Shown here in pieces: positions 1 through 64,000 of a stretch of 64,000 nucleotides of DNA. The stretch's first letter is position 1. Each line of letters starts with the position of its first letter. This DNA is from Muribaculaceae bacterium (GTDB lineage: Bacteria; Bacteroidota; Bacteroidia; Bacteroidales; Muribaculaceae), in the NCBI GenBank assembly GCA_017557425.1, contig JAFYYU010000004.1:1-64000 (forward strand), given 5' to 3'. The notes below the pieces were generated by a model, which was not told where the DNA came from, searched no databases, and saw only the letters and a list, made by a program, of their open reading frames with translations. The translations under genes were made by a program, and so were the position numbers.

Positions 1-1
1 G

Positions 2-106
2 AGCCATGAGGCTTCTTTTGCACCTCATCCAAGCCATCGAATTTTGCATGGAGAATCTGATTTTACCCGTCGCCACACAGGCCGTTTGACCATGCCTGCT
101 TTATAA
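2..106 (+). CDS. C-terminal fragment of an unknown protein (cut by window edge)
   Basis: An open frame enters from the left edge and ends at TAA 104-106, giving 34 residues rich in His, Arg and Ser (ending GRLTMPAL). The next ATG lies at 109, two bases after this stop, so the two genes are probably co-transcribed. I do not recognise the family. Being directly followed by a small membrane protein, it could be the tail of a polymorphic toxin followed by its immunity gene, but that is a guess from arrangement only. The fragment is too short to exclude a chance open frame. Confidence 0.4.
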   Translation, partial: SHEASFAPHPSHRILHGESDFTRRHTGRLTMPAL

Positions 107-108
107 CA

Positions 109-844
109 ATGGCGAAAAGTGACTTTTTGAGGAACGACTAATTAAATATTGGTGGGTATTGCCACTACTGCTATGTTTCGGCTTACTGGGCTTGATGTAT
201 TCTTTTACCTCAACTCCTAGTATTTCTGAAAGCATAGTCGGTGTTTTGCTCTTATTGGTGGTCATTCTACTTCCAGTTTCTTGGATTATTTTGCTGATCA
301 ATAAAAAATGGTGGCAATGCATCTTGTCATTCTTGTCTTCTGTAATAATTGTAGTTTTGTTTTGGGTACCTCTGGTGACGGCTGCAATGTTTGGACCTGA
401 TGCTGATGATTTTGGAAGTAAGCATAAAATCCCCGATGGTCTTGAATATCATTTGCCACTTTACTCATCATCAGACAAAGATGTGCTTATTGATAGCCTT
501 AACACCGAAACTTACCTGCAGATTTGGCAAGGAGTCCAAGGTGGTATGTACATGTATGATTTTACTATCCTTCCTTACCTTCTGGAGAAGTATTCCTGCG
601 ATGTTTTGAGGCTACTGAAAATATCCCTTTATCGGAAAATAGATTGCAGCATCGAAGCGCAGTACTCGTGGATGCCACATGCTCCTTCTCTCAATTGGTT
701 AATCATCAAGAGTTTACCATCTATGAAGGTGATTTCGAAGATTACTATGCTGCTCGAATAGAGGTGTGGTTTAGAGATGCAGCATCAAAGAAGGAAAGAA
801 AACTATGCGAAAAGATATACAGGGTTGAAGGATGGATGAGATAA
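109..844 (+). pseudogene. Membrane protein of unknown function, broken by two single-T losses
   Basis: ATG 109 opens MAKSDF and then hits a stop. Adding one T to the T5 run at 124-128 joins it to the long frame from 129 (FEERLIKYWWVLPLLL). Adding one T to the T4 run at 560-563 joins that frame after MYMYDF to a third frame (YYPSLPSGEVFLRC), which runs to TAA 842-844. The restored product is about 245 residues. It has an N-terminal hydrophobic pair of helices (about residues 15-85) and a soluble domain with a segment NIPLSENRL and the ending KIYRVEGWMR. Both lesions are one-base deletions in T homopolymers, so they are either genuine decay or assembly errors. A TTG at 159 could start a shorter product, but it lacks the natural N-terminus. 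Function unknown; an immunity-type role is only a guess. Confidence 0.7.
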
Positions 845-870
845 TTGTATAAACCCCAATTAATCGGAAT

Positions 871-895
871 GTCTTTTCAAGGCATAAGCGGTTGA
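871..895 (+). repeat. 25-bp intergenic repeat, copy 1
   Basis: GTCTTTTCA followed by GCATAAGCGGTTGA two bases later. It matches 1562-1586 at 23 of 25 positions. Each copy lies shortly after the stop codon of a small accessory gene (844 and 1552), so it may mark the junctions of inserted or duplicated gene cassettes. Confidence 0.75.
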
Positions 896-970
896 GCAAC
901 TTTTCCAAAATTATAAAAGTCGAGACGAGTACTAGCTCTTAATAAATCACCGAAATCTAGAAGAAAATGA

Positions 971-998
971 TTGTTTAGCGAAAAAAACGCTACCTTTG
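971..998 (+). promoter_or_regulatory. Bacteroidetes promoter for the gene at 1019
   Basis: TTG at 971-973 and TACCTTTG at 991-998, 17 bp apart, fit the sigma-ABfr consensus. Transcription should start near 1005, a short distance before ATG 1019. Confidence 0.65.
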
Positions 999-1018
999 CA
1001 TAGTCTGCTAACTAAATA

Positions 1019-1552
1019 ATGTTCATTATGAAAAAATATCGTTTGTTTTTACTTGTTGGTGTCATAATTGCCTTAATTTTCACCTTTTACATTTACATTT
1101 TAAAGGATTTTCAAGAAATTGATGAAGCAAAAGTGCGATTAGGAAGTAATTACTTTATTCATACAAAAACTACAGAACTCTTGTACGGTGATTTTGGTGT
1201 TTCCGCAGGATGTGTTGTTATATATAAAGGATGTATTGACTATGCCTTTGATGATAGATGGATTATTGTGAAGACAAAAATTCCTTTTGGATATCACAAG
1301 AGTATTACAGATAGTGTTCCATCAGATAGCATCATTGATTATTGGATAATCGACAAAAGCATTAAAATTGACCTTATAAAATACGCGCGGGGTGAAGAAA
1401 CAGACGGTTATGTTTGGATTAATCCGAATGAAGATAATTGGACACAGCACCCTTTAATCAAGAGCGTGACAGGGCCACTTGATTCAATTTCATTTTATGC
1501 AGCACTAAAAGAAAAAGCAGTCCAATTGAGTTTTAAAGATCGAAATAATTGA
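1019..1552 (+). CDS. Small membrane-anchored protein, DUF3997-like
   Basis: The 177-residue product has one N-terminal hydrophobic segment (about residues 8-28: LFLLVGVIIALIFTFYIYIL) and a soluble domain outside the membrane. That domain carries a DDRWIIVKT strand and a later DYWIIDKS strand, a pattern I associate with DUF3997 proteins; the assignment is tentative. ATG 1019 or ATG 1028 (MKKYRLF) could be the start, both lying downstream of the promoter at 971-998. Base composition is clearly more A/T-rich than in the core genes to the right, as expected for accessory DNA. It stands alone between two copies of a 25-bp repeat. Small proteins of this kind often occur beside toxin or RHS loci, but no partner toxin is visible. 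Confidence 0.65.
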   Translation: MFIMKKYRLFLLVGVIIALIFTFYIYILKDFQEIDEAKVRLGSNYFIHTKTTELLYGDFGVSAGCVVIYKGCIDYAFDDRWIIVKTKIPFGYHKSITDSVPSDSIIDYWIIDKSIKIDLIKYARGEETDGYVWINPNEDNWTQHPLIKSVTGPLDSISFYAALKEKAVQLSFKDRNN

Positions 1553-1561
1553 ATCTATCAC

Positions 1562-1586
1562 GTCTTTTCATAGCATAAGCGGTTGA
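1562..1586 (+). repeat. 25-bp intergenic repeat, copy 2
   Basis: Second copy of the 871-895 repeat (23 of 25 identical). Its last bases form the left half of the inverted repeat at 1578-1612. Confidence 0.75.
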
Positions 1587-1612
1587 TTTACCTTTGTGGC
1601 AAATCAACCGCT
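1578..1612 (+). terminator. Perfect 12-bp inverted repeat, possible terminator
   Basis: AGCGGTTGATTT (1578-1589) and AAATCAACCGCT (1601-1612) pair perfectly around an 11-nt loop. It lies 26 bp after the stop at 1552. The following bases (ATTCTTTA) are only partly T-rich, so termination is plausible but not certain. Confidence 0.5.
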
Positions 1613-1619
1613 ATTCTTT

Positions 1620-1951
1620 ATGATACTCACTATCAACGGGCAGCAAGCCGCCCTCAAGAAAGGCTCGTCAATAGAGTACGTTTGGATAAATTTGGCGGCG
1701 CCTCAGCAATTAAAGTAAACTTTATTGCCTTAGCCTTGCACAAATTTTCAGAGAACCGCATCTTTACGGATGCCGATGACTACAGCATGGAGATAGAACT
1801 GCCTCTGGCCGACTGTCCCCGCAACTTGGGCATCTTCGGGCACCTTACCCGCAAAGACGTTGACATGGGCAACATCTTTTTCGATGCCGTGCTGCAGGAC
1901 ACCAACTTCTTCAAACGTGGTGCCGTGGTTGGCGTGGGGTCAAACGGCTGA
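1620..1951 (+). pseudogene. Remnant of a phage-type structural protein, interrupted by a 65-bp insert
   Basis: ATG 1620 opens MILTINGQQAALKKGSSIEYV, and the frame soon stops at 1716. A second frame from 1748 reads SENRIFTDADDYSMEIELPL and later IFGHLTRKDVD, ending at TGA 1949-1951. From memory, intact Bacteroidales prophage proteins join these two pieces directly (KKG..FEFV|SENRYFTGADSYS). The stretch 1683-1747 therefore looks like an insertion. The end (VVGVGSNG) also stops well before the usual length of such proteins, so the 3' part is lost as well. No other phage genes adjoin it. It is best read as a dead fragment. Confidence 0.6.
1683..1747. mobile_element. 65-bp insert in the phage-protein remnant (MITE-like)
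   Basis: The insert separates GAGTACGTT from TCAGAGAAC, which would be adjacent codons in an uninterrupted gene. It has AAATTTG near its left end and CACAAATTT near its right end, weakly inverted, and an internal imperfect palindrome around AAAGTAAACTTT. It has no coding capacity. Its size and setting suggest a small non-autonomous repeat, but no second copy is present in the window. Confidence 0.4.
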
Positions 1952-2026
1952 ACAGTAACTGTAGGGGTAGTTTTTGGTTAAATGTGTTAAAGTGGCGGGT
2001 TGTTAATAATTCTTTTGTTTTATCGC

Positions 2027-2057
2027 TTGCCGTGTTGGAAAAAATGACTACTTTTGC
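2027..2057 (+). promoter_or_regulatory. Promoter of the TonB receptor operon
   Basis: TTG (2027-2029), 20 bp, TACTTTTG (2050-2057). Both elements and the spacing match the Bacteroidetes consensus. Confidence 0.75.
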
Positions 2058-2063
2058 ACTCGA

Positions 2064-2297
2064 ATTAAGGGCAGAAGTAAAGAAAAATGTCAGTTTTTAC
2101 ATTCGGTATACCATTCTTGATAACTTGCAGTGGTGAGGCTGCCAGGCAGTTCTACAACCCGCTGAAGGATAGGAATGTAACCCTTAGAAGCGCCGCGTTA
2201 GATGGGAGAGTGCCCACTAATGTGGCGTTAAATTTTCCTCTTGAATCAAATTTTTATTCATTAATTATTATTTAATTATTTAAAACAAACTTTTAGT
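2064..2297 (+). promoter_or_regulatory. About 230-nt untranslated leader of the TonB receptor mRNA
   Basis: From the predicted start near 2064 to ATG 2298 there are about 230 nt. The first 150 nt are of mixed composition, with segments able to pair (for example GGCTGCC with GGCAG). The last 60 nt are almost pure A/T. A 62-codon frame (2087-2275) exists here but lacks a recognisable family, and I treat it as chance. I could not match the leader to a cobalamin, TPP or SAM riboswitch core. It may carry a cis-acting element. Confidence 0.4.
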
Positions 2298-5200
2298 ATG
2301 TTGAGAACAGTTAAGCTTTTGGCATTAGTGGCAATGTTCTTTGTAGCATTGTCGTCGAGTGCCCAGGTGACGACCTCGGCACTGTCGGGTGTTGTGACTG
2401 ATGAAAACCAGCAGGCGATGATTGGTGCAACGATTACTGCACTTCACACGCCCTCGGGCACGAAGTACAACGCCGTGACCAACATGGATGGCCGTTACAC
2501 CATTCAGGGTATGCGTCCTGGTGGCCCCTACACCGTGAGCGTGAGCTACATCGGCTACGAGCCCCGCAGCATTGAGGGTGTTACCCTGCAGCTGGCCGAG
2601 ACCTCCAATCTTGACTTTGACATGAGTGTTGACGCCAACACCCTGGGTGAGGTCGTCGTTACCACGGCAGCCACCAAGTTCAGGGCCGAGAAGACCGGTG
2701 CTGCAACTAACATCAACAGCAGTCAGATTACCAACCTGCCCACCGTATCCCGTAGCTTGACCGACGTGACCCGTCTGTCGCCCTATGGTGGTAACGGCAT
2801 GAGCTTTGCCGGTACTGACGGCCGTACTGCCAACTTCACCGTTGACGGCGCCAACTTCAACAACAACTTCGGTTTGAGCGACAACCTGCCTGGTGGCGGT
2901 AACCCCATCAGTATCGAGGCTATCGAGGAGTTGCAGGTGGTGATTTCGCCTTACGATGTTCGTCAGACCAACTTCATCGGTGGTGGTGTGAACGCCATTA
3001 CCAAGAGCGGTACCAACAAGTTCCGCGGTAGCGCCTACATCTTCCACCGCAACGAGAACATGCGCGGTGACGCCGTTGACCGCACCCAGATCGGTCAGGC
3101 CCGCGAGAAGTTCAAGGTAACCACCTACGGTGCCAACATTGGCGGCCCGATCATCAAGGACAAGCTGTTCTTCTTTGTGAACGGTGAGATGACCAAGCAG
3201 CCTACGATCGTGAATATGTGGCGTGCATCGCAGAATGGTGTCGCTGTCCCCGACCAGTACATCTCTCGTACCACGCTTGCCGACCTGGCCCGCGTGAGCG
3301 ACTTCGTGAAGAACAAATATGGTTATGACACGGGTTCCTACACCAGCTTCCCCGCCGACGAGAACAACTACAAGCTGTTGGCCCGCCTGGACTGGAACAT
3401 CAACCATGACCACCACCTGGCTCTGCGCTACAACTACACCAAGAACCGCTACTGGCAGAATCCCAACGCCACCTCGATGGACGGTGGCACGCGTATGGCA
3501 ACTGCCCGTGTATCGCAGAAGTCCTTCTCTTTTGCCAACTCAATGTATGGCATGGACAACCTGGTACACTCCTTCTCGTTTGACCTGAACAGCCGCCTGA
3601 GCGACAACCTGTCGAACCAGTTCCTGGCCACCCTGTCCAAGCTGGATGACATCCGCGCCAGCAACTCGAGCGAGTTCCCCTTCATCGACATCACGATGAC
3701 CGATGCCGACGGCAACAAGGACAACTACATGGCTCTGGGTTACGAGCTGTTTACCTGGAACAACGCTGTACACAACACCATTTGGAACCTGCGTGACGAC
3801 GTTACCTGGTACTATGGCAACCACAAGATCATGGGTGGTCTCTCGTTTGAGCACCAGATGGCCGATAACCAGTACATGCGCAATGGTACGGGTTACTACC
3901 GCTACAACAGTGTTGATGACTTCATCAACGGCGCTACCCCCGAGGTCGTTTGCTTGACCTACGGTTACGGCAGCGAGACCAAGCCTGCTGCCCGCGTGCA
4001 GTTCAACAAGGCCGGTATCTATGCCCAGGACGAGTGGAACGTGACCAAGCGCTTCAAGCTGACCTACGGTCTGCGTCTCGATGGTCTGTTCTTCAATAAC
4101 GGTGACCTGATCACCAACAACGCCATCCTTGCCCTCAACTATTATGACAACGATGGCAATGTACGTCACATCGACACCGGCAAGTGGCCCAACAGCAACC
4201 TGATCGTTCAACCTCGTTTGGGCTTTAACTGGGATGTGTTCGGCAACAAGGTGCTCAGGCTTCGTGGTGGCTCGGGTCTGTTCTCGGGTCGTCTGCCCCT
4301 GGTATTCTTCACCAATATGCCGACCAACGGCGGTCTGGTACAGTATCAGGCTCAGTTGAGTGCCAATACCAAGATCGGCGGTCTTGACAAGGATGGCAAC
4401 TATGTTCCCAACAAGGGCTTTGAGAACTACAGCGGTGCCTATACTACCGATGCTAAGGGTAACCGTTACATCGACATGAGCCAGTTTGCTGGCGGTCTGG
4501 TAACCGACGGCAGCGGCAACGCTTCGATCGAGGCATTGAGGAACAAACTGATTGCCATGGGTTATCCCGAGAATGTAACTTCTGACATGGGTACCGTTCC
4601 CTCATCGATCTCGGCTGTGGATCCCAAGTTCAAGATGCCGATGGTATGGAAGACCTCGTTGGCTGTTGACTACAGTGTTCCCGTATCGTTCCCCTTCACC
4701 GTGACTGTTGAGGGTATCTTCAACCGCAACATCAACGCTGCCAGCATCAGTGACTGGGCTATCCCCAGCGTGGCTGGTTTCGCCCGCTTCAACGGTGCTG
4801 ACAACCGTCCTATCTATCCTGCCGGATTCCGCACGGGTACCAAGGCCTTCGTTCTGGAGAACACCAGCCGCGGTTATGGCTGGATCGGCAACGTCACCTT
4901 GAATGCCGAGCCCACCGACTGGTTGAGCCTGATGGCTGCCTATACCCACACCGTGAACAAGGAGGTTACCGGTATGCCCGGTTCGGCTGCCGAGAGCGCC
5001 TTTACCTATGTTCCCACCGTCGAGGGTCCCAACAACATCAAGCTGCACAACTCGCAGTATGTAACTCCTGACCGTTTCGTGCTGTCGGCTACCGGCCACG
5101 ACCACAGTGGCAACCACTACGGCCTGATCTATGAGACCTGGCGTGGCGGTTACAACTACTCCTACATGATGGCCAACGACATGAACGGCGACGGTTACAA

Positions 5201-5681
5201 CTACGATGCACTGTACATCCCCACCGACGAGCAGGTCGCTAACGGCGAGTTCCGTTTCGTCAGCGAGGGTGACAAGACCCGCTTCATGGACTACGTTCAC
5301 AACAACAGCTACCTGAAGAATCATCAGGGCGAGTATGCCGAGGCCTATAGCCTGTATAATCCTTGGGTTCACCGCGTGGACTTGAGTTACAAGCATGACT
5401 TCTCGCTGATGGTTTGCGGTGCCAAGCACACCCTGCAGCTGCTCCTCGACGTGAAGAACGTATTGAACTTCTTCAACTCGAGCTGGGGCGTGAGCAAGTA
5501 TCTCAACCCCGAAATCGGCAGCGATCCCCGCATCCTCAAGTATGAGGGCGTTGACGCTCAGGGTTATGCCACCTTCTCGACTCCTGCTTCGATCAGTGGC
5601 GACACCAAGACCTTCGTTCCCAACAAGTCCATCGGTCAGTGCTGGAACGCTTCTATCGGTATCAAGTACATCTTCAACTAA
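2298..5681 (+). CDS. TonB-dependent receptor, Oar-like, with carboxypeptidase-regulatory-like N-domain
   Basis: The 1127-residue outer-membrane receptor has a signal peptide of about 22 residues ending SSSAQ. A carboxypeptidase-regulatory-like beta-sandwich follows (about 25-110: LSGVVTDENQQAMIGATIT...YTVSVSYIGY). The plug (about 115-240) includes GEVVVTTAATKFRAEKTGA and the segment TVDGANFNNNFGLSDN. The remainder is a long barrel of alternating strands closing with SIGIKYIFN. The lack of a SusC-style signature and the plug sequence point to the OmpA/Oar-like class rather than a SusC glycan importer. It probably imports a ligand using TonB energy; the ligand is unknown. The BACON/OB-fold lipoprotein 23 bp downstream is likely its surface partner, since no terminator separates them. 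Confidence 0.9.
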   Translation: MLRTVKLLALVAMFFVALSSSAQVTTSALSGVVTDENQQAMIGATITALHTPSGTKYNAVTNMDGRYTIQGMRPGGPYTVSVSYIGYEPRSIEGVTLQLAETSNLDFDMSVDANTLGEVVVTTAATKFRAEKTGAATNINSSQITNLPTVSRSLTDVTRLSPYGGNGMSFAGTDGRTANFTVDGANFNNNFGLSDNLPGGGNPISIEAIEELQVVISPYDVRQTNFIGGGVNAITKSGTNKFRGSAYIFHRNENMRGDAVDRTQIGQAREKFKVTTYGANIGGPIIKDKLFFFVNGEMTKQPTIVNMWRASQNGVAVPDQYISRTTLADLARVSDFVKNKYGYDTGSYTSFPADENNYKLLARLDWNINHDHHLALRYNYTKNRYWQNPNATSMDGGTRMATARVSQKSFSFANSMYGMDNLVHSFSFDLNSRLSDNLSNQFLATLSKLDDIRASNSSEFPFIDITMTDADGNKDNYMALGYELFTWNNAVHNTIWNLRDDVTWYYGNHKIMGGLSFEHQMADNQYMRNGTGYYRYNSVDDFINGATPEVVCLTYGYGSETKPAARVQFNKAGIYAQDEWNVTKRFKLTYGLRLDGLFFNNGDLITNNAILALNYYDNDGNVRHIDTGKWPNSNLIVQPRLGFNWDVFGNKVLRLRGGSGLFSGRLPLVFFTNMPTNGGLVQYQAQLSANTKIGGLDKDGNYVPNKGFENYSGAYTTDAKGNRYIDMSQFAGGLVTDGSGNASIEALRNKLIAMGYPENVTSDMGTVPSSISAVDPKFKMPMVWKTSLAVDYSVPVSFPFTVTVEGIFNRNINAASISDWAIPSVAGFARFNGADNRPIYPAGFRTGTKAFVLENTSRGYGWIGNVTLNAEPTDWLSLMAAYTHTVNKEVTGMPGSAAESAFTYVPTVEGPNNIKLHNSQYVTPDRFVLSATGHDHSGNHYGLIYETWRGGYNYSYMMANDMNGDGYNYDALYIPTDEQVANGEFRFVSEGDKTRFMDYVHNNSYLKNHQGEYAEAYSLYNPWVHRVDLSYKHDFSLMVCGAKHTLQLLLDVKNVLNFFNSSWGVSKYLNPEIGSDPRILKYEGVDAQGYATFSTPASISGDTKTFVPNKSIGQCWNASIGIKYIFN

Positions 5682-5704
5682 TTCCTAAAGACTAAGACAA
5701 TATT

Positions 5705-7231
5705 ATGAAACTCAAATATTTTATTTCGTTTTTTGCACTGGTCGCTTTGTTGGCAAGTTGCTCGGATGACGATGCCATGACCTTGCTCGATGAGATTCAG
5801 GTTTCATCGTCCTACGTGAGCATTAACGAAGCTGGCGGTTCCAACACGATTACCCTCAATGCAAAAGAGGCTTGGTCGTTTGACACCCAGGAAATTCCCG
5901 CTTGGCTGACCATCAGTCCCATGTCTGGTGGCGCCGGCGAGACTCAGGTGACCTTCAGCGCTCCCGCTACCCCCGACGGCCGTACTACCGTGCTGCACAT
6001 CGCTTGTGCTGACAAGAGCCAGACCATCAATGTTATTCAGGGTCTTTCGGTGGTTAGCGAAGCCACTTGTGCCGAGGTCATTGCCGGCCCCGAGAGCAAG
6101 ACCTATCGCGTGACCGGTACAATCACTTCGTGGGGAAGTAATTATGCCAAATACGGTAATATGAATATCGCCGATGAGACGGGTACTATTTATATCTATG
6201 GCATGGCCGACAAGAATGGTAAATTGGCAAATAATCCAATTGACAGTTGGGGTCTTGAAATTGGCGATGTGATTACTGTCGAGGGTCCCAAATCAGTTTA
6301 TAACGGTACTGTCGAGCTCGTTGACGTGACCGTCGTCAATATTCAGAAATCGCTCATCAAGGTCGAAGGCTATGATCCCGAGGATGCTACGATTCCCGTT
6401 GAGGGCGGTAATGTGACCGTAAACCTGACTTGCAAGACCAACAACGGTATTTCTGTCGAGATTCCCGAGGACGCCAAAAACTGGCTGGGAATTGCCTCCA
6501 TCGTTGGTGGCGCAGAGCCCGTGGTCACCTTCCATGCCAATGCCAATGCCGGTGGCGACCGCAGCACTACCGTTGTGTTCAAGACCACCGACGACAGTGG
6601 TAAGGAATACACCGCCCAGGCTGTCATCAACCAGAAGGGCGCCATCGTAGCCGCTACCGTGGCCGAGTTCCTTGCTGCCGAGGTGGGCGACACCCAGTAC
6701 CGCATGACCGGTGTCGTGAATGGTCTTTACGAGTATAAAGGCAGCATTCAGGGCTTCTACATCCGTGATTACTCGGGTGAGACATTGGTTTACAAGCCTG
6801 AGGGCTTCACTGGCACCGAGGCTAAGTTGGGTGACGTAGTGACTGTTGTGGGCAAGCGCGGAGAGTACAAGGATTCGCCCCAGATGGTTTCGGGCGTTGT
6901 TGAGAACGTAACCCCCGTTACCCCCATCACCATCGATGAGTTCCTTGACCTGGAGGACGATGCCAACACCTACTATATGTTGACCGGCGAAATCATCAAG
7001 ATTGACAACCCGACCTATGGCAACTTGTATCTGGAGGATGAGACCAACCAGATTTATGTCTATGGTTGCTATCCCGGCTGGGGCGCAACCGGCGACAACC
7101 GCAAGAACTGGCTGGAGACCGCCGGCATCACTGTTGGCGACAAGCTGAGCGTCATCGGCGTTCGTGGCACCCACAACGGCACTCCCCAGCTGTCTAACGG
7201 TATCTACTTCTCTCACGAGAAGGCTCAGTAA
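5705..7231 (+). CDS. Surface lipoprotein with alternating BACON and OB-fold domains
   Basis: This is a 508-residue lipoprotein. The lipobox LLASC places Cys at residue 19, and SDDD follows, resembling the acidic export signal of Bacteroidetes surface lipoproteins. Domain order: BACON-like (about 33-115, NEAGGSNTITLNAKEAWSF...WLTISPMSGG), OB-fold-like (about 120-220, TYRVTGTITSW...IYIYGMA), a second BACON-like domain (about 230-315), then two more OB-fold-like repeats (about 320-410 and 415-505). The OB repeats share a TYR/YYMLTGEI start and an IYVYG or LVYK core. BACON domains usually bind glycans or mucin, and OB-like modules of this kind accompany secreted nucleases and surface proteins. 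It probably works with the receptor encoded just upstream. Confidence 0.8.
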   Translation: MKLKYFISFFALVALLASCSDDDAMTLLDEIQVSSSYVSINEAGGSNTITLNAKEAWSFDTQEIPAWLTISPMSGGAGETQVTFSAPATPDGRTTVLHIACADKSQTINVIQGLSVVSEATCAEVIAGPESKTYRVTGTITSWGSNYAKYGNMNIADETGTIYIYGMADKNGKLANNPIDSWGLEIGDVITVEGPKSVYNGTVELVDVTVVNIQKSLIKVEGYDPEDATIPVEGGNVTVNLTCKTNNGISVEIPEDAKNWLGIASIVGGAEPVVTFHANANAGGDRSTTVVFKTTDDSGKEYTAQAVINQKGAIVAATVAEFLAAEVGDTQYRMTGVVNGLYEYKGSIQGFYIRDYSGETLVYKPEGFTGTEAKLGDVVTVVGKRGEYKDSPQMVSGVVENVTPVTPITIDEFLDLEDDANTYYMLTGEIIKIDNPTYGNLYLEDETNQIYVYGCYPGWGATGDNRKNWLETAGITVGDKLSVIGVRGTHNGTPQLSNGIYFSHEKAQ

Positions 7232-7294
7232 CACAAAGAGACCATTTTCTGAGTCCAGTTACTAAGCGTTATTACATTCAATCATGAATCTGTA

Positions 7295-7333
7295 AGGGGG
7301 AGTAACCGTTGTGGATATTCCCCCTATTTTTTT
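7295..7333 (+). terminator. Terminator of the TonB receptor operon
   Basis: AGGGGGA (7295-7301) pairs with TCCCCCT (7319-7325), followed by A and a T7 run at 7327-7333. It separates the lipoprotein gene from the phosphodiesterase gene at 7348. Confidence 0.85.
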
Positions 7334-7347
7334 AAATTTAGAATAAG

Positions 7348-8550
7348 ATGATGCGTAGATTAGTTTTCATGTTCTTAGTGGTTGCCATGTTGCCGTGGCA
7401 TGCTATGGCGGCGGGTCGCGACACGTACACGGTGATTGTATCGCTCGACGGCTTGCGTTGGGATTATTTGGACACTTACGATGTGCCGTTCCTGAACCAA
7501 CTGTCACGCGAGGGCGTCAAGGCTGTGATGCAGCCGTCGTTCCCGAGCAAGACGTTCCCCAACCATTACACGCTGGCAACGGGTCTCGTCCCTGATCATC
7601 ACGGCATCATCTCCAACACCTTTTGGGACCGTGAACGCGGCGTGGAGTTTTCGCTTGGCAACAAGGATACCCGCAGCAAGGGGTATTACTATGGTGGCGA
7701 CCCGGTGTGGCTCACAGCCAAGCGTCAAGGCGTTCCCACGGCAGCGGTCTTCTGGGTGGGCAGTGATGTGGCCATCCAGGGCGATCATCCCACCTATTGG
7801 CGTGACTACCAGACCGAGCAGATCGACTTCCCAAGCCGTGTAGACGAAATCATCAAGCTGCTCAGTATGCCCGAGAAGAAACGTCCGCACCTGGTGATGG
7901 CCTACTTCGAGGAGCCTGACCGCAGCGGCCACGATTTTGGCCCCGTACACCGCCAGACAAGGCGTGCCCTGGAATATCTGGACTCTTTGCTGAGCCTGAT
8001 GTGGACACGCATCCAGATGCTGCCCATCGGCAGCCAGGTAAACCTCATTATCACCGGTGACCACGGCATGACCAGCGTGGACCCCAAGCGTTTTGTCAAC
8101 ATCAATGATTATCTGCCGCAACGATGGGTGGAACGGGCCTGCAACGACTATCCCACACTCATCTATGCCAGCAAGCCCGAGTACATCGATTCCATCTATA
8201 ATGCCTTGCAGGGTGTGGACCACATCCGTGCATGGAAGCGGGGTGAATTGCCCGCTTATCTGAACTATGGCACCAACTCCAACATGGGCGATGTCGTGGT
8301 GCTGCCCGACGTGGGATGGCTCTTTGCCTACAAGCCCAGCAAAAAGCAGCGCGGCAGCCACGGTTTTGACCACACGGCAGCCGACATGCAGGTGGGTTTC
8401 CGCGCCGTGGGCCCCGATTTCAAGGTGGGTTACGAGAAGCCTGACCGCTTCCGTAACGTCTGCATCTACCCGTTGCTGTGCCACCTGCTCGGCGTTACCC
8501 CGTCGCCCAACGACGGTTCTCTCGACGAGGTCATCGACATGCTGCGCTAA
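7348..8550 (+). CDS. Nucleotide pyrophosphatase/phosphodiesterase family protein (alkaline phosphatase superfamily)
   Basis: The 400-residue protein has a signal peptide (cleavage near HAMAAG, residue 22) and so acts in the periplasm or at the surface. The NPP signature is clear: metal ligand Asp34 in VSLDGLRWD, nucleophile Thr69 in SKTFPNHYT, then EEPDRSGHDFGP, TGDHGM and GSHGFDHT, supplying the remaining Asp/His ligands of the two zinc ions. NPP enzymes hydrolyse phosphodiester or pyrophosphate bonds in nucleotides or lipid head groups; the substrate cannot be told here. Length fits the bacterial family. It follows a strong terminator by 14 bp, so it needs its own promoter or read-through; I see no clear TAnnTTTG box. 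Confidence 0.88.
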   Translation: MMRRLVFMFLVVAMLPWHAMAAGRDTYTVIVSLDGLRWDYLDTYDVPFLNQLSREGVKAVMQPSFPSKTFPNHYTLATGLVPDHHGIISNTFWDRERGVEFSLGNKDTRSKGYYYGGDPVWLTAKRQGVPTAAVFWVGSDVAIQGDHPTYWRDYQTEQIDFPSRVDEIIKLLSMPEKKRPHLVMAYFEEPDRSGHDFGPVHRQTRRALEYLDSLLSLMWTRIQMLPIGSQVNLIITGDHGMTSVDPKRFVNINDYLPQRWVERACNDYPTLIYASKPEYIDSIYNALQGVDHIRAWKRGELPAYLNYGTNSNMGDVVVLPDVGWLFAYKPSKKQRGSHGFDHTAADMQVGFRAVGPDFKVGYEKPDRFRNVCIYPLLCHLLGVTPSPNDGSLDEVIDMLR

Positions 8551-8603
8551 GCCTGTCTTCTAGATTGAAAATAGTTCTAATTGACAGATTGAAAAAGAAA
8601 TAT

Positions 8604-8634
8604 TTGTTCATTCCCTGAGATATCCTTACATTTG
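8604..8634 (+). promoter_or_regulatory. Promoter of the ATP-grasp gene at 8666
   Basis: TTG 8604-8606, 20 bp, TACATTTG 8627-8634; ATG follows about 25 nt after the expected start of transcription. Confidence 0.75.
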
Positions 8635-8665
8635 TGGTGTCGGTATTAGCAGAACAGTAATCGAT

Positions 8666-9649
8666 ATGAATCCAGGTATTGCAATCAACTATTTCAAGAG
8701 GATATATGGGGAAGTGACCCGGCTCTCTGCTCAGACGGGTTATAACCGTTTCTATCACCTGTGGGATTACCTGACAGCCTTTGTCCGTCATGGCGCTCAC
8801 ATCGACCAGTACATCGCAGGCGACTTTTGGAGCTACAGTAACCCAAAGCGCAGCAAGTGTCTGACGCATTATCGCCGCCTGGCGCTCGAGAAGAAATACA
8901 ATAGTTCTGCTGATGTCCATTATTTCAAGAACAAGCCCGAATTCAACCGCTTTTTCAGCGACTACGTGCATCGCGGGTGGCTGTGGCTGAAAGAAGCCTC
9001 ATTTGAGGATTTCGAGGCTTTTTTGAAGCGTTATGGGTCCGTCATCGTCAAGCCGATGGACGGTAAGCAGGGTGACGGCATCCGCAAGCTGGACTATGTG
9101 GCCAATGACGCAGAATTACACCGCATATATGACACATTGGTCAAGGAAGACGTCATCGTCGAGGAGTTGATCGTTCAGCATCCCGACATGGTGTTCGGCA
9201 ACAAGTCGGTAAACACCATCAGGGTGCTCACCGCATGCCGCCCCGACGGTACGGCGCGCATCATGAAGGCGTTCCTGCGTGCCGGGGTAGGTGATTCCCT
9301 AGTTGACAACACCGCCACGGGCGGCTACTACTACGAGGTGGATTTGGAGAACGGAATCGTGTCATCCGAGGGTATTTCCAAGGACGGCACCCGTGTTTTC
9401 ATCCATCCCCAGACCGATATCGTGATGCTGGGATTTAAGGTGCCGTTGTGGGACAAGGTAGTCAAAATGTGTGTCGCTGCTGCCCAGCGCCTGCCTCGCA
9501 TGGCACTCGTGGGGTGGGATGTGGCCATCTCACAGGATCATGTGCAGCTGATCGAGGGAAACAACAGCGCGGATTACATCGGCTACGAGTTCGTGGGCAG
9601 TAACGGCTATTACGAGAAAATCAAGGCCTTCATGGAAGGTAAGGTATAG
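8666..9649 (+). CDS. Sugar-transfer-associated ATP-grasp protein
   Basis: This 327-residue protein has no signal peptide and should be cytoplasmic. The ATP-grasp fold is visible as the nucleotide-binding lysine segment VIVKPMDGKQGDGIRKL (about 128-144), VEELIVQHPDM, the NTIRVLTACRPDG strand, and the metal-binding end LVGWDVAISQDHVQLIEGNN (about 286-305), with acidic and Asn residues that would hold Mg-ATP. This matches the ATP-grasp group found in polysaccharide and teichuronopeptide clusters, which ligate an amino acid or other carboxylate to a sugar or lipid precursor. A distant paralogue lies in opposite orientation at 9867-10976. No other polysaccharide genes adjoin, so the substrate is unknown. 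Confidence 0.8.
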   Translation: MNPGIAINYFKRIYGEVTRLSAQTGYNRFYHLWDYLTAFVRHGAHIDQYIAGDFWSYSNPKRSKCLTHYRRLALEKKYNSSADVHYFKNKPEFNRFFSDYVHRGWLWLKEASFEDFEAFLKRYGSVIVKPMDGKQGDGIRKLDYVANDAELHRIYDTLVKEDVIVEELIVQHPDMVFGNKSVNTIRVLTACRPDGTARIMKAFLRAGVGDSLVDNTATGGYYYEVDLENGIVSSEGISKDGTRVFIHPQTDIVMLGFKVPLWDKVVKMCVAAAQRLPRMALVGWDVAISQDHVQLIEGNNSADYIGYEFVGSNGYYEKIKAFMEGKV

Positions 9650-9653
9650 GTAC

Positions 9654-9760
9654 AAAAAAAAGGGCAAGTGAGCTACAGCGCGCCGCTACAACCTCGTTAC
9701 CCTTGCTCCGGTCAAGGCCTGGGGGATTGGGAGGGAGCTGGCCGTGTAGGACTTACCCGG
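9654..9760 (-). ncRNA. ffs: Signal recognition particle RNA (small bacterial type)
   Basis: On the minus strand the transcript begins GGGTAAGT (9751-9758) and ends ACTTGCCC (9662-9669), which pair over 8 bp, followed by a T8 run (9654-9661). A second helix pairs CTACA with TGTAG. The centre holds CCCCCAGG...AGCAAGGGTAA, the conserved SRP54-binding internal loop region of bacterial SRP RNA. Length is about 100 nt. It should bind Ffh and act in co-translational membrane targeting. The apex between CAGG and AGCA (10 nt, CCTTGACCGG) departs from the common CCGGAAGG form. It sits between the 3' ends of two convergent ATP-grasp genes. Confidence 0.92.
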
Positions 9761-9763
9761 CTG

Positions 9764-9793
9764 CAAAGGTACTGCTTTTTCCTAAACTGACAA
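9764..9793 (-). promoter_or_regulatory. Promoter of the SRP RNA gene
   Basis: Read on the minus strand: TTG (9793-9791), 19 bp, TACCTTTG (9771-9764), with the RNA starting about 6 nt later. It is an exact match to the Bacteroidetes consensus. Confidence 0.9.
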
Positions 9794-9866
9794 CTTTTTT
9801 ACACGAAATTATTTTGTCCCAACCATTAACTGGCTGGAACAGTGATATTTGGTGATTTGGTCTTAC

Positions 9867-10976
9867 TTACTTGGTGTGCTTGTTATACACGCGATCGAGT
9901 ATCTCAGGTGTCAAATCGCCGAACAGCGGTCCGTTGCTCAACAGGTGGGTCGAGAGGCCGCCATAGGTGAGGTTGACCTCGATGAGAATAGGCTCCCCGT
10001 CGGTCCCAATGGCAAAGTCCCACGAGATCAGGCGAGTGGTAGTGAACATGCGTCCTGCAAATTGTTCTATAATCTCACGGCAACGGTCATAGCCCACCAC
10101 CTTAAATCCCTTGAAGACGGTACCCTGCGGATGCTGGGTGCATGATCTTCCGTCGGTGTAGTGGCCATACTCTCTCAATTTACCTTTCTCATCAATGCCA
10201 CAAAAGACGCCGCCGCTGCTGCCGTTGTCCACGTGAGATCCGCCTGCTCCCATTCTCAAGAGTGAGGAGAGGATTATGGTCTTGCCGTCGAGGAATAACG
10301 ACATCATTCGGACAGTGTTGATGCTGTCAGCATGGATGCTGCTGAGCGTCTCGTGCTGTTTGATGACTTCTTGAACAATGATATTGTCAGTCTTGATGAG
10401 CCATGTTTTGAAGTCCTCGAATGTGGAAGGTTGTGACAAATCATAAAAGCGCACGCCATGACCGCCACAGGAGTCGAGTGCCTCCTTGCTTATCACAGTT
10501 TTGCTCTGTTTGCACAACTCCAGTGCTTGCTCTAACGTGATAAACTGGTAATCTTTATCAAGAAATTCCCCATCGATTTTACGGATAATGGTGGTAGGCC
10601 TCTTAATATCCGTAAAATAGAGATCATATAGATTCTTGTCGTCTAGGGCTTCACTTCTCTTGGCATCGGTGAAAAAGGTGTCGATTTCGGCGTAGTAGAT
10701 GTTATCCGGAATATAATATTTCAGCAAATCCTTGTTCTCACAGTTCGTGTTATAGAATTCAAACCACCCTCTTTCCTTTTTAACACTGCGATATGGAGCC
10801 CAAAAGGCGGTGATGTCTTTCCATAAGTCGTCAGAGAATGGAGTACATCGAGCCTTAAACTGTTTGAGCGTTCGTTTTGCCGCCCTTCGCCTTGAGATTT
10901 TTACATAGTTGTGGGTATAGAGACGAAACATTGAATCTCGTAATGATAAACGCAGGGCTGTAATGCTATTCTTCAT
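9867..10976 (-). CDS. Sugar-transfer-associated ATP-grasp protein (paralogue)
   Basis: The 369-residue cytoplasmic protein carries ATP-grasp motifs: KTVISKEALDSCGGHGVRF (phosphate-loop-like segment), IIVQEVIKQHETL, SINTVRMMSLFLDG and the metal site LISWDFAIGTDGEPILIEVNL. It probably forms an ATP-dependent amide or ester link on a sugar or lipid substrate. The frame is open to 11045, but the promoter box TATCTTTG lies at 11013-11020, inside that extension, so the start must be ATG 10974-10976 (MKNSITALRLSL). The N-terminal 60 residues are strongly basic (SRRRAAKRTLKQFKAR), compatible with membrane or polyanion contact. It converges on the gene at 8666-9649. Confidence 0.8.
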   Translation of the reverse strand: MKNSITALRLSLRDSMFRLYTHNYVKISRRRAAKRTLKQFKARCTPFSDDLWKDITAFWAPYRSVKKERGWFEFYNTNCENKDLLKYYIPDNIYYAEIDTFFTDAKRSEALDDKNLYDLYFTDIKRPTTIIRKIDGEFLDKDYQFITLEQALELCKQSKTVISKEALDSCGGHGVRFYDLSQPSTFEDFKTWLIKTDNIIVQEVIKQHETLSSIHADSINTVRMMSLFLDGKTIILSSLLRMGAGGSHVDNGSSGGVFCGIDEKGKLREYGHYTDGRSCTQHPQGTVFKGFKVVGYDRCREIIEQFAGRMFTTTRLISWDFAIGTDGEPILIEVNLTYGGLSTHLLSNGPLFGDLTPEILDRVYNKHTK

Positions 10977-11012
10977 ATTGTCACCGAATAATCTTATTTG
11001 TTGTGATATGCG

Positions 11013-11020
11013 CAAAGATA
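11013..11020 (-). promoter_or_regulatory. Promoter box of the ATP-grasp gene ending at 9867
   Basis: TATCTTTG on the minus strand; a possible TTG lies at 11045-11043 (22 bp spacing). Its place fixes the gene start at 10976. Confidence 0.65.
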
Positions 11021-11063
11021 GTACTTTTTTAAGAATCACATGCAATCCGCAGACTTTTTATGG

Positions 11064-12458
11064 TCATTCACTGGGCGCGTGGTGGTCGAGGCGGTTGCCG
11101 TACAGGTAGTGGCGCGTCTCCTTGGCGATGACGTTGCTCAGCAGGAGCAGGGCGATGAGGTTGGGAATCGCCATGAGGGCGTTCATGCAGTCGGCTGCGT
11201 TCCACACGACGTCAAGGCTGATGATGCTGCCCACAAATACCATTGCCACGAACACGATGCGATAGGCCAGCATCCAGCGCTTGCCCTTGAGGTATTCGAC
11301 TGCCCGCTCGCCGTAATAACACCATCCCAGGATAGTGGTGAAGGCAAAGGTCAACAGGCCGAAACTCAGCAGCGGGGTGCCGATGTAAGGTATTTTGGAG
11401 AAGGCGGCCTTGGTAAGGGCAGCGCCGTCGGTGACGCTGATGTCAGGGTGGGCGATGATGGAACTAACGATTACCAGGCCCGTGAAGGCGCAGATGACCA
11501 CCGTGTCCCAGAAGGTACCCGTCGAGGATACCAGTGCCTGACGAACGGGGTTGCGCGTCTGTGCGGCCGCGGCGACAATGGGTGCCGATCCCAGGCCTGA
11601 CTCGTTGCTGAACAAGCCTCGGGCTATACCCATACGGGCCGCGACGATGACCGTAGTGCCTATAAATCCGCCTCCGGCAGCCTGTGGCGTAAAGGCCGAT
11701 TCACAGATCAACTTGATGGCGGGCCAGACGTACTGCCCATTGGCTATCAGGATATAGATGCAGCCCAGCACATAGAAGAAGGCCATGAACGGTACGAGCG
11801 CACTGCACACCCGGGCGATGCTCTTGATGCCGCCCAGCAGCACCAACGCGGCGAAGATGCAGACGAGGCCGCCCGAGAGCCACGTGGGGATGCCGTAAGA
11901 GTTCTGGGCGATAGTCGAGATGGCATTAGCCTGAACGGTATTACCGATACCAAACGATGCCAATGCCGTGAACAGGGCAAACAGCACAGCGAGCCATTTC
12001 CAGCCCAATCCGCGCTCCAACGCATACATGGGTCCGCCCAGCATGCGGCCGTCTTCGGCCTTGACACGGTATTTAATCGACAGCAGGCCTTCGCTGTACT
12101 TAGTGGCCATGCCGAACACGCCAGATAGCCAGCACCACAATACTGCACCAGGACCACCCAGGGCGACAGCTGTTGCCACTCCCACGATATTTCCTGTACC
12201 GATGGTTGCCGCCAGCGCTGTGGCTAACGCCCCGAACTGTGACACGTCACCCGTCGAGTCCTTGTCTTTGCTCAGAGACAAGCGTATGGCTGTCAACAGC
12301 TTGCGCTGCGGTACTCCCAAACGGATGGTGAGGAAAATGTGCGTTCCCAACAGCAATATGATCATGGGCCACCCCCATAGGTAGCCGCTCATTGTTTCAA
12401 AAAAGTCGTTCAAGAGCCCATTCAAGGCATCTAAGTGGTTGCTTAAGGTTTCCATCAT
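11064..12458 (-). CDS. Sodium:alanine symporter family (AGCS) transporter
   Basis: The 464-residue inner-membrane protein has about 10-11 hydrophobic helices. It shows the AGCS signature GTGNIVGVATAVALGGPGAVLWCW (about 87-110), followed by KYSEGLLSIKYR, and the conserved ARMGIARGLFSNESGLGSAP loop (about 277-296) that forms part of the sodium and substrate site. It should import alanine, glycine or a related small amino acid with Na+. Length is typical. Two ATG codons in tandem start the frame; the box TAACTTTG at 12487-12494 (minus strand) lies about 30 nt upstream. It appears to be a single-gene unit. Confidence 0.92.
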   Translation of the reverse strand: MMETLSNHLDALNGLLNDFFETMSGYLWGWPMIILLLGTHIFLTIRLGVPQRKLLTAIRLSLSKDKDSTGDVSQFGALATALAATIGTGNIVGVATAVALGGPGAVLWCWLSGVFGMATKYSEGLLSIKYRVKAEDGRMLGGPMYALERGLGWKWLAVLFALFTALASFGIGNTVQANAISTIAQNSYGIPTWLSGGLVCIFAALVLLGGIKSIARVCSALVPFMAFFYVLGCIYILIANGQYVWPAIKLICESAFTPQAAGGGFIGTTVIVAARMGIARGLFSNESGLGSAPIVAAAAQTRNPVRQALVSSTGTFWDTVVICAFTGLVIVSSIIAHPDISVTDGAALTKAAFSKIPYIGTPLLSFGLLTFAFTTILGWCYYGERAVEYLKGKRWMLAYRIVFVAMVFVGSIISLDVVWNAADCMNALMAIPNLIALLLLSNVIAKETRHYLYGNRLDHHAPSE

Positions 12459-12486
12459 AGCACAAGAGGTATTGACGTTGAAAATG

Positions 12487-12494
12487 CAAAGTTA
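12487..12494 (-). promoter_or_regulatory. Promoter box of the AGCS symporter
   Basis: TAACTTTG on the minus strand, about 30 nt before the ATG. No good TTG is seen at the usual distance. Confidence 0.5.
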
Positions 12495-12610
12495 AGGATT
12501 ATTGGCGAAAAACGAAAGCATTTCAGCCATAATCCTTATCTATATCTGTTCACAAAGTGGTGGCTCAATGCACTGGGGCCTTTGTCGGCCAGCCCTTGTC
12601 GGGGTCGAGA

Positions 12611-13249
12611 TTACATCTCGACGATGCTGTCGAAGTACTTGCTCCAATCCGACTCCTTATAGGCATTGACGCAGCCCGCAGGCACATGGAGCGTGCGACC
12701 GGAGTACTCTTCAGAGTCCAAACTGAAAAGAAAACCTCCACAGTCTATCGCCGACGGGTCGCTGATGTGGGTATATACATTTTTCAGATTGTCGCAGTTC
12801 AGGAACGCCCATATACCGATGGCCGTGACTCCTTCAGGGATTTCAATGCTGGTAAGTCCTGTGCATCCCACAAAAGCCCTTGCCCCGATTGTCGTGACTG
12901 TCGGCGGGATGACCACCTCGGCCATACTGCTGCAGTTCTCAAAGGCATGGTCGTCGATATCGGTCACCGAGTTGGGAATGCTGACACCTGTCAGCCCAGT
13001 ACTCTCTGCAAACGCGTAGGCGCCGATCTTGGTGACGGGATAGGTCGTGTCGTCGTTGGTGACACTCTCGGGAACTGTCACGAGGCCAGTGTAATGTCCG
13101 CCGTCCTCGCCCTGGTCCGTCACATAGGCATAGTCGCCCCATAAGTCGGTGTTGTAGTACACGCCGCCAACGACAAAGTCATAGGCCATAGCTGTCAAGG
13201 GCAGCATGATTGCCAACAATAATAAGGAAATCTTGATGTAATGCTTCAT
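12611..13249 (-). CDS. Secreted BspA-type leucine-rich-repeat protein
   Basis: The 212-residue protein has a signal peptide (cleavage near LTAMAY, residue 22). After a short strand-rich start it carries four to five BspA/LRR_5 repeats of about 23 residues: ITKIGAYAFAESTGLTGVSIPNS-like units with the IxxIxxxAFxxCxxLxxVxIP pattern (about 70-165). The C-terminus (LHVPAGCVNAYKESDWSKYF) is the typical capping unit of these proteins. Such proteins sit at the surface or are secreted and bind host or microbial ligands. It is short for the family, with a compact repeat region and no visible sorting domain. A GTCGAGA/TCTCGAC inverted repeat (12604-12622) spans its stop codon. It is divergent from the gene at 13402. 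Confidence 0.85.
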   Translation of the reverse strand: MKHYIKISLLLLAIMLPLTAMAYDFVVGGVYYNTDLWGDYAYVTDQGEDGGHYTGLVTVPESVTNDDTTYPVTKIGAYAFAESTGLTGVSIPNSVTDIDDHAFENCSSMAEVVIPPTVTTIGARAFVGCTGLTSIEIPEGVTAIGIWAFLNCDNLKNVYTHISDPSAIDCGGFLFSLDSEEYSGRTLHVPAGCVNAYKESDWSKYFDSIVEM

Positions 13250-13289
13250 TTTTCAAATATTTTAATTGGGTTTATAACTATTGTGGTTA

Positions 13290-13297
13290 CAAAACTA
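13290..13297 (-). promoter_or_regulatory. Promoter box of the LRR gene
   Basis: TAGTTTTG on the minus strand, about 40 nt before the ATG at 13249. Confidence 0.5.
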
Positions 13298-13339
13298 CTA
13301 TTTTTCTGCAAATTGATGAAATGTTTTTCATTTTTTTCT

Positions 13340-13347
13340 TATATTTG
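13340..13347 (+). promoter_or_regulatory. Promoter box of the secreted-protein gene at 13402
   Basis: TATATTTG, about 50 nt before ATG 13402. A TTG at 13313-13315 is 24 bp upstream, slightly far. Confidence 0.55.
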
Positions 13348-13401
13348 CACCATAAAATGAAAACCAACATTTTTTGATAAACCATTAACAATAACAAGCG
13401 T

Positions 13402-14634
13402 ATGAAGAAATTAGCATTACTTTTCATGTGTGTTGCCGTCGCCGTCAGTGCCTCGGCATTAGTGAAGTCCCAGGGCAATGCCTATCGCACGGTGGACAAG
13501 ATGGCTCATAAAACCGCGTTGAAAGCTCCCTCAAGGGTGGATATCATCACCGAGCAGCCCGAGGGCACCGAGGTGAACTATATGCGCAGCGGCGAGTACA
13601 TGGCTGTGAGCCTCTACGGCTATGAGACCGAAGCCCAGTCGGGTCGAGTGAAAGTGGTTTATGCCGATGACGGCAAGACCGTTTATATCCAGGATATCCT
13701 ATGCTATTCCGAGGGACAAGGCGTGTGGGTCGTTGGTGAATTAAGCGATGATGGCTTGACGATTTCGGTTCCACTGGGACAGTATGTCGCCTATAATGAA
13801 GATTATGATTATGGCCTGATTCTGGATTGGGGATCGACTGACGTTATCGATTTGGGTGACGACTTCTACTGGCTCGATTTTTATTACGAGGACGGAAGGG
13901 AAAATGTAAACTATGCTGTCGACCCCGAGAACGGTACCATCACAATGCTTGACAGTGAGGGTGATATGAATAATCCTTATCCCTACAACTGTGTGGCTAC
14001 TGGCTTGGCTGGTGTGTGGAGTGACGACGGCTCGGTGGCTACTATCGAGTGGAACTCGACCTGGACTGAAATGGGCGAGACCGTTCCCGCTGTTCCCGCT
14101 AATCCCGAGGCAGTAGAATTCTTTGACTGTGGTGATGAGGACGGCTACACTCGTTTTGACTTCAACATCAATCTGGTAGATGTTGACGGCAATCCGCTGA
14201 ATCCCGACTGCTTGACTTACAGCATCTTTACCGATGATGACCAGCTGTTCACGTTCGACTATGAAACCTACGGCTTGAGCAACGGCTTTGATACCGACAT
14301 GACCGAGATTCCTTATGGATACAGTGGTTATGACTTCTATCTGCGCCGCGTTTACTTCTATCGCACCAACACGGGTGACAATCCCATGTTCACATGGCGT
14401 ATCGGTATCCAGCTCAACTATACCGTTGATGGCGTGACCAACAAGTCAGACATCGTTTATCTTGAGGTCTATGATCATCCCAGTGCAGTGAATGAACTTA
14501 ATGAAGGCAAGACTGTAACTGGTGTTCATTACTACAACCTTGCTGGCCAGCAGGTGGCACAACCCAGCGGTCTCTCTATTCAGGTGACCTCTTACAGCGA
14601 CGGTACCACCAGCGCTGCCAAGGTCATTAAGTAA
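13402..14634 (+). CDS. Secreted protein with one beta-rich module and T9SS-like C-terminal tail
   Basis: The 410-residue product has a signal peptide (to about SASA, residue 20). One module (about 45-235) contains QPEGTEVNYMRSG, VVYADDGKTVYIQDILCYS and ISVPLGQYV. A shared C-terminal beta domain begins about FFDCGDEDGYTRFDF. The last 35 residues (YYNLAGQQVAQPSGLSIQVT...AAKVIK) resemble the short C-terminal domain used for type IX secretion or anchoring in Prevotella-like bacteria. The protein at 46872-48725 has the same C-terminal domain and tail but two copies of the module. Function unknown; it is acidic and Tyr-rich with no catalytic motif that I can see. The gene at 14655 follows after 20 bp and may be co-transcribed. 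Confidence 0.75.
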   Translation: MKKLALLFMCVAVAVSASALVKSQGNAYRTVDKMAHKTALKAPSRVDIITEQPEGTEVNYMRSGEYMAVSLYGYETEAQSGRVKVVYADDGKTVYIQDILCYSEGQGVWVVGELSDDGLTISVPLGQYVAYNEDYDYGLILDWGSTDVIDLGDDFYWLDFYYEDGRENVNYAVDPENGTITMLDSEGDMNNPYPYNCVATGLAGVWSDDGSVATIEWNSTWTEMGETVPAVPANPEAVEFFDCGDEDGYTRFDFNINLVDVDGNPLNPDCLTYSIFTDDDQLFTFDYETYGLSNGFDTDMTEIPYGYSGYDFYLRRVYFYRTNTGDNPMFTWRIGIQLNYTVDGVTNKSDIVYLEVYDHPSAVNELNEGKTVTGVHYYNLAGQQVAQPSGLSIQVTSYSDGTTSAAKVIK

Positions 14635-14654
14635 CCTTGAATGATTTTTTGCAG

Positions 14655-15977
14655 ATGAAGAAGTGTTTATTGGTTTTGACCGGTGCCATTTTGACATCGA
14701 TCGGCATCAATGCGACTACCGTCCCTGTCAACATGTATGTTGAGCCAGGTACCAATTCTTGCCTGGTTACATGGGAGGACGAGGACAACAGCGCATGGAA
14801 CCTGCGCTATAGGCTGTTTACCGAGGAGTCCGAAGACCCTGTCATGCTCCATTCAATTACTGCTTCCTCTTATACTGGCAGCAGTTATAGCGCAATCACG
14901 TTGCCCGCTCCTTGGGGTGGTACCAACGTGCGTGCCGGTAACAGGGAAATCTACTTCAGGAATAATTACAACAACGATGGTTCCTATGGAAATATCACAT
15001 ACACCGTTCCTGAGGGTTATACTAATGCCACGTTCAATTTGATGATCACTACTTATGCCACCAACTCCAATGGCGCAGGTAACTTGACTGTGGCGACGCC
15101 ACAGACGGCAGCAGTTACCCACAACTTTGCCGCGGGTGATTCATTCACTTGGACTGTTATTGCCAGCTCAGGCGAGAAGATCACCATCACGACCCCCGAT
15201 TCTCAGTATTCGCCCAGCATCTCTCTCATGGCAGTTTATTATGTGCCGTCTATCGAGTGGACCTATGTGAACAACCTGGACAAGATGGAGTACACCATCG
15301 AGGATCTTGAAATGGCGACCGATTATGAGGTGCAGGTGCAGGCAATCGGCGATGATGGCACTTTGAGCGATTGGACCAGGCCTGATGTCTTTACTACCCT
15401 TGACGAGGATCCCATTATTCCCTCGGTTCATATCTTAGGAGAGATTGAAGGCCAGATGTGGGCATCAGATGCAGGCACCAAGATGGAGTATGATCCCGAG
15501 ACCGAGACTTATACGGCTACAGTACTTGTTGATGCAGACAGGACTTTCGGCTTCTCTACTGAGATTGATGCAGACGGCGACCTGGGTGGTTGGAATTACG
15601 TTAATCTCTACCGTTTCGGACCCGAGAGCAATGGCCTCTTTGATTTGACCGATGAACGTCTCGGGCAACAGTTCCCTCTGAGCTTTGAATGGGATCACTT
15701 CTCGGATGTCCATGTCTTGGTTACTGGCGAATACGAGATAACCATCAGCTTGGAGCAGAACTACATCATTATCGGAAGAATCTCAGAACCCGAGCATGGG
15801 TACTCAATTGGTGACGTGAACCACGACCATGCGGTCAATATCGCCGATGTGACCGCTCTGATCGACTACCTGCTAGGTACTGGCACGGCTTGCGAGATTT
15901 GCGCCGATGTGCACGGTGACACGGTTATCAACATTGCCGACGTGACCGCTCTGATTGATGTTCTGTTGGGTAACTGA
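14655..15977 (+). CDS. Secreted fibronectin-III-like protein with dockerin-like C-terminus
   Basis: The 440-residue product starts at ATG 14655 (MKKCLLVLTGA), which gives a proper signal peptide; the earlier ATG 14637 would put six residues in front of it. A fibronectin-III-like fold begins VNMYVEPGTNSCLVTWEDED, is interrupted by a beta-rich segment (about 50-205, with GGTNVRAGNREIYFRNNY), and resumes at LEMATDYEVQVQAIGDDGT. A further domain (about 255-370, VHILGEIEGQMWASD) precedes the C-terminal repeat pair GDVNHDHAVNIADVTALID and ADVHGDTVINIADVTALID, the dockerin-like calcium-binding form. Role unknown; the modules suggest surface or extracellular adhesion. Confidence 0.75.
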   Translation: MKKCLLVLTGAILTSIGINATTVPVNMYVEPGTNSCLVTWEDEDNSAWNLRYRLFTEESEDPVMLHSITASSYTGSSYSAITLPAPWGGTNVRAGNREIYFRNNYNNDGSYGNITYTVPEGYTNATFNLMITTYATNSNGAGNLTVATPQTAAVTHNFAAGDSFTWTVIASSGEKITITTPDSQYSPSISLMAVYYVPSIEWTYVNNLDKMEYTIEDLEMATDYEVQVQAIGDDGTLSDWTRPDVFTTLDEDPIIPSVHILGEIEGQMWASDAGTKMEYDPETETYTATVLVDADRTFGFSTEIDADGDLGGWNYVNLYRFGPESNGLFDLTDERLGQQFPLSFEWDHFSDVHVLVTGEYEITISLEQNYIIIGRISEPEHGYSIGDVNHDHAVNIADVTALIDYLLGTGTACEICADVHGDTVINIADVTALIDVLLGN

Positions 15978-15996
15978 TAGATTTTAATTGGTTTTT

Positions 15997-16036
15997 CGGG
16001 GCTCAAGCGCGACACCTGCGTTTGAGCCTCGTTTTT
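15997..16036 (+). terminator. Terminator after the dockerin-like gene
   Basis: CGGGGCTCAAGCGC (15997-16010) pairs with GCGTTTGAGCCTCG (16018-16031) over 14 positions with two G-T pairs and a 7-nt loop, followed by a T run. Confidence 0.9.
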
Positions 16037-16112
16037 GTATGCTCGTGGCTATAGGCATCATTCGATAAAAGATGGGGCAGCGGCTTTGACAAGAAGCAAC
16101 AGTGTCAGGCGA

Positions 16113-16458
16113 GCAGGCCGTCGGCCTGCACAAGGCCAGCGGCCTTGAAGTGAGGTAGCATCACGGCGCACAGGCCGAAGGTCTGTGTGGCGTGGTGACA
16201 GATGACATGAGTAAAACGGGCCTCGAAGAGGGCCAACTCGTATGGGAGCGAAGAATTTGCACATCAACCGATTATTTGAACCTATAAAGGTGAACGCGGG
16301 CATCGAATGGAATGACTATCGCCTGACATAGGCATGTTGGCCCTCTACGAGGCCCTATCACTGTTTGCTTTTCACCCCACGCCACACAGACCTGCGGCCT
16401 GTGCGCCGCGGGGTTTACTCAAGTCAAGGCCGTCGGCCTTGCTGTGGTCTTCGACCAC
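16113..16458. repeat. Mirrored array of eight short hairpins in a 680-bp intergenic region
   Basis: Four hairpins on the left are matched in reverse order and orientation by four on the right. Left: H1 16113-16129 (GCAGGCC/GGCCTGC), H2 16131-16147 (CAAGGCC/GGCCTTG), H3 16169-16187 (CACAGGCC/GGTCTGTG), H4 16219-16234 (GGCCTC/GAGGGCC). Right: H5 16339-16354 (GGCCCTC/GAGGCC), H6 16385-16403 (CACAGACC/GGCCTGTG), H7 16425-16441 (CAAGGCC/GGCCTTG), H8 16444-16458 (GTGGTC/GACCAC). All have 3-nt loops. The reverse complement of the right arm closely follows the left arm outside the stems too (for example GGTCTGTGTGGCGTGG). The 16235-16338 centre is not palindromic. It may be a non-autonomous mobile element or a structured RNA. 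I see no supported gene in 15978-16661. Confidence 0.8.
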
Positions 16459-16527
16459 GATTACTTCTCCCTTCGTTTTTCCGCTGAGCCGGCTATAGTA
16501 GGAGTCTCTGCTAGATGCAATTAAAAG

Positions 16528-16563
16528 AATCCCGCCGAGCCCATTCACGGGTGCGGCGGGATT
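16528..16563 (-). terminator. Terminator of the glp operon (minus strand)
   Basis: AATCCCGCCG (16528-16537) and CGGCGGGATT (16554-16563) pair over 10 bp. Read on the minus strand, the stem is followed by CTTTTAATTG. It lies about 100 bp past the porin stop codon. Confidence 0.75.
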
Positions 16564-16661
16564 ACGTTGATTGATAGGAAAAATAATTCTAAAGTAAATC
16601 GATGATGGTATTTAGATCTATCTAATTAGATTATTCCTAATATGACCGGTAACTTCCTCGA

Positions 16662-18002
16662 TTAGAAAGTGAACTGAACGCGGGCCTGAGCCACGTGAAC
16701 GTTGCGGTCATAGGGGAGCCAGTCCTTCTGCAGGCGGTTGTAGGTGTAGTCAAACATGCACAGCACGTAGCGGTTGAAGCTGTAGTTCAGACCGATAGTG
16801 TAGCTGTTGGCTTTACCGCCACCCACGCTCGACGAAGCGTAGGGCCAGTCCTCCATATAGGCGTTGGGATAGTACTGGTTACGGCCTACGGCATAGTATT
16901 CGCCCTCGTTGACGTCGTTGAGGCTGGTGTAGTTCCAGCGTCCAACAATCTCCAGAGCTTTGCCGTCAAGACCACCCAGCAGACCTTCCTGCATGTTGTA
17001 GTGGTAGGGGTTGCCAAAGAGCAAGAAACCGGCCTCTACATAACCGCCGTGGAAGTTGTCGCTGCGCAGGGGGTTGGCTGCCAACCACCAGTCGTAGGAA
17101 CCCCAGGTATCGATATTGTTGTTGCTGGCCTCCCACAAGGTGTTGCTGTCGCGCTTCTTGGTGGTGTGCTTGTAGAGGTACTCACCACGTACGAAGAAAC
17201 GGTCGTTGTGATAGAGGAACTCGGCACCGGCATCAAACACGTTGTCAATCCAATCCAGATCGCAGCTCACGAACTGGTCATCCTCGTCAACATAGGTCTC
17301 CAGGGCTTGTCCCAGGTGGAGGGTCTTCTTCAGGACGTTGTTGTAAACGACGCCGCCACCCATGTGGGCATAGCGCACGTTGGCACCGATGTGCAGGGTC
17401 TGGGTCTCGTCAGCGATGGGACGGAACAAGTAGCGTCCAGCCACGGTCATGCCGTTGAAACCAGCCTCGATCTTGTTATAAGCGTTCTCGGTGAAGATAC
17501 CTTGATAAGCCATGAAACGATCGGTGTTGAACTTGTAGCTGATACCCAGCTCACGGCCTTCGCCAAGGGCGTTGGTCGAACCGGGACGGCTGATGAAGTG
17601 ATAGCTGCCCAGCGAGGTGTTGCGGGCCATCGAGCCGGCGGGATCGTTGTAGTAACCCACCTTGATGGCATGGGTATTGTCGTTGTTGTCGAAGTGGGTG
17701 TACTGCAGGAAGATGTTCTTCTGAGCGAACTTGCCGCCGCCAAAGCCGAAGTCGGCATAGAAGTACCAATCCTTGTACGTCATCGAGGTGCGGATGCGGG
17801 CATCGGTGATCGAGGCACCGCTCTGCAGCGGGGTGAAGTCGCTGTTATAGTATGCGGCGTCGGCCATCATGCGGGCACCCACGGTGAACTTCACTTCCTT
17901 CTCAGCGTTCTCGAGCTCCAGGGTGGGGTCGGTGTCGAAGTCCTGAGCGGCTGCTGTCAGCGCAAAGACTGCCAAAAGAGGCATCAAAATATATTTTTTC
18001 AT
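16662..18002 (-). CDS. Phosphate-selective porin O/P family outer-membrane protein
   Basis: The 446-residue product starts at ATG 18000-18002 (MKKYILMPLLAVFALTAAAQ), giving a clean signal peptide; a start 12 codons earlier would precede it. The mature protein is a barrel of alternating aromatic strands with porin O/P features: FTVGARMMADAAYY, ARIRTSMTYKDWYFYADFGFGGG, LFRPIADE, and a last strand ending VQARVQFTF-like with a terminal Phe. OprO/OprP proteins pass anions such as phosphate. As the last gene of the glp operon, 51 bp after the diesterase gene, it likely admits glycerol-3-phosphate or glycerophosphodiesters across the outer membrane; this is inferred from context. Confidence 0.85.
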   Translation of the reverse strand: MKKYILMPLLAVFALTAAAQDFDTDPTLELENAEKEVKFTVGARMMADAAYYNSDFTPLQSGASITDARIRTSMTYKDWYFYADFGFGGGKFAQKNIFLQYTHFDNNDNTHAIKVGYYNDPAGSMARNTSLGSYHFISRPGSTNALGEGRELGISYKFNTDRFMAYQGIFTENAYNKIEAGFNGMTVAGRYLFRPIADETQTLHIGANVRYAHMGGGVVYNNVLKKTLHLGQALETYVDEDDQFVSCDLDWIDNVFDAGAEFLYHNDRFFVRGEYLYKHTTKKRDSNTLWEASNNNIDTWGSYDWWLAANPLRSDNFHGGYVEAGFLLFGNPYHYNMQEGLLGGLDGKALEIVGRWNYTSLNDVNEGEYYAVGRNQYYPNAYMEDWPYASSSVGGGKANSYTIGLNYSFNRYVLCMFDYTYNRLQKDWLPYDRNVHVAQARVQFTF

Positions 18003-18053
18003 ATTAAATAGTGTCGATTTAATGTTGTTAATGTTCATTACACCAGTGACGGA

Positions 18054-19739
18054 TTAGTAACCCAGACGTTCAAGCAGTGCCTTGGGGTCGGGAACCTTGT
18101 TGGGGGCCTGTGAGTTGTCGTAGGTCTGTCCGGGGTGGAACGGGTTGGGCAGTGCGCCGTTGCAGCGGAAACCGTTCTCGATCATGTACTGCAGCGAGAT
18201 CTCACTGCGGTTGGTGAAGTAGCCGTCCAGATAGACGGGAACACTATTCGAGCCCTGGAAGTTGGTGTAGGGGGTAGCGGGGATGGTCAGACGCAACAGG
18301 TCATCAAACATGGTGGTGTTGCCCTGGCCGTAGTAGTCCACGTAGTAGCCCATATACTTTGACATCTGGGCATAGCTGTCGAACGAGTAGGGATGGTTCA
18401 GCATCTGGCTCTTGCGGATCATGTAGGCCTGCCAGGGCTGGTTCATCTCGGGATAGTTGTTGGGAGCACCGCTGATGGCCGGACCCATGATGTGGGCACC
18501 CCATTCCTGTCCGTAGCGGATGAAGTCGGCGTAGCCGGTGGGGGTGTCATAAGCGATATCGGTAGCATAGGGAACAGGCTCGCTGATCCACAGCAGGAAG
18601 CACATGGGAACCTCACCCTTGAACACGTCATAAGCGCGGTGCAGAGCGTCGAACGAGAAGGTTTGCAGGATCACCTTACCGTTGGTGTTACCCACGTTCA
18701 CCTTGCCGCTCACATAGAAACGGGTGTCGCTGGCGGGCTTGGTGATGATGTTCCAGCCGCACTCGGCCAGCACGTTGTAAACGCGAACCTCCATATCCTT
18801 GGGGTTCAGCCAGCTCTCCTTGAACTCGATGTAGATACCGGGGCGGTTGCCGGTGTCCTGCTCGTCGTCAACATAGGCGTTAGCGAAGTCATACTCCACA
18901 AAGTCCATGTACTTGGCAGCGTAGCTGTAGCTTACGTTGGGATCGTCACACTTGACGGTCTTGTGCTCGCTGTTGTAGATCTGCTCCAGGGTCATGCCTT
19001 TGTATTTGTCCTTGATGCGGTAGGGCAGGACGCGCTCGCCGTTGGCATTGCGCCTCAGCTTCTTACCTTCGGCAAAGGCAATCTGGTCCTGGATGGCCGA
19101 AACGTAGAGACCGTCGCTGTAAACGATCTGGCCATTGTTGTAGTAACCGTTGTGGGTGGCGGCAAAACCGTCGCGGGCCTCTTCCAGGCTGCTGTTGTTG
19201 AACCAGGTACCTGCATCGAGCATGAGCAGCTCGGCATAGTAGTAGGACATGGTGTAGAACGTGCGGAAGTCGTTCACGTCACGCTGATACTGGGCTTCGA
19301 TGTCGGCCTCGGAGAAGACCTGGTTGCCGTTGGCATCCTTGAAGCTGCGGTAGAAGTCCTTGCGCGTGGTGGGAACATAGTCGCTGAAGACGTACTGGAT
19401 GTTGGTGGTACGCTTCAGGTTCTCATCGTGGTTTGCGAGCACGATACCGTCCTTGGTAGCCTGCATATCGCTCTCCAGGTAGTCGGCGCCCATCTCACGG
19501 GCCCAGCGCCACGATGCCTCGGTCTCCTCGGGAGTCCAGAAGATGGAGCCACGGTGGGCTGCCACGGCATACAAGGGCACATAGTCACGCACCTTTGCCA
19601 GATTGGCGGGCAGGACAGGAACCTCAATCCTGCGGGCATCGGTGTTCTCATTGGTGAACTGCTGTTCATCCTCACATGAGGTAAAGGTCGTGAGCACAAC
19701 GGCACTCAACAAACCTACTCTAACGAGATTCTTAAACAT
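18054..19739 (-). CDS. glpQ: Glycerophosphodiester phosphodiesterase lipoprotein
   Basis: The 561-residue lipoprotein has lipobox TFTSC with Cys22, followed by EDEQ. The GDPD catalytic site is clear: His62-Arg63-Gly64 in AAHRGSIFWTPEE, the metal pair in DYLESDMQATKDG, and the second His in LANHDENLKRTTN. It should cleave glycerophosphodiesters to glycerol-3-phosphate and an alcohol in the periplasm or at the surface. It is much longer than the usual 330-380 residues. Between the active-site halves lies an inserted, Tyr-rich stretch (about 115-265), and the C-terminal third (about 400-561) also exceeds the basic barrel. It sits between glpT and the porin gene in the glp operon, which supports the assignment. 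Confidence 0.88.
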   Translation of the reverse strand: MFKNLVRVGLLSAVVLTTFTSCEDEQQFTNENTDARRIEVPVLPANLAKVRDYVPLYAVAAHRGSIFWTPEETEASWRWAREMGADYLESDMQATKDGIVLANHDENLKRTTNIQYVFSDYVPTTRKDFYRSFKDANGNQVFSEADIEAQYQRDVNDFRTFYTMSYYYAELLMLDAGTWFNNSSLEEARDGFAATHNGYYNNGQIVYSDGLYVSAIQDQIAFAEGKKLRRNANGERVLPYRIKDKYKGMTLEQIYNSEHKTVKCDDPNVSYSYAAKYMDFVEYDFANAYVDDEQDTGNRPGIYIEFKESWLNPKDMEVRVYNVLAECGWNIITKPASDTRFYVSGKVNVGNTNGKVILQTFSFDALHRAYDVFKGEVPMCFLLWISEPVPYATDIAYDTPTGYADFIRYGQEWGAHIMGPAISGAPNNYPEMNQPWQAYMIRKSQMLNHPYSFDSYAQMSKYMGYYVDYYGQGNTTMFDDLLRLTIPATPYTNFQGSNSVPVYLDGYFTNRSEISLQYMIENGFRCNGALPNPFHPGQTYDNSQAPNKVPDPKALLERLGY

Positions 19740-19781
19740 AAGTCGTTTGGTTTTTAATGAATAAAATATTGTAATAATTGA

Positions 19782-21206
19782 TTATTTCTTTTCGAGGTGT
19801 TCGCCCTTGCGGTCAGCAACAAGGTACTGCTCCTCTTTGTAGGTGAGAGCCATGAAGAAGATGGCACAGACGCAACCCACAATCAGCAGGATGAACGGCA
19901 TGTCCCAGCCACCGGTGCTCTCGGCAACATAACCCAGAACGGTATTGGCGAGGATTGCGGTACCCAGCACATAACCCATGAAACCGGTTAAGCCGGCAGC
20001 GGTACCTGCTGCATTCTTGGGGGCGAGGTCAAGAGCCTGCACGCCAATAAGCATCACAGGACCATAGATCAGGAAGCCGATAGCAATCAGACAACCGATA
20101 ACAACGCTCAGGTTGGTCATATTCTGCCAGTAGATAATGATGGCGACGATGATGAGTGCCATGAAAATCATTGTGGGCAATGCGCGACGGCCGTTGAAGA
20201 CCTTGTCGCTCAGCCAGCCGCAGAAGATAGTGCCGGGGATAGCGGCGATCTCATAGGCAAAGTAAGCCCAACCTGCATTCTTGATGTCCACGCCCTGCTC
20301 GCTCAGGATGGTAGGAGCCCAATCCAGGCAGCCGTAGCGTACCATATAAATAAATGAGTTGGCCAATGCGATGTACCACAAGAACTTGTTGGAGAGGACG
20401 GTCTTGAAGATTTCCTTCACGCTGAGCGACTGCTCGCTCTTCTTCTCGTCATAGTTCTTGGAGGCAGAGCCGCTCCACTTCTCAATCGACTGTAAACCAC
20501 AGGATTGGGGGGTGTCACGGATGAGAATATAGGCAATGATGGCGATCAGGATGGCCACAGCAGCGGGGAAAGCATAGGTACCAATCAGGAAGTACATCTT
20601 CTCATCGTTGCCGTAGAACCACGAGCCGAACCACATGGCACCATAAGCGGCCATGGGGCCGACGAGGGCGCCACCCACGTTATGGGCGGTGTTCCACACA
20701 CTCATCCAGGTGCCGCGCTCCTTAATGGAGAACCAGCGTGTCATCACACGTCCGCACGGAGGCCAGCCCATTCCCTGGAACCAACCCACGAGGAAGTTGA
20801 AGGCGCCCATCAGGAAAACGGCAAGACCCTTGCGCTCGGGATGGCCGATGGGGTCGAGCAGGGTGATGGGAACCATCATGAACAGCATGGCGATGGCCGA
20901 CAGGATCAAGCCCAGTGGCAGGAAGCGGCGCGCATTGCTGCGGTCGCTGATGCTGGCCATTACGAACTTGGAGAAGCCATAGGCCACAGCGTTCATCGCC
21001 AGGGCGGTACCCAGCATGCCCTTGGTGAAGCCGAAGGGCTCGAGCATAGGAATCGCCATGGAGAAATTCTTTCTCACCAGGTAGAAGCCGGCATAGCCGA
21101 TGAAGATGCCGATAAAGACTTGCCAACGTAGTCTCTTGTACTTGGCATCGGCCTCGGGACCGGTCTGTTCCGGCTTATAGGCCGGGGGTGCTAAAAAACT
21201 AGCCAT
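19782..21206 (-). CDS. glpT: Glycerol-3-phosphate transporter (MFS, organophosphate:phosphate antiporter)
   Basis: The 474-residue inner-membrane protein has 12 hydrophobic helices. The organophosphate antiporter signature is seen in RWQVFIGIFIGYAGFYLVRKNFS near the N-terminus and in WFQGMGWPPCGRVMTRWFS (about 153-171), close to E. coli GlpT. The Arg residues in YLVRK and WPPCGR are expected to bind the phosphate group. It should exchange periplasmic G3P for cytoplasmic phosphate. It lies 65 bp after glpC and 42 bp before glpQ on the same strand, as in the classical glpTQ arrangement. UhpT-type hexose phosphate transport is possible by family but unlikely in this operon. Confidence 0.92.
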   Translation of the reverse strand: MASFLAPPAYKPEQTGPEADAKYKRLRWQVFIGIFIGYAGFYLVRKNFSMAIPMLEPFGFTKGMLGTALAMNAVAYGFSKFVMASISDRSNARRFLPLGLILSAIAMLFMMVPITLLDPIGHPERKGLAVFLMGAFNFLVGWFQGMGWPPCGRVMTRWFSIKERGTWMSVWNTAHNVGGALVGPMAAYGAMWFGSWFYGNDEKMYFLIGTYAFPAAVAILIAIIAYILIRDTPQSCGLQSIEKWSGSASKNYDEKKSEQSLSVKEIFKTVLSNKFLWYIALANSFIYMVRYGCLDWAPTILSEQGVDIKNAGWAYFAYEIAAIPGTIFCGWLSDKVFNGRRALPTMIFMALIIVAIIIYWQNMTNLSVVIGCLIAIGFLIYGPVMLIGVQALDLAPKNAAGTAAGLTGFMGYVLGTAILANTVLGYVAESTGGWDMPFILLIVGCVCAIFFMALTYKEEQYLVADRKGEHLEKK

Positions 21207-21271
21207 AATCTTGAGATTTTTTAGTTGATTGAAGTTTATAGTATTACTTTAAAATGATATGCTAAATATTT

Positions 21272-22534
21272 TTAATCAATTCCGTTAGCTTTGCGGGTTG
21301 CATCCAAATCCAGGGCATCGGCGAGGATGCTGATGGGATTCTCGACGGGCAGGCCGGTGGACATCTCGATTTGCCATTTGCAGGTCTCGCAGTCGGTGGC
21401 TACAGCCTCGACCTGGGCATCGGAGATGTCCTTGAACAGGATGGAGCCGATGGCCTGTGAGCGCTCGTAGTTTTCCTTCTTGAAACCATAGGTGCCCGAG
21501 ATGCCGCAGCAGTTCTGCTCCAGTACTTGCAGGTCCAGGCTGGGAATCATGCGCATCAGTTCAATGCTGTACAGTTGCCAGCCCATGCGCTGCATGTGAC
21601 AAGCGGTATGATAGGCTATTCTTCGCTTATAGTCTTGCTTGAAAACAAGCTTTACTTTCTCCTCATCCACAAGGTTGTAGATGAATCGCGTTGCCAATGA
21701 GATACCGTCACGCACGTCGGTGGTGTCCACCTTGAGTACGGCAGGGTACTCGTCGCGCAGGTTGAAGGTGCAGCTCGAACTGGTGGTCAATACCGTGCGG
21801 TGATCCATGTTGACGGCCTTGCGGATGCTGGCAGCGTTGGTGCGTGCCTGACGCTTCGCCTGCTTGTACAAGCCGTTGGCAATCAGGGCAACACCGCAGC
21901 ACTGCTCCTTCTCAAGCAGGTGCACGCCGTAACCGATGGCGTTCATCAGCTTGACCAGATCCTGGCCCAGTTTGGGGAAGTTATAGTTGACATAGCAGCC
22001 GTGGAAATAGCTCACATGGTTGGGGAAAGCGTCCTGCTGCTTGGCGGCGTGGCGCTTGAACCAGGTGGTGAACTTCTGGCGGCTATAGGCGGGGAAAGTG
22101 CGGTGTTTGTCAATGGCCATCACGCTGTCCATCACCAGTTTAGTGGGTTTCAGGCCCAGCGTGGCATTGGCGACGGGCGCTACCAGATTGGCCATCGTTC
22201 CCAGCAGGTCGGTGTTGGCGAGCATGGTGTCGCGCAGGCTGGCATGGTGTCCTGCCGAGGCACTCATGCGTGCGTGTTGGATAATGTCGGCAATGTGTAC
22301 ACCGCTGGGACAAGCCACCTCACAGCGTTTGCAGTTCAGGCACAACTTCAGGGCCTTGTCAAAGTAGGCGGGGTCCTTCAAGCGGTAACGCTCACCGTCG
22401 GGACCGGCCTGTTTGGGTCCGGGATAGTCGGTGGTTACAGCGGCGACTGGGCAGACCGTGGTGCAGATGCTGCACTTGGTGCATTGCTCGAAGTTGTTCT
22501 CGCTGAGGTTGCATATTTGCATTCGTTCAGCCAT
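21272..22534 (-). CDS. glpC: Anaerobic glycerol-3-phosphate dehydrogenase subunit C
   Basis: The 420-residue iron-sulfur subunit has two 4Fe-4S motifs: CTKCSICTTVCPV (about 18-30) and CLNCKRCEVACPSG (about 70-83). Two CCG domains follow, marked by KEQCCGVAL and EQNCCGISGTYG, of the heterodisulfide-reductase/GlpC type. It anchors the GlpAB flavoprotein to the membrane and passes electrons to menaquinone. Length equals E. coli GlpC. It lies downstream of glpB with a 102-bp gap, in the expected A-B-C order. Confidence 0.95.
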   Translation of the reverse strand: MAERMQICNLSENNFEQCTKCSICTTVCPVAAVTTDYPGPKQAGPDGERYRLKDPAYFDKALKLCLNCKRCEVACPSGVHIADIIQHARMSASAGHHASLRDTMLANTDLLGTMANLVAPVANATLGLKPTKLVMDSVMAIDKHRTFPAYSRQKFTTWFKRHAAKQQDAFPNHVSYFHGCYVNYNFPKLGQDLVKLMNAIGYGVHLLEKEQCCGVALIANGLYKQAKRQARTNAASIRKAVNMDHRTVLTTSSSCTFNLRDEYPAVLKVDTTDVRDGISLATRFIYNLVDEEKVKLVFKQDYKRRIAYHTACHMQRMGWQLYSIELMRMIPSLDLQVLEQNCCGISGTYGFKKENYERSQAIGSILFKDISDAQVEAVATDCETCKWQIEMSTGLPVENPISILADALDLDATRKANGID

Positions 22535-22636
22535 AATATCTCATTAAAAAATCATCAATCAAATCGTTATCTATCTATATCTAAACCTTTAGTCGAATAT
22601 TGTAGGACTGTAGGTGATGCATGGTTGAGGATGCGT

Positions 22637-23884
22637 TTATTTGCTCTCCCTGATGTGGTCGGCGGCTGCAATGGCCGTCATCAGTGAAACGCCGGTACCG
22701 TCACCCATCTTGATGGCATCGTGTCCGCTCAGGACAGAGCCGATGGCGTAGAGGTTTTGAATGGGTTTGCCCTGCTTGAGGCAATGGAGGTTGCCGTCAG
22801 TGGCCACGCCATAGCCGAAATAGGCTTGGGGCTGCAGCACACCGAAGTGTGTCCACTGTTCGCGATCAGCGTCGGCATCCACATCAACTCCCAGCACGGG
22901 TTCATAGACGCGCTCGTAATCGGCTCTCAAGCCTCGGCTGATGAACGAGCCGGTGGCAAGCACAAAGTTGTCGGCCTTCAGCGGCATGTCGGCGAGTTTG
23001 GCGGTGGTGATGCTGGTCAGGCGGTCGCCCTCAAAGGTGCCGCTCACGGCGGTGTCACCCATCAGGTAGGTGCCGCCCAGCATCCTGAAGTAGTGACGCA
23101 ACTGCGTCATCATCCTCATGCCGGCTACCGAGGGGGGCAACGTGGAAACCAGGCGAACGGGCTTCTTGGCCATGGCCTGCAGCGCTTGGTAATCGCTGCT
23201 GTCGCTCTGACCGAACACGCTGGGCAACAGCACCATATCGGTGTCGCCGGCAAGGCTGTTGACCTGGTCGGCCAGGCGTCTCAGCGCGTTGTTGCTCACC
23301 AGGTGCTTGGCGAGGCTGGTGGCGCGCATCTCGCTGGGGCTGCGGCGCAAGGCGGTGATGTCGTCGGTGGTGAACTCAATCATGTCCACTTCAAAGCCCA
23401 GGTCTCGCAATCCCTGTGCCAGCATGGCGTTGGGCTGGTCGAAGTAGCCGCGGATGCACATCAGTGCCAACCGTTTGGCGGGCAAGTTATTGAGGTCATC
23501 GATGCGCAGGTGGTCGTTCAGGGTGAGCCATGCGGGCTTGGCGACGCCCATCGGCGTAACGCGCCAGTGGTTGGCGTCGGCCGAGCCAGTCATCTCGATG
23601 CCCGAATCGCTGAACAACAGCTTAATACGTTCGGCGAGCGATGCGATGCGGTCGGCGCCGATCTTGCTGTAGGGATGGCTCTCGGGCAGGGTGGCGATGG
23701 CCTCCAAGGGGTTGGTGACAGCTTTGCCGTTAACGTGTCCCAGCAGCTCCATCGAACCGCCGTTAAACAGCAGGGTGCTTTGTCCGCTGGCTACGATGGC
23801 CACGCGCTTTCCGCGCTTGGCAAGTGAAATGCCGCAGGCAAGGCCGCTCAGGCCTCCGCCCATGATAACGGTGTCCATTCTCAT
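22637..23884 (-). CDS. glpB: Anaerobic glycerol-3-phosphate dehydrogenase subunit B
   Basis: The 415-residue flavoprotein has an N-terminal Rossmann motif TVIMGGGLSGLACGISLAKRG (residues about 5-25) and a second FAD-contact segment FVLATGSFISRGLRADYERVYEPV. The C-terminal GHDAIKMGDGTGVSLMTAIAAA segment closes the FAD site. It pairs with GlpA in the GlpABC complex that oxidises glycerol-3-phosphate to dihydroxyacetone phosphate with menaquinone. Its ATG overlaps the glpA stop by 4 bp, a sign of translational coupling. Confidence 0.94.
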   Translation of the reverse strand: MRMDTVIMGGGLSGLACGISLAKRGKRVAIVASGQSTLLFNGGSMELLGHVNGKAVTNPLEAIATLPESHPYSKIGADRIASLAERIKLLFSDSGIEMTGSADANHWRVTPMGVAKPAWLTLNDHLRIDDLNNLPAKRLALMCIRGYFDQPNAMLAQGLRDLGFEVDMIEFTTDDITALRRSPSEMRATSLAKHLVSNNALRRLADQVNSLAGDTDMVLLPSVFGQSDSSDYQALQAMAKKPVRLVSTLPPSVAGMRMMTQLRHYFRMLGGTYLMGDTAVSGTFEGDRLTSITTAKLADMPLKADNFVLATGSFISRGLRADYERVYEPVLGVDVDADADREQWTHFGVLQPQAYFGYGVATDGNLHCLKQGKPIQNLYAIGSVLSGHDAIKMGDGTGVSLMTAIAAADHIRESK

Positions 23885-25524
23885 TGCACGTCCTCCTTTC
23901 CTTCGGTATTAACAGCCATATCCAGTCCGCACAGGCCCTCGTAGATGAAAGCGGTCAACTGCGCCTCACGCAGGGTGTCGCCCCAAGCGACGGGCCTCAT
24001 GCCTTTCCAGCGCTCGTCAAGGAAGGCGGCAAGGTCTTCCTGTGCGCCCTTGACGTCGTTCCTGAACTCGCCCATGAGAGATGCGGCGCGGCAGGAACAA
24101 AGCTTGCCCTGGCAGGTGCCCATGCCCACGCGGGTGCGTCGGCGCAGGTTCACCAGGTTGTGCACATGCAGCTGGTGTACAGCGTATTTGATTTCGCCCA
24201 CGGTGACGCCTTCACACTCGCAAACCAGGGCGTTGTCGATATCATTGTCTTTCTCGATGCGTGCCGCAAGCGATCCATGGCGGCCGATGGCGGCGCGCTG
24301 GCCAAAGCTGTAGCGCTTGGTCAAGTCGCTCTGGCTGGGGGCGCCTTCTTCCGAGCCGGGAAGGGGTTGGGTAGCGGTGACGCAGGGTGCAGTGTTGCCC
24401 AACTTGGCGCACACGGCATTGGTGGCAACCTCGCCCATCAGGCGATAGGTCATCATCTTGCCGCCGGTAATGGTGACGAAGCCCTCCAGGCCGTCGCGCT
24501 TGGCGTGGTCCAGGCACACGATGCCGCGGCTGATGCTGCGTCCGGTGGGGTCGTCGTCGCTGGCAACCAGGGGACGCACACCCGCATAGGCGCGGATGAT
24601 TCTCGTGGTAGCGAGCGACGGAGCGATTTTCACGCCCTCCTTGAGCAGGACGTCCACCTCCTCGCGTGTCACGCGCATGTCATCTACGGTCTCGATGGGG
24701 ATGCGGTCACTGGTCGTGCCGATGACGCACACCGTGTCGTCGGGGACGAGGATGTCGGCGTTGGCGGGCTTGCGGCAGCGGTTGATGACCATCTGGTTCA
24801 CGCGGTGGCCAAAGATGAGCAGCGCTCCGCGGGCGGGAAACATCTGGATGTTCACGCCAGCCGACTGGGCGATGCGCTGGCCCCAGATGCCGGCGGCGTT
24901 GACCACGATGCGGCCACGCACCTCGATGTGCTCACCGTTGAGTTTGTTGAACAGCTTCACGCCCTCGACGCGGTTCTGATTGATGATCAGTCCCTCGACC
25001 TCGTGGTAGTTGAGCGTCTCGGCGCCATGCATGCGGGCGTCGAGCAGGTTGGCCACGGTGAGGCGGAACGGGTCGATCGAGGCGTCGGGGACGCGCACGG
25101 CGCCGATGAGGTCGGGGTTAACGGCTGGCTCGATGCGGCGCGCTTCCTCGGGGTCGAGGATATCGGCACGGATGCCGGCGCGCTGGCACGCTTCCACGAA
25201 CGTCTGCTGGTAGCCCAGGTCATCCTCGGGCAGGGTGATGAAAAGACCGTCGGTCTCCTCGACACAGTGGCGGGCGATGCGCCTCAGGATCATGTTCTCG
25301 CTGATGCACTCGCTGGCGCTCTCGCTGTCGGTCACGGCATAACGCGCACCGCTGTGCATCAGGCCGTGGTTGCGGCCCGTGGCGCCCGTGCTGTAGTCGT
25401 TGCGCTCTACGAGCAACACGCTCAAGCCGCGCAGGGCGCAATCCCTCGCGGTTCCGGCACCTGTTGCGCCGCCACCCACGATGATCACGTCATATTCTTT
25501 TTTATAAATGTCGTTGGTTGCCAT
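23881..25524 (-). CDS. glpA: Anaerobic glycerol-3-phosphate dehydrogenase subunit A
   Basis: The 547-residue catalytic subunit binds FAD through VIIVGGGATGAGTARDCALRG (about 14-34). The DAO-like substrate domain includes ERNDYSTGATGRNHGLMHSGARY. The C-terminal BFD-like [2Fe-2S] domain has CECEGVT and GTCQGKLCS, four conserved cysteines. It is the first gene of the glp operon, with its promoter at 25570-25599 and the divergent regulator gene at 25884. It oxidises sn-glycerol-3-phosphate to DHAP. Length matches E. coli GlpA (542). Confidence 0.95.
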   Translation of the reverse strand: MATNDIYKKEYDVIIVGGGATGAGTARDCALRGLSVLLVERNDYSTGATGRNHGLMHSGARYAVTDSESASECISENMILRRIARHCVEETDGLFITLPEDDLGYQQTFVEACQRAGIRADILDPEEARRIEPAVNPDLIGAVRVPDASIDPFRLTVANLLDARMHGAETLNYHEVEGLIINQNRVEGVKLFNKLNGEHIEVRGRIVVNAAGIWGQRIAQSAGVNIQMFPARGALLIFGHRVNQMVINRCRKPANADILVPDDTVCVIGTTSDRIPIETVDDMRVTREEVDVLLKEGVKIAPSLATTRIIRAYAGVRPLVASDDDPTGRSISRGIVCLDHAKRDGLEGFVTITGGKMMTYRLMGEVATNAVCAKLGNTAPCVTATQPLPGSEEGAPSQSDLTKRYSFGQRAAIGRHGSLAARIEKDNDIDNALVCECEGVTVGEIKYAVHQLHVHNLVNLRRRTRVGMGTCQGKLCSCRAASLMGEFRNDVKGAQEDLAAFLDERWKGMRPVAWGDTLREAQLTAFIYEGLCGLDMAVNTEGKEDVQ

Positions 25525-25569
25525 AAACGTTGTTTTTAAAGTAGCAAACCTGATGAATTAGTTTCGGTG

Positions 25570-25599
25570 CAAAGTTAAACATACTCTTTTGATTGACAA
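25570..25599 (-). promoter_or_regulatory. Promoter of the glp operon
   Basis: Minus strand TTG (25599-25597), 19 bp, TAACTTTG (25577-25570): a full consensus match, about 45 nt before the glpA ATG. Confidence 0.85.
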
Positions 25600-25689
25600 A
25601 ATTATTTCGCATATTTTTTTATAATATTTTACATTATTTTTTTAATTCATTGAAAAACAATTAATTAAAAATTGTTTTATGAAGAGAAT

Positions 25690-25737
25690 TTCCCGAAAAT
25701 GGTGTTTCGTTTATCGGTTTAATCATTTCGTTTCGAA
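25690..25737. promoter_or_regulatory. Candidate GlpR operator cluster (TTTCG repeats)
   Basis: TTTCG occurs at 25705-25709, 25726-25730 and 25731-25735 (the first two 21 bp apart), with CGAAA at 25694-25698 and within TTTCGAAA at 25731-25738. Further TTTCG copies are at 25562 and 25605, beside the glp promoter. DeoR-family regulators often bind such short repeated half-sites. The rest of the 25525-25883 intergenic region is A/T-rich and holds only the two promoters. The short frames here look like chance. Confidence 0.4.
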
Positions 25738-25820
25738 AAATTTCAAAGTCAATTTGTTTTCTTTTCAAATATTTCTGACCATTCTTTTTGGTAATTATTG
25801 CCATTTTTTTCGCCATTTTT

Positions 25821-25851
25821 TTGGCCGATTGATTTCTTTATTCTATTTTTG
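25821..25851 (+). promoter_or_regulatory. Promoter of the DeoR-type regulator
   Basis: TTG 25821-25823, 20 bp, TATTTTTG 25844-25851; ATG 25884 follows. It excludes an earlier start than about 25858. Confidence 0.75.
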
Positions 25852-25883
25852 CCGCATCAAAATGATAATTGCCTACCATCAAA

Positions 25884-26645
25884 ATGAAAGAGAAACGACA
25901 CGAAAGGATTATGGAAGAACTCATCAAGCACGGGTCGGTCTATGTGTCCGATCTTGTCAACTTGCTTGATGTGTCGGCGGTGACCGTGCGCAAAGACCTC
26001 ACCGAACTGGAGAAGAGCGATAAGCTGTACCGCAGTCATGGCAAGGCGGTGCTGGTTAATCCATATATCAACAACCGTTCGGTAAACGAGAAGGAGAAAC
26101 TGGCCGCTGATGAGAAACACGCCATCGGCCGTGAGGGTGCCCGCCTGATCACGCGCAATGACAGCATCTGTATCGCTTCGGGGACGACGGTACACGCCTT
26201 GGCGCGCAACATTGTGCCTATCCACAAGTTGACGGTCGTGTCGGCATCTTTACCGGTGAGCAATATTCTGTCTGCCCACGAGAACATCGACATTTATCAG
26301 TTGGGCGGTGTTCTCAGGCACAGCAGTTTGTCAGTCGTTGGAGAGTATGCTTCCATGATATTGGATAAATGTTCGTTCTCTAAGCTGTACATGGGTGTGG
26401 ATGGCATTGATTTTGACTTTGGCATCACGACTACCGAGATGCGCGAGGCGGCGCTCAACCAGAAGATGATGGCTGCGGCCCAAAAGACCATCGTCCTGGC
26501 CGACAGCAGCAAGTTCGGGCGCCGAGGCTTCGCCAAAATAGCTGACATTGATGCCGTGGACATCGTTATCACCGATGCCGGCGTTTCTCCCAAGGTCGTT
26601 AAGAAACTTGAGGACCTGGGAATAGAACTCATCATCGCCCAGTAG
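25884..26645 (+). CDS. glpR: DeoR-family transcriptional regulator of the glp operon
   Basis: The 253-residue regulator starts at ATG 25884 (MKEKRHERIMEEL); a TTG at 25869 is a weaker choice. The DeoR winged helix is residues about 5-57 (HGSVYVSDLVNLLDVSAVTVRKDLTELEK), with the recognition helix in SAVTVRKDL. The DeoRC sensor domain follows: ICIASGTTVHALAR, the sugar-phosphate isomerase-like site YMGVDGIDFDFGITT and IVLADSSKFGRRGF. It should be released from DNA by a phosphorylated ligand, here probably glycerol-3-phosphate. Divergent placement from glpABC-T-Q-porin supports the role. Family members for other sugars look alike, so the effector rests on context. Confidence 0.88.
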   Translation: MKEKRHERIMEELIKHGSVYVSDLVNLLDVSAVTVRKDLTELEKSDKLYRSHGKAVLVNPYINNRSVNEKEKLAADEKHAIGREGARLITRNDSICIASGTTVHALARNIVPIHKLTVVSASLPVSNILSAHENIDIYQLGGVLRHSSLSVVGEYASMILDKCSFSKLYMGVDGIDFDFGITTTEMREAALNQKMMAAAQKTIVLADSSKFGRRGFAKIADIDAVDIVITDAGVSPKVVKKLEDLGIELIIAQ

Positions 26646-26659
26646 CGAAGAGGAGGGCT

Positions 26660-26683
26660 TTAAGGTCCTTAAGGTCGTTAAGG
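26660..26683. repeat. Three-unit 9-bp tandem array of TTAAGG
   Basis: TTAAGG starts at 26660, 26669 and 26678, exactly 9 bp apart, and ends in CTTTATT, whose TTA is the stop codon of the minus-strand ApbE gene. The same layout recurs at 27708-27750. Confidence 0.8.
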
Positions 26684-26686
26684 ACT

Positions 26687-27697
26687 TTATTCCGCTTTTA
26701 TCTGGTCAGCAAAAGGCTTGTTGCTCCACACGACGAGGTTGCCGCTGACGGTGTCGGCACTGATGGTCATCACGCCCAGGTCGTGTCGTTTCTCCATCAT
26801 GTTTTTCACTTTTTCTTCGCCCATCACCATGCATGCCGTGGCCCAGGCATCGGCATGCATGCAGTCATTGGCAATGACAGTGACACTGAGCAGCGTGCCT
26901 GCGCGACTGTCGCCCGTATGCGGGTCAACGATGTGTGACAGCTTTTTTCCTTCCTCGACACGCCATTTGCGGTAATTGCCGCTGGTGGCGACGGCCCCGC
27001 TGTCAAGCGTCAGTATCATGACGCTCTCATGGGCGGTGTTGCCATCATTTTCACTCGAGGGCATATCTACCGACACGTGCCACGGCTTGTAGTGGCTGCT
27101 CATGCCGCTTACCATCACCTCACCACCGATCTCGACAAGCCAGTTGGCGGCCCCGTTGCGAGCGAGCATGCGTCCGATTTCGTCACATGCATACCCCTTG
27201 GCGATGGAGCTGAAGTCGAGCATCGCGCGCGGGTCTTGTTTCTTGAGGCTGTCGCCATGAACTGTGACCTTGTCAAGCCCAATGAAGGTGAGAATGCTGT
27301 CTAGCTGGGCACGGGAGGGTAGGACGCCGCTCTTGTAACCGAAGCCCCAAGCGTTGACCAGCGGCATCACCGTCGGGTCAAACGCGCCGCTGCTCTGTTG
27401 CCAAACGTCGCGTGAGGCGGTGAGCAGGCGCTGCAGGTGGGCATCAATGCGTGTAGTCTTGTTCTCGTTGATGGCGCTGATGAGTGACGCCTTGTTATAG
27501 GGTGAGACGCTCATGTCCAGGTTGCCCAGGATGAGCTGGATGCTGTCGCCCAGGTCGCGGTCGGCCTCGTAGGTGATATGGTACTCGGTGGTCCACACCA
27601 CACCCTCGTGGGTGAAATAACGCTTGCGGTCGCGCATGACAAACATTGTCACGATCGCGGCCACCAGAAAGACCAATATGGCGGCGTATTTTTTCAT
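26687..27697 (-). CDS. apbE: FAD:protein FMN transferase (ApbE family)
   Basis: The 336-residue protein has an N-terminal membrane segment or signal anchor (IVFLVAAIVTMFVM-like, about 6-20). ApbE features: TTEYHITYEA start, YNKASLISAINE, GAFDPTVMPLVNAWGFG, the FAD-binding DFSSIAKGYACDEIGRML, EIGGEVMVSG, and the metal and flavin segment HIVDPHTGDSRAG. It attaches FMN covalently to Thr/Ser of partner proteins such as NqrB/NqrC or RnfD/RnfG in the periplasm. It is the last of three minus-strand genes after two beta-barrel proteins; the link between them is unclear. It converges on glpR. Confidence 0.92.
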   Translation of the reverse strand: MKKYAAILVFLVAAIVTMFVMRDRKRYFTHEGVVWTTEYHITYEADRDLGDSIQLILGNLDMSVSPYNKASLISAINENKTTRIDAHLQRLLTASRDVWQQSSGAFDPTVMPLVNAWGFGYKSGVLPSRAQLDSILTFIGLDKVTVHGDSLKKQDPRAMLDFSSIAKGYACDEIGRMLARNGAANWLVEIGGEVMVSGMSSHYKPWHVSVDMPSSENDGNTAHESVMILTLDSGAVATSGNYRKWRVEEGKKLSHIVDPHTGDSRAGTLLSVTVIANDCMHADAWATACMVMGEEKVKNMMEKRHDLGVMTISADTVSGNLVVWSNKPFADQIKAE

Positions 27698-27707
27698 CCC
27701 AAAGTCG

Positions 27708-27750
27708 TTAGGGCCATTAGGGCCTTTAAGGGCCTTAAGGGTTTTAAGGG
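27708..27750. repeat. Five-unit 9-bp tandem array of TTAGGG/TTAAGGG
   Basis: Units start at 27708, 27717, 27726, 27735 and 27744, with exact 9-bp steps. The array fills the gap between the ApbE ATG (27697) and the stop codon of the preceding minus-strand gene (TTA 27753-27755), again ending in GCTTTATT. Confidence 0.85.
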
Positions 27751-27752
27751 CT

Positions 27753-28376
27753 TTATTTCAGGAACCAGGTGACGTTAAAGTACCATGTGCGGTTCTTGGC
27801 TACATTTTCATCCAGCAGCTTGGTGTGGAACGTCTGTCCGATCGAGAAGTTGTAGCCGCCGCGCAACTGCACACGCTCCATCAGCTCACAGCCGATGCCC
27901 ATGTCCAGATAGACGCTCACGGGAGAATACTTGTTCAACTCCCCGTGATTGCCATGCAACAGGAATGAGAACTGGGGACCCACGTAGGCCAACGGCATGA
28001 AGGAGTTTTCCAAGCCGCCCAGGCGGTGCCACTTGAACTTGAGGTGCAAGGGCACGTCAAGATAGTGCATCGACAACATCTCGTTGCCCACGCCCAGCGA
28101 GGACCAGGCGGTGCGGTCGCCATAGTTCACCTTTCCCTGCTTGAGGGTGTAGAGCAGCGAGCCCTCGACGCCAAAGCCGATGCCGCTGAAGTTCATTTCG
28201 CCCGTGACACCCAACTGGGGACCCATGGCCCGCTTGCTGGGCATGATGTCTGATTGTTTGAAGTGGACCTCATTGATGGTGGCGCCGGCGGTGATACCCC
28301 AGCGCGAGGTGGTCTGTCCGGTGGCGGTCACGGCGGTGACAAGCAGAGCGGTGAAGACTAAGATGAATTTTTTCAT
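27753..28376 (-). CDS. Outer-membrane beta-barrel protein (PorT-like)
   Basis: This 207-residue protein has a signal peptide (to about TATGQ, residue 21). About eight amphipathic strands follow, with porin-family cues WGITAGATINEVHF, PQLGVTGEMNFSGIGFGVEGSLLYTL, and GCELMERVQLRGGYNFSIG; the last residues NVTWFLK suit barrel insertion. These small PorT/OmpW-like barrels are common in Bacteroidales and mostly uncharacterised. The next gene upstream (28423-29016) is a paralogue of similar length and strand pattern, so the two are probably co-transcribed and the result of duplication. Confidence 0.75.
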   Translation of the reverse strand: MKKFILVFTALLVTAVTATGQTTSRWGITAGATINEVHFKQSDIMPSKRAMGPQLGVTGEMNFSGIGFGVEGSLLYTLKQGKVNYGDRTAWSSLGVGNEMLSMHYLDVPLHLKFKWHRLGGLENSFMPLAYVGPQFSFLLHGNHGELNKYSPVSVYLDMGIGCELMERVQLRGGYNFSIGQTFHTKLLDENVAKNRTWYFNVTWFLK

Positions 28377-28422
28377 TATTTATTGTCGTTTTTTTTAGTT
28401 TCTACAATCAGTTGGGGTTATG

Positions 28423-29016
28423 TCAGAAGAAGCATGCCAGGGCCAGGGTCCAATGCTTGTCCCGGCCATAGACCTTGTCGCCCTCGTACTCGCGGTCAAC
28501 ATAGCTCATGGCTTTTGAGATGCCGATGCCATAAGATGCTGTGATGCGAAGGTGCCTCATCACGTCAGCACCTATACCAGCATCCCACGACAAATAGGTT
28601 TTGCGGCCCTCCCAGTTGTCTGACGCGTTCTCGTTAAAAAGAATGGAGAACGCAGGGCCGGTGAACACCAGGGGCGCCACATAGCGCTCTACGCCAGGCA
28701 GTGCAAGGCGGTAACGTGCCATCACGGGGATGTCGATGTAGTGGCGCTTGAACAGGCGGTCACCGTCGGAGAGACGGTTGTTGCGGTGGGTGTACATCAC
28801 GCTGGCCTCGACGCCAATGCCGGTCACGGGAATGGCAAGGTCCAGCACAAGGCCACCGCAATAGCCCATGCGGTTGTCGCTGTCGATGACATCGCGGTCA
28901 AACCGCAGTTCGCCCAACGTGACGCCTCCGCGCAGGCCCAGGCGCACCTGTCCCGTCGCGGGCAGTGACATCATCATTATCAGTGTGACGAGTAGGAGTT
29001 TACAGCTCTTCTTCAT
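28423..29016 (-). CDS. Outer-membrane beta-barrel protein (PorT-like), paralogue
   Basis: This 197-residue protein has a signal peptide (to about LPATGQ, residue 22) and then VRLGLRGGVTLGELRFDRD, a central IDIPVMARYRLALPG strand pair, and MRHLRITASYGIGISKAM; it ends ALACFF, with a terminal Phe typical of barrel assembly. It shares its general plan and the GxTxGExxF start with the product of 27753-28376. The function is unknown. No clear promoter box is seen; the region 29017-29150 upstream is A/T-rich and otherwise empty. Confidence 0.75.
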   Translation of the reverse strand: MKKSCKLLLVTLIMMMSLPATGQVRLGLRGGVTLGELRFDRDVIDSDNRMGYCGGLVLDLAIPVTGIGVEASVMYTHRNNRLSDGDRLFKRHYIDIPVMARYRLALPGVERYVAPLVFTGPAFSILFNENASDNWEGRKTYLSWDAGIGADVMRHLRITASYGIGISKAMSYVDREYEGDKVYGRDKHWTLALACFF

Positions 29017-29150
29017 GTCCTTGATTGGATTTCAAACCCCAAAAATACACATTATTATCCAAACCGTCGCCAGTTTTAAGCCTTTTTCTCATTTTTTCTA
29101 ATATGACAAGAATTGGCTCGCCGCGTGATATTGGGGCATGACGAAAAAGA

Positions 29151-29184
29151 AAAACGGCCTCACACCAAGGTGCGAAACCGTTTT
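29151..29184 (-). terminator. Terminator after tRNA-Val
   Basis: On the minus strand AAAACGG...CCGTTTT encloses an inner CGCACC/GGTGTG pair (with one G-T), followed by TCTTTTT. It lies 3 bp past the tRNA end. Confidence 0.8.
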
Positions 29185-29187
29185 GAG

Positions 29188-29262
29188 TGGGCAGTGAGGG
29201 ATTCGAACCCCCGACCCTCTGCTTGTAAGGCAGATGCTCTGAACCAACTGCGCTAACTGCCC
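29188..29262 (-). tRNA. tRNA-Val (anticodon TAC)
   Basis: The 75-nt minus-strand gene has acceptor arms GGGCAGT and ACTGCCC with discriminator A. The D-arm contains GCGCAGTTGGTTCAGAGC, and the anticodon stem TCTGC/GCAGA has loop CTTACAA, giving anticodon TAC. The T-arm is GGGGGTTCGAATCCC. CCA is not encoded. The promoter at 29283-29312 and the terminator at 29151-29184 make it an independent unit. Confidence 0.96.
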
Positions 29263-29282
29263 ATTAGTTGTCAAAAGCGATG

Positions 29283-29312
29283 CAAAGGTACTGCTAATTT
29301 TGGAACCACCAA
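29283..29312 (-). promoter_or_regulatory. Promoter of tRNA-Val
   Basis: Minus strand TTG (29312-29310), 19 bp, TACCTTTG (29290-29283), the same box as for the SRP RNA. Confidence 0.85.
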
Positions 29313-29418
29313 AAAAAATCGCACTTTTTTTTCAAAAAAAGCAGTTTTTTTCAAAAAATGCCACTCCAAGCCCTCTGTTTGCCGTCTTTTTAAAGAAAAA
29401 ATCCTAACTTAGCGCCCT

Positions 29419-29451
29419 AGAACAACCAGAGAACAACCAGAGAACAACCAA
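29419..29451 (+). repeat. Three 11-bp tandem repeats in the DJ-1 gene leader
   Basis: AGAACAACCAG occurs three times in a row (last base of the third differs). It is followed by two AAACGAC units (29454-29467) just before ATG 29471. An imperfect promoter box TAACTTAG is at 29405-29412, so the repeats fall in the 5' untranslated region. Confidence 0.8.
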
Positions 29452-29470
29452 CTAAACGACAAACGACAAA

Positions 29471-30019
29471 ATGAAGAAGAATTACATTTTTCTGGCCGAC
29501 GGCTTTGAAGAAGTCGAGGCCCTGACGTGTGTGGACGTGATGCGTCGCGCGGGAATGACCGTCGTGACGGTGTCGATGAACCCCGATTTGGCAGTGACCG
29601 GAGCCCATGGCGTGACGGTAATGGCCGACAGCGTGTACAGCGACAATGACTACAGTGATGCCGAGTGGCTCGTGTTGCCTGGAGGCATCCCCGGTGCCCC
29701 CAACCTGGCTGACAGCGAACTCTTGTGCGACCTGATCACCGCCCATGACGAGCGGGGTGGCAAGGTGGGCGCCATCTGTGCCTCGCCGGCAGTGGTGCTG
29801 GCCCCCCTGGGCCTGCTGCAAGGGCGTGAGGCGGTGTGCTATCCCGGCATGGAGCAGGGTATCGAGGGCGTAAATTGGAAATCGGGCGCGGTAGCTGTCG
29901 ATGACAATGTCGTGACCGGCAACGGACCTGCCGCGGCAGCGCCGTTTGCCTTGACCATGGTCGCCCAGTCCATGGGAGCTGACGTGGCTGCTCAGGTGGC
30001 CGCAGGCATGCTCTTATAA
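29471..30019 (+). CDS. DJ-1/YajL family protein
   Basis: The 182-residue cytoplasmic protein shows the DJ-1 landmarks: Glu16 in GFEEVEAL (partner of the reactive cysteine), VDVMRRAGM, LPGGIPGAPNLADSE, and the nucleophile elbow with Cys103 in GAICASPAVVL. The C-terminal NGPAAAAPFALTMVAQ segment also matches. Members act as oxidative-stress-linked chaperones or deglycases; the exact activity is debated. Length is typical (180-190). It has short tandem repeats in its leader and a probable terminator after it, so it looks monocistronic. Confidence 0.92.
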   Translation: MKKNYIFLADGFEEVEALTCVDVMRRAGMTVVTVSMNPDLAVTGAHGVTVMADSVYSDNDYSDAEWLVLPGGIPGAPNLADSELLCDLITAHDERGGKVGAICASPAVVLAPLGLLQGREAVCYPGMEQGIEGVNWKSGAVAVDDNVVTGNGPAAAAPFALTMVAQSMGADVAAQVAAGMLL

Positions 30020-30034
30020 TTATAATAATGTGGG

Positions 30035-30060
30035 AAATGGTCGTTTTAGCGACATTTTTT
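30035..30060 (+). terminator. Probable terminator after the DJ-1 gene
   Basis: AAATGGTCG (30035-30043) pairs with CGACATTT (30050-30057) with one bulge, followed by a T run to 30060. Confidence 0.55.
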
Positions 30061-30070
30061 AAATAAATAG

Positions 30071-30101
30071 TTGTGAGACTCAAAAAAAGTGTTTACATTT
30101 G
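30071..30101 (+). promoter_or_regulatory. Promoter of the dockerin-like gene at 30217
   Basis: TTG 30071-30073, 20 bp, TACATTTG 30094-30101. The leader to ATG 30217 is about 110 nt and A/T-rich. Confidence 0.75.
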
Positions 30102-30216
30102 CCACAACTTTTGAAAAAGAGTCAGAAAGGCTCCCATAATCAATAGTTAAATAACTCTTTAACCGATATTTTATTAATAACATATTTTTATTAACCAATT
30201 CTAGATCTACAGATTT

Positions 30217-31620
30217 ATGAAGAAATTTTTAGCACTTCTGTTTGTGTGTGCAGGCCTGACCGCAATGGCTGCACCTCATGTGAACAAGGCTGATCTCACC
30301 CAGGCCAAGGGCCAGATGGTGATGAAGGCTAACACTCTGACCAACAATCTGACTGCTGGCGTTAGCAAGTCCTTTATGGAGGCTGCCAAGCAGAACGTTC
30401 AGAAGAACCATGCCACCAACCTGGTGAACAAGCGCGCTCCCCGTCGCCTGAGCGATGAGGAAATCCTCAACAATCCTTATGTTTGCTTCCTGTATGCTTA
30501 CGACATCATGGGCGAGGAGCCTGTACAAGCCGATCCTTACTATGCTGCTGGCGGTGCTTATTGGAAAACCTTTGATGATGAAGAAGGCCTGTTCTTTGCC
30601 GGTTTCTATTGGGATGCTGAAGGCAGCACCTACTACCTGCCCATCGACATTGACTACGCAAGTGGCGAAGTGGCTCTGTCTTGGGGCATGCTGCTCGAGG
30701 ACGACTCAGTTATCGGTACCGGCCGCACCCGTACCGATAGTGTATGGTATTCGTTGCTCGTTTCTCAGGCCTACTGGGAGAATGGTGAACAGAACGACTG
30801 TATGGGTACCCTCTATGAGGACGGTTCGATCATCTTCGATGACTACTATGTATACTACACTAATAAAGTGAAGAGAGTTTACCGTAATGGCTCTCTCAGG
30901 AGCACTGACACTATTGAGACTGCAACCATGTACGTGGGTACCGAGATTCTCGCTGCTAACGGTGTGCTCTCCTACAACAATGAGAAGGACGGCAGCGCTG
31001 ACGAGAGCCCCGTTTACATGTTCCAGGAGGGTAACGACCTGTATGTTGGAAACATGTGGGGCTATGGTGTTCCCACCTGTATGATGACGCTGATTGAGGG
31101 AGGCAAGGCTCTTTACGAGTGCGCTGAATTCGACCCCGTTGATTCGATCACTTATTTGTCGAACCCCATCTGGGACGTTAACGACTCTTGGATCAGTGGT
31201 GGTCTTGGCATGTTCTACCCCGTAGGCAGCTATGAGCTGGACGATGAGGGTTACATCATTGACTACACTTGGGGCTTCGAGGCTGACGCTACCCCCGACC
31301 AGATCACCTGGCCTTACACCATGCCTAGCAATGGTTATCACTTCCTGTATGGTTATGAGAACAACGTTCTGAAGTATACCAACGGTGACAAGTTTGTGCT
31401 TCCTGGTGGCGGCTTCACCCGTGGTGACATCGACAACGACGGCAAAATTACTATTGCCGACGTGACCACGCTGATTGACCACCTGCTGACTGGCGACTTT
31501 GATGACGCTGATGACTTCAGCTCTGACGCTGCCGATTGTGACGAGTCTGGTGATATCAACATCTCTGACGTAACTACGCTGATCGACTACTTGCTGAGTG
31601 GCAACTGGCCCGCTGAGTAA
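30217..31620 (+). CDS. Secreted protein with dockerin-like C-terminus
   Basis: The 467-residue product has a signal peptide (MKKFLALLFVCAGLTAMA, residue 18). An N-terminal helical stretch (about 20-85, ending LVNKRAPRRLSDEE) leads into a beta-rich body (about 90-395) rich in Tyr, Trp and acidic residues. That body has strands such as YYLPIDIDYASGEVALSWGM and MYVGTEILAANGVL. The C-terminus has two dockerin-like calcium-binding units, GDIDNDGKITIADVTTLID and CDESGDINISDVTTLID. The body resembles that of the next gene (31853-33031) in closing with a YENNVLKYTNGDKFVLP-like segment, so they are distant paralogues. Function is unknown. Non-cellulosomal dockerin-like ends are common in this group and may serve surface assembly. 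Confidence 0.75.
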   Translation: MKKFLALLFVCAGLTAMAAPHVNKADLTQAKGQMVMKANTLTNNLTAGVSKSFMEAAKQNVQKNHATNLVNKRAPRRLSDEEILNNPYVCFLYAYDIMGEEPVQADPYYAAGGAYWKTFDDEEGLFFAGFYWDAEGSTYYLPIDIDYASGEVALSWGMLLEDDSVIGTGRTRTDSVWYSLLVSQAYWENGEQNDCMGTLYEDGSIIFDDYYVYYTNKVKRVYRNGSLRSTDTIETATMYVGTEILAANGVLSYNNEKDGSADESPVYMFQEGNDLYVGNMWGYGVPTCMMTLIEGGKALYECAEFDPVDSITYLSNPIWDVNDSWISGGLGMFYPVGSYELDDEGYIIDYTWGFEADATPDQITWPYTMPSNGYHFLYGYENNVLKYTNGDKFVLPGGGFTRGDIDNDGKITIADVTTLIDHLLTGDFDDADDFSSDAADCDESGDINISDVTTLIDYLLSGNWPAE

Positions 31621-31648
31621 TCATTCAGAAAGAACAAACATTAAAAAG

Positions 31649-31679
31649 GACAGGACCTCACAAGGGCCCTGTCTTTTTT
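31649..31679 (+). terminator. Terminator after the first dockerin-like gene
   Basis: GACAGG (31649-31654) pairs with CCTGTC (31668-31673), with inner CC/GG, followed by a T6 run. Confidence 0.85.
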
Positions 31680-31809
31680 AATATCCAGTAGCGAATCATC
31701 TGCTGCTACACCTCACACTAAGACGCTAAAAATTTTTGTTTTATAGTTGTTAGGAGGCTGGAAAGTGAAAAAAGAGGTTAAAATGGGCTGAGTATCGAAA
31801 ATAAATCAG

Positions 31810-31817
31810 TAATTTTG
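31810..31817 (+). promoter_or_regulatory. Promoter box of the second dockerin-like gene
   Basis: TAATTTTG; CTG stands in place of TTG 19 bp upstream (31788-31790). ATG 31853 is 35 nt downstream. Confidence 0.6.
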
Positions 31818-31852
31818 TAGTTTGTAAAAAACATCAATAACAATATTTCAAA

Positions 31853-33031
31853 ATGAAGAAGAGAATGTTAGCTTTGTTGAGCGTGAGCACGCTCGTTGCC
31901 GCAATGGCCATTGCGGCCCCCGCCCAGCTGTCAGGCTCCCGGATTTGCCTGTTGAACCTCTACCAATGGGATCAGAACACTGGAGTCGTAACGCCTGCCG
32001 ATCCCATGGTATCGGGCGGATGGACCACGACAATCGTTGATGGTGGCAACGGTACGGTGACGCTGCACGGTGGTTTGTCGCTGTATCCCATCGACCAGCC
32101 CATGCTGGTTGATCTTGCCGCCGGCAAGGTGACGCTTCAGGTGACAGGCGAGCCCTTTGGCTCTACATCAGGCACGAGTACTGTGACCTCCGGCCCGGTG
32201 ACGACGACGGTTGACAGCACGCGCTACTACTATTTTGTCAACGAGGACTGGTTGCTGCACAACAGTGACTATGCCGACGTGCAGGGCACCATCGAGGATG
32301 ACGGCTCGATAGTGATTGAAGCCGGATTTGGATACTATATCCTGGAAACCCGCACGAAGACGATTCGCAGCGGCAGCCACGTAACTATATTGAACGATAC
32401 CATTCGCACGTTCTCACCCATCATGCGCAACACCCGCTTGCAGATGGCCAATGGATGCCATGAGTTTGCCGATGAGCAAGGTGGCGTGTCTCACCTTGTT
32501 GACGTGTACATCCGCCAGTCGGGTGACACGGTGTGGGTGACCAACCTATACGGCTTCGGATGGCGTGACAATTTCATGCTGCTGGATGCCGACGGGGTGA
32601 TGACCTTCCCAGGCCAGGCATTCCGTGACATCGACGATGCCGCCAACCCTGCTGGCGATGGCGTGTGGTACAACACAACACTCAATGGCAACAACGCTGT
32701 AATGGGTAACATCGGTACGGCCAGCAAGGATGAGCTCTTGTGGGGCTTGACGGTTCCTAACGATGGTGACGGCCTGTGGTGGGGATATATCGATAACATG
32801 CTCTACTTCACCGACGGCACGAAGTTCGTCATCCCGACAACCCCACAGCCCTTCACGGTAGGAGATGTGAACGGTGACGGAGCGGTAAATATCGCAGATG
32901 TTACTGCCTTGATCGACTATCTGCTGGGAAGCGGTGGTTCCGTTAACGTCGACGCTGCAGATGTGAACGGTGATGGCGCAATTAACATCGCCGACGTGAC
33001 CGCTCTGATCGATAAGCTCTTGGGCGCATAA
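31853..33031 (+). CDS. Secreted protein with dockerin-like C-terminus, paralogue
   Basis: The 392-residue product has a signal peptide (to about AIAAPAQ, residue 24). The body (about 25-325) is beta-rich, with VTLHGGLSLYPIDQPMLVDLAAGKVTLQV, a middle part ETRTKTIRSGSHVTI, and YIDNMLYFTDGTKFVIP, which parallels the end of the preceding gene's body. The C-terminus is a clean dockerin-like pair, GDVNGDGAVNIADVTALID and DVNGDGAINIADVTALID, each with Asp/Asn positions suited to calcium. It has its own promoter and terminator. No enzymatic motif is seen. Confidence 0.75.
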   Translation: MKKRMLALLSVSTLVAAMAIAAPAQLSGSRICLLNLYQWDQNTGVVTPADPMVSGGWTTTIVDGGNGTVTLHGGLSLYPIDQPMLVDLAAGKVTLQVTGEPFGSTSGTSTVTSGPVTTTVDSTRYYYFVNEDWLLHNSDYADVQGTIEDDGSIVIEAGFGYYILETRTKTIRSGSHVTILNDTIRTFSPIMRNTRLQMANGCHEFADEQGGVSHLVDVYIRQSGDTVWVTNLYGFGWRDNFMLLDADGVMTFPGQAFRDIDDAANPAGDGVWYNTTLNGNNAVMGNIGTASKDELLWGLTVPNDGDGLWWGYIDNMLYFTDGTKFVIPTTPQPFTVGDVNGDGAVNIADVTALIDYLLGSGGSVNVDAADVNGDGAINIADVTALIDKLLGA

Positions 33032-33082
33032 TCGTCTGGTAATAAGACATCATTTCATATAGGCTGCGATTTGTGGCTATGG

Positions 33083-33115
33083 GGACGGTTCCGCTGTTGA
33101 ACCGTCCTCTTTTTT
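33083..33115 (+). terminator. Terminator after the second dockerin-like gene
   Basis: GGACGGTTC (33083-33091) pairs with GAACCGTCC (33099-33107), 7-nt loop, followed by a T run to 33115. It marks the left border of the terminase module. Confidence 0.9.
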
Positions 33116-33171
33116 CGTGCTGTTCCTTGTCGCTGTGCGTTTTGTGCTGGCGCGGTCAGATGCTCGATCAT

Positions 33172-33179
33172 TACCTTTG
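33172..33179 (+). promoter_or_regulatory. Promoter box of the terminase module
   Basis: TACCTTTG, about 45 nt before ATG 33227. No TTG lies at the usual distance (nearest at 33142, 27 bp). Confidence 0.55.
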
Positions 33180-33226
33180 TTCTGGTTTTACACAATGTAA
33201 ATCCGTTTATTATAACTTAATTGACC

Positions 33227-35218
33227 ATGAAAGACAGAAAAATGAGAGAACTCCGGGTAATACCCCGGGGACAGGTGCCGCACGCCAATGGCGAGGCGGC
33301 ACGGCCTGGCGAGGCAACGCTGGCGCAGAATCTGCGCGAGCGCGATAATTCCCTGCAGGTGGTGGGGCAACCCTCAGCGCTTGCCGCTATCGGCAGTGGC
33401 GAACGCCTGCTCACGATGAGTGGTGACCATACGGTGAGTTGTACCGGCGACGCTACCGTTCTTATCGACGGCGAGGTGGTGACAAGGGTGGACTCGCCGG
33501 TGGTGGGTGCCCATGCCATCGGCGCCATGATGGTGATTGTTACTCGTGACGGCCTCGTCTATCTGATGCCCGACGCCAACGGCTGGACGGTGCTCAATCC
33601 TGCCGACGCTGTGCCGCAACTGAGTTTTGGCGTGAGCACTCAGGTCAGCCATGCCGACATCGGTGCTGTTACCTTTGTTGAACCCTATAGCCAGTGGCGT
33701 GCACCGCTGGCCGATGCCGACCGCTCGACTTTGGCAGGGTTGTTGCGCTCGGCATGGAACGCCTTGCAGAATGATGCACGTGCCCAGGGCAGGCACACTG
33801 CCCCGATGCTCGTCCGTTGGGCTGTGCGTCTGCAGGATGACACTTATCTGTGGGTGAGCGACCCGGTGAGGGTGGGCGATGTAACGCTTGCCAATGCTGA
33901 CCGCATCAGTGCTCTGGTGAATAGCGGCAACAGCGGCTTCACTGGCACTCAAGCGACAACCCTGCCGATGACACACTACAGCCTGACCATCGGCATGACT
34001 AGCGCCATTGCCGCACCGTGGCAAGCATTGGTCAAGAGCATTGACGTGTTGGCCACCGACGAGGCTCAGTTATTGAGTGCCAGTCGCGAATTGGATTACC
34101 GCTGCTTGACACGCACCAGCGGCGGGAGGGAATATGTGTTGGAGATGGGACTGGCGCGTCGTAGCGCCGATGCCATCGCTTGGGAACTTGCGGCCTCATC
34201 GTGGCGGCTGATAGCCATGGCCAGCGGCGCGTCCCATCCTGACAGTGCCACGTTTGCGGCTCCTGTCGAAGCCTTGAAGCTCACGGCGGCCCAATGCGCC
34301 GCTCTGGCCAAGCCGATGACAGTGGATGGCGTGGTGTGCTCGACAGCGGCGGGCGGACGTTTGTATTGTTGCACCGCTGCTGGCGCGGTTGTGGTGAGTT
34401 CGCCGGGCAATGCCTTGACCGAGGCGCATCGCAGCAGCGTCCTCGGTGCGAATCCGTTGGCGATGGCGGTGGTGACGATGCCGCTGTACTCAGGCGGTTT
34501 CGGACGTTATCCTGTGTATGTGTTTACCGACGACGGCATTTATGCCATCCCGCAGCGGGCCTCCGACAGGCTGGGAGAGGCACGTCTGGTGGACCGCACC
34601 GTTATTGCAGCCGACGTTCCGCCAGTCGAGGCTGGTGGCGACATTTGGCTGATGTCGCGGCATGGACACCTGTGCCGTTTGAGCGGGTCTAAGCTCACGG
34701 TGGCCTGTCGTGATGTGGATTGCCGTGCCATGGCCTGGTGCAACGCCCACAGCGAGTTGTGGCTCTTGCCCGCTGATGGCTATCCCGTAGTGATGATGCC
34801 GAGTGGAAAGATGAGTGTGCGGACCGTTGCCGCCTCGCAGCTATATAGCGATGCCCTCCATGCCCTTGCCGTTACCGCTGGAGGCACTGTGCTGGATCTG
34901 GAACAGGAACAACCGGGCATGATGGACGTGGCGTGGCACAGTCATCCCATCCACCTGCATCCGTTGATGGGGCTTCGAGTCAAGCGCGTCGTGTGGCATG
35001 CGGTAAGTGATGATGCTAACCTGTCGTTGCGCGTCAAGGGGCAGTGTGGCATAATGGCTCGGGAACGGGACGTAAGTCACATCACCGTGCAGGGTGCAAT
35101 CAACCAGCCCCTGGCGACGCCCACTATGGCGATTCACGCCCGCACACTGACCCTCGCCCTCGACGGCACCGCCAGTACGGGAACAATGCTCATGCCCACC
35201 CTAATCTTTTCTATCTAA
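33227..35218 (+). CDS. Unknown beta-rich protein encoded beside a terminase, phage-related by context
   Basis: The 663-residue product starts at ATG 33227 (MKDRKMRELRVIP); a TTG two codons earlier is less likely. It lacks a signal peptide and membrane helices. Sequence texture is short beta-strands rich in Ala, Val and Gly with recurring turns of the form VVCSTAAGGRLYCCTAAGAVVVSS, VYVFTDDGIYAIP and GGDIWLMSRHGHLCRL. These recur every 40-50 residues in the C-terminal half, suggesting a propeller-like fold. A Cys-rich patch (YCC, CRDVDCRAMAWC) is notable. I do not recognise the family. The terminase gene follows after 19 bp, so the pair is surely co-transcribed. It could be a virion or adsorption protein or a partner of the terminase. 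Confidence 0.7.
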   Translation: MKDRKMRELRVIPRGQVPHANGEAARPGEATLAQNLRERDNSLQVVGQPSALAAIGSGERLLTMSGDHTVSCTGDATVLIDGEVVTRVDSPVVGAHAIGAMMVIVTRDGLVYLMPDANGWTVLNPADAVPQLSFGVSTQVSHADIGAVTFVEPYSQWRAPLADADRSTLAGLLRSAWNALQNDARAQGRHTAPMLVRWAVRLQDDTYLWVSDPVRVGDVTLANADRISALVNSGNSGFTGTQATTLPMTHYSLTIGMTSAIAAPWQALVKSIDVLATDEAQLLSASRELDYRCLTRTSGGREYVLEMGLARRSADAIAWELAASSWRLIAMASGASHPDSATFAAPVEALKLTAAQCAALAKPMTVDGVVCSTAAGGRLYCCTAAGAVVVSSPGNALTEAHRSSVLGANPLAMAVVTMPLYSGGFGRYPVYVFTDDGIYAIPQRASDRLGEARLVDRTVIAADVPPVEAGGDIWLMSRHGHLCRLSGSKLTVACRDVDCRAMAWCNAHSELWLLPADGYPVVMMPSGKMSVRTVAASQLYSDALHALAVTAGGTVLDLEQEQPGMMDVAWHSHPIHLHPLMGLRVKRVVWHAVSDDANLSLRVKGQCGIMARERDVSHITVQGAINQPLATPTMAIHARTLTLALDGTASTGTMLMPTLIFSI

Positions 35219-35237
35219 TAACTCCTAAATAAGAGAC

Positions 35238-37127
35238 ATGAATAACACATTATATAATATAGAGGACATCCTTGCCGAAAATGACCGACGCAAGGCCGCA
35301 CTCGCCGATGCGGAGGGCGGCTACGACCCGCTCACGGGCGTAGGCTGCTGGGGAGATAGGGTGGAGGCGGCTGGATGCTTGGTGCCGCGCGAGGTTTTGG
35401 CCCGTTGCCCTGACTACCTGTCAATGGAGCCGATTGAGCAGGAACGGCAACGCATCCGTGAGGATTTTGAGTTCTGGTGCGCCCGATGTGTGACCATCAA
35501 AGACAAAATGAGTGGACGCGATGTGCCGTTGGTACTCAACCGCCCCCAACGGCGATTGCTGGCCCTGATGGAGAAGCAGCGTATTGAAGGCAGGCCCGTG
35601 CGCGTCATCCTGCTCAAGGCCCGACAGTGGGGCGGCTCCACGCTGGTGCAGATGTACATGGCGTGGATGCAGCTGGTGCGGCACACGGGATGGAACAGCT
35701 TGATTTGCGGACACTTGCACGCTACGAGTAAGAGTATCAAGCGCATGTATAACCTGTTACTGCGCCACTATCCGCGCGAGTTGCTTGACAAGGAGGACGG
35801 CGAGCCGCGCTTCACAAAGTTGGAAGGCCAACCCAATGTGCAGCAACTCAACGGGCGCGATAGTCTGGTGATTACCGGCAGTTCGCGCAGTGAGGATGCC
35901 GTGCGCGGCTATGACATTGCGATGGCCCACCTGAGCGAGGTGGCCTTTTGGCCGGAGAGCGCGATGCATTGCCCCGATGATCTGGTGCGCAGCGTGTGCG
36001 GCAGTATCGCCCTGAAACCCGAGACCGTCATCGTCCTCGAATCCACAGCCAATGGCGTGGGCGACTATTTCCATGACGAGTGGTTGAGGGCCGAGCAGGA
36101 CTTGAGCGACAAGGAACTGATGTTTGTGCCCTGGTACGAGATCGGGATATACTCGCTCAATGTTGATGACCCGGCGGCACTGTGGCAGGCGATGGACGAG
36201 TATGAGATGGAACTGTGGAACGCGGGGCGTACGCTGGAGCAAATCAACTGGTACCATCACAAACGTAAGGAGTACCGCAGCCACCAGCAGATGATGGCGG
36301 AATATCCCGGCAGTGCCAGTGAGGCCTTCAGCACGACGGGGAACTGCCCGTTTGATCGCAAGACGCTGGATGACCTGTCAATGACGTGCGACCTGCCGCC
36401 TGTGCTTGTGGGAGACATACAGGGTGAAGGAACGGAAGGAGCCGCTGCCAAGCAGAACATTCACCTGGTGAGGCTCGAGAAAGGTCGGCTCAAAGTATGG
36501 GAAATACCCGAGCAGGGCACACCTGTCAAGGTGCGCTATGTCGTGGTGGTGGATGTGGGCGGCAGGGCCGATACGAGCGACTATTCGGTGATTGCCGTGT
36601 GGCGCGTTGCCGATTCGACACGCCGTGCCGCTATTGTGGCTCAGTGGCGCGGACACATCGACCATGACAAACTGGGATGGAAGTCGATGCAGCTGGCCAA
36701 GTTCTACAACAATGCATTGCTGGTCATCGAGTGCAACACGCTCATCAACGAGGCCGCACGTTCCGGCGAGAGCGAGTATATCCTGCAGGCAGTGTACAGG
36801 GCGTATGGCAATATCTACAAGTATGGCGGCAAGACCTTGGGCTTCCACACTAATGTGAAAACCAAGCGCAAGGCCATTACCGCGCTCATCGAGGCGGTGA
36901 GGGACAACAAATACATCGAACGGGATATCGAGGCGGTGAACGAGATGAGGGACTATCAGGAAATCAATAGCCGATATGCCGCCCGCCCTGGCAAACATGA
37001 CGACATACTGATGACTCGAGCCATCGGCTTGCTCGTGATGAAGGAACTGGCTGTTGCGGGCATGAAGAATCCTCCGCCCGCCCATTCCCTGGCGATGGAC
37101 GTATGGATGAGAGAAAAGGTGCGTTAA
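35238..37127 (+). CDS. Phage-type terminase large subunit, isolated from other phage genes
   Basis: The 629-residue product has both TerL halves. ATPase: Walker-A-like LLKARQWGGSTLVQM (about 121-135), the SLICGHLHATSKSIKRM segment, and IAMAHLSEVAFW as the acidic Walker B-like strand, then VIVLESTANGVGDYFHDEW (coupling motif region). Nuclease (RNase H-like): YVVVVDVGGRADTSDYSVIAVW with the first catalytic Asp, LLVIECNTLINEA with Glu, and KHDDILMTRAIGLLVM with the final Asp pair. All key residues look intact. TerL normally cuts and packages phage DNA with a portal and small subunit. Neither is encoded here; neighbours are a beta-rich unknown protein upstream and an unrelated minus-strand gene downstream. 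Confidence 0.88.
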   Translation: MNNTLYNIEDILAENDRRKAALADAEGGYDPLTGVGCWGDRVEAAGCLVPREVLARCPDYLSMEPIEQERQRIREDFEFWCARCVTIKDKMSGRDVPLVLNRPQRRLLALMEKQRIEGRPVRVILLKARQWGGSTLVQMYMAWMQLVRHTGWNSLICGHLHATSKSIKRMYNLLLRHYPRELLDKEDGEPRFTKLEGQPNVQQLNGRDSLVITGSSRSEDAVRGYDIAMAHLSEVAFWPESAMHCPDDLVRSVCGSIALKPETVIVLESTANGVGDYFHDEWLRAEQDLSDKELMFVPWYEIGIYSLNVDDPAALWQAMDEYEMELWNAGRTLEQINWYHHKRKEYRSHQQMMAEYPGSASEAFSTTGNCPFDRKTLDDLSMTCDLPPVLVGDIQGEGTEGAAAKQNIHLVRLEKGRLKVWEIPEQGTPVKVRYVVVVDVGGRADTSDYSVIAVWRVADSTRRAAIVAQWRGHIDHDKLGWKSMQLAKFYNNALLVIECNTLINEAARSGESEYILQAVYRAYGNIYKYGGKTLGFHTNVKTKRKAITALIEAVRDNKYIERDIEAVNEMRDYQEINSRYAARPGKHDDILMTRAIGLLVMKELAVAGMKNPPPAHSLAMDVWMREKVR

Positions 37128-37144
37128 TATGATGCGCGCAAAAG

Positions 37145-37175
37145 AAAGCCGAGAGCTTATGGGCCCTCGGCTTTT
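37145..37175. terminator. Two-way terminator between convergent genes
   Basis: AAAGCCGAG (37145-37153) and CTCGGCTTT (37166-37174) pair over 9 bp, with a T run on the plus side and a T-rich tail on the minus side. It ends both the terminase module and the gene at 37198-38130. Confidence 0.85.
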
Positions 37176-37197
37176 ATGGTTATGTCAAGTGTTGTGA

Positions 37198-38130
37198 TTA
37201 CTTGATCACCTTGCAGGTGTTGGTGGTACCATCGTTGTAGGTGGTAACCATGATGTTAACGCCCTCGAAGGGAACATTGCTCTCCATACCAGCAACGTTG
37301 AAGTACTTCACGTTGTTAACGGTCTTGGTAGCCAGGTTCTCAACAACTGCGTTGCTGCCCCACATGGCTACGCGGTTGAACTGCATGTAGCGGTTCTCAA
37401 CGTCCTTACCACCAGTGCCGAAGAAGAAGATCTCGGGGGTCTCACGCAGGGTGAGCAGGGTGTTGCCAAGGATCATGTCACCCTCGATACGGGCTTCAGC
37501 CTGATCCTGGTTCTTGTTCTGAACCCAGATACCAAACAGGGTAGCGTCTTTCTTCAGAGCACCGTTAGCCTCGTACATGGCAGCGTTCTTGCTCGAGAAG
37601 TGGGTACCGTAAGGCTTGTCGTTGAAGCAAGTGAAGGTGTAAATGTCATAGTTAACACCATCAATCACCTTAACGGCGCTCTTCTTTGCCCAGCTCAGGT
37701 TGCTGGTACCGGGCAGACGATTACCTTGTTTGTAAAATATCTCATTGTATTCTTCATCAAAAGTGGTGATGATTTCAGTGGTCTGAGGCATGTAGATGTC
37801 GAACTGGAATGAGTTATAAGTAATCTCGTTGTAAGCAGCACCTGCCTTGTACTCTGACGGAGCCAGGTTTTGGATGTCCTCGTTCATGTAGATCTCATCA
37901 TCATTGAGGTGGATCCAAACGAGTTGAGGAGTGCCGCCCTTGAAAGAGATCTTGTTGTCTTCGACCTGAGCTTCACCCATGTCATCATAGGTACCACGTA
38001 CGAAGAAGTGGTCCTGAGTGGGGGTACCAGTCTTGAACTCTACATACTCACCGTTGGTCTGATCTTGAGCAAAAGCCGTCAAACCGAGCGATGCGACTGC
38101 AGCGAAAAGAAGTAAATTTTTAATCTTCAT
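37198..38130 (-). CDS. Secreted protein with T9SS-like C-terminal tail
   Basis: The 310-residue product has a signal peptide (MKIKNLLLFAAVASLGLTAFAQ, about 21 residues). The body is beta-rich with YVEFKTGTPTQDHFFVRGTYDD, TYNSFQFDIYMPQTTEI (a cohesin-like opening often seen in secreted Bacteroidales proteins), and ILGNTLLTLRETPEIFFFGTGGKDV. The last 35 residues (KYFNVAGMESNVPFEGVNIMVT...CKVIK) match the tails of the proteins at 13402 and 46872. The tail probably directs export or anchoring by the type IX system, whose genes are not in the window. The upstream 38131-38364 stretch is A/T-rich with no clear promoter box. Confidence 0.75.
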   Translation of the reverse strand: MKIKNLLLFAAVASLGLTAFAQDQTNGEYVEFKTGTPTQDHFFVRGTYDDMGEAQVEDNKISFKGGTPQLVWIHLNDDEIYMNEDIQNLAPSEYKAGAAYNEITYNSFQFDIYMPQTTEIITTFDEEYNEIFYKQGNRLPGTSNLSWAKKSAVKVIDGVNYDIYTFTCFNDKPYGTHFSSKNAAMYEANGALKKDATLFGIWVQNKNQDQAEARIEGDMILGNTLLTLRETPEIFFFGTGGKDVENRYMQFNRVAMWGSNAVVENLATKTVNNVKYFNVAGMESNVPFEGVNIMVTTYNDGTTNTCKVIK

Positions 38131-38365
38131 AGTTTAATGAGTTAAAATTGTTAGTAATAATGTTAATTAATATTTTTTGTTTTTTTAATCTATAAGTTAT
38201 TGCCAAAACATCCAATTCTTCCTTTCTGGAGAAAGGAGTCGATTTGACGTATAAAAGGCTGAAAATTAGGAAATTGCACAAAAAACGCACAGTTTTTCCC
38301 GCTTTTCAGAGTACAATATTACGAACTTTTTTTGAACTGGCAAAAAATTTTTGGAAAAAACACCG

Positions 38366-38394
38366 AAAAAAACTATTAACAACACCTGTTGTTA
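38366..38394 (-). terminator. Terminator of the DUF4199-GT2 operon
   Basis: TAACAACA (38377-38384) and TGTTGTTA (38387-38394) form a near-perfect palindrome. On the minus strand it is followed by a T7 run (38372-38366). It lies just past the 44-codon gene. Confidence 0.7.
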
Positions 38395-38416
38395 TGGTAC
38401 AGGCGGCCGAATCGGG

Positions 38417-38551
38417 TCATTTCAGCTTGAAGGACTTGTCGGCCATGGTGGCAAGTTGGCGAAATCGCTTATACCAGCCCGGCTTGGAAGCAGGGCGGAT
38501 TTTGGGCATGCGTGCAGCGGGACGGCCGGTGTTGAAAGGCTTTTTAATCAT
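38417..38551 (-). CDS. 44-residue basic protein, translationally coupled to DUF6048
   Basis: ATG 38549-38551 overlaps the TGA of the DUF6048 gene (38548-38550) by the ATGA form. The 44-residue product starts MIKKPFNTGRPAARMPKIRP, has GWYKRFRQLATMADKSF in its second half and ends KLK. It is strongly basic, with about 13 Lys/Arg and few acids. Codons follow the local G/C-ending preference. The two gene pairs before it in the operon overlap in the same four-base manner, and a terminator follows it. I do not recognise a family. The charge suggests contact with RNA, ribosome or anionic lipid, but this is a guess. Confidence 0.65.
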   Translation of the reverse strand: MIKKPFNTGRPAARMPKIRPASKPGWYKRFRQLATMADKSFKLK

Positions 38552-39414
38552 GGCAGTGATGGTGTGGATGAGCCCTCGCGGTGCAAGGGCAGGATAAAAT
38601 AAACGCTCAACGAGAACCCGAGTGAGCCGTTACGCGGCCCGTAACCCGGTATGAACCATGGCCGTGAGTGGTCACTCTTGCCATAGTTGAAGATGCCGTG
38701 ATAGCGGATCATCCATCCCAGCGAGATGGGCCCCGACACCTTGACACGCAGGCCGGCACCCGCTTCGCCCCACAGGGCGTGAGAGCGTTCACCGGTGATG
38801 TCGCCCGTCAGTTCTTCGTGCCAGTAACTGCTGGGGTAGTGCACGTCGGTCACATCATAGGTGAAGCTGCTGTAACCCAGACGCACACCCAGATAGGCCT
38901 GATAGTCAGGGCTGTTCTTGAACAGGTAATTATAATTGGCACCCACCTTGAAATAAGGGGATGGTTTGCCGTGATAGGTGAAGTTCATGTCGTCGGGCGT
39001 GGATTTGGCCCAGCCCAGGCCCAGTTCGACCGTCGGTTGCAGGCGGTTCCACATGTTGAGCGTGACATTCACGTCGGCGCTGGCATAAGTCTGTCCAAAA
39101 GCCATAAACAGCGGCTCAACAAAATTCAGGCCCACCGCTAAGTCTGTCAGCAGGGGATAGCGCTTGTAGGCGCGGCGCAGCGAGTCCTTCCGGGCCTCGT
39201 TCAGGGCCGCCGTGGTGTCTCCGGTTATATATTGCTGGATGATTTTCTCGTCGGTGCCTTTAGGCGGCGTCAAGACCTGATTAGTCTCAGGCTTAACAGG
39301 CGTCACATGACGCTTGTCCGGCTCCTGCGCCCCAGCATGGGTCACAACCATCATCATGGCAAGTATGATGATGAATCGACCGTAAACTAATATGCTGTCC
39401 CAATTAAAAGTCAT
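38548..39414 (-). CDS. DUF6048 family outer-membrane protein
   Basis: The 288-residue protein has an N-terminal signal segment (IIILAMMMVVTHAGAQ, about 15-30), a proline-rich stretch (about 32-55), and then a barrel-like series of strands: LAVGLNFVEPLFMAFGQTYASADVNVTLNMW, YFKVGANYNYLFK, YLGVRLGYSSFTYDV, GEAGAGLRVKVSGPISLGWMIRYHG. The plan fits the DUF6048 family of Bacteroidales, usually encoded beside DUF6452 as here. Its ATG overlaps the DUF6452 stop by 4 bp. Role unknown; the context of a polyprenol-type glycosyltransferase suggests an envelope function. Confidence 0.75.
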   Translation of the reverse strand: MTFNWDSILVYGRFIIILAMMMVVTHAGAQEPDKRHVTPVKPETNQVLTPPKGTDEKIIQQYITGDTTAALNEARKDSLRRAYKRYPLLTDLAVGLNFVEPLFMAFGQTYASADVNVTLNMWNRLQPTVELGLGWAKSTPDDMNFTYHGKPSPYFKVGANYNYLFKNSPDYQAYLGVRLGYSSFTYDVTDVHYPSSYWHEELTGDITGERSHALWGEAGAGLRVKVSGPISLGWMIRYHGIFNYGKSDHSRPWFIPGYGPRNGSLGFSLSVYFILPLHREGSSTPSLP

Positions 39415-39908
39415 AGCGAGAAGCTGGTGAAGTGGATGCGCAGGGCGGGGGAGCGCGAGTTAGTGATCAGTGGGGTGATGACTTCCACCGAGTCGATACC
39501 ATTGCTGGTGCAATGTACCTTGTGGATCTGGAAATTGTACATCGCGCCGCATTCCGCCGAGTGGAAAAACGCTATGGGCTCATAGTCCAACGTGAGCGTG
39601 TCGTGCAATTTCTGTGCCATTGTCGTGCCCGCACCCACCCATCGCGAAATGGCGAAGCTGGTCGTGCCCACACTGGCGCGCAGCGGCAGATAAATCTCAC
39701 TCAGCGAACTCGAGTCGGCCAGCAGGCTGTCTCCAGGGGCTCCGATGCCCATAATGGTTACACCCGTGACCGTCTGTTGGCTCCCATTCAGGCAGAAGGT
39801 GGCCAGCGGCAGGCTGCTCCCGTTGTCATAGCAGCCGTCGTCGCTGCAAGCCGTCACGCACAGGCAAGCCAGCAGGGCAAGGATTATGGGCACGAGTAAT
39901 CTCATCAA
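39411..39908 (-). CDS. DUF6452 family lipoprotein
   Basis: This is a 165-residue lipoprotein with lipobox CVTAC (Cys21) followed by SDDG. The mature part starts CYDNGSSLPLATFCLNG and has GVTIMGIGAPGDSLLADSSSLSEIYLPLR and a YEPIAFFHSAECGAMYNFQIHKV strand pair, the pattern I associate with DUF6452. Its start overlaps the end of the GT2 gene by 4 bp and its stop overlaps DUF6048, so the three are translated as a coupled chain. Confidence 0.75.
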   Translation of the reverse strand: MMRLLVPIILALLACLCVTACSDDGCYDNGSSLPLATFCLNGSQQTVTGVTIMGIGAPGDSLLADSSSLSEIYLPLRASVGTTSFAISRWVGAGTTMAQKLHDTLTLDYEPIAFFHSAECGAMYNFQIHKVHCTSNGIDSVEVITPLITNSRSPALRIHFTSFSL

Positions 39909-40951
39909 AGGGCCTCGACGGTAATTTTCTCGGGAGTGACGGAGATTGCGGCGGGCAACTCATCGGTGTGGCGTGGCGCCTCGATGGCAGGGGCGTCATC
40001 AACGATTTCCTCACCAATCTCGTAATGGTTGCGGTCGTTGCTGTGGCGGATGATGAGTTCGCCCAGGAATCCTGCGAGGAACAGCTGCGTACCCAGCAGC
40101 ATCGATGTCAATGACAGATAGAAATAGGGCGAGTCGGTCACCAGGCGGTAGCTGTTACCGCTGTACATGTTATATAGCTTGAGCGAGCCGACGACGATGA
40201 CGGCAATGAAACCCAGCAGGAACATCAGGCTGCCTAACAGGCCGAAGAAGTGCATCGGCTTCACACCGAACTTGGCCTGGAACCACAACGTCAACAGGTC
40301 CAAATAGCCGTTGACAAAGCGGTCAAGTCCAAACTTGGTCGTCCCGTACTTGCGTGCCTGGTGCTTGACCTCTTTCTCGCCGATGCGGGTAAATCCCGCG
40401 TTCTTTGCCAGATAGGGCACGTAACGGTGCATGTCGCCATACACCTCGATGTGCTTGACAACTTCCTTGCGGTAGGCTTTGAGGCCGCAATTGAAGTCAT
40501 GCAGGTTGCGGATGCCGCTCACACGGCGAGCCGTGGCGTTAAATAGCTTGGTGGGAATGGTCTTGCTCAACGGGTCGTAGCGTTTCTTCTTCCAGCCGCT
40601 CACCAGGTCGTAGCCTTCCTGGGTGATCATGCGGTAGAGCTCGGGAATCTCGTCGGGGCTGTCCTGCAGGTCGGCATCCATAGTGATGACGACATTGCCG
40701 CGGGCGCGGGCAAAGCCGGTGTTCAGCGCCGGAGACTTGCCGTAGTTGCGGCGGAAGGCGACACCTTTCAGCCGCGGGTTGCGACGGTGCAGCTCTTTGA
40801 TGACCTCCCATGAGTTGTCGGTGCTGCCGTCGTTGATGAACAGCACCTCATAAGTGAAGCCGTTCTCGTCCATGACGCGCTCAATCCACTGGGCCAACTC
40901 GGGAAGCGACTCGGCCTCATTATATAGCGGTACGATAACTGAAATGTCCAT
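39905..40951 (-). CDS. Glycosyltransferase family 2, polyprenyl-phosphate glycosyltransferase type
   Basis: The 348-residue protein has the GT2 (GT-A) domain at residues 1-230: ISVIVPLYNEAESLPEL, INDGSTDNSWEVI, and the metal-binding DADLQDSPDEIPEL (about 92-105). Two membrane helices follow (about 238-262 and 280-305), as in ArnC, GtrB and dolichol-phosphate mannosyltransferases. It should transfer a sugar from UDP or GDP onto undecaprenyl phosphate at the inner face of the membrane. The C-terminal 40 residues are a soluble tail. It is in an operon after a DUF4199 membrane protein, an association I recall in other Bacteroidales. Confidence 0.88.
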   Translation of the reverse strand: MDISVIVPLYNEAESLPELAQWIERVMDENGFTYEVLFINDGSTDNSWEVIKELHRRNPRLKGVAFRRNYGKSPALNTGFARARGNVVITMDADLQDSPDEIPELYRMITQEGYDLVSGWKKKRYDPLSKTIPTKLFNATARRVSGIRNLHDFNCGLKAYRKEVVKHIEVYGDMHRYVPYLAKNAGFTRIGEKEVKHQARKYGTTKFGLDRFVNGYLDLLTLWFQAKFGVKPMHFFGLLGSLMFLLGFIAVIVVGSLKLYNMYSGNSYRLVTDSPYFYLSLTSMLLGTQLFLAGFLGELIIRHSNDRNHYEIGEEIVDDAPAIEAPRHTDELPAAISVTPEKITVEAL

Positions 40952-40991
40952 GACTCGTGTTATAATGCGATGATGTTATATTCTCTTGATA

Positions 40992-41540
40992 TTATTGTTT
41001 ACGCTTGCGGTGCTTGTCGGGCAGCGGGCGCTGTGCAAACAGTGCAGTGAGCGCACTGAGCAGCGATCCCGTAAAGGTTACGAACCAAAAGACGCTGGTC
41101 ACCATCTCGATGGGTGTGGGCAGGATCTTCCTGTCGATGGAAAACTGGACGGCTTCCAGCATTTTGCTGTCCTTGAACTGCGGCAGGGTCTTGTAGAAAT
41201 CTACGGCAGCCTGTGTCTGGTCCACGATGTAAGTGGGACGGATATATTGCAGTATCAGAAAGACGATGAAACTGCATATCAACGTACCCAGGATAAACAG
41301 CATGATACCCAGCATCCACAAGCCGGCATACTCGGTGAAACCGTCGTCCTGGATGAACCGGCGGCGCTGGAAGTAGTACGTCACCAGTGGCGTGCCCAGC
41401 AGCAGTACCAGGAACACGAATTGCAGCGGCAAGAACCAGTCGGCAAAGATTGATGCCACCGCAGCGCATGACAGGTACAGGCCAAAGGGGACACCCCATT
41501 CGCCCGCTTGCTGATAGATGCTTTTCTTGGAATCCGTCAT
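40992..41540 (-). CDS. DUF4199 family membrane protein
   Basis: The 182-residue protein starts at ATG 41538-41540 (MTDSKKSIYQQAGEW). The frame is open further upstream, but the promoter box TAATTTTG at 41550-41557 excludes that. Four hydrophobic helices are visible (about 18-35, 38-58, 73-98 and 145-168), with a cytoplasmic or periplasmic loop between the third and fourth containing TYIVDQTQAAVDFYKTLPQFKDS. This fits DUF4199. It is the first gene of a five-gene operon leading into GT2. Role unknown, perhaps linked to the GT2 product. Confidence 0.8.
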   Translation of the reverse strand: MTDSKKSIYQQAGEWGVPFGLYLSCAAVASIFADWFLPLQFVFLVLLLGTPLVTYYFQRRRFIQDDGFTEYAGLWMLGIMLFILGTLICSFIVFLILQYIRPTYIVDQTQAAVDFYKTLPQFKDSKMLEAVQFSIDRKILPTPIEMVTSVFWFVTFTGSLLSALTALFAQRPLPDKHRKRKQ

Positions 41541-41549
41541 AACAACCTG

Positions 41550-41557
41550 CAAAATTA
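41550..41557 (-). promoter_or_regulatory. Promoter box of the DUF4199 operon, very near the ATG
   Basis: TAATTTTG on the minus strand, with only 9 nt between the box and ATG 41540, so the leader would be about 3 nt or absent. Confidence 0.6.
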
Positions 41558-41631
41558 CGCATTTTCCACGATTACCTGCTATGTTTGGCCGTTTTTTTTG
41601 ATTTGGGCGATGACAAACCAAATAATAGTAG

Positions 41632-41639
41632 TATATTTG
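41632..41639 (+). promoter_or_regulatory. Promoter box of the hybrid sensor gene
   Basis: TATATTTG, 39 nt before ATG 41679. It shows that the open frame upstream of 41679 is not translated. Confidence 0.6.
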
Positions 41640-41678
41640 CAATCGATAACCTTAGAACTGTTTTTATTGCTTGAGTTT

Positions 41679-44540
41679 ATGTGTCGATTCCCGCATTTTG
41701 GTCAATGGTGCGCGGTGGCTGTCCTAATGGCGCTGTTGGTGACGTCTTGCCGTCATCAAACCCGTTGCAGCCACGGTGACGATGCCCATTATGCCCAGGT
41801 GGATAGCCTGCTCAGGGACGTCGGCGACTTGGACTCCCTGGCGGCGATGGCCAGCAGGTATCATGACAATAACGACCTGATCGGCGAGATGCTCGCTTTG
41901 TCCTATCAGGGGCGGGGCTTGCTGCATCAGTCACGGTTTGACGAGGCGATTGCTGTACACACTCGAGGACTGGATATCGCATCTTCGGTTGCCGACACCA
42001 TCGAGATGATGTCGGCGCTGAACAGCATCGGCACCGATTACGTCCGTAAGGGTGACCTGTGCGCTGCCAACGGCTGCCATTACAAGGCCCTGCAGCTGGA
42101 CAACGCCTACAGTGACCGCCAGAGCCCCGAGGCGTTGAAAGTGCGGGTGAAGACCCTCAATGGCATCGGCAATATCGCGCTTGAGATGCGCCACTATGAC
42201 ACTGCCGACAGCATCCTGCGAGAGGCGTTGCACGGAGAAGTGGCGCTGGGCAACGACGAGGGCATGGCCATCAACTATGCCCAATTGGGCACAATCAAGC
42301 GTGCGAGGGGCGAGACTGATTCGGCATGGGTATATTATCGCGAGTCGATGAAGCACAGCCAGTTGGCAGGCAACGAGAAAGGCATGGCATTGTGCCATCT
42401 GAATTTTGGCGAGTTGTGTGTCGATGAGAGCAATTTCTCGCGCGCTAAGGTCGAGTTCCAGCAGGCGTATGACCAATTGAAAAAGCATGGGAACTCCTAT
42501 TACTGGTTGAAGGCGTGTCTGTCGCTCGCCAATGTGCACATCTTGTTGGGCGAGAAAGAGGAGGCGATGAGCTATTCCAGGGAAGCCGAGGCCGAGGCTT
42601 CGCGCATTAAAAGCCGTGAATATCTGGCCGAAGCCTATCGTTTGAACTATGAGCTGGCACTGCTCTCTGGAGACCAACAGCGTGCCCTGGATTACTTTGT
42701 CAAGAGCGACGAACTGTCTGACAGCATCTTCAGCATGCAGGAAAACGAAGAGATGCGTCGTCAACTCATTGAATATGAGGCCAATGTTAATCAGGGCGAG
42801 ATGAGTTCACTCAACAAGGACATTGCACACCTGCACCGCACGCGCAACCTGATGGCCTGGTTGACCGCACTGCTGATTGTCATGGCAGGAGCGATTATTG
42901 CGTCGCTGATTTATGCGGTGCGCGTGCGAACCCGCACACAACGTATCATGCGCCGTGTCGAGAGAACTCGTTCATTGTTCTTCACCAATGTGGTGCACCA
43001 ACTGCGCACCCCGCTGACGGCCATCATGGGCGCTATGGAAGGTATCATCGCCGATGCCGCATCGACGGGGAACAGCTACACTGAGCGGCAGCGCAAAAAC
43101 GTGGAAGTGATTGAGCGTCAGAGTGATCACCTGTTGCTGCTCGTGGACCGGATTCTTGAGGTCGGCAGCGTGCGCAGCGCCCTCAGGGGGCCGGACTGGC
43201 GCACTGGTGACGTCGTGGGTTACCTGCGCATGATTGTAGAGAGCTACCGTGAGATATGCGTTGACCGCCACATCGAGTTGACTTACGTCCCAAGCAATAA
43301 GTCGGCCGAAGTCGATGTCGTGCCGCAATACTTGAATACCATTGTCGGCAATCTGATTGAGAACGCCATCAGCTACAGCAGCGACTACAGCAAGATCACG
43401 GTTTCCTCGCGAGTGGATGGTAAGTGGCTTGTTATCAAGGTGGCAGACAACGGAATGGGTGTCTCGCAGGCCGATTTGCCCCATGTTTTTGAATCGTTTT
43501 ACCGTACTGCCTCTGCCGAGCAGTTGTGTGAGGGCGTCGGCATCGGTTTAACGGTGGTGCGCGACATGGCCACCGTCATGGGCGGCAGTGTTGACGCAGA
43601 GAGCAAGCTTGGTGAGGGATCGGTGTTTACCGTGACTTTGCCTTGCCGTTACCGCCAGCAGGAACCCCTCCAGCAACTCGAGATGGTGGTGAAACCTGTC
43701 TCCAGCGTGGTGCGTAAGCTGCCCTGGAAGGCTGAGGAAGCTGATAATCAGCGGCCTAACGAGGACCGCCCCGTCGTGCTCATTGTTGAGGACCATGCCG
43801 ATGTGGCGCGCCTCATTGGGGCCGCTTTGGGCCCGGATTTCTCGGTGCATTTCGCTTCCAATGGAGAGCAGGGTTTGGCCCAGGCAGTCGAGTTAATACC
43901 CGATATGATCATCACCGACGTGAAAATGCCTTACATGGACGGACTGGAACTGTGTCGGCGCGTGAGAGGTTCACGGCAGCTACGCCACATACCGGTCATC
44001 GTGCTCAGCGCGCGCACCAGCGGAAGGGACCGCATACGCGGCATCGAGGCGGGTGCCGATGCATACATGGTAAAGCCATTCAATAATGACGAGCTGAGAA
44101 TTTTGGTAATAAAACTGCTGGAGAGCAGGAAAATGCTTAAAGAAGTCTATAGTGATACTTTAAGTACAGGCAAGCCGGTTCAAGAGTCGGGATCGCCCGC
44201 CGTGATGGGGGGAGAGGAATTGCTGGCTGCTTTCGCTGGGGTGGTGGACAAGTTGACGGCAAGCGGAGGCGCGCGCCTCGACATGGGCGAGATAGCAGTG
44301 CAGCTTAAGATGGGCGAAAGTCAACTCAGGAAACGCATATTGGAGCTGACCGGCAAGAGCGCGTCGTCCTACATCCTCCAGCTGCGTCTGGAAAAGGCCA
44401 TGCGCCTGCTTTGCCAGCGTCCCACAATGCTCATCGGTGACGTGGCCGAGCAGTGCGGTTTCAGCGATGTGGCCTACTTCTCCAGAATGTTCCGTCAGCA
44501 TTACAAGATGACACCGACCCAGGCCCGAAACATGCAATGA
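41679..44540 (+). CDS. Hybrid two-component regulator: TPR sensor, histidine kinase, receiver, AraC-type HTH
   Basis: The 953-residue protein starts at ATG 41679 (MCRFPHFGQW). Order: lipoprotein-like signal (LMALLVTSC), a periplasmic TPR region (about 45-370, with LSYQGRGLLHQSRFDEAIAVH and similar repeats), one membrane helix (about 389-413), HisKA with phospho-acceptor His440 in NVVHQLRTPLT, and HATPase with NLIENAISYSS, DNGMGVSQ and GVGIGLTVV. Then a receiver domain (about 697-815, phospho-acceptor Asp747 in MIITDVKMPYMDG, PVIVLSA, Lys in YMVKPF) and a C-terminal AraC-type HTH (about 860-953, IGDVAEQCGFSDVAYFSRMFRQ). Most Bacteroides hybrids sense glycans through beta-propellers; this one uses TPRs. 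No obvious target operon adjoins it. Confidence 0.92.
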   Translation: MCRFPHFGQWCAVAVLMALLVTSCRHQTRCSHGDDAHYAQVDSLLRDVGDLDSLAAMASRYHDNNDLIGEMLALSYQGRGLLHQSRFDEAIAVHTRGLDIASSVADTIEMMSALNSIGTDYVRKGDLCAANGCHYKALQLDNAYSDRQSPEALKVRVKTLNGIGNIALEMRHYDTADSILREALHGEVALGNDEGMAINYAQLGTIKRARGETDSAWVYYRESMKHSQLAGNEKGMALCHLNFGELCVDESNFSRAKVEFQQAYDQLKKHGNSYYWLKACLSLANVHILLGEKEEAMSYSREAEAEASRIKSREYLAEAYRLNYELALLSGDQQRALDYFVKSDELSDSIFSMQENEEMRRQLIEYEANVNQGEMSSLNKDIAHLHRTRNLMAWLTALLIVMAGAIIASLIYAVRVRTRTQRIMRRVERTRSLFFTNVVHQLRTPLTAIMGAMEGIIADAASTGNSYTERQRKNVEVIERQSDHLLLLVDRILEVGSVRSALRGPDWRTGDVVGYLRMIVESYREICVDRHIELTYVPSNKSAEVDVVPQYLNTIVGNLIENAISYSSDYSKITVSSRVDGKWLVIKVADNGMGVSQADLPHVFESFYRTASAEQLCEGVGIGLTVVRDMATVMGGSVDAESKLGEGSVFTVTLPCRYRQQEPLQQLEMVVKPVSSVVRKLPWKAEEADNQRPNEDRPVVLIVEDHADVARLIGAALGPDFSVHFASNGEQGLAQAVELIPDMIITDVKMPYMDGLELCRRVRGSRQLRHIPVIVLSARTSGRDRIRGIEAGADAYMVKPFNNDELRILVIKLLESRKMLKEVYSDTLSTGKPVQESGSPAVMGGEELLAAFAGVVDKLTASGGARLDMGEIAVQLKMGESQLRKRILELTGKSASSYILQLRLEKAMRLLCQRPTMLIGDVAEQCGFSDVAYFSRMFRQHYKMTPTQARNMQ

Positions 44541-44547
44541 CAAGCCT

Positions 44548-44931
44548 CTAACGGTAGGTGCGAAGGGGCGGGTCGAACACGTCAGGATAGTAGCGGATGT
44601 CGAACTCGTCAGTAGGCGTCCCCACGATAATCATCACGTCGAATTGCACAGACATTGGTAATGAAAAGTGCTCGATGTAGCCGTTTGCCGCATTGACCAG
44701 ATTGCGTATTTTGGCTTTGTTGATGGATTCCATGGGGTCGAAATCCTCGTCGCTGGCGCGGGTTTTGACCTCGATGATGTGCAGGCAGTTGGTGTCAGGT
44801 TCCTGGGCCACGATGTCTATCTCGAGGTGCCCCAAACGCCAGTTGGTTTCACGCACGATAAACCCACGGGAAATCAAAAAGTCACAGGCCGCGCGCTCTC
44901 CTTCTTTTCCTAGCTTATTATGCTTAGCCAT
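44548..44931 (-). CDS. yraN: YraN/UPF0102 family endonuclease-like protein
   Basis: The 127-residue cytoplasmic protein has the UPF0102 pattern: LGKEGERAACDFLISRGF, then WRLGHLEIDIVA and LHIIEVKTR, giving the Glu-Asp-Glu-X-Lys nuclease-like core, and KIRNLVNAANGYI. Function is not settled; the fold is related to Holliday-junction resolvases. It is the last gene of an apparent fRMsr-rarA-yraN unit and converges on the hybrid regulator with only 7 bp between their stops. Confidence 0.92.
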   Translation of the reverse strand: MAKHNKLGKEGERAACDFLISRGFIVRETNWRLGHLEIDIVAQEPDTNCLHIIEVKTRASDEDFDPMESINKAKIRNLVNAANGYIEHFSLPMSVQFDVMIIVGTPTDEFDIRYYPDVFDPPLRTYR

Positions 44932-44965
44932 ATATAGCTTATACTATATCAATTAAAGTGATTCT

Positions 44966-46267
44966 TTAATCTTTCTTCGGGCCTTTTCCGGCGTTTTCTC
45001 CCCAGCGTGCCTGCTGGCGTGCGGTCATCTGGTTTTCGGCAGGGTTGTCTTGCGGGTGCCACAGTTGGGGATGGTGTAGTTCCTCGGGCATATATTGCTG
45101 GTTGACGAAGTGTCCAGGGAAATCGTGAGCATACATGTAGTCCTTGCCGTAGCCCAGCTGCTTCATCAGGGCTGTCGGCGCGTTGCGCAGGTGCAACGGC
45201 ACGGGAGCGTTACCCGTTTGCTCGACATAGGCCAGAGCGTCGTCGATAGCCAGGTAGGCGCTGTTGCTTTTAGCACTGGTAGCCAGGTAGATAGCGCACT
45301 CACTCAGCGGGATGCGTCCCTCGGGCCACCCGATCTTGTTGATGATGTCAAAAGTGGCGTTTGCCAGCAGCAGGGCGTTGGGGTTGGCCAGACCGATATC
45401 CTCGGCAGCCAGGATGCACAGGCGGCGCGCGATGAATTTGGGATCCTCGCCGCCGGCAATGAGGCGTGCCAGCCAATAAACGGCCGCGTCGGGGTCGCTG
45501 CCGCGGATGCTCTTGATGAAGGCGCTGATGATGTCGTAGTGCATCTCCCCGCCCTTGTCGAAGGCTAACGGGTTCTGCTGCAGGCGGCTAGTGACAATGT
45601 CATCGTTGATGACCATGGGTTCGCCCTCCTGCAACGACTGCAGGATCAGGTCCAGAATGTTGAGCAGCTTGCGGGCGTCGCCTGCGGAAAAACGCAGCAG
45701 CGCCTCGGTCTGCTCGACGTGTACCTCGCGGTTCTGGAACACCTTGTCGGTCTTGAGGGCGTGGTCAAGCAGCTGCAGCAGATCGTCGCGGTCCAGCGGG
45801 TTGAGCACATAGACCTGGGCGCGTGACAGCAGCGGACGTATGACCTCGAACGAGGGATTTTCGGTCGTAGCCCCGATGAGGGTGACGGTGCCGCGTTCCA
45901 CAGCGCCCAGCAGCGAGTCCTGCTGCGACTTGTTGAAGCGGTGAATCTCGTCGATGAACAGGATGGGACGCCCCTTGGTAAAGACGCTGCGGGCGTCGGC
46001 CTGGCAACGGTCGAGCACCTCGCGCACATCTTTCACGCCCGATGTCACCGCCGACAGCGTGTAAAACGGTACCTGGGTCTGCTCGGCGATGATGCGGGCC
46101 AGGGTGGTCTTGCCCACACCCGGCGGCCCCCACAGGATAAACGAGGAGATGTTGCCGCTCTCGATCATGCGTCGGATGACCGCTCCCTCACCCACGAGGT
46201 GCCGCTGCCCGATGTAATCATCGAGTGTGCGGGGGCGGAGGCGTTCGGCTAGGGGTTCGTAGCTCAT
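44966..46267 (-). CDS. rarA: Replication-associated recombination protein A (RarA/MgsA)
   Basis: The 433-residue AAA+ ATPase has PLAERLRPRTLDDYIGQ at the N-terminus, Walker A GPPGVGKTTLA (about 48-58), Walker B ILFIDEIHRFNKSQQD (about 102-117), sensor 1 GATTENPSFEV and the arginine finger region LLSRAQVYVL. The C-terminal tetramerisation domain includes SAFIKSIRGSDPDAAVYWLARL and YGKDYMYAHDFPGHF. It acts at stalled replication forks with SSB. Length is typical. It lies 24 bp after the fRMsr gene. Confidence 0.95.
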   Translation of the reverse strand: MSYEPLAERLRPRTLDDYIGQRHLVGEGAVIRRMIESGNISSFILWGPPGVGKTTLARIIAEQTQVPFYTLSAVTSGVKDVREVLDRCQADARSVFTKGRPILFIDEIHRFNKSQQDSLLGAVERGTVTLIGATTENPSFEVIRPLLSRAQVYVLNPLDRDDLLQLLDHALKTDKVFQNREVHVEQTEALLRFSAGDARKLLNILDLILQSLQEGEPMVINDDIVTSRLQQNPLAFDKGGEMHYDIISAFIKSIRGSDPDAAVYWLARLIAGGEDPKFIARRLCILAAEDIGLANPNALLLANATFDIINKIGWPEGRIPLSECAIYLATSAKSNSAYLAIDDALAYVEQTGNAPVPLHLRNAPTALMKQLGYGKDYMYAHDFPGHFVNQQYMPEELHHPQLWHPQDNPAENQMTARQQARWGENAGKGPKKD

Positions 46268-46312
46268 ACTGGACGGACTTGATAAACTGGATTAATTGGG
46301 TTGACTGTTATT
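46268..46312. repeat. 9-bp-period degenerate array between rarA and the fRMsr gene
   Basis: From 46268 the sequence reads as 9-bp units starting with ACTGG, ACTTG, ACTGG, ATTGG and ACTGT. The array fills the junction and runs over the stop codon (46292-46294) into the last codons of the upstream minus-strand gene. The unit differs from the TTAAGG arrays but the period is the same. Confidence 0.6.
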
Positions 46313-46771
46313 GGACAGGGCGTGGCGCTCGATCACGCGGGCAATTTCCTCGAGCCAGCGGGCATCCTCGTCGTCAAAGGTGGCCAACTCCCTGCTGTCG
46401 ATGTCAAGCACGCCCGCCACGGTACCGTCGGGCCCGTGCAGGGGCACTACGATCTCGCTGCGCGACTCGCTGCTGCATGCGATGTGTCCCGGGAATTGCT
46501 CTACGTCGGGCACAACCAGGGTGCGGTTCTGTTCCCATGCGCTGCCGCACACGCCGCGCCCACGCTTGATGCAGTAGCAAGCTACAGGTCCCTGGAAGGG
46601 TCCCAGCTGCAGCACATCGTCCTTGACCAGATAGAAGCCGGTCCACCACCATCCCATGGTCTCATGCAGCAATGCAGCGGCATTGGCCAGCTGACCCGTG
46701 GTGTTGTTCTCGCCCTCAATCAGGCTCTCGACCTGCTTGACGAGTAATTGATAAGTCGATGTCTTGTCCAT
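46292..46771 (-). CDS. msrC: Free methionine-(R)-sulfoxide reductase (GAF domain)
   Basis: The 159-residue GAF-fold enzyme has catalytic cysteines Cys65, Cys75 and Cys99 (ACYCIKRGRGVCGSAWE and GHIACSSESRSE). Their spacing of 10 and 24 residues equals that of E. coli fRMsr (84, 94, 118), which makes the call firm. The substrate contacts EIVVPLHGPDG and GVLDIDS are present. It reduces free Met-R-sulfoxide using thioredoxin. The promoter box TACTTTTG ends only 4 nt before the ATG. Confidence 0.94.
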   Translation of the reverse strand: MDKTSTYQLLVKQVESLIEGENNTTGQLANAAALLHETMGWWWTGFYLVKDDVLQLGPFQGPVACYCIKRGRGVCGSAWEQNRTLVVPDVEQFPGHIACSSESRSEIVVPLHGPDGTVAGVLDIDSRELATFDDEDARWLEEIARVIERHALSNNSQPN

Positions 46772-46775
46772 ACCA

Positions 46776-46783
46776 CAAAAGTA
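46776..46783 (-). promoter_or_regulatory. Promoter box touching the fRMsr start
   Basis: TACTTTTG on the minus strand, then four bases (TGGT) and ATG 46771. Transcription should start at or next to the ATG, giving a leaderless mRNA. Confidence 0.55.
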
Positions 46784-46809
46784 CTCTTATTGTGCCATAT
46801 AAACAAAAA

Positions 46810-46841
46810 CAGAGGCGCAAATTTTTGCGCCTCTGCATTTT
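46810..46841. terminator. Terminator of the secreted-protein gene at 46872
   Basis: CAGAGGCGCAA (46810-46820) and TTGCGCCTCTG (46825-46835) pair over 11 bp with T runs on either side. On the minus strand it ends the gene at 46872-48725. Confidence 0.9.
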
Positions 46842-46871
46842 TCTAGGCTAAAAGCCAGTTAGCTTAATAGC

Positions 46872-48725
46872 TTACTTCACAACCTTAACGGCGCTGGTGG
46901 TGCCGTCGGTGTAGGTGGTCACCTTGATGGTCAAGCCCTCGGGCTGAGCGATCTCCTGACCAGCTACGTTGAAGAAGCGTACGTTGGCAACGGTCTTGCC
47001 GGCATTCATCTCGTTCACGCTGCTCTGAACATCATACAGCCAAGCAATGTTGGAAGCGTTCCTTTCACCGTTAACGGTGTAGAATACCTGGATACCGATG
47101 TTACCATCGTGGTCCTCATCGCGAACGAACAGAGGCTCGTAGCCGTCCTCGTTGGTGCGATACATGTAGATGTAGTAGTCGTGGAAGTCAACTGCGCTGC
47201 TGTAGAGCCAGTAGTAAACCTCGTCGATGTCCTCTTCCAGGTCGAAGGTGTAGTCCTCAGCGGGGAAGGTGAACTGATAAACGCTGCCATTACCGTCGTT
47301 GATCCAGATGATGTAGCTCAGGTACTCGGGATCGATGGGATTGCCGTCAACGTCGGTCTCGGGCAGGGTGAAGTAGAACTTGCTGAAACCACTCTCGTCA
47401 CCGCAGTCATACCACTCATCAGCGGTGGGATCGGCGGGAACAGCGGGAGCGACGTTAACCAGCTTGCCCCAAGGCTCAGCATAGCCATACTCGTCACGGT
47501 TGCAGAACTCGATAGCGGTCATGCTCAGGTCGTCGCTCCAGTAGGTCAACATACCAGTTGCATTGTAGTTGTCGGGGAACTCGGCATAGATGTCACCCTC
47601 GGTGCCCAGCAGCCAGAGGCAATCGTCGTCGATCATCAGCTGGATCTCGGTGGTGCGGTCGTCGATCTCATAACCCATGTAGTAGTCATCCTCGCCGTCG
47701 CCATCTTCGTCACCCTCGGTGTAAACGTAGGTGCTGCCCCAGCCCAGAACGACACCATACTCATAAGCGTCGCTCCAGCTCAGGTACTGGCCGGTGGGGA
47801 TAGTGATGATACCGGTCATCCAGTCATAGGTACCCTTTACCCAGCTCTCGTAGCTGTCATGCCACCATGCGGGGTTCTGGATGTAAACGTCGCCATTGGT
47901 CATGTCGAAGGCAACATTGATCTTGCCGTCGGTCTCACCATTGTAGATGCCGAACCAGCTGTTAGCAATGTAACCAGAGTTGCGGTAGTACTGGTAAACC
48001 TGGCAGCCCTCGGGGATCTCGGTGATCACGGTGGGGGTAACGACGGGCTCACGCTCGGTCAGCACGGTGTTCCACTCGTTGAAGCCACCAAAGCTGTCGT
48101 CGTCGGTCCAGTAGCAAGACAGGCCATAGCCCTCATAAGCGGGATAGTCGCTGCCAGTGGGATCAGCATAGGTGCCCTGCAAGGTTATGGTCTCACCTTC
48201 GATGATGTAAACAGCCTCGTCAGCGCGGTCATCAACATCGAAATAGAGGCTGGTGCCCTCAACATAGGTGGTACCCATGGCGAGAACAACGTCTGCTCCA
48301 TAGTAGTCACTCCAGTAGATTGACTGGCCCAGGGGCACGTGAATCTCGTTGCCCTCGATGTAGCCTTCTACCCAGCTGTCACCGTATTGGGCGCCGCAGC
48401 CAGCGAGGATGTTCTTGATGTAAACTACACCATCCTCAGCGTAAACGATGTCCGAACGGAAGCTGTCCTGGGAACCTGCATAGATATTACCGCTGCTTAC
48501 GTAAACGCAGTTACCCTCGCGGCTGTAGCTCTTGAGCTCACCCTCGGGCTGAGTGGTGATAACACGCATTTGAGCTTTCTCCTTGAAGGACTTGGGATTA
48601 ACCTTGGTCATCTCGGTGTTGATCACCTTGTTGCTCTTCACGGCGTGGGTAGCCTTGAAGTTAACGCCTGCAGATGCACCAAGAGCAACCACGGCTGCAA
48701 CCAAAAGTACAGATAATTTCTTCAT
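46872..48725 (-). CDS. Secreted protein with two beta-rich modules and T9SS-like C-terminal tail
   Basis: The 617-residue product starts at ATG 48723-48725 (MKKLSVLLVAAVVALGASA), giving a clean signal peptide. Two modules share the pattern QPEG...(Y/F)...VY...GDVYIQN or GVVYIKN...IxxPxGQ: module 1 about 55-230 (VYAEDGVVYIKNILAG, VPLGQSIYWSD) and module 2 about 245-435 (FDMTNGDVYIQNPAWW, IPTGQYLSWSD). A common C-terminal domain follows (EWYDCGDESGFSKFYF...), then the tail FFNVAGQEIAQPEGLTIKVT...VKVVK. The protein at 13402 has one such module and the same ending. It is extremely acidic and Tyr/Trp-rich. Role unknown, probably at the cell surface. Confidence 0.78.
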   Translation of the reverse strand: MKKLSVLLVAAVVALGASAGVNFKATHAVKSNKVINTEMTKVNPKSFKEKAQMRVITTQPEGELKSYSREGNCVYVSSGNIYAGSQDSFRSDIVYAEDGVVYIKNILAGCGAQYGDSWVEGYIEGNEIHVPLGQSIYWSDYYGADVVLAMGTTYVEGTSLYFDVDDRADEAVYIIEGETITLQGTYADPTGSDYPAYEGYGLSCYWTDDDSFGGFNEWNTVLTEREPVVTPTVITEIPEGCQVYQYYRNSGYIANSWFGIYNGETDGKINVAFDMTNGDVYIQNPAWWHDSYESWVKGTYDWMTGIITIPTGQYLSWSDAYEYGVVLGWGSTYVYTEGDEDGDGEDDYYMGYEIDDRTTEIQLMIDDDCLWLLGTEGDIYAEFPDNYNATGMLTYWSDDLSMTAIEFCNRDEYGYAEPWGKLVNVAPAVPADPTADEWYDCGDESGFSKFYFTLPETDVDGNPIDPEYLSYIIWINDGNGSVYQFTFPAEDYTFDLEEDIDEVYYWLYSSAVDFHDYYIYMYRTNEDGYEPLFVRDEDHDGNIGIQVFYTVNGERNASNIAWLYDVQSSVNEMNAGKTVANVRFFNVAGQEIAQPEGLTIKVTTYTDGTTSAVKVVK

Positions 48726-48930
48726 AAAAATAAATGAAATTGAGTTAATAAAAAGTTTATAAAACACTGAATTGGTTTAGTCTATAAGAATAATTTGGTT
48801 AATGAATGGATGAAATCTCTAGTTAGGGTCTCATGAATTCGCTTGCAAAGTAAATGCTTTTTTAGGAAAAAACCTAAAAAAAAGTGACTTTTTTCATGTG
48901 AAATAAGTATAATGGATAGGGGTCTGGCGC

Positions 48931-50043
48931 TCACAGGCTGTGACTCACCAGGTTGCGGACGGCAAGAGCCACTCGCGCGAGGGTGCCGTCGGTGTCCATG
49001 GCAATGTCGGGAGCGAGGCCTTCACTCACGGCGACAGCAGCCAGCAGTCCCGCCTTTTCGGGGTCAAAATCTGGCGCGAGGATGCCGCACACGGCAGCCA
49101 CGTCAATACCGCGCTCGCGGGCCATGGCGATGATGCGCCCCGGGCCCTTGCCCATGAGCGTCTGGCGGTCGAGCCGGCCCTCGCCGGTGATGACAAGGTC
49201 AGCTTCATCAAATGCCTGCTGCAAGCCGCTATGGCTCAGGATGAAAGATGCGCCTGACAACAGCTCGCAGTCCAGCAGGTGCAGCATCAGGGCAGGGATG
49301 CCCCCGGCAGCGCCGCAGCCCGCCTTGTCGGCGATATCTCGCCCCACAAGGCCTGCCACATGGCGCATGCCGCGCTCTAGCTGTTCGACCTGCTGGGGCG
49401 AAGCGCCCTTCTGGGGGGCAAACACGGCTGCGGTGCCGCGTTCGCCGCACAAGGGAGAGTCAACGTCAAATAATAGTGAAAAGTGGCAATCCTGCACCTC
49501 GCGGGGGATGCCGCGGGTCTCGATTTGGCCGATGTGCTCCAGCGATGCGCCACTGGGATAGAGGTGGTGCCCGTCATGGTCAAGAAACTCGGCGCCCAGG
49601 GCGCTCATGATGCCCATGCCGGCGTCGCATGTCGCCGACCCGCCCAGTCCCAGCACAATGTGGCGGCTGCCGCGCTCCATGGCATCGCGCATCAACAGTC
49701 CGGTGCCCAGTGTGGTGGCGCGCATCACGTCACGGTCATCGCGTGGAACCAGCGCCAGGCCGCTGGCGGCTGCGGTCTCGATCAGGGCGGTGCCGTCGTC
49801 GGTGAGAAAATAGCTGGCGTTGACGGGATCGAGGTGGAGGAGTGGGGCGGGAACGCTCATCCTCACCCATTGTCCCTGGTGAGACGCGGCCAGCACGGCG
49901 GTCGTGCCGTCACCACCGTCGGCAATGGGGATAGTAACCGTTGTGATATCATTAAGGCCACACAAGCTCTCTTGTGCGGCCCTGTTGAGTTGTTGAGCCG
50001 TTGCCGACCCTTTGAATTTGTCAAATGCCAGAACGACTTTCAT
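48931..50043 (-). CDS. Glycerate kinase (GarK/GlxK family)
   Basis: The 370-residue cytoplasmic enzyme opens MKVVLAFDKFKGSATAQQLN and has IPIADGGDGTTAVLA (substrate and phosphate contact), RHIVLGLGGSATCDAGMGIMSALG, GAAGGIPALML and DLVITGEGRLDRQTLMGKGPG, all hallmarks of glycerate kinase type 1. It phosphorylates glycerate to 2-phosphoglycerate, feeding glycolysis. Length is typical (about 375). It follows the coiled-coil lipoprotein gene across a 7-bp-period repeat. Confidence 0.93.
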   Translation of the reverse strand: MKVVLAFDKFKGSATAQQLNRAAQESLCGLNDITTVTIPIADGGDGTTAVLAASHQGQWVRMSVPAPLLHLDPVNASYFLTDDGTALIETAAASGLALVPRDDRDVMRATTLGTGLLMRDAMERGSRHIVLGLGGSATCDAGMGIMSALGAEFLDHDGHHLYPSGASLEHIGQIETRGIPREVQDCHFSLLFDVDSPLCGERGTAAVFAPQKGASPQQVEQLERGMRHVAGLVGRDIADKAGCGAAGGIPALMLHLLDCELLSGASFILSHSGLQQAFDEADLVITGEGRLDRQTLMGKGPGRIIAMARERGIDVAAVCGILAPDFDPEKAGLLAAVAVSEGLAPDIAMDTDGTLARVALAVRNLVSHSL

Positions 50044-50044
50044 T

Positions 50045-50065
50045 CCTAAAACCTAAAGCCTAAAA
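50045..50065. repeat. Three-unit 7-bp array before the glycerate kinase gene
   Basis: CCTAAAA, CCTAAAG, CCTAAAA in tandem (TTTTAGG on the coding strand), lying exactly between ATG 50043 and the stop codon TTA 50067-50069 of the upstream gene. Confidence 0.7.
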
Positions 50066-50066
50066 C

Positions 50067-50954
50067 TTAATCCACCTTGACAACCAGGAAGTTGGATTTC
50101 TCCCAGAAACGATTGGGGTTGATGATGTGCAGGGTCTTGACATTGCCGTGATCCACGATTTCGTAGGAATCCTGGGGATGGTTGGTCATCAACTGGGCCT
50201 TGTTGCTGTGCAGGGGGATGTCGGTGAGGGTGCGACGGTCAGCCTTGGTGAAATAGGACATCTCGAAGTCGCCCTCCAGGATCTTGGTCTTGCGCAGGAA
50301 GCCCGTCTCGATGATTTTTCGGGCTTTGAGCTCTTTTTTGGAGCCGATCACATAGTAGCAGGTGTTCAGGTTGTCCACCTCGTTGGTGAGCTGCTTGGAC
50401 TGCTGCTCGGCAGCTTCTTTCTCGCGTGTGACGGCCTTGGTGACGGTGTTGAGCGAGTCCACGCTCTGGTTCAGGTTCTTGATCTGGATATGGGCTGCCG
50501 CGAGCTGATCGGTCAGGCCATTGATGGTCTTCTGCTGGTCGTCGAGCTGTGCCTTCAGGTTGGCGATGGACTTTTGCATCGTGGTGTTGTAGTTGGTGGA
50601 CTGCTTCAGGCGGCGCTCCAGCTCGGCCAGGCGCTGCTTGTGCTTGTTGATGGACTGCTGGATGAGGACGATGTCGTCACGCAGCTGCTTCTTGCGGTCG
50701 GGGGTCTCACCGTTCAGGTTGTTCACCGACACGATGTCCTCGAGTTCCTTGATCTGCTGCATGCCGTCGGCAATGTCGCCCATGAGCTGCATCAGGCTGT
50801 CTTTCTCGGCGTTGGCGGTGTTGATGGAGTCTTGCAGCGCGGCGTTGATGGAATCCTGGCGCAGGGCCTCCTGTTCGAGCTGGTTGGCGCGTTTGCATGC
50901 GGGCAGAACCGATAGGCCAACCAAGAGCCAAACAAAAATAGAAATATGCTTCAT
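50067..50954 (-). CDS. Coiled-coil lipoprotein of unknown function
   Basis: This is a 295-residue lipoprotein with lipobox VLPAC (Cys20). Residues about 25-205 form a long coiled coil with heptads of Leu, Ile and Gln (for example INKHKQRLAELERRLKQS and IQIKNLNQSVDSLNTVTK). A short C-terminal domain (about 205-295: YYVIGSKKELKARKIIETGFL, SYFTKADRRTLTDIPLHSNKAQ, NRFWEKSNFLVVKVD) ends the protein. I recall this general plan in other Bacteroidales but no assigned function. It may span the periplasm as a scaffold. It lies between rsmI and glycerate kinase genes on the same strand. Confidence 0.75.
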   Translation of the reverse strand: MKHISIFVWLLVGLSVLPACKRANQLEQEALRQDSINAALQDSINTANAEKDSLMQLMGDIADGMQQIKELEDIVSVNNLNGETPDRKKQLRDDIVLIQQSINKHKQRLAELERRLKQSTNYNTTMQKSIANLKAQLDDQQKTINGLTDQLAAAHIQIKNLNQSVDSLNTVTKAVTREKEAAEQQSKQLTNEVDNLNTCYYVIGSKKELKARKIIETGFLRKTKILEGDFEMSYFTKADRRTLTDIPLHSNKAQLMTNHPQDSYEIVDHGNVKTLHIINPNRFWEKSNFLVVKVD

Positions 50955-51001
50955 AACTATCTAAATTTTCAATTGTTATATATATTAATCTAAAGTAATT
51001 G

Positions 51002-51736
51002 TTATACTCTTGCCTGCTTGCCTTTAAAGGCGGCATACTTGTCCACTTTGACGGTGGCCTCGCTTGGGCGGCCCGCCACGACGATGACGATTTCGCCGCG
51101 TGGGGCGGTAGCCGTGAAGTAGTCCACAAGCTCGCCCAGCGTGCCGTTGTGGGTGGTGTTGTGCAGCTTGCTGATCTCGCGCACTACACTGGCCTCACGG
51201 TCGCTTCCCATGATTTCGGCCAATTGCTGCAGGGTTTTCAACAGCCTGACGGGCGACTCATAGAACACCATCGTCAACGGCTGGTCCTTGAGTTCTTCGA
51301 GTCGGCTCTGACGCCCTTTTTTCTGTGGCAGGAAGCCCTCGAAAACAAAGCGGTCACAGGGTAGGCCCGAATTGACCAGTGCCGGCACAAAGGCCGTGGC
51401 GCCGGGCAGCGTTTCTACCTCGATTCCGTGCCGGCGGCATTCGCGGGAGAGCAGGAAACCCGGGTCGCTGATGCCGGGAGTACCGGCGTCACTGATGAGT
51501 GCCATCACCTTGCCCGCCTGCAGCTGCTCCACCACACTGGCGGCTGCCTCATGCTCGTTGAACTTGTGGTGGCTGCGCGTGGGGGTGGTGATGCCGAAGT
51601 GCTTGAGCAGCACGCCGCTGGTGCGGGTATCCTCGGCAAGAATCATGTCCACACTGCCCAACACCTCGACAGCTCGCGGTGTCATGTCGGCCAGGTTGCC
51701 GACGGGAGTAGGCACTATGTATAGCTTTCCAGCCAT
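51002..51736 (-). CDS. rsmI: 16S rRNA (cytidine(1402)-2'-O)-methyltransferase
   Basis: The 244-residue enzyme starts at ATG 51734-51736 (MAGKLYIVPTPVGNLADMTPRAVE), which places the SAM-binding TPVGNL motif at its usual place; the earlier ATG at 51778 adds 14 unlikely residues. Other landmarks: ILAEDTRTSGVLLKHFGI, ALISDAGTPGISDPG, LPGATAFVPALVNSGLP, FEGFLPQKKGRQSRLEEL, and VVREISKLHNTTHNGTL. It methylates the 2'-OH of C1402 at the ribosomal P-site. The gene lies 16 bp after the unknown gene at 51753. Confidence 0.94.
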   Translation of the reverse strand: MAGKLYIVPTPVGNLADMTPRAVEVLGSVDMILAEDTRTSGVLLKHFGITTPTRSHHKFNEHEAAASVVEQLQAGKVMALISDAGTPGISDPGFLLSRECRRHGIEVETLPGATAFVPALVNSGLPCDRFVFEGFLPQKKGRQSRLEELKDQPLTMVFYESPVRLLKTLQQLAEIMGSDREASVVREISKLHNTTHNGTLGELVDYFTATAPRGEIVIVVAGRPSEATVKVDKYAAFKGKQARV

Positions 51737-51752
51737 CAGGAGGGGTAAAGTG

Positions 51753-52628
51753 TCACTTCTGGAAGTGGTTGCGCACAATAGCCATGAAGTCCTTGACGAC
51801 CTCGTTCTCGCGGTCCCAATTCAGCTGGCTGTAGAAGTAGAGCTCAGCGTTGCCGTAGCTGGTCATCACCTCGATGTGCTCGATGGCGGTATCCATTGCG
51901 TTGGCGCTGCCGGCAAACAGTTCGCGCTGGAAGCGGAAACGGTCGTTCAGAGAGATGGCTTTGCGGATGTCCTTGGAGAGGTGGCGCTGCAACTTCTCGT
52001 CAACGCGCATCGGGGCTGCAGTAGCCTCATCGTCCTCGGGGAACTCGGTGGGAATTGGCGGAATGGGCATCTCGTCCTCGGGCTCGGGGACAGTGTCGTC
52101 ATCAGCCTCGATGAATTCCACCTCGATGTCGGGGCCGTCATCAGCCTCGGGAACCACATCAGGATCCGGGTCGGGAAGGGGCTCCTCGTTGTCGTCGTCG
52201 AGGGCTGGGCTGACAGGAGTGACCGGAGTTGCTGGAGTAACTGGACTATCTGTAGCGACTTTGAAGGGCGGGGGAGTGGGAGACTGTTGCTTAGGCTCCT
52301 CGTAGTTAAGCTCGAAGACTTCCTTGAACTCCTCGCCGTTGTCGTGCTGCCATGTTTCGTCGGCATCATAGTCCTCATCGGGCAGCGCGTCGGGCTCGAC
52401 GGTTGGCTCGACGGCCTGTACGGGCTCTTCGGTTGCGGGCTCAGGCTCTACTTCAGGAGCAGACTCCTGGAAAGCCACTCCGCACATCTCGGCGAGCTCG
52501 CGCACCTTGCGCTGGATCTTATCGGTGATGACTTGGGGAGTGTTTTCCTCACCCAAGCGGCGGGTGACGAGCATCAGTCCCTCGATCTCATAGACATGAG
52601 ACAGCATTTTCTCTATCGACATATTCAT
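51753..52628 (-). CDS. Conserved unknown protein with a long acidic, proline-rich linker
   Basis: The 291-residue product has no signal peptide. An N-terminal helical domain (about 1-55, with YEIEGLMLVTRRLGEENTPQVI) is followed by a low-complexity linker (about 56-205) of Glu, Asp, Pro and Val with short TP repeats (TPATPVTPVSP), and then a C-terminal helical domain (about 208-291: LQRHLSKDIRKAISLNDRFRFQRELFAGS...). Similar end domains with variable linkers are common beside rsmI-type genes in Bacteroidales from memory. Function unknown; the two folded ends joined by a flexible arm suggest a binding or scaffold role. Likely co-transcribed with rsmI. Confidence 0.75.
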   Translation of the reverse strand: MNMSIEKMLSHVYEIEGLMLVTRRLGEENTPQVITDKIQRKVRELAEMCGVAFQESAPEVEPEPATEEPVQAVEPTVEPDALPDEDYDADETWQHDNGEEFKEVFELNYEEPKQQSPTPPPFKVATDSPVTPATPVTPVSPALDDDNEEPLPDPDPDVVPEADDGPDIEVEFIEADDDTVPEPEDEMPIPPIPTEFPEDDEATAAPMRVDEKLQRHLSKDIRKAISLNDRFRFQRELFAGSANAMDTAIEHIEVMTSYGNAELYFYSQLNWDRENEVVKDFMAIVRNHFQK

Positions 52629-52737
52629 AATCGTCTGTTTTATTGTGCCTTGACTGCGTTATGCCAAGGATTTGCCTTACTATGAGCGTGCAAGTTTAGA
52701 CATTTTTTTTGAAACACCAACTATAATGCACCGTTAT

Positions 52738-54180
52738 TTATTCAAAAAGATTGCAAAGGAAGGTGCCGATCTGCTCACGGATGCTGGCCTGAGAGCAGGT
52801 GAAATTGTTGACCAGCACTGCAAAGGCGTAACGCGGCTCCTGGGCGGGGTAATAGCCCACAAAGCACTGCACATGGCGCATACTGCCCGACTTGAGAACG
52901 ATCTGGTCACTCAAGGGGTTCTCCTTCAGTGTCTTGCCGGCACGGCCGGCGGCAGTGGGCATGAGGTCGCACAGGCGCACGCCGTCAAAGCGGCGGTGTG
53001 CCATCATCGTGAGCATCTCGCCGAAAAAGCTCACCGGAGCCTTGTTGGCACGTGCCAGTCCGCTGCCGTCACGCATGAACAGCGGCTCGGTGTTGACACC
53101 CTGTTGCTCCAGCCACCGTTTGACTGCCTCCACGCCGATGGCATCCAGGTTAGAAGGCATGTGCTCCTGATCCTTCACCTCCCACTCACGGGCGCCGATG
53201 GTGCGTAGCAGGGCGTGGGCAAACATGTTGTCGCTGCGGTCCAGCAGCGAGGTGATGACCTCGGTCAGCTCGGGTGACTTGTGCACCACGAGCAGCGAGC
53301 GTGAAGATTCCAGGGCTGTTTCACTTGCCTCGGTATCGGGGCTGTAGCGGATGTCCATGGCCATTAACAACGCCCGTTCCACGCTGTCCACCAGCATGGC
53401 CGACGGAATGGGGTTGGCATAGGTGTCGCTGTAGCTCTTGCCTGTGGTCTCGCCGGTGAGTACCAGGGCCGGCAGGCTGTAGTTCAGATAAGGGGTGATG
53501 GAATTGCGGCCACGGCTGCCACGGCAGCGGCTCACCACCTTCATGCCCGGCACGTCAGGGGAGAACGAGGATTGTGCTACGCGGCCACGGGAGTCCAGGG
53601 TGTAATTCACGGTCACGAGGTTGTCGTGATAGCTCAGGCCGTGCACCGCCGCACCGTAGTCGTAGGCCAGGTCGCCCACGTCCCAGTCCTCGTCAAAGTA
53701 GGGGTAAGCATAGAGGCTGTCGTCACCAATGACGGCGCCCTCGACCGAGGTGATGCCTCGGCTACGCAGGGCGTCGATGATTTCGTCAACGATATTGGCC
53801 TGGCACGGCAGGAATACCGATCCCAGCGTGGGGTCGCCTGTGCCGCGAATCACGATGTTGCCCCGGAAGTGTCCATCCTCGACAGTGCCGTCGAGATATA
53901 CAGGAGTCTCGAAACGGAAGTGCGGTCCCAGCATTCCCAAGGCAGCCGACGACACGACGGTCTTCATCGTCGAGGCGGTGATGTTGGCCTGCTCGGGCCG
54001 ATAGCTGGCAATGGTCTTGGCACTGTCCAGGTCGATGACCGTCACGCCCACCGAAGCATAGCGCAACGAGCTGTTAGCCACAAACTTGTCAACCGCTTCC
54101 TGGGCGGTATATGCGTGGAGCTGCCATGCCGATGACAGCGTGAGCAGCAGGGTCGATATGAGGGTGATGGATCTTTTCAT
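52738..54180 (-). CDS. dacB: D-alanyl-D-alanine carboxypeptidase/endopeptidase (PBP4 type)
   Basis: The 480-residue periplasmic protein has a signal peptide (to about LHAY, residue 24). The S13 active-site triad is visible: SxxK as Ser70-Thr-Met-Lys73 in ITASTMKTVV, SxN as SDN in LLDRSDNMFAHAL, and KSG in QIVLKSGSMRHVQCFVGY in place of the usual KTG. The insert domain between SxxK and SxN (with GTGDPTLGS and DDSLYAYPYFDEDW) is present. It trims or cleaves peptidoglycan cross-links. Length is typical for PBP4. KSG for KTG is a conservative change seen in related enzymes. Confidence 0.92.
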   Translation of the reverse strand: MKRSITLISTLLLTLSSAWQLHAYTAQEAVDKFVANSSLRYASVGVTVIDLDSAKTIASYRPEQANITASTMKTVVSSAALGMLGPHFRFETPVYLDGTVEDGHFRGNIVIRGTGDPTLGSVFLPCQANIVDEIIDALRSRGITSVEGAVIGDDSLYAYPYFDEDWDVGDLAYDYGAAVHGLSYHDNLVTVNYTLDSRGRVAQSSFSPDVPGMKVVSRCRGSRGRNSITPYLNYSLPALVLTGETTGKSYSDTYANPIPSAMLVDSVERALLMAMDIRYSPDTEASETALESSRSLLVVHKSPELTEVITSLLDRSDNMFAHALLRTIGAREWEVKDQEHMPSNLDAIGVEAVKRWLEQQGVNTEPLFMRDGSGLARANKAPVSFFGEMLTMMAHRRFDGVRLCDLMPTAAGRAGKTLKENPLSDQIVLKSGSMRHVQCFVGYYPAQEPRYAFAVLVNNFTCSQASIREQIGTFLCNLFE

Positions 54181-54202
54181 ATATAATTAATGTGTATTGA
54201 TT

Positions 54203-54538
54203 TCAATAATGATGACGGCTGCGTTTCATGTAGCGGCGCCACGAGTAAGGACGGCGTGAGTGCAGGTAGTTCAGATTGCGCTGGTTGGCATAAGCCTCGC
54301 GCTCAAACGAGATGTTGCGGTAGGCGTTGCCGCGCATGGGCAGCCGCACCAACCATTCAACAAAATAAGCCATGTAAAAGCCCACAAACAGCATCTCGCG
54401 CTGCTGGGCCGAGTGGATGCGCTCGTGGTTCATCAACTCGTTGCTCAGATAAACGCCCGGATGCACAAACAGCACACCCATCAGGTTGATGGCCGAGAAG
54501 CCGTGAAACGGCAATAGGGGTGTGCGGACGATTTTCAT
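54203..54538 (-). CDS. Small HExxH-containing membrane-associated protein
   Basis: The 111-residue product starts at ATG 54536-54538 (MKIVRTPLLPFHGFSAINLMG); the frame is open further up, but the promoter box at 54544-54551 excludes it. A zinc-protease-like HERIH motif lies at about residues 41-45, followed by a hydrophobic stretch (MLFVGFYMAYFVEWLVRL) and FEREAYANQRNLNYL, which may supply a third ligand (Glu). The C-terminus is basic (RRPYSWRRYMKRSRHH). The motif and order recall minimal M48/M56-like metallopeptidases, but the protein is far shorter, so activity is uncertain. It lies 22 bp before dacB on the coding strand and may be co-transcribed. Confidence 0.7.
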   Translation of the reverse strand: MKIVRTPLLPFHGFSAINLMGVLFVHPGVYLSNELMNHERIHSAQQREMLFVGFYMAYFVEWLVRLPMRGNAYRNISFEREAYANQRNLNYLHSRRPYSWRRYMKRSRHHY

Positions 54539-54543
54539 GGGGG

Positions 54544-54551
54544 CAAAGATA
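54544..54551 (-). promoter_or_regulatory. Promoter box 5 nt before the HExxH gene
   Basis: TATCTTTG on the minus strand, followed by CCCCC and ATG 54538. It implies a leaderless transcript if functional. No TTG is found at the usual distance. Confidence 0.5.
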
Positions 54552-54692
54552 CACATTTTTTGGCTATCGCTTCTCAGTTTGCCGCAGTAAGTTTTTGGTA
54601 AAATAGAGCGATACAGCATGTTTTTTGGACCAAAAACCATCAGAAAATGGCATTTTATTGTCTTTTGTTATGGTTTTTTGAGTGAAATGATG

Positions 54693-54700
54693 TATTTTTG
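54693..54700 (+). promoter_or_regulatory. Promoter box of the MptD-like gene
   Basis: TATTTTTG, 33 nt before ATG 54734. It rules out the in-frame start at 54698. Confidence 0.55.
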
Positions 54701-54733
54701 CAGTTGATTTTAACAAAAAATTGCCTGAAGTTT

Positions 54734-55306
54734 ATGGAAAGAGCGGTTAAAGTTTTGATATTGGCATTCTTGTATGTATTGGCAGTCAGCATCGTGGAAC
54801 TGGTGGGTTTTTATCACCCGTTCTTCTGGACCTATAGCGCGGTGTTTGCCGCTGTGCTTGCCGCATGGCCCTACTTCAAGCTGTGCCAGACCAATCCCAT
54901 TCCGGGCATGGCCATCCTGTGCGCCATCCTGCTGTTGATGGTGAATTTCCTCTTCGGGCAGGGTCATGAATACTTTGCGGTGGGATGCTTCGGCTTTGGC
55001 TGTATCGCCGAGGGACTGCGCAAGATCTTCGGTAACTATCGTGGCGTCAAGGGTGTCATCTCCAGCTATGTGGTAATGTCGCTGATCCCGTTCAGCAAGA
55101 GCATTGTGCTGTGGATCGACTACGATACTGCGATGGACTTGATTGTCAGCAGGATGGGTGATATCTATGCCGCCGTGATGGGCCGCATGCTTTCCAAGTA
55201 TATGTTCATGGCAATGTTTGCACTCACCATCATCCTGGCTTTCATCACGATCTGGATGCTCACACGCGACTGGCATCCGCGCGACAATTACGATTACAGG
55301 GATTGA
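54734..55306 (+). CDS. MptD/Trep_Strep-type membrane protein (putative ECF transporter S component)
   Basis: The 190-residue protein has five to six helices. Sequence cues of the Trep_Strep/MptD family: ELVGFYHPFFWTYSAVFAAVLAAWPYFKL, GMAILCAILLLMVNFLFGQG, CFGFGCIAEGLRKIFGNYRGVKGVISSYVVMSLIPFSK, and a C-terminal helix FALTIILAFITIWML. In this family the protein is thought to bind a small substrate and work with ECF ATPase and T subunits, none of which is encoded nearby. The start at 54734 (MERAVKVLI) is set by the promoter box at 54693-54700. Confidence 0.78.
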   Translation: MERAVKVLILAFLYVLAVSIVELVGFYHPFFWTYSAVFAAVLAAWPYFKLCQTNPIPGMAILCAILLLMVNFLFGQGHEYFAVGCFGFGCIAEGLRKIFGNYRGVKGVISSYVVMSLIPFSKSIVLWIDYDTAMDLIVSRMGDIYAAVMGRMLSKYMFMAMFALTIILAFITIWMLTRDWHPRDNYDYRD

Positions 55307-55322
55307 GACGCCGTGATTGACG

Positions 55323-57326
55323 TCACTCGGCGATAGGTTGCAGCTTGCTGGGTGATGATGAGGTGATATTCTCACCTTCTATTTCCTTATCGATAGATTC
55401 AAACTTGCTGTGCTGGCTCTTGTACTCCGGCACAAACTCCTTCATGGCAAAGATCATGCCGTGGACGTCGCCCTTGCTTGCCAGGGCGATGATGTTGTCG
55501 ATGTTGTCGCACACGTCCTTGTAGTTGTAGATCCTGACCTTGGCAATCATGATTTTCTTGTTCACGGTGGCTGTGGTCTTCTCCTTGTCGTTGAGCAGCT
55601 CCTCGTAGAGTTTCTCGCCGGGACGCAGGCCGATTTCCTCAATCTTGATGTCCACGTCGGGTTTGAGGCCTGCCAGCGAAATCATGCGGCGTGCCATATC
55701 GTAAATCTTGACGGGTTCGCCCATGTCAAAGATGTAAATCTCGCCTCCACTGCCCATGCAGCCGGCTTCCAGCACGAGTGAGCAGGCCTCGGGAATGGTC
55801 ATGAAGTAGCGGATGATGTCCTTGTGCGTCACCGTGACGGGGCCACCGGCCGCGATCTGCTTGCGGAACAGGGGGATGACCGATCCGTTGCTGCCCAGCA
55901 CGTTGCCGAAACGAGTGGTGATGAACTGTGTCTTCTTGCCTTGATTCTTGCTGGCTTCAAAGAAGAGAGACTGACAGTAAATCTCGGCCAATCGCTTCGT
56001 GCAGCCCATCACGTTAGTGGGGTTCACAGCCTTATCGGTCGAGATCATCACAAATTTATACACACCATACTTCAACGCCAGGTCGGCGACATTGCGCGTG
56101 CCCATCACGTTGGCCAGGATGGCCTCGGTGGGGTTGATTTCCATCATCGGCACGTGCTTGTAGGCTGCGGCATGGAAAACATAGCACGGGCGGAACTTGA
56201 CGAAGGCCTCCTCGACGCGTTCACGGTTGCGGACGTCGCCCATGAACAGCTCGATGTCGGCATCGGGATAGTTCTTTTTCATCTCCAGCGAGATGTCGTG
56301 CATGGGTGTTTCGGCCTGGTCAAAGAGAACAATCTTCTTGGCACCGTAGTTGGCCACCTGACGGACAATCTCGCTGCCGATGGAGCCGCAAGCGCCAGTG
56401 ATGAGCACGACGGCGCCGTTGATGTGCTCCTTGACAAGCGGGTTGTTCAGCACAATGGGGTCACGGCCCAGCAGGTCCTCGATCTGCACCTCCTTGATGA
56501 AGGTGGAGATGTTCTCGTTGCTGTCCTTGTCCTGCTCGAATTCGGCCACCTTGTTCATAGCGAGCAGCGAAATGTCGTTCTTGATAAAATAGTCGGCAAA
56601 TCCGCTGGACATCAGGTTATTGCTCTTGGCATCAAAAATCAGGGCCGAGATGTTGTTTTGGGCAAACATTTCGGCCATGTTCGACGGATCAAAGCGATAG
56701 ACCTTGAAACCATTGATTTCAGTATTCACCTGTCCTGATTTGAGGCTGAGCAGTCCCACGGGCAGATACTTGCCGCCAATCTCGCCTTTGAGGGCGTTGG
56801 CCAGGAAAACCGAACTGAACGACGTGCCCAGCACGAGCACGCGCTTGCGCCCCTTGACAGCGCTGTTCATGCGCATATACAGGTACTTAATGCACAGTCG
56901 CTCAATCATCATGATTGAGAATGACAAGGCGCCAACGACCATAATATCCCAGAACTTGAGGCTGGTCGATCCCAACAGGCCTATCCTTAACAGGTTGATG
57001 CACACCAGCAGCGTGGTGGATACCAAGACAACCATGAAGATGCGGTACAGGTCCTCGATCACTGAGAGCCTGATAACGCAGGTGTAACTCTTTGATATAT
57101 AGCTAACAAGGAAATAGACAAAAAGAACAATCGCACCATTGATGATAATGTCGTTGCGCTCGGTCACCATGTGCGTCGAGTACATCCCTGCCACGACTGT
57201 CGCGATAAAGCAAAACAGCACAATGAGCACGTCAAGTAGCAGGATGATCCATCGAGGCGTTGACTTGACCTTGAATGTGCGGAAGACTTTAAGGTCTAAT
57301 ATATTGTTGATGAAATTCTCAATCAT
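55323..57326 (-). CDS. Membrane nucleotide-sugar 4,6-dehydratase (CapD/WbpM/PglF family)
   Basis: The 667-residue protein has four to five N-terminal membrane helices (about 25-150), then a Rossmann-like CoA-binding-type domain (VLVLGTSFSSVFLANAL). The extended SDR domain begins at about 305 (AVVLITGACGSIGSEIVRQV), with DVRNRERVEEAF, HAAAYKHVPMMEINP, and the active-site segment ISTDKAVNPTNVMGCTKR, where Met replaces the usual SDR Tyr as in WbpM-like enzymes. It converts a UDP-HexNAc to a 4-keto-6-deoxy sugar for capsule or O-antigen building. It has its own promoter, and no other glycan genes adjoin. Confidence 0.92.
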   Translation of the reverse strand: MIENFINNILDLKVFRTFKVKSTPRWIILLLDVLIVLFCFIATVVAGMYSTHMVTERNDIIINGAIVLFVYFLVSYISKSYTCVIRLSVIEDLYRIFMVVLVSTTLLVCINLLRIGLLGSTSLKFWDIMVVGALSFSIMMIERLCIKYLYMRMNSAVKGRKRVLVLGTSFSSVFLANALKGEIGGKYLPVGLLSLKSGQVNTEINGFKVYRFDPSNMAEMFAQNNISALIFDAKSNNLMSSGFADYFIKNDISLLAMNKVAEFEQDKDSNENISTFIKEVQIEDLLGRDPIVLNNPLVKEHINGAVVLITGACGSIGSEIVRQVANYGAKKIVLFDQAETPMHDISLEMKKNYPDADIELFMGDVRNRERVEEAFVKFRPCYVFHAAAYKHVPMMEINPTEAILANVMGTRNVADLALKYGVYKFVMISTDKAVNPTNVMGCTKRLAEIYCQSLFFEASKNQGKKTQFITTRFGNVLGSNGSVIPLFRKQIAAGGPVTVTHKDIIRYFMTIPEACSLVLEAGCMGSGGEIYIFDMGEPVKIYDMARRMISLAGLKPDVDIKIEEIGLRPGEKLYEELLNDKEKTTATVNKKIMIAKVRIYNYKDVCDNIDNIIALASKGDVHGMIFAMKEFVPEYKSQHSKFESIDKEIEGENITSSSPSKLQPIAE

Positions 57327-57421
57327 ATATAGTCTTTTTATGTTTTCATGTGTCTGAATTGTAGGCTATTAGTGCTTATATGCTATGGAAAATCATAGGG
57401 GTTTAGCCAATATCAGACCTA

Positions 57422-57451
57422 CAAAAGTAATGATTTTATTTCAATAAACAA
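57422..57451 (-). promoter_or_regulatory. Promoter of the CapD-type gene
   Basis: Minus strand TTG (57451-57449), 19 bp, TACTTTTG (57429-57422). Leader of about 90 nt to ATG 57326. Confidence 0.75.
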
Positions 57452-57496
57452 GAATATGTCTAAAAAATCGTTTCATGCAAAAATATTGGCTTCAAA

Positions 57497-57529
57497 TTGC
57501 TGCTGCAACCGATAAAATGACTAATTTTG
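57497..57529 (+). promoter_or_regulatory. Promoter of the five-gene surface operon
   Basis: TTG 57497-57499, 22 bp, TAATTTTG 57522-57529. Transcription should begin near 57536, so an earlier in-frame ATG (57475 region) is not used. Confidence 0.65.
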
Positions 57530-57573
57530 CAAATTTGAAACAAAGTTTTTACATGTGTGGCTTTTCAAATAAG

Positions 57574-58725
57574 ATGAGGTTTCCTGTTATCTTTGCCGGT
57601 TGTCTGGTAATGATGATGTTGTGCGCGTCGTGCTTTGGCGACGAGCCTGACGGCTGTGAGGCCGACATCGAGACCGTGACCCTGCATGTCACCAGTCCCG
57701 ATGATTTCTTCTTCCAGGCGACCGATTCGATGCAGGTGGTCTTTTCGACCGATAGCGTCATCACCTTTGCCGTGCGTGGCAGTGCCGACGTGTCGGCGCT
57801 CTCGCCCGTGTTGACCCTGTCGACGGGCGCGACAGTTAGCCCGGCCAGCGGCAGCACGCATGACTTCAGCCAGGGACCTGTGGTTTACACTGTCACCTCC
57901 CAGGACGGCAAGTGGCAGCGCCATTACCGTGTCCATGTCGTGCCCACGCTGGTGACGGTGACCGACACGCTGAGCTTCGACTTTGAACACTACGAGCTGG
58001 AAACGTCAACCCAGCGCTATTACATGTGGTACAACACGTTGCCCGACGGCTCGCTGGGCAACGACTGGGCGACCGCCAATGGCGGTTTCCGCCTCTCGAT
58101 GAGCACCGCCGCCCCCATGGATTATCCCACCACTCCGTTGGCACAGGGCTATGAAGGGGCCGCCGTTTGCCTGACGACGCGCGACACTGGACCGTTTGGC
58201 CGCATGGCCAATAAGCGTTTGGCCGCCGGTAACATGTTCCTGGGAACATTTGACCTCAGGATAGCCATGAGCGATCACCTTCACGCCACCCGCTTCGGCA
58301 TCCCGTTCACCGACCGCCCCGACCGCTTCACGGGCTACTACACCTTTGAGCCCGGACCCACTGTGCAGGACTTCTACGGAAATCCCATCGCCGGCCGTAC
58401 CGACTCGGCGTCGGTCTATGCCGTGTTCTACCGCAACCATGACGCGGCGGGCAACGAGGTAGTGCTTTACGGTGATAATGTCCTGTCCAGCAGCCAACTC
58501 GTGGCGGTGGCCAATTTGGGTTATGTCGCTCCAACAGCGACCTGGACCGCGTGGGATGTGAAGTTTGAATACCGCGAGGCGGTGGACGAACAACTGCTCG
58601 CCAACCGCGGCTACAGCCTGGCCATCGTGTTCTCGTCGAGCGCCAGCGGTGGTGACTTTGTGGGCGCTATCGGCAGCCGGTTGTGTGTGGACAAGGTGCG
58701 GTTGATTTGCAAGCATGAGGAATGA
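57574..58725 (+). CDS. PCMD-domain lipoprotein
   Basis: The 383-residue product starts at ATG 57574 (MRFPVIFAGCLVMMMLCASC) or, less likely, ATG 57553. The lipobox gives a lipid anchor at the Cys in LCASC. An N-terminal Ig-like part (about 25-130: VTLHVTSPDDFFFQ, ITFAVRGSADVSAL, GPVVYTVTSQDGKWQRHYRVHV) precedes the PCMD (putative carbohydrate metabolism) domain (about 140-380: SFDFEHYELE...WYNTLPDGSLGNDWATANGGF, TFEPGPTVQDFYGNPI, YAVFYRNHD). PCMD folds resemble carbohydrate-binding beta-jelly-rolls. It overlaps the next gene by ATGA. It is probably a surface glycan- or protein-binding component. Confidence 0.82.
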   Translation: MRFPVIFAGCLVMMMLCASCFGDEPDGCEADIETVTLHVTSPDDFFFQATDSMQVVFSTDSVITFAVRGSADVSALSPVLTLSTGATVSPASGSTHDFSQGPVVYTVTSQDGKWQRHYRVHVVPTLVTVTDTLSFDFEHYELETSTQRYYMWYNTLPDGSLGNDWATANGGFRLSMSTAAPMDYPTTPLAQGYEGAAVCLTTRDTGPFGRMANKRLAAGNMFLGTFDLRIAMSDHLHATRFGIPFTDRPDRFTGYYTFEPGPTVQDFYGNPIAGRTDSASVYAVFYRNHDAAGNEVVLYGDNVLSSSQLVAVANLGYVAPTATWTAWDVKFEYREAVDEQLLANRGYSLAIVFSSSASGGDFVGAIGSRLCVDKVRLICKHEE

Positions 58726-59480
58726 TAATGTCAATTAAGAGATTCATATCTGCCATGTTGTTCATTACCGTTCTGGTGATGGGCGTGAACGCGTCGGTGC
58801 TCGACAGCCTCAGCTATGACGTGCGTCTGGGTTATGCCCTGGGCGGTACCATTCCCACCCATATCGGTAAGGAGATACGTGGCATCAACAGCTACTATCC
58901 CGGCTTCAACTTCACCGTGGCGGCCGAAGCCTCCTATCCGCTGGATCAGCGCTGGTCACTTCACTCAGGATTGCGTTTCGAGCTGGGTAGCATGGATGCA
59001 GACAGCCGCGTTAAGAACTATGACATCGAGGTTGTGCGCGGCGACGAGTCGCTCAAGGGCATCTTCAACGGCAACGTGCGCATCAAGAGCGCCCAGCGCC
59101 GCATTACCTTGCCCATACAGGCCGAGTATCGCATCAGCGACAAGTGGACGGCCCGTTGTGGCGTGTTCATGGGATGGTTGACCAACCGTAGATTTTGGGG
59201 ATGGGCCTATGACGGCTACCTGCGCGAGGGCACTCCCGTAGGGCCCAAAGTCGAGATGGGAACCGAGCCGGGCGACCGCGGCGACTTTGATTTCGACGCC
59301 AACATGCGTCACATGCAGTGGGGCATTGATGGCGGAATTGATTGGCGATTCAGCCGCCGTTGGGGCGCGTTTGCCGAGGTAACTTACGGCTTCAGTAACA
59401 TTTTTAAGAGTGATTTCCATTCTGTACAGCCATTACGTCCCCTCTATGGCACGCTGGGAATCATCTATCGAATCAAGTAA
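58722..59480 (+). CDS. Outer-membrane beta-barrel protein (PorT-like)
   Basis: The 252-residue protein starts at ATG 58722, overlapping the previous stop by 4 bp (a second ATG at 58728 is as good). Signal peptide to about GVNAS (residue 24). Eight or more amphipathic strands follow: YDVRLGYALGGTIP, GFNFTVAAEASYPLDQRWSLHSGLRFELGS, ITLPIQAEYRISDKWTARCGVFMGWL, and the last strand LYGTLGIIYRIK. It matches the small porin-like barrels often encoded beside PCMD lipoproteins. Probably co-translated with the PCMD lipoprotein as its membrane partner. Confidence 0.8.
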   Translation: MIMSIKRFISAMLFITVLVMGVNASVLDSLSYDVRLGYALGGTIPTHIGKEIRGINSYYPGFNFTVAAEASYPLDQRWSLHSGLRFELGSMDADSRVKNYDIEVVRGDESLKGIFNGNVRIKSAQRRITLPIQAEYRISDKWTARCGVFMGWLTNRRFWGWAYDGYLREGTPVGPKVEMGTEPGDRGDFDFDANMRHMQWGIDGGIDWRFSRRWGAFAEVTYGFSNIFKSDFHSVQPLRPLYGTLGIIYRIK

Positions 59481-59502
59481 GGATTTTAAACTATATAATA
59501 CA

Positions 59503-60993
59503 ATGAAGAGAATTTTTTTGACTTTTTGTCTGGCATTATTTGCCATCGTATCGATTAACGCTGAATCTTTTACTGGCGACATCGTAGTCACCTTTAGTGG
59601 TGAAGATTATCAGACCGTAGTTACCGTCAATATCACGCCTAACGACAAAGGCCTGTACGACATGGAACTGATCGTTCCCGACATGTTGACGGTAAATATG
59701 TATGATGTACCTGCTGCCAAGAATGGTGATGTCACCGTTTATAGCGCAGTGCGTGACGTGGAAACCCCCTATGGTGCCATGCGCACCACGCTGTTTGCCC
59801 GCTCGGTTGACGGCATGGCTGCTGCCAACCTGGCTATTGAGCGATATGGCGTCACCATGTGGTTCAACACGGTGGGCGACCACTTCCAGCTGCCCAACAG
59901 CGACTTCGAGGCCTGGGGTGCCAGCAATGGAGAGCCCGACCGCTGGCATGGCTTCGAGACCGCCACGGGCACCTATGCCACCACTTCGGCTGGTTTGACA
60001 TCGCTGGAACAGAGCGAGGACGTGCGTGCGGGTGTTGAGGGACACAGTGCTGTGATGACCGCAGGCTCCATCTTTGGCGTTGTTGCCAACGGCACCATGA
60101 CCAATGGCCAGCTCAATGCCGGATCCATGAGTGCCACCAGTACTAGCAACCATGCCTCAATGGACCAGTCCAGTACCGCTACCGACGCCAACGGCGACCT
60201 GTTCTATATGCCCCTGTATGCCAAGCCCGACAAATTCAACGTGTGGCTGAAGTACACCCAGGGCTCAGAAAATGTCCAGAACAAGGCCAACGTGAGTGTC
60301 AAGACCTTTGACGGCACCTATTATCAGGAGCCTGTGGACAAGGAGTACACCAATCTCTCGGGCAGCATCGTCGGCGGCCAGATTCCCGCCGGTGACTGGA
60401 CCCAGTACTCGTTCCCCTTCGACTATGACAGCTATGCCGCTAACAATGCCGCCAGCGAGGCCATTTTCGTCACCTTCTCGACCAACGGCAATCCTGGTCA
60501 GGGCAGCAAGAACGACGCCCTCTACGTCGATGACATCGAGCTGGTTTATCTGGCCGACATGACCGACCTGCGCTACAAGGGCGTTACCATCGATGGCTGG
60601 GATCCTGCCGTGACCGACTATGACATGCAGTTTGCCGCCGTTCCCGACCTCGACGACTTCACCGCCGATGTGACTGGTGCCAGCGCCGTGGTCACCAAGT
60701 CGATTGAGCAGAACGAGGACGGCACCTACCGCATCGCCATCAGTGCTATCCCCGGTGACTTGATCGATGCTACCTGCTATGTCATCACCGCTACTGTCGC
60801 TTCGGTTAAGCGCGGTGACGTGAACAATGACGGAACCGTCAACATCAGCGACGTGACTTCCCTCATCGACTATCTTCTGAGCGGTAACAGCGAGGGCATC
60901 AACTTGCAGGCTGCCGACGTTGACGAGAACAACAGCATCAACATCAGCGATGTGACCTCTCTCATCGACATGCTGCTCTCGGGCAATGTGTGA
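59503..60993 (+). CDS. Secreted calycin-like/PCMD protein with dockerin-like C-terminus
   Basis: The 496-residue product starts at ATG 59503 (MKRIFLTFCLALFAIVSINA), giving a clean signal peptide. Domains: calycin-like barrel start (about 21-110: FTGDIVVTFSGEDYQTVVTVNITPNDKGLYDMELIV), a PCMD domain (about 120-355: LPNSDFEAWGASNGEPDRWHGFETATGT, MPLYAKPDKFNVWLKY, ALYVDDIELVYLA), an Ig-like strand set (about 360-430), and two dockerin-like units GDVNNDGTVNISDVTSLID and VDENNSINISDVTSLIDML. It is the third gene of the operon, 22 bp after the barrel gene, and combines the domain types of its neighbours. Likely a surface-displayed binding protein. Confidence 0.82.
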   Translation: MKRIFLTFCLALFAIVSINAESFTGDIVVTFSGEDYQTVVTVNITPNDKGLYDMELIVPDMLTVNMYDVPAAKNGDVTVYSAVRDVETPYGAMRTTLFARSVDGMAAANLAIERYGVTMWFNTVGDHFQLPNSDFEAWGASNGEPDRWHGFETATGTYATTSAGLTSLEQSEDVRAGVEGHSAVMTAGSIFGVVANGTMTNGQLNAGSMSATSTSNHASMDQSSTATDANGDLFYMPLYAKPDKFNVWLKYTQGSENVQNKANVSVKTFDGTYYQEPVDKEYTNLSGSIVGGQIPAGDWTQYSFPFDYDSYAANNAASEAIFVTFSTNGNPGQGSKNDALYVDDIELVYLADMTDLRYKGVTIDGWDPAVTDYDMQFAAVPDLDDFTADVTGASAVVTKSIEQNEDGTYRIAISAIPGDLIDATCYVITATVASVKRGDVNNDGTVNISDVTSLIDYLLSGNSEGINLQAADVDENNSINISDVTSLIDMLLSGNV

Positions 60994-61041
60994 ACTAAGA
61001 TCATTATTCTTGAATAACAGCAATAGAATATAGCAATTAAG

Positions 61042-61581
61042 ATGAACAAATTGATTCTGACTCTGGCAGCCATGTGCTGCACTTTGGCCCTGGGCGCAAC
61101 GACCTATACCTGCCACCTCAAGGTGACGGTTAACGAGAGTGTTGCCGAGCAAGACGAGGTCCCCGTTGAGGTTGTCGCCAATAATGGCCTGTACACCTTA
61201 ACACTCAAGAATTTTGTCCTTGTTGCTGAAGGCATACCCATGCCTGTGGGCAACATCGAGGTGTCTGGAGTTGAGGGCGTTGACGAGTATGGCTACACGA
61301 CCATTACTTTCAATTCGCCCATCACCATTACTGCTGGTGATGACCCCCAGTACGACTTCTGGATGGGACCCGAGCTGGGCGAGGTGCCCCTGGACATGAC
61401 TTCCCGTTTCACCGACACCGCCCTGAGTGCCAACATCGACATCAGCCTGGAGTTGCTCAATCAGGTGATTGGCGTGGAACTCTTTGGCGTGGCTCCCGCT
61501 CTCGAGGGTGACGTGAACAAGGACGGAGAGGTCAACATTGCCGATGTCAACAAGATTATTGATATCATTCTTTCAGACTAA
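61042..61581 (+). CDS. Calycin-like secreted protein with one dockerin half
   Basis: The 179-residue product has a signal peptide (to about LALGA, residue 18), a calycin-like domain (about 19-150: YTCHLKVTVNESVAEQDEVPVEVVANNGLYTLTLKNFVL, GNIEVSGVEGVDEYGYTTITF), and a single dockerin-like unit GDVNKDGEVNIADVNKIIDIIL at the end. A full dockerin has two such units; here only the first calcium loop is present. It shares the calycin-like plan with the gene before it (48-bp gap) and is probably co-transcribed. Function unknown. Confidence 0.8.
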   Translation: MNKLILTLAAMCCTLALGATTYTCHLKVTVNESVAEQDEVPVEVVANNGLYTLTLKNFVLVAEGIPMPVGNIEVSGVEGVDEYGYTTITFNSPITITAGDDPQYDFWMGPELGEVPLDMTSRFTDTALSANIDISLELLNQVIGVELFGVAPALEGDVNKDGEVNIADVNKIIDIILSD

Positions 61582-61608
61582 TCAAACAATATAATAAACA
61601 GTATTAGC

Positions 61609-62124
61609 ATGATGAAGAAGTTTATCTATATGGCCGCTTTCCTGCTGCTGGCAGCTATGACGCTGACGGCTTGTGGAGATGACGAGCCCAAGGAGAAGAC
61701 CACGGCAACGGCAACCTACAACATGACCTTCTCACAGGACTTGTTGGATGCCTGTAGCTTGATCCTTATCACCTATAAGGCCGAAAATGGCCGCAATGTA
61801 ATGAAGGCTATCGATCAGACTTGGTGGTCCATGACCGTAACCAGCGACAAGTTCCCCGCTGAATTCGGTGTGATGTACAAGTTCAGCACCAAGGCCGACG
61901 CCGAACTAATCAAGGAGAAATATGATTTGAGTTGCACTATGACCTTCAGTGTCAAGACCAACAAAGGCGCCAGCTATTCTAACTCCGTCACCATCATCGA
62001 TTCTAAGGGCGTTTCCAAGGATAAGGTTGTGAGCACTCTTAACAGGTATGACGGAAAATCCACAGGCTTCAGAGTGACCAAGGACGGCATTGTCTCTCAA
62101 GCCAACGGTCTGAACTACGATTGA
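61609..62124 (+). CDS. Small lipoprotein of unknown function
   Basis: This is a 171-residue lipoprotein with lipobox LTAC followed by GDDEPKE, an acidic post-Cys stretch typical of surface lipoproteins in Bacteroidetes. The mature part is a single beta-rich domain: TATATYNMTFSQDLLDACSLILITYKAENG, WWSMTVTSDKFPAEFGVMYKFS, CTMTFSVKTNKGASYSNSVTII. I do not recognise the family. It ends the operon, 27 bp after the calycin-like gene and before a strong terminator, and could be an accessory surface component of the same system. Confidence 0.75.
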   Translation: MMKKFIYMAAFLLLAAMTLTACGDDEPKEKTTATATYNMTFSQDLLDACSLILITYKAENGRNVMKAIDQTWWSMTVTSDKFPAEFGVMYKFSTKADAELIKEKYDLSCTMTFSVKTNKGASYSNSVTIIDSKGVSKDKVVSTLNRYDGKSTGFRVTKDGIVSQANGLNYD

Positions 62125-62146
62125 TTCATCTTTCGTTATTTTATAA

Positions 62147-62188
62147 ACAGTGAAGCGCAAGTCTCGATGCTTGCGCTTCACTGTTTTA
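62147..62188 (+). terminator. Terminator of the surface operon
   Basis: ACAGTGAAGCGCAAG (62147-62161) and CTTGCGCTTCACTGT (62170-62184) pair perfectly over 15 bp with an 8-nt loop, followed by a T-rich tail. Confidence 0.92.
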
Positions 62189-62200
62189 TTTGGGGATTTC

Positions 62201-63100
62201 CTATTTGACGGGTTCCATGTGGATGGTGATGTGGGTCTGCGGCCCGAAGCGTTCTCTGAGGCGCTGCTCAATGGCCGTGGCGCGGTCATGGGCCGCCGTG
62301 AGTGACGCGTTGCCGTCCATGCGCACGTGGGCCTCGATGGCAAAGCGGTTGCCGATGCGGCGGGTGCGCAGGTTGTGAGGCTCGCTCACGTCAGGGAAGG
62401 AGTGGATGATGTCCTCGATTTCCTTCTCGATATCGCTCGAGAGCGACGACTCGGTGAGTTCGCCCACGCTGGAACGCAACAGGTCGATGGATACCTTGAC
62501 CAACATCGCGCCCACCACAACCGATGCCAGCGGGTCTAGCACCGTCCAGCGGTTACCCAGCAGGATGGCACCGCCAATGCCCACCATGGTGCCGATCGAC
62601 GAGAGGGCATCGCTGCGGTGGTGCCAGGCGTTAGCGACCAGGGCCTGTGAGTCTAAATGCTTGCCGCGGAAGGCTGTATAGCGGTAGAGGACTTCTTTGA
62701 CAAGAATCGAGATGATGGCTGCGGCCAGCGCCAGCCAGCCAGGAGCCGCCAACTGCTTGCCGCCTGCCCAGTCGATGAGTTTGGTCACGCCAGCGACGAT
62801 GATGCCCGTGGCGGCAGCCATCAGTGCCAGGCCGATAATAAATGACGCAAAAGTTTCATATTTGCCGTGCCCGTAGTCATGGCCCACATCCTGCGGCTTA
62901 GCGCTCACATGGACAAAGGCAAGCACGATGATGTCGGTAATGAAGTCCGAGAGCGAATGCACAGCGTCGGCGATCATCGCTGAACTGTGTCCCAGCACGC
63001 CAGCAATGAACTTGAATGTCAGCAGCGCCACATTGCCCGCACTGCCCACCAGCGTCACCTTATATATCTCCTTCTCCCGACTCACGGTTTTCAGCGGCAA
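62201..63100 (-). CDS. Cation diffusion facilitator family transporter
   Basis: The 299-residue protein has six membrane helices. Metal-site motifs of the CDF family: SSAMIADAVHSLSDFITD (about 38-55) and VANAWHHRSDALSSIG (about 154-169), with the His and Asp residues of transport site A. A cytoplasmic C-terminal domain follows (about 210-299: SDIEKEIEDIIHSFPDVSEPHNLRTRRIG...). It exports Zn2+ or similar divalent ions by proton exchange. No ATG is available before residue 42 of the frame; TTG at 63098-63100 or a GTG five codons later must serve. It follows the lipoprotein gene by 3 bp, so translation is likely coupled. Confidence 0.9.
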   Translation of the reverse strand: MPLKTVSREKEIYKVTLVGSAGNVALLTFKFIAGVLGHSSAMIADAVHSLSDFITDIIVLAFVHVSAKPQDVGHDYGHGKYETFASFIIGLALMAAATGIIVAGVTKLIDWAGGKQLAAPGWLALAAAIISILVKEVLYRYTAFRGKHLDSQALVANAWHHRSDALSSIGTMVGIGGAILLGNRWTVLDPLASVVVGAMLVKVSIDLLRSSVGELTESSLSSDIEKEIEDIIHSFPDVSEPHNLRTRRIGNRFAIEAHVRMDGNASLTAAHDRATAIEQRLRERFGPQTHITIHMEPVK

Positions 63101-63103
63101 ACC

Positions 63104-63529
63104 TTACAGGTACGGCTCAATGACGCTGTCACTGACACGGGTGAATGTTATCGTTTCGCCTCCTGAAAGAATCATCAATCTGTCACCCTGGACTGAATAG
63201 TCGCATTCAGTGGTCTCACTCTCATCACTTAAGATGGAATTGGGATCGTAGGTAAGGGTTAACTTCGTACCCGACACGGCATATTTTCCATGAAAAACAA
63301 CGGAACCGTGTGAGTTGCCTTCGCTGTCGATGTATTTATGTACATGATGAAACTTACCGTCTTTGGTGAATTGAAAAAATATCGCAAAATCACCAATAAT
63401 ATCAGTGTCATACGACCATGTCCCGACGATGTCAGAACTCACGGGCTCGTCATCATCGCCACAGGAGGTGAGGCCAACCGAAATTGCAGCCATCAGTAAG
63501 AACATCAACGAATAAATGTACTTTTTCAT
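63104..63529 (-). CDS. Lipocalin-like small lipoprotein
   Basis: This is a 141-residue lipoprotein with lipobox GLTSC (Cys23) followed by GDDDEP. The body is a lipocalin-like barrel: IVGTWSYDTDIIGDFAIFFQFTKDGKFHHV, SVVFHGKYAVSGTKLTLTYD, and ECDYSVQGDRLMILSGGETITFTRV, the GTW start and the later GGxTxxF strand being typical. Such proteins are widespread in Bacteroidales and have no known ligand. The CDF transporter gene follows after 3 bp. Confidence 0.82.
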   Translation of the reverse strand: MKKYIYSLMFLLMAAISVGLTSCGDDDEPVSSDIVGTWSYDTDIIGDFAIFFQFTKDGKFHHVHKYIDSEGNSHGSVVFHGKYAVSGTKLTLTYDPNSILSDESETTECDYSVQGDRLMILSGGETITFTRVSDSVIEPYL

Positions 63530-63540
63530 AAGACGAGGAA

Positions 63541-63570
63541 TTGTAAAATTCGTAAAATTCGCGTAATTGG
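63541..63570. repeat. 9-bp-period degenerate array (ATTCGTAAA)
   Basis: Units ATTGTAAA, ATTCGTAAA, ATTCGCGTA and ATTGG follow one another just upstream (coding sense) of the lipoprotein start. It is a third unit sequence with the same period as the arrays at 26660, 27708 and 46268. Confidence 0.55.
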
Positions 63571-63601
63571 CTTCGCCGAGCTAAAGGTTCGTAGTTTGTG
63601 A

Positions 63602-64000
63602 TTACTGGCGCATATAGGCGGCCTGGTCAGCGGGGTTGAAGGCGCCGATGAAGCGTGCGTGGCGTGCCACCTCGGCCTCGCCCAGGTTGACATAGACCTT
63701 GGCGCTGTCCATGAACAGGTCGGGCTCGTTGCTGGCGTCACCGATGAGCAGGTAGCCCATGATGATGTGGCCGAGCATCTCAACCAGGCGACGGGCGTGG
63801 AAGGTGATGTACTCGGGATCCTCGACGGCCTGCACCTTGGCAAACGTTTCCTCATAAAGGGCTGTCATGGCTTCCAACTTGGCCTTCATGGGAGCAACGG
63901 CCTCGCTATACTCGCGGGCGGCATACTCCTTGATCTGGTTCAGGTAAGTGCCCGTGGTGACGTGGCGGATGGCGGCTACCACCTGCAACTGGGTTGTGCC
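63602..64000 (-). CDS. Acyl-CoA dehydrogenase, C-terminal part (cut by window edge)
   Basis: The frame runs in from the right edge and ends at 63602. The first visible residues GTTQLQVVAAIRHVTTGTYL are the conserved C-terminal helix of acyl-CoA dehydrogenases, where the GT(T/S)Q segment closes the FAD site. The further 110 residues (including YITFHARRLVEMLGHIIMGYLLIGDA and VYVNLGEAEVARHARFIGAF) match the extra C-terminal helical domain of the larger anaerobic-bacterium members. The full enzyme would oxidise an acyl-CoA and pass electrons to an electron-transfer flavoprotein. The rest lies beyond the window. Confidence 0.88.
   Translation of the reverse strand, partial: GTTQLQVVAAIRHVTTGTYLNQIKEYAAREYSEAVAPMKAKLEAMTALYEETFAKVQAVEDPEYITFHARRLVEMLGHIIMGYLLIGDASNEPDLFMDSAKVYVNLGEAEVARHARFIGAFNPADQAAYMRQ

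Follow-up and report, generated by a model that had tools for sequence, protein, structure and literature searches.

A hairpin array between two convergent genes lies inside a longer element

The window, the whole 64,000-nucleotide stretch of Muribaculaceae DNA analyzed here, carries eight small hairpins between two convergent genes, a porin-like gene (16662-18038) on one side and a neighboring dockerin gene. Further along, the open reading frames (ORFs) at 18054-25524 resemble, judged from their translations, a glycerol-3-phosphate uptake and dehydrogenase cluster. Homologues of the porin-like gene contain an in-frame stop in 11 of the 56 genus matches listed (e.g., in G062, G076, G038, G026, and G099), often at high identity.

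All eight hairpins, and their nested inverted order, were found where the earlier note had placed them, and the two arms are inverted copies of each other, with complementarity of 83% over 65 nt and 95% over 20 nt. Stems of 6 to 8 bp with trinucleotide loops had been described for the whole set; such hairpins are present, but the stems of H3 and H6 are long, with 16 pairs in the structure adopted here, and are interrupted by an internal G.G mismatch. H1 and H8 correspond in position and differ in sequence (GCAGGCC versus GTGGTC on the reverse strand). The 346-bp hairpin region that had been taken as the unit does consist of inverted arms, but it forms the interior of a non-autonomous element of 436 bp that extends from 16055 to 16490 and is bounded by an 8-bp direct repeat. 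The features are as follows.

16047-16054, no strand: left target-site duplication GGCTATAG, identical to 16491-16498
16055-16490, no strand: non-autonomous element, 436 bp, ends placed by the matrix; five relatives have the gene pair but no element
16055-16077, plus strand: left ISL3-type terminal inverted repeat GCATCATTCGATAAAAGATGGGG, 18 of 23 letters as in GGCTCACCCGATAAAAGGTGGGG of relatives
16113-16129, plus strand: H1, GCAGGCC-GTC-GGCCTGC
16131-16147, plus strand: H2, CAAGGCC-AGC-GGCCTTG
16159-16197, plus strand: H3, long stem with internal G.G mismatch and GAA loop
16218-16234, plus strand: H4, stem of the type GGgCCTC-GAA-GAGgGCC with conserved G.G mismatch
16290-16331, plus strand: 3'-end remnant of a Y1 transposase gene, recognized by translation, VNAGIEWNDYRLT then stop (the intact copy ends HAGLEWNEYRLT)
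16339-16355, minus strand: H5, mirror of H4
16375-16413, minus strand: H6, mirror of H3
16425-16441, minus strand: H7, mirror of H2
16444-16458, minus strand: H8, GTGGTC-TTC-GACCAC, counterpart of H1
16468-16490, minus strand: right ISL3-type terminal inverted repeat, reading inward GGCTCAGCGGAAAAACGAAGGGA, top score in the window
16491-16498, no strand: right target-site duplication GGCTATAG, identical to the left copy

The ends were located with a matrix of 16 letters that was derived from ends of other genomes and contains no sequences of the host genome. Among 127,968 window positions, the right end at 16490 ranks first and the left end at 16055 ranks tenth, with the runner-up in the 130-nt range of the left end scoring far lower. 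Of the two inverted repeats in the window, the left is weak, with 18 of 23 letters matching as counted by eye, and the 8-bp direct repeat immediately outside the two predicted ends is perfect. A dockerin gene is also present within the locus at 5 of 29 other porin loci, and all five lack the element; a single target copy is not visible at these five element-free sites, which are too diverged. Inside the element, one ORF reaches 80 aa (81 aa) and has no Pfam match, so no intact transposase gene is present there. The suggestion of a MITE-like element is thus borne out by the inverted repeats, the 8-bp duplication, the element-free sites, the further copies described below, and the lack of an intact gene.

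Near the same intergenic site of a genome without the full element, a 35-nt stretch resembling H1-H2 (L121, 1296-1330) is a possible remnant.

Terminator-like host hairpins flank the element at about 15997-16036 and 16531-16574, as judged by eye; they stand outside it, and an ordinary terminator was rejected as an identity for the array. A CRISPR array, already discounted in the earlier note, was rejected as well: the arms are inverted, regular direct repeats with spacers were not found, and the region holds one short direct family with three copies at uneven spacing (18 and 294).

The interior retains the end of a Y1 transposase gene

DNA searches of the host assembly (G000; 2.58 Mb, 24 contigs, 85% complete) found both arms also at C14:42820-43101 and C9:36237-37035, together with a lone left arm at C14:160059 and a short remnant at C11:3372-3418. 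In the C9 sister copy the arms enclose an intact 148-aa ORF, P0001, a Y1/HUH transposase that matches Pfam Y1_Tnp (E = 6e-21) and narrowly passes the NCBIfam IS200/IS605 model NF033573 (58 bits; cutoff, 55). The sole solved structure that matches P0001 by sequence at an E value of 0.01 is 2fyx, a putative transposase (E = 4e-4). Two further host Y1 genes, 39 to 40% identical to P0001, are flanked by mirrored arrays of other hairpins.

The center of the window copy, which had been described merely as non-palindromic, holds the 3' end of the transposase gene, and BLAST of this remnant covers 16296-16330 with 82.9% identity over 35 nt (E = 2e-6). Since the center keeps the last codons of the Y1 gene, the inner part of the window copy derives, by internal deletion, from a Y1 gene between mirrored arrays; most of the gene was lost and both arrays were kept.

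The flanks of the two sister copies are less regular. At the C9 copy, a duplication is doubtful, amounting to 4 of 8 letters at the matrix position and reaching 7 of 8 only after a shift made by eye. The C14 copy (L024, 4600-5400) is flanked by a 15-bp direct repeat, ATGATAAGCAAAAAC, rather than one of 8 bp, and at its left end roughly the first seven inverted-repeat letters are missing (both judged by eye).

Stem pairing is conserved, and loops in the main group show a polarity

The folding z scores are -12.5 and -14.0 for the two strands (100 dinucleotide shuffles each), and no shuffle folded as well. In 37 aligned arms, among which the right-arm row of L048 is shifted through wrong coordinates, 98.6% of cells pair, and partners slid by 1 to 3 columns pair in 28 to 57%. 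Both sides have changed in 18 of the 29 pairs of this alignment, compared with a shuffle mean of 6.0 and none of 500 shuffles as high, a count to be read with the caution that arms within one element may homogenize each other and so mimic covariation. The mismatches are kept as well: the internal position of H3/H6 is G and G in 37/37 aligned arms, and the G.G mismatch of H4/H5 is retained in all 36 aligned rows with letters. The stem covariation supports the earlier proposal of selection on structure. The absence of any second copy and of compensatory changes had been named beforehand as a refutation; second copies and such changes were both found.

Loops were counted in the 220-nt flanks of the 70 elements whose transposase identity is 44% or more; these come mostly from Bacteroidales, and one is from a planctomycete MAG. 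These flanks, about 15 kb on each side, hold 99 perfect triloop hairpins on the left and 122 on the right (0 and 3 in shuffles); in far flank, 13 were counted over 25.2 kb and 16 over 27.4 kb. Read toward the gene on each side, 58 of the 99 left hairpins and 84 of the 122 right hairpins have GNA loops, and 4 and 2 have TNC loops. Twenty-four elements at 35 to 44% identity carry 21 triloop hairpins on either side (shuffles, 3 and 3), of which 13 and 11 have GNA loops. Below 35% identity the 13 elements are mostly cyanobacterial and have tetraloop hairpins (17 and 22); their triloops (2 and 3) are no commoner than in controls. DNA mini-hairpins with GNA loops are known to be very stable (Yoshizawa et al. 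1997, as cited in PMC6479982). Folding with DNA parameters gives -4.6 kcal/mol for the GNA strand of H3 versus -2.8 for its complement, and -5.0 versus -2.8 kcal/mol for H4. This strand polarity speaks for single-stranded DNA over one transcript.

A different explanation could be that the arrays work as RNA, serving, between the two convergent genes, either to terminate transcription from both sides or to protect mRNA ends. Their location and the very stable RNA folding of both strands would suit such a role, but host terminator-like hairpins are already present on either side (by eye), the gene pair occurs without the element in five relatives, and the best Rfam score is 20.1 against a cutoff of 40, so that no Rfam family was assigned. 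An RNA role is further disfavored because one arm carries its GNA loops on one strand and the other arm on the opposite strand, an arrangement for which a single transcript has no need. We regard this explanation as very unlikely and the structured RNA of the earlier note as disfavored, and prefer hairpins that act as single-stranded DNA.

Mirrored arrays accompany Y1 genes across genomes

We scored inverted arms around Y1 genes at 134 loci chosen from L029-L206, with the repeat loci L088-L101 and the porin loci L117-L146 left out; subtracting eight loci too short at one side and seven duplicates gave 119 non-redundant loci, 110 of them full length. The inverted arm score is at least 25 at 107/119 loci and at 102/110 full-length loci, in a set that is dominated by one genus and whose loci are not independent. 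Controls with enough sequence (28/30 porin loci and 53/119 far windows) showed mirrored arms at one porin locus and two far windows. A separate, order-wide set comprised 19 loci, one of them too short to be scored; mirrored arms were found at 14 of the other 18, and the same layout, each time with its own hairpins, was seen at loci from Algoriphagus, a planctomycete MAG, several cyanobacteria, and a Chloroheliaceae MAG. Arm scores below 20 were obtained at loci including L039, L055, L060, L061, L081, L084, L087, and L107, and the mirrored layout was not seen at L055, L060, L081, and L087.

The motif Y-x3-Q-x2-HH is present in 108 of the 110 full-length homologues, in 107 together with the HUH motif, and homologues were found in Bacteroidota and cyanobacteria. 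P0001 itself has the traits of subclass 1.2, namely, a Y1 domain, HUH, Y-x3-Q-x2-HH, and a length of 148 aa; the two motifs and the length fit TnpA-Y1 subclass 1.2. Y1 homologues were detected in 79/101 genus genomes at an E value of 1e-10 and in 67/149 order genomes at 1e-15, and a covariance model of the arms matches 83/101 genus genomes, with at least 7 places in the host genome and at least 38 in the richest genome. Plasmids yielded two distant matches in the collection searched. Arm similarity tracks transposase relatedness (rho = 0.63, n = 97, 0/500 permutations as high), a correlation also expected from common descent.

In one genome, G094, two loci carry full copies that are nearly identical (99.3% over 828 bp). 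A clade of six loci (L111, L113, L116, L150, L151, and L152) has upstream DNA common to six genomes and downstream DNA common to four, and looks like one inherited, domesticated locus. Both mobile and settled forms of the Y1-array unit exist.

Two kinds of DDE-type end bound the same kind of interior

The genus contains an ISL3 element of the ISAon1 type (1,422 bp; PF01610, E = 5.6e-48) with matching inverted repeats and an 8-bp duplication, AGAATTAT. In genome G008, the end of two ISL3 matches is identical over 22 letters to the pattern derived from array elements. PF01610 matches occur in 8/101 genus genomes, seven of them over the cutoff; the ISL3 transposase has no match in the host genome (as an 85% complete assembly) or in G094, and repeats may drop out of assemblies. 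Both ISL3-type repeats exceed the 99% background threshold in only 9/107 array elements. Seven of these nine have at least 7 of 8 duplicated letters and two lack the duplication, compared with a maximum of 5 in 72 non-cognate pairs, the matrix behind the 7/9 figure having been partly trained on elements picked for visible duplication, which makes it partly circular and not unbiased. The end-repeat matrix was used because looking for whichever 8-mer is shared next to the arms was too loose (46/99 cognate versus 409/1500 non-cognate pairs); with the end-repeat condition the counts are 10/99 and 21/1500. Given the ISL3-type inverted repeats and the 8-bp duplication, the window element was most likely inserted by an ISL3-family DDE transposase acting in trans.

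Ends of this type also bound other interiors. A family of about 200 bp in genome G093 has ISL3-type ends as in the array elements and internal palindromes of its own; neither a Y1 gene nor GGCC arrays were seen in it. In L222, L227, L232, and L234 a duplication of 8 to 10 bp immediately adjoins the left end; none was found at the expected place in L230 and L236.

G094 provided a second kind of end. Six 417-bp array elements without a Y1 gene, whose 411-bp core differs by 0 to 6 positions, have another end type and 9-bp duplications, four exact and two with 8/9 letters; the other three of the nine loci in this set (L316-L318) differ by at least 20 positions and are without both family ends. Two deleted copies in this genome share one deletion junction. 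Like the six 417-bp elements, they show that deletion derivatives have been propagated as whole units. An IS4-family element of the genus (L358, 1,320 bp) has a 9-bp duplication, TCCTGAAGA, and ends like those of the G094 family, with 19/22 letters matching at the searched end. One kind of hairpin interior thus sits inside two kinds of DDE end, ISL3-type with 8-bp and IS4-type with 9-bp duplications, and there is good support for movement by DDE enzymes.

A third end type, GGGTCACCTGCAAAAACCTGTG and variants, is present in 27/101 genus genomes and also bounds Y1 elements, of which L115 and L201 have exact 8-bp duplications and L030 has CGTCTTCA. Its occurrences (L237-L266, L277-L286, and L290) often fall close to the ends of contigs, where a high-copy element would be expected.

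Could the Y1 enzyme alone move these elements, itself making the inverted repeats and duplications, with the link to DDE enzymes being coincidental? G094, which has recent near-identical copies but no PF01610 match, would fit that explanation, as would several related pairs in which homology ends at or near the outermost hairpin. However, the same ends and duplications flank both the roughly 200-bp G093 family, with neither Y1 gene nor arrays, and a true ISL3 insertion sequence, and the second end type, with its 9-bp duplications, resembles the ends of an IS4-family element. To our knowledge, moreover, known Y1 transposition (IS200/IS605) makes no duplication. We consider it improbable that the Y1 enzyme acts alone, and we keep to DDE-mediated movement of the outer ends.

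If the outer ends move the elements, the arrays might be neutral cargo, once part of a Y1 element and now carried by DDE enzymes only, with the Y1 protein having no present role. Some genomes do hold tens of arms, more than their Y1 matches, and the outer ends suffice for the multiplication of deleted copies. Against this stand the stem pairing, kept in nearly all cells despite changes, and the arms found at all but 8 of the 110 full-length Y1 genes examined, also outside the main genus. Neutral cargo strikes us as rather doubtful, and arrays that are at once partners of a Y1 enzyme and passengers of DDE-type elements remain the preferred reading.

Comparison with known systems and a two-layer model

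IS200/IS605 elements are defined by subterminal hairpins in the same orientation on one strand, with no inverted repeats and no duplication. The present units share with them a Y1 transposase that passes the family model, but have mirrored arms, with inverted repeats and a target duplication outside, and so fall outside that definition.

REPtrons, in which a RAYT gene is accompanied by REPINs, resemble our units in having inverted hairpins around a Y1 gene and dispersed copies. The kept mismatches and loops also resemble features that TnpA-REP enzymes read: the enzyme of E. coli needs a mismatch bulge, and other TnpA-REPs read loop letters (excerpts of PMC8266576). In contrast to REPtrons, which repeat a single REP, each side here carries roughly four distinct hairpins in a set order, and near-identical full copies occur at two loci of one genome. 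RAYT membership was rejected, P0001 scoring 29.7 bits against the NCBIfam RAYT model NF047646 (cutoff, 80). As for the GT[AG]G foot, GTAG precedes H3 in 1/37 aligned arms and GTGG never does, and neither precedes H4, in an alignment that starts at H2. The REP/BIME-like label of the earlier note is therefore apt for the kind of arrangement, inverted hairpin sets beside a Y1 transposase, but not for membership, for which both the RAYT model and the GTAG foot failed.

TIRtrons, described in 2013, likewise have a Y1 gene (TIRYT) between long inverted repeats, some self-complementary, and dispersed copies (PMC3733652, in the sections consulted). The 26 TIRYTs described comprise 20 of subclass 2.1 and 6 of subclasses 2.2 and 2.5, and none belongs to subclass 1.2, according to the available sections of PMC6006769 (Quentin et al. 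2018). Those sections list no REP for TnpA-Y1 subclass 1.2 and depict it as generally without typical IS200 terminal structures. The present enzymes agree with that subclass in length (148 aa), motif (Y-x3-Q-x2-HH), and occurrence in Bacteroidota and cyanobacteria, but differ in the mirrored arrays that flank 102/110 full-length loci. As the automatic search outlined in the same sections targeted GT[AG]G-footed hairpins, arrays of the present kind could have been missed. No description of hairpin arrays at subclass 1.2 genes was found in titles and abstract openings of the open-licence papers searched.

Considered from its ends, the window element shares terminal repeats and the 8-bp duplication with ISL3 (ISAon1-type) miniature elements, but its interior is a Y1 hairpin unit and not ISL3 DNA. 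The BrickBuilt MITE of Porphyromonas gingivalis (PMC4596501, in excerpt) offers a parallel, with IS-like ends and a foreign repetitive interior in a Bacteroidales genome, but that interior is a 23-nt tandem repeat; the words "hairpin," "palindrom," "ISL3," and "IS200" are absent from that paper.

We conclude, with a probability of roughly three in four, that the 436-bp element is built in two layers, ISL3-type ends outside and a gutted Y1 hairpin unit inside, and that the arrays are both substrates of Y1 enzymes and passengers of DDE-mobilized DNA. When the DNA becomes single stranded, for example, on the lagging strand, the hairpins would fold. By analogy with REPs and TnpA-REP, the folded hairpins, with their kept mismatches and, in the main group, mostly GNA loops, would be where the cognate Y1 enzyme recognizes and processes its DNA; we infer that this recognition takes place on single-stranded DNA. 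The inverted layout would place one correctly oriented array at the 5' side of each strand. Arrays could then spread in two ways, as partners of the Y1 enzyme and as passengers of miniature elements, and may have come to lie inside DDE ends by chance capture or through insertion by the Y1 enzyme.

A broader proposal would set the subclass 1.2 Y1 enzymes, together with their mirrored arrays, apart as a third system acting on single-stranded DNA, alongside IS200/IS605 and REPtrons and present in Bacteroidota, cyanobacteria, and other phyla. Each lineage would have its own ordered hairpin set, and the enzyme would build such sets in, or insert them into, unrelated DDE insertion sequences, whose interiors they would replace; the resulting miniature elements would then distribute the arrays over the genome. 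We offer this tentatively, as a possibility. The parts (Y1 enzymes, REP-like hairpins, and MITEs) were already known; the association of Y1 genes with these arrays and the layered build were not encountered in the literature searched. An orphan branch of HUH Y1 enzymes thereby gains a candidate DNA partner, and its function becomes testable. That one hairpin module occurs in two kinds of DDE-mobilized miniature element suggests that hairpin repeats can exploit other transposases for their own spread, and the many natural array variants with their cognate enzymes are a ready set for cleavage assays.

The module also occurs in direct repeats. Single arms stand in tandem on one strand, in four copies with a 218-bp period, at L328 (G088:C5:71519-72279), and with a 192-bp period at L329 (G098:C7:74943-75243).
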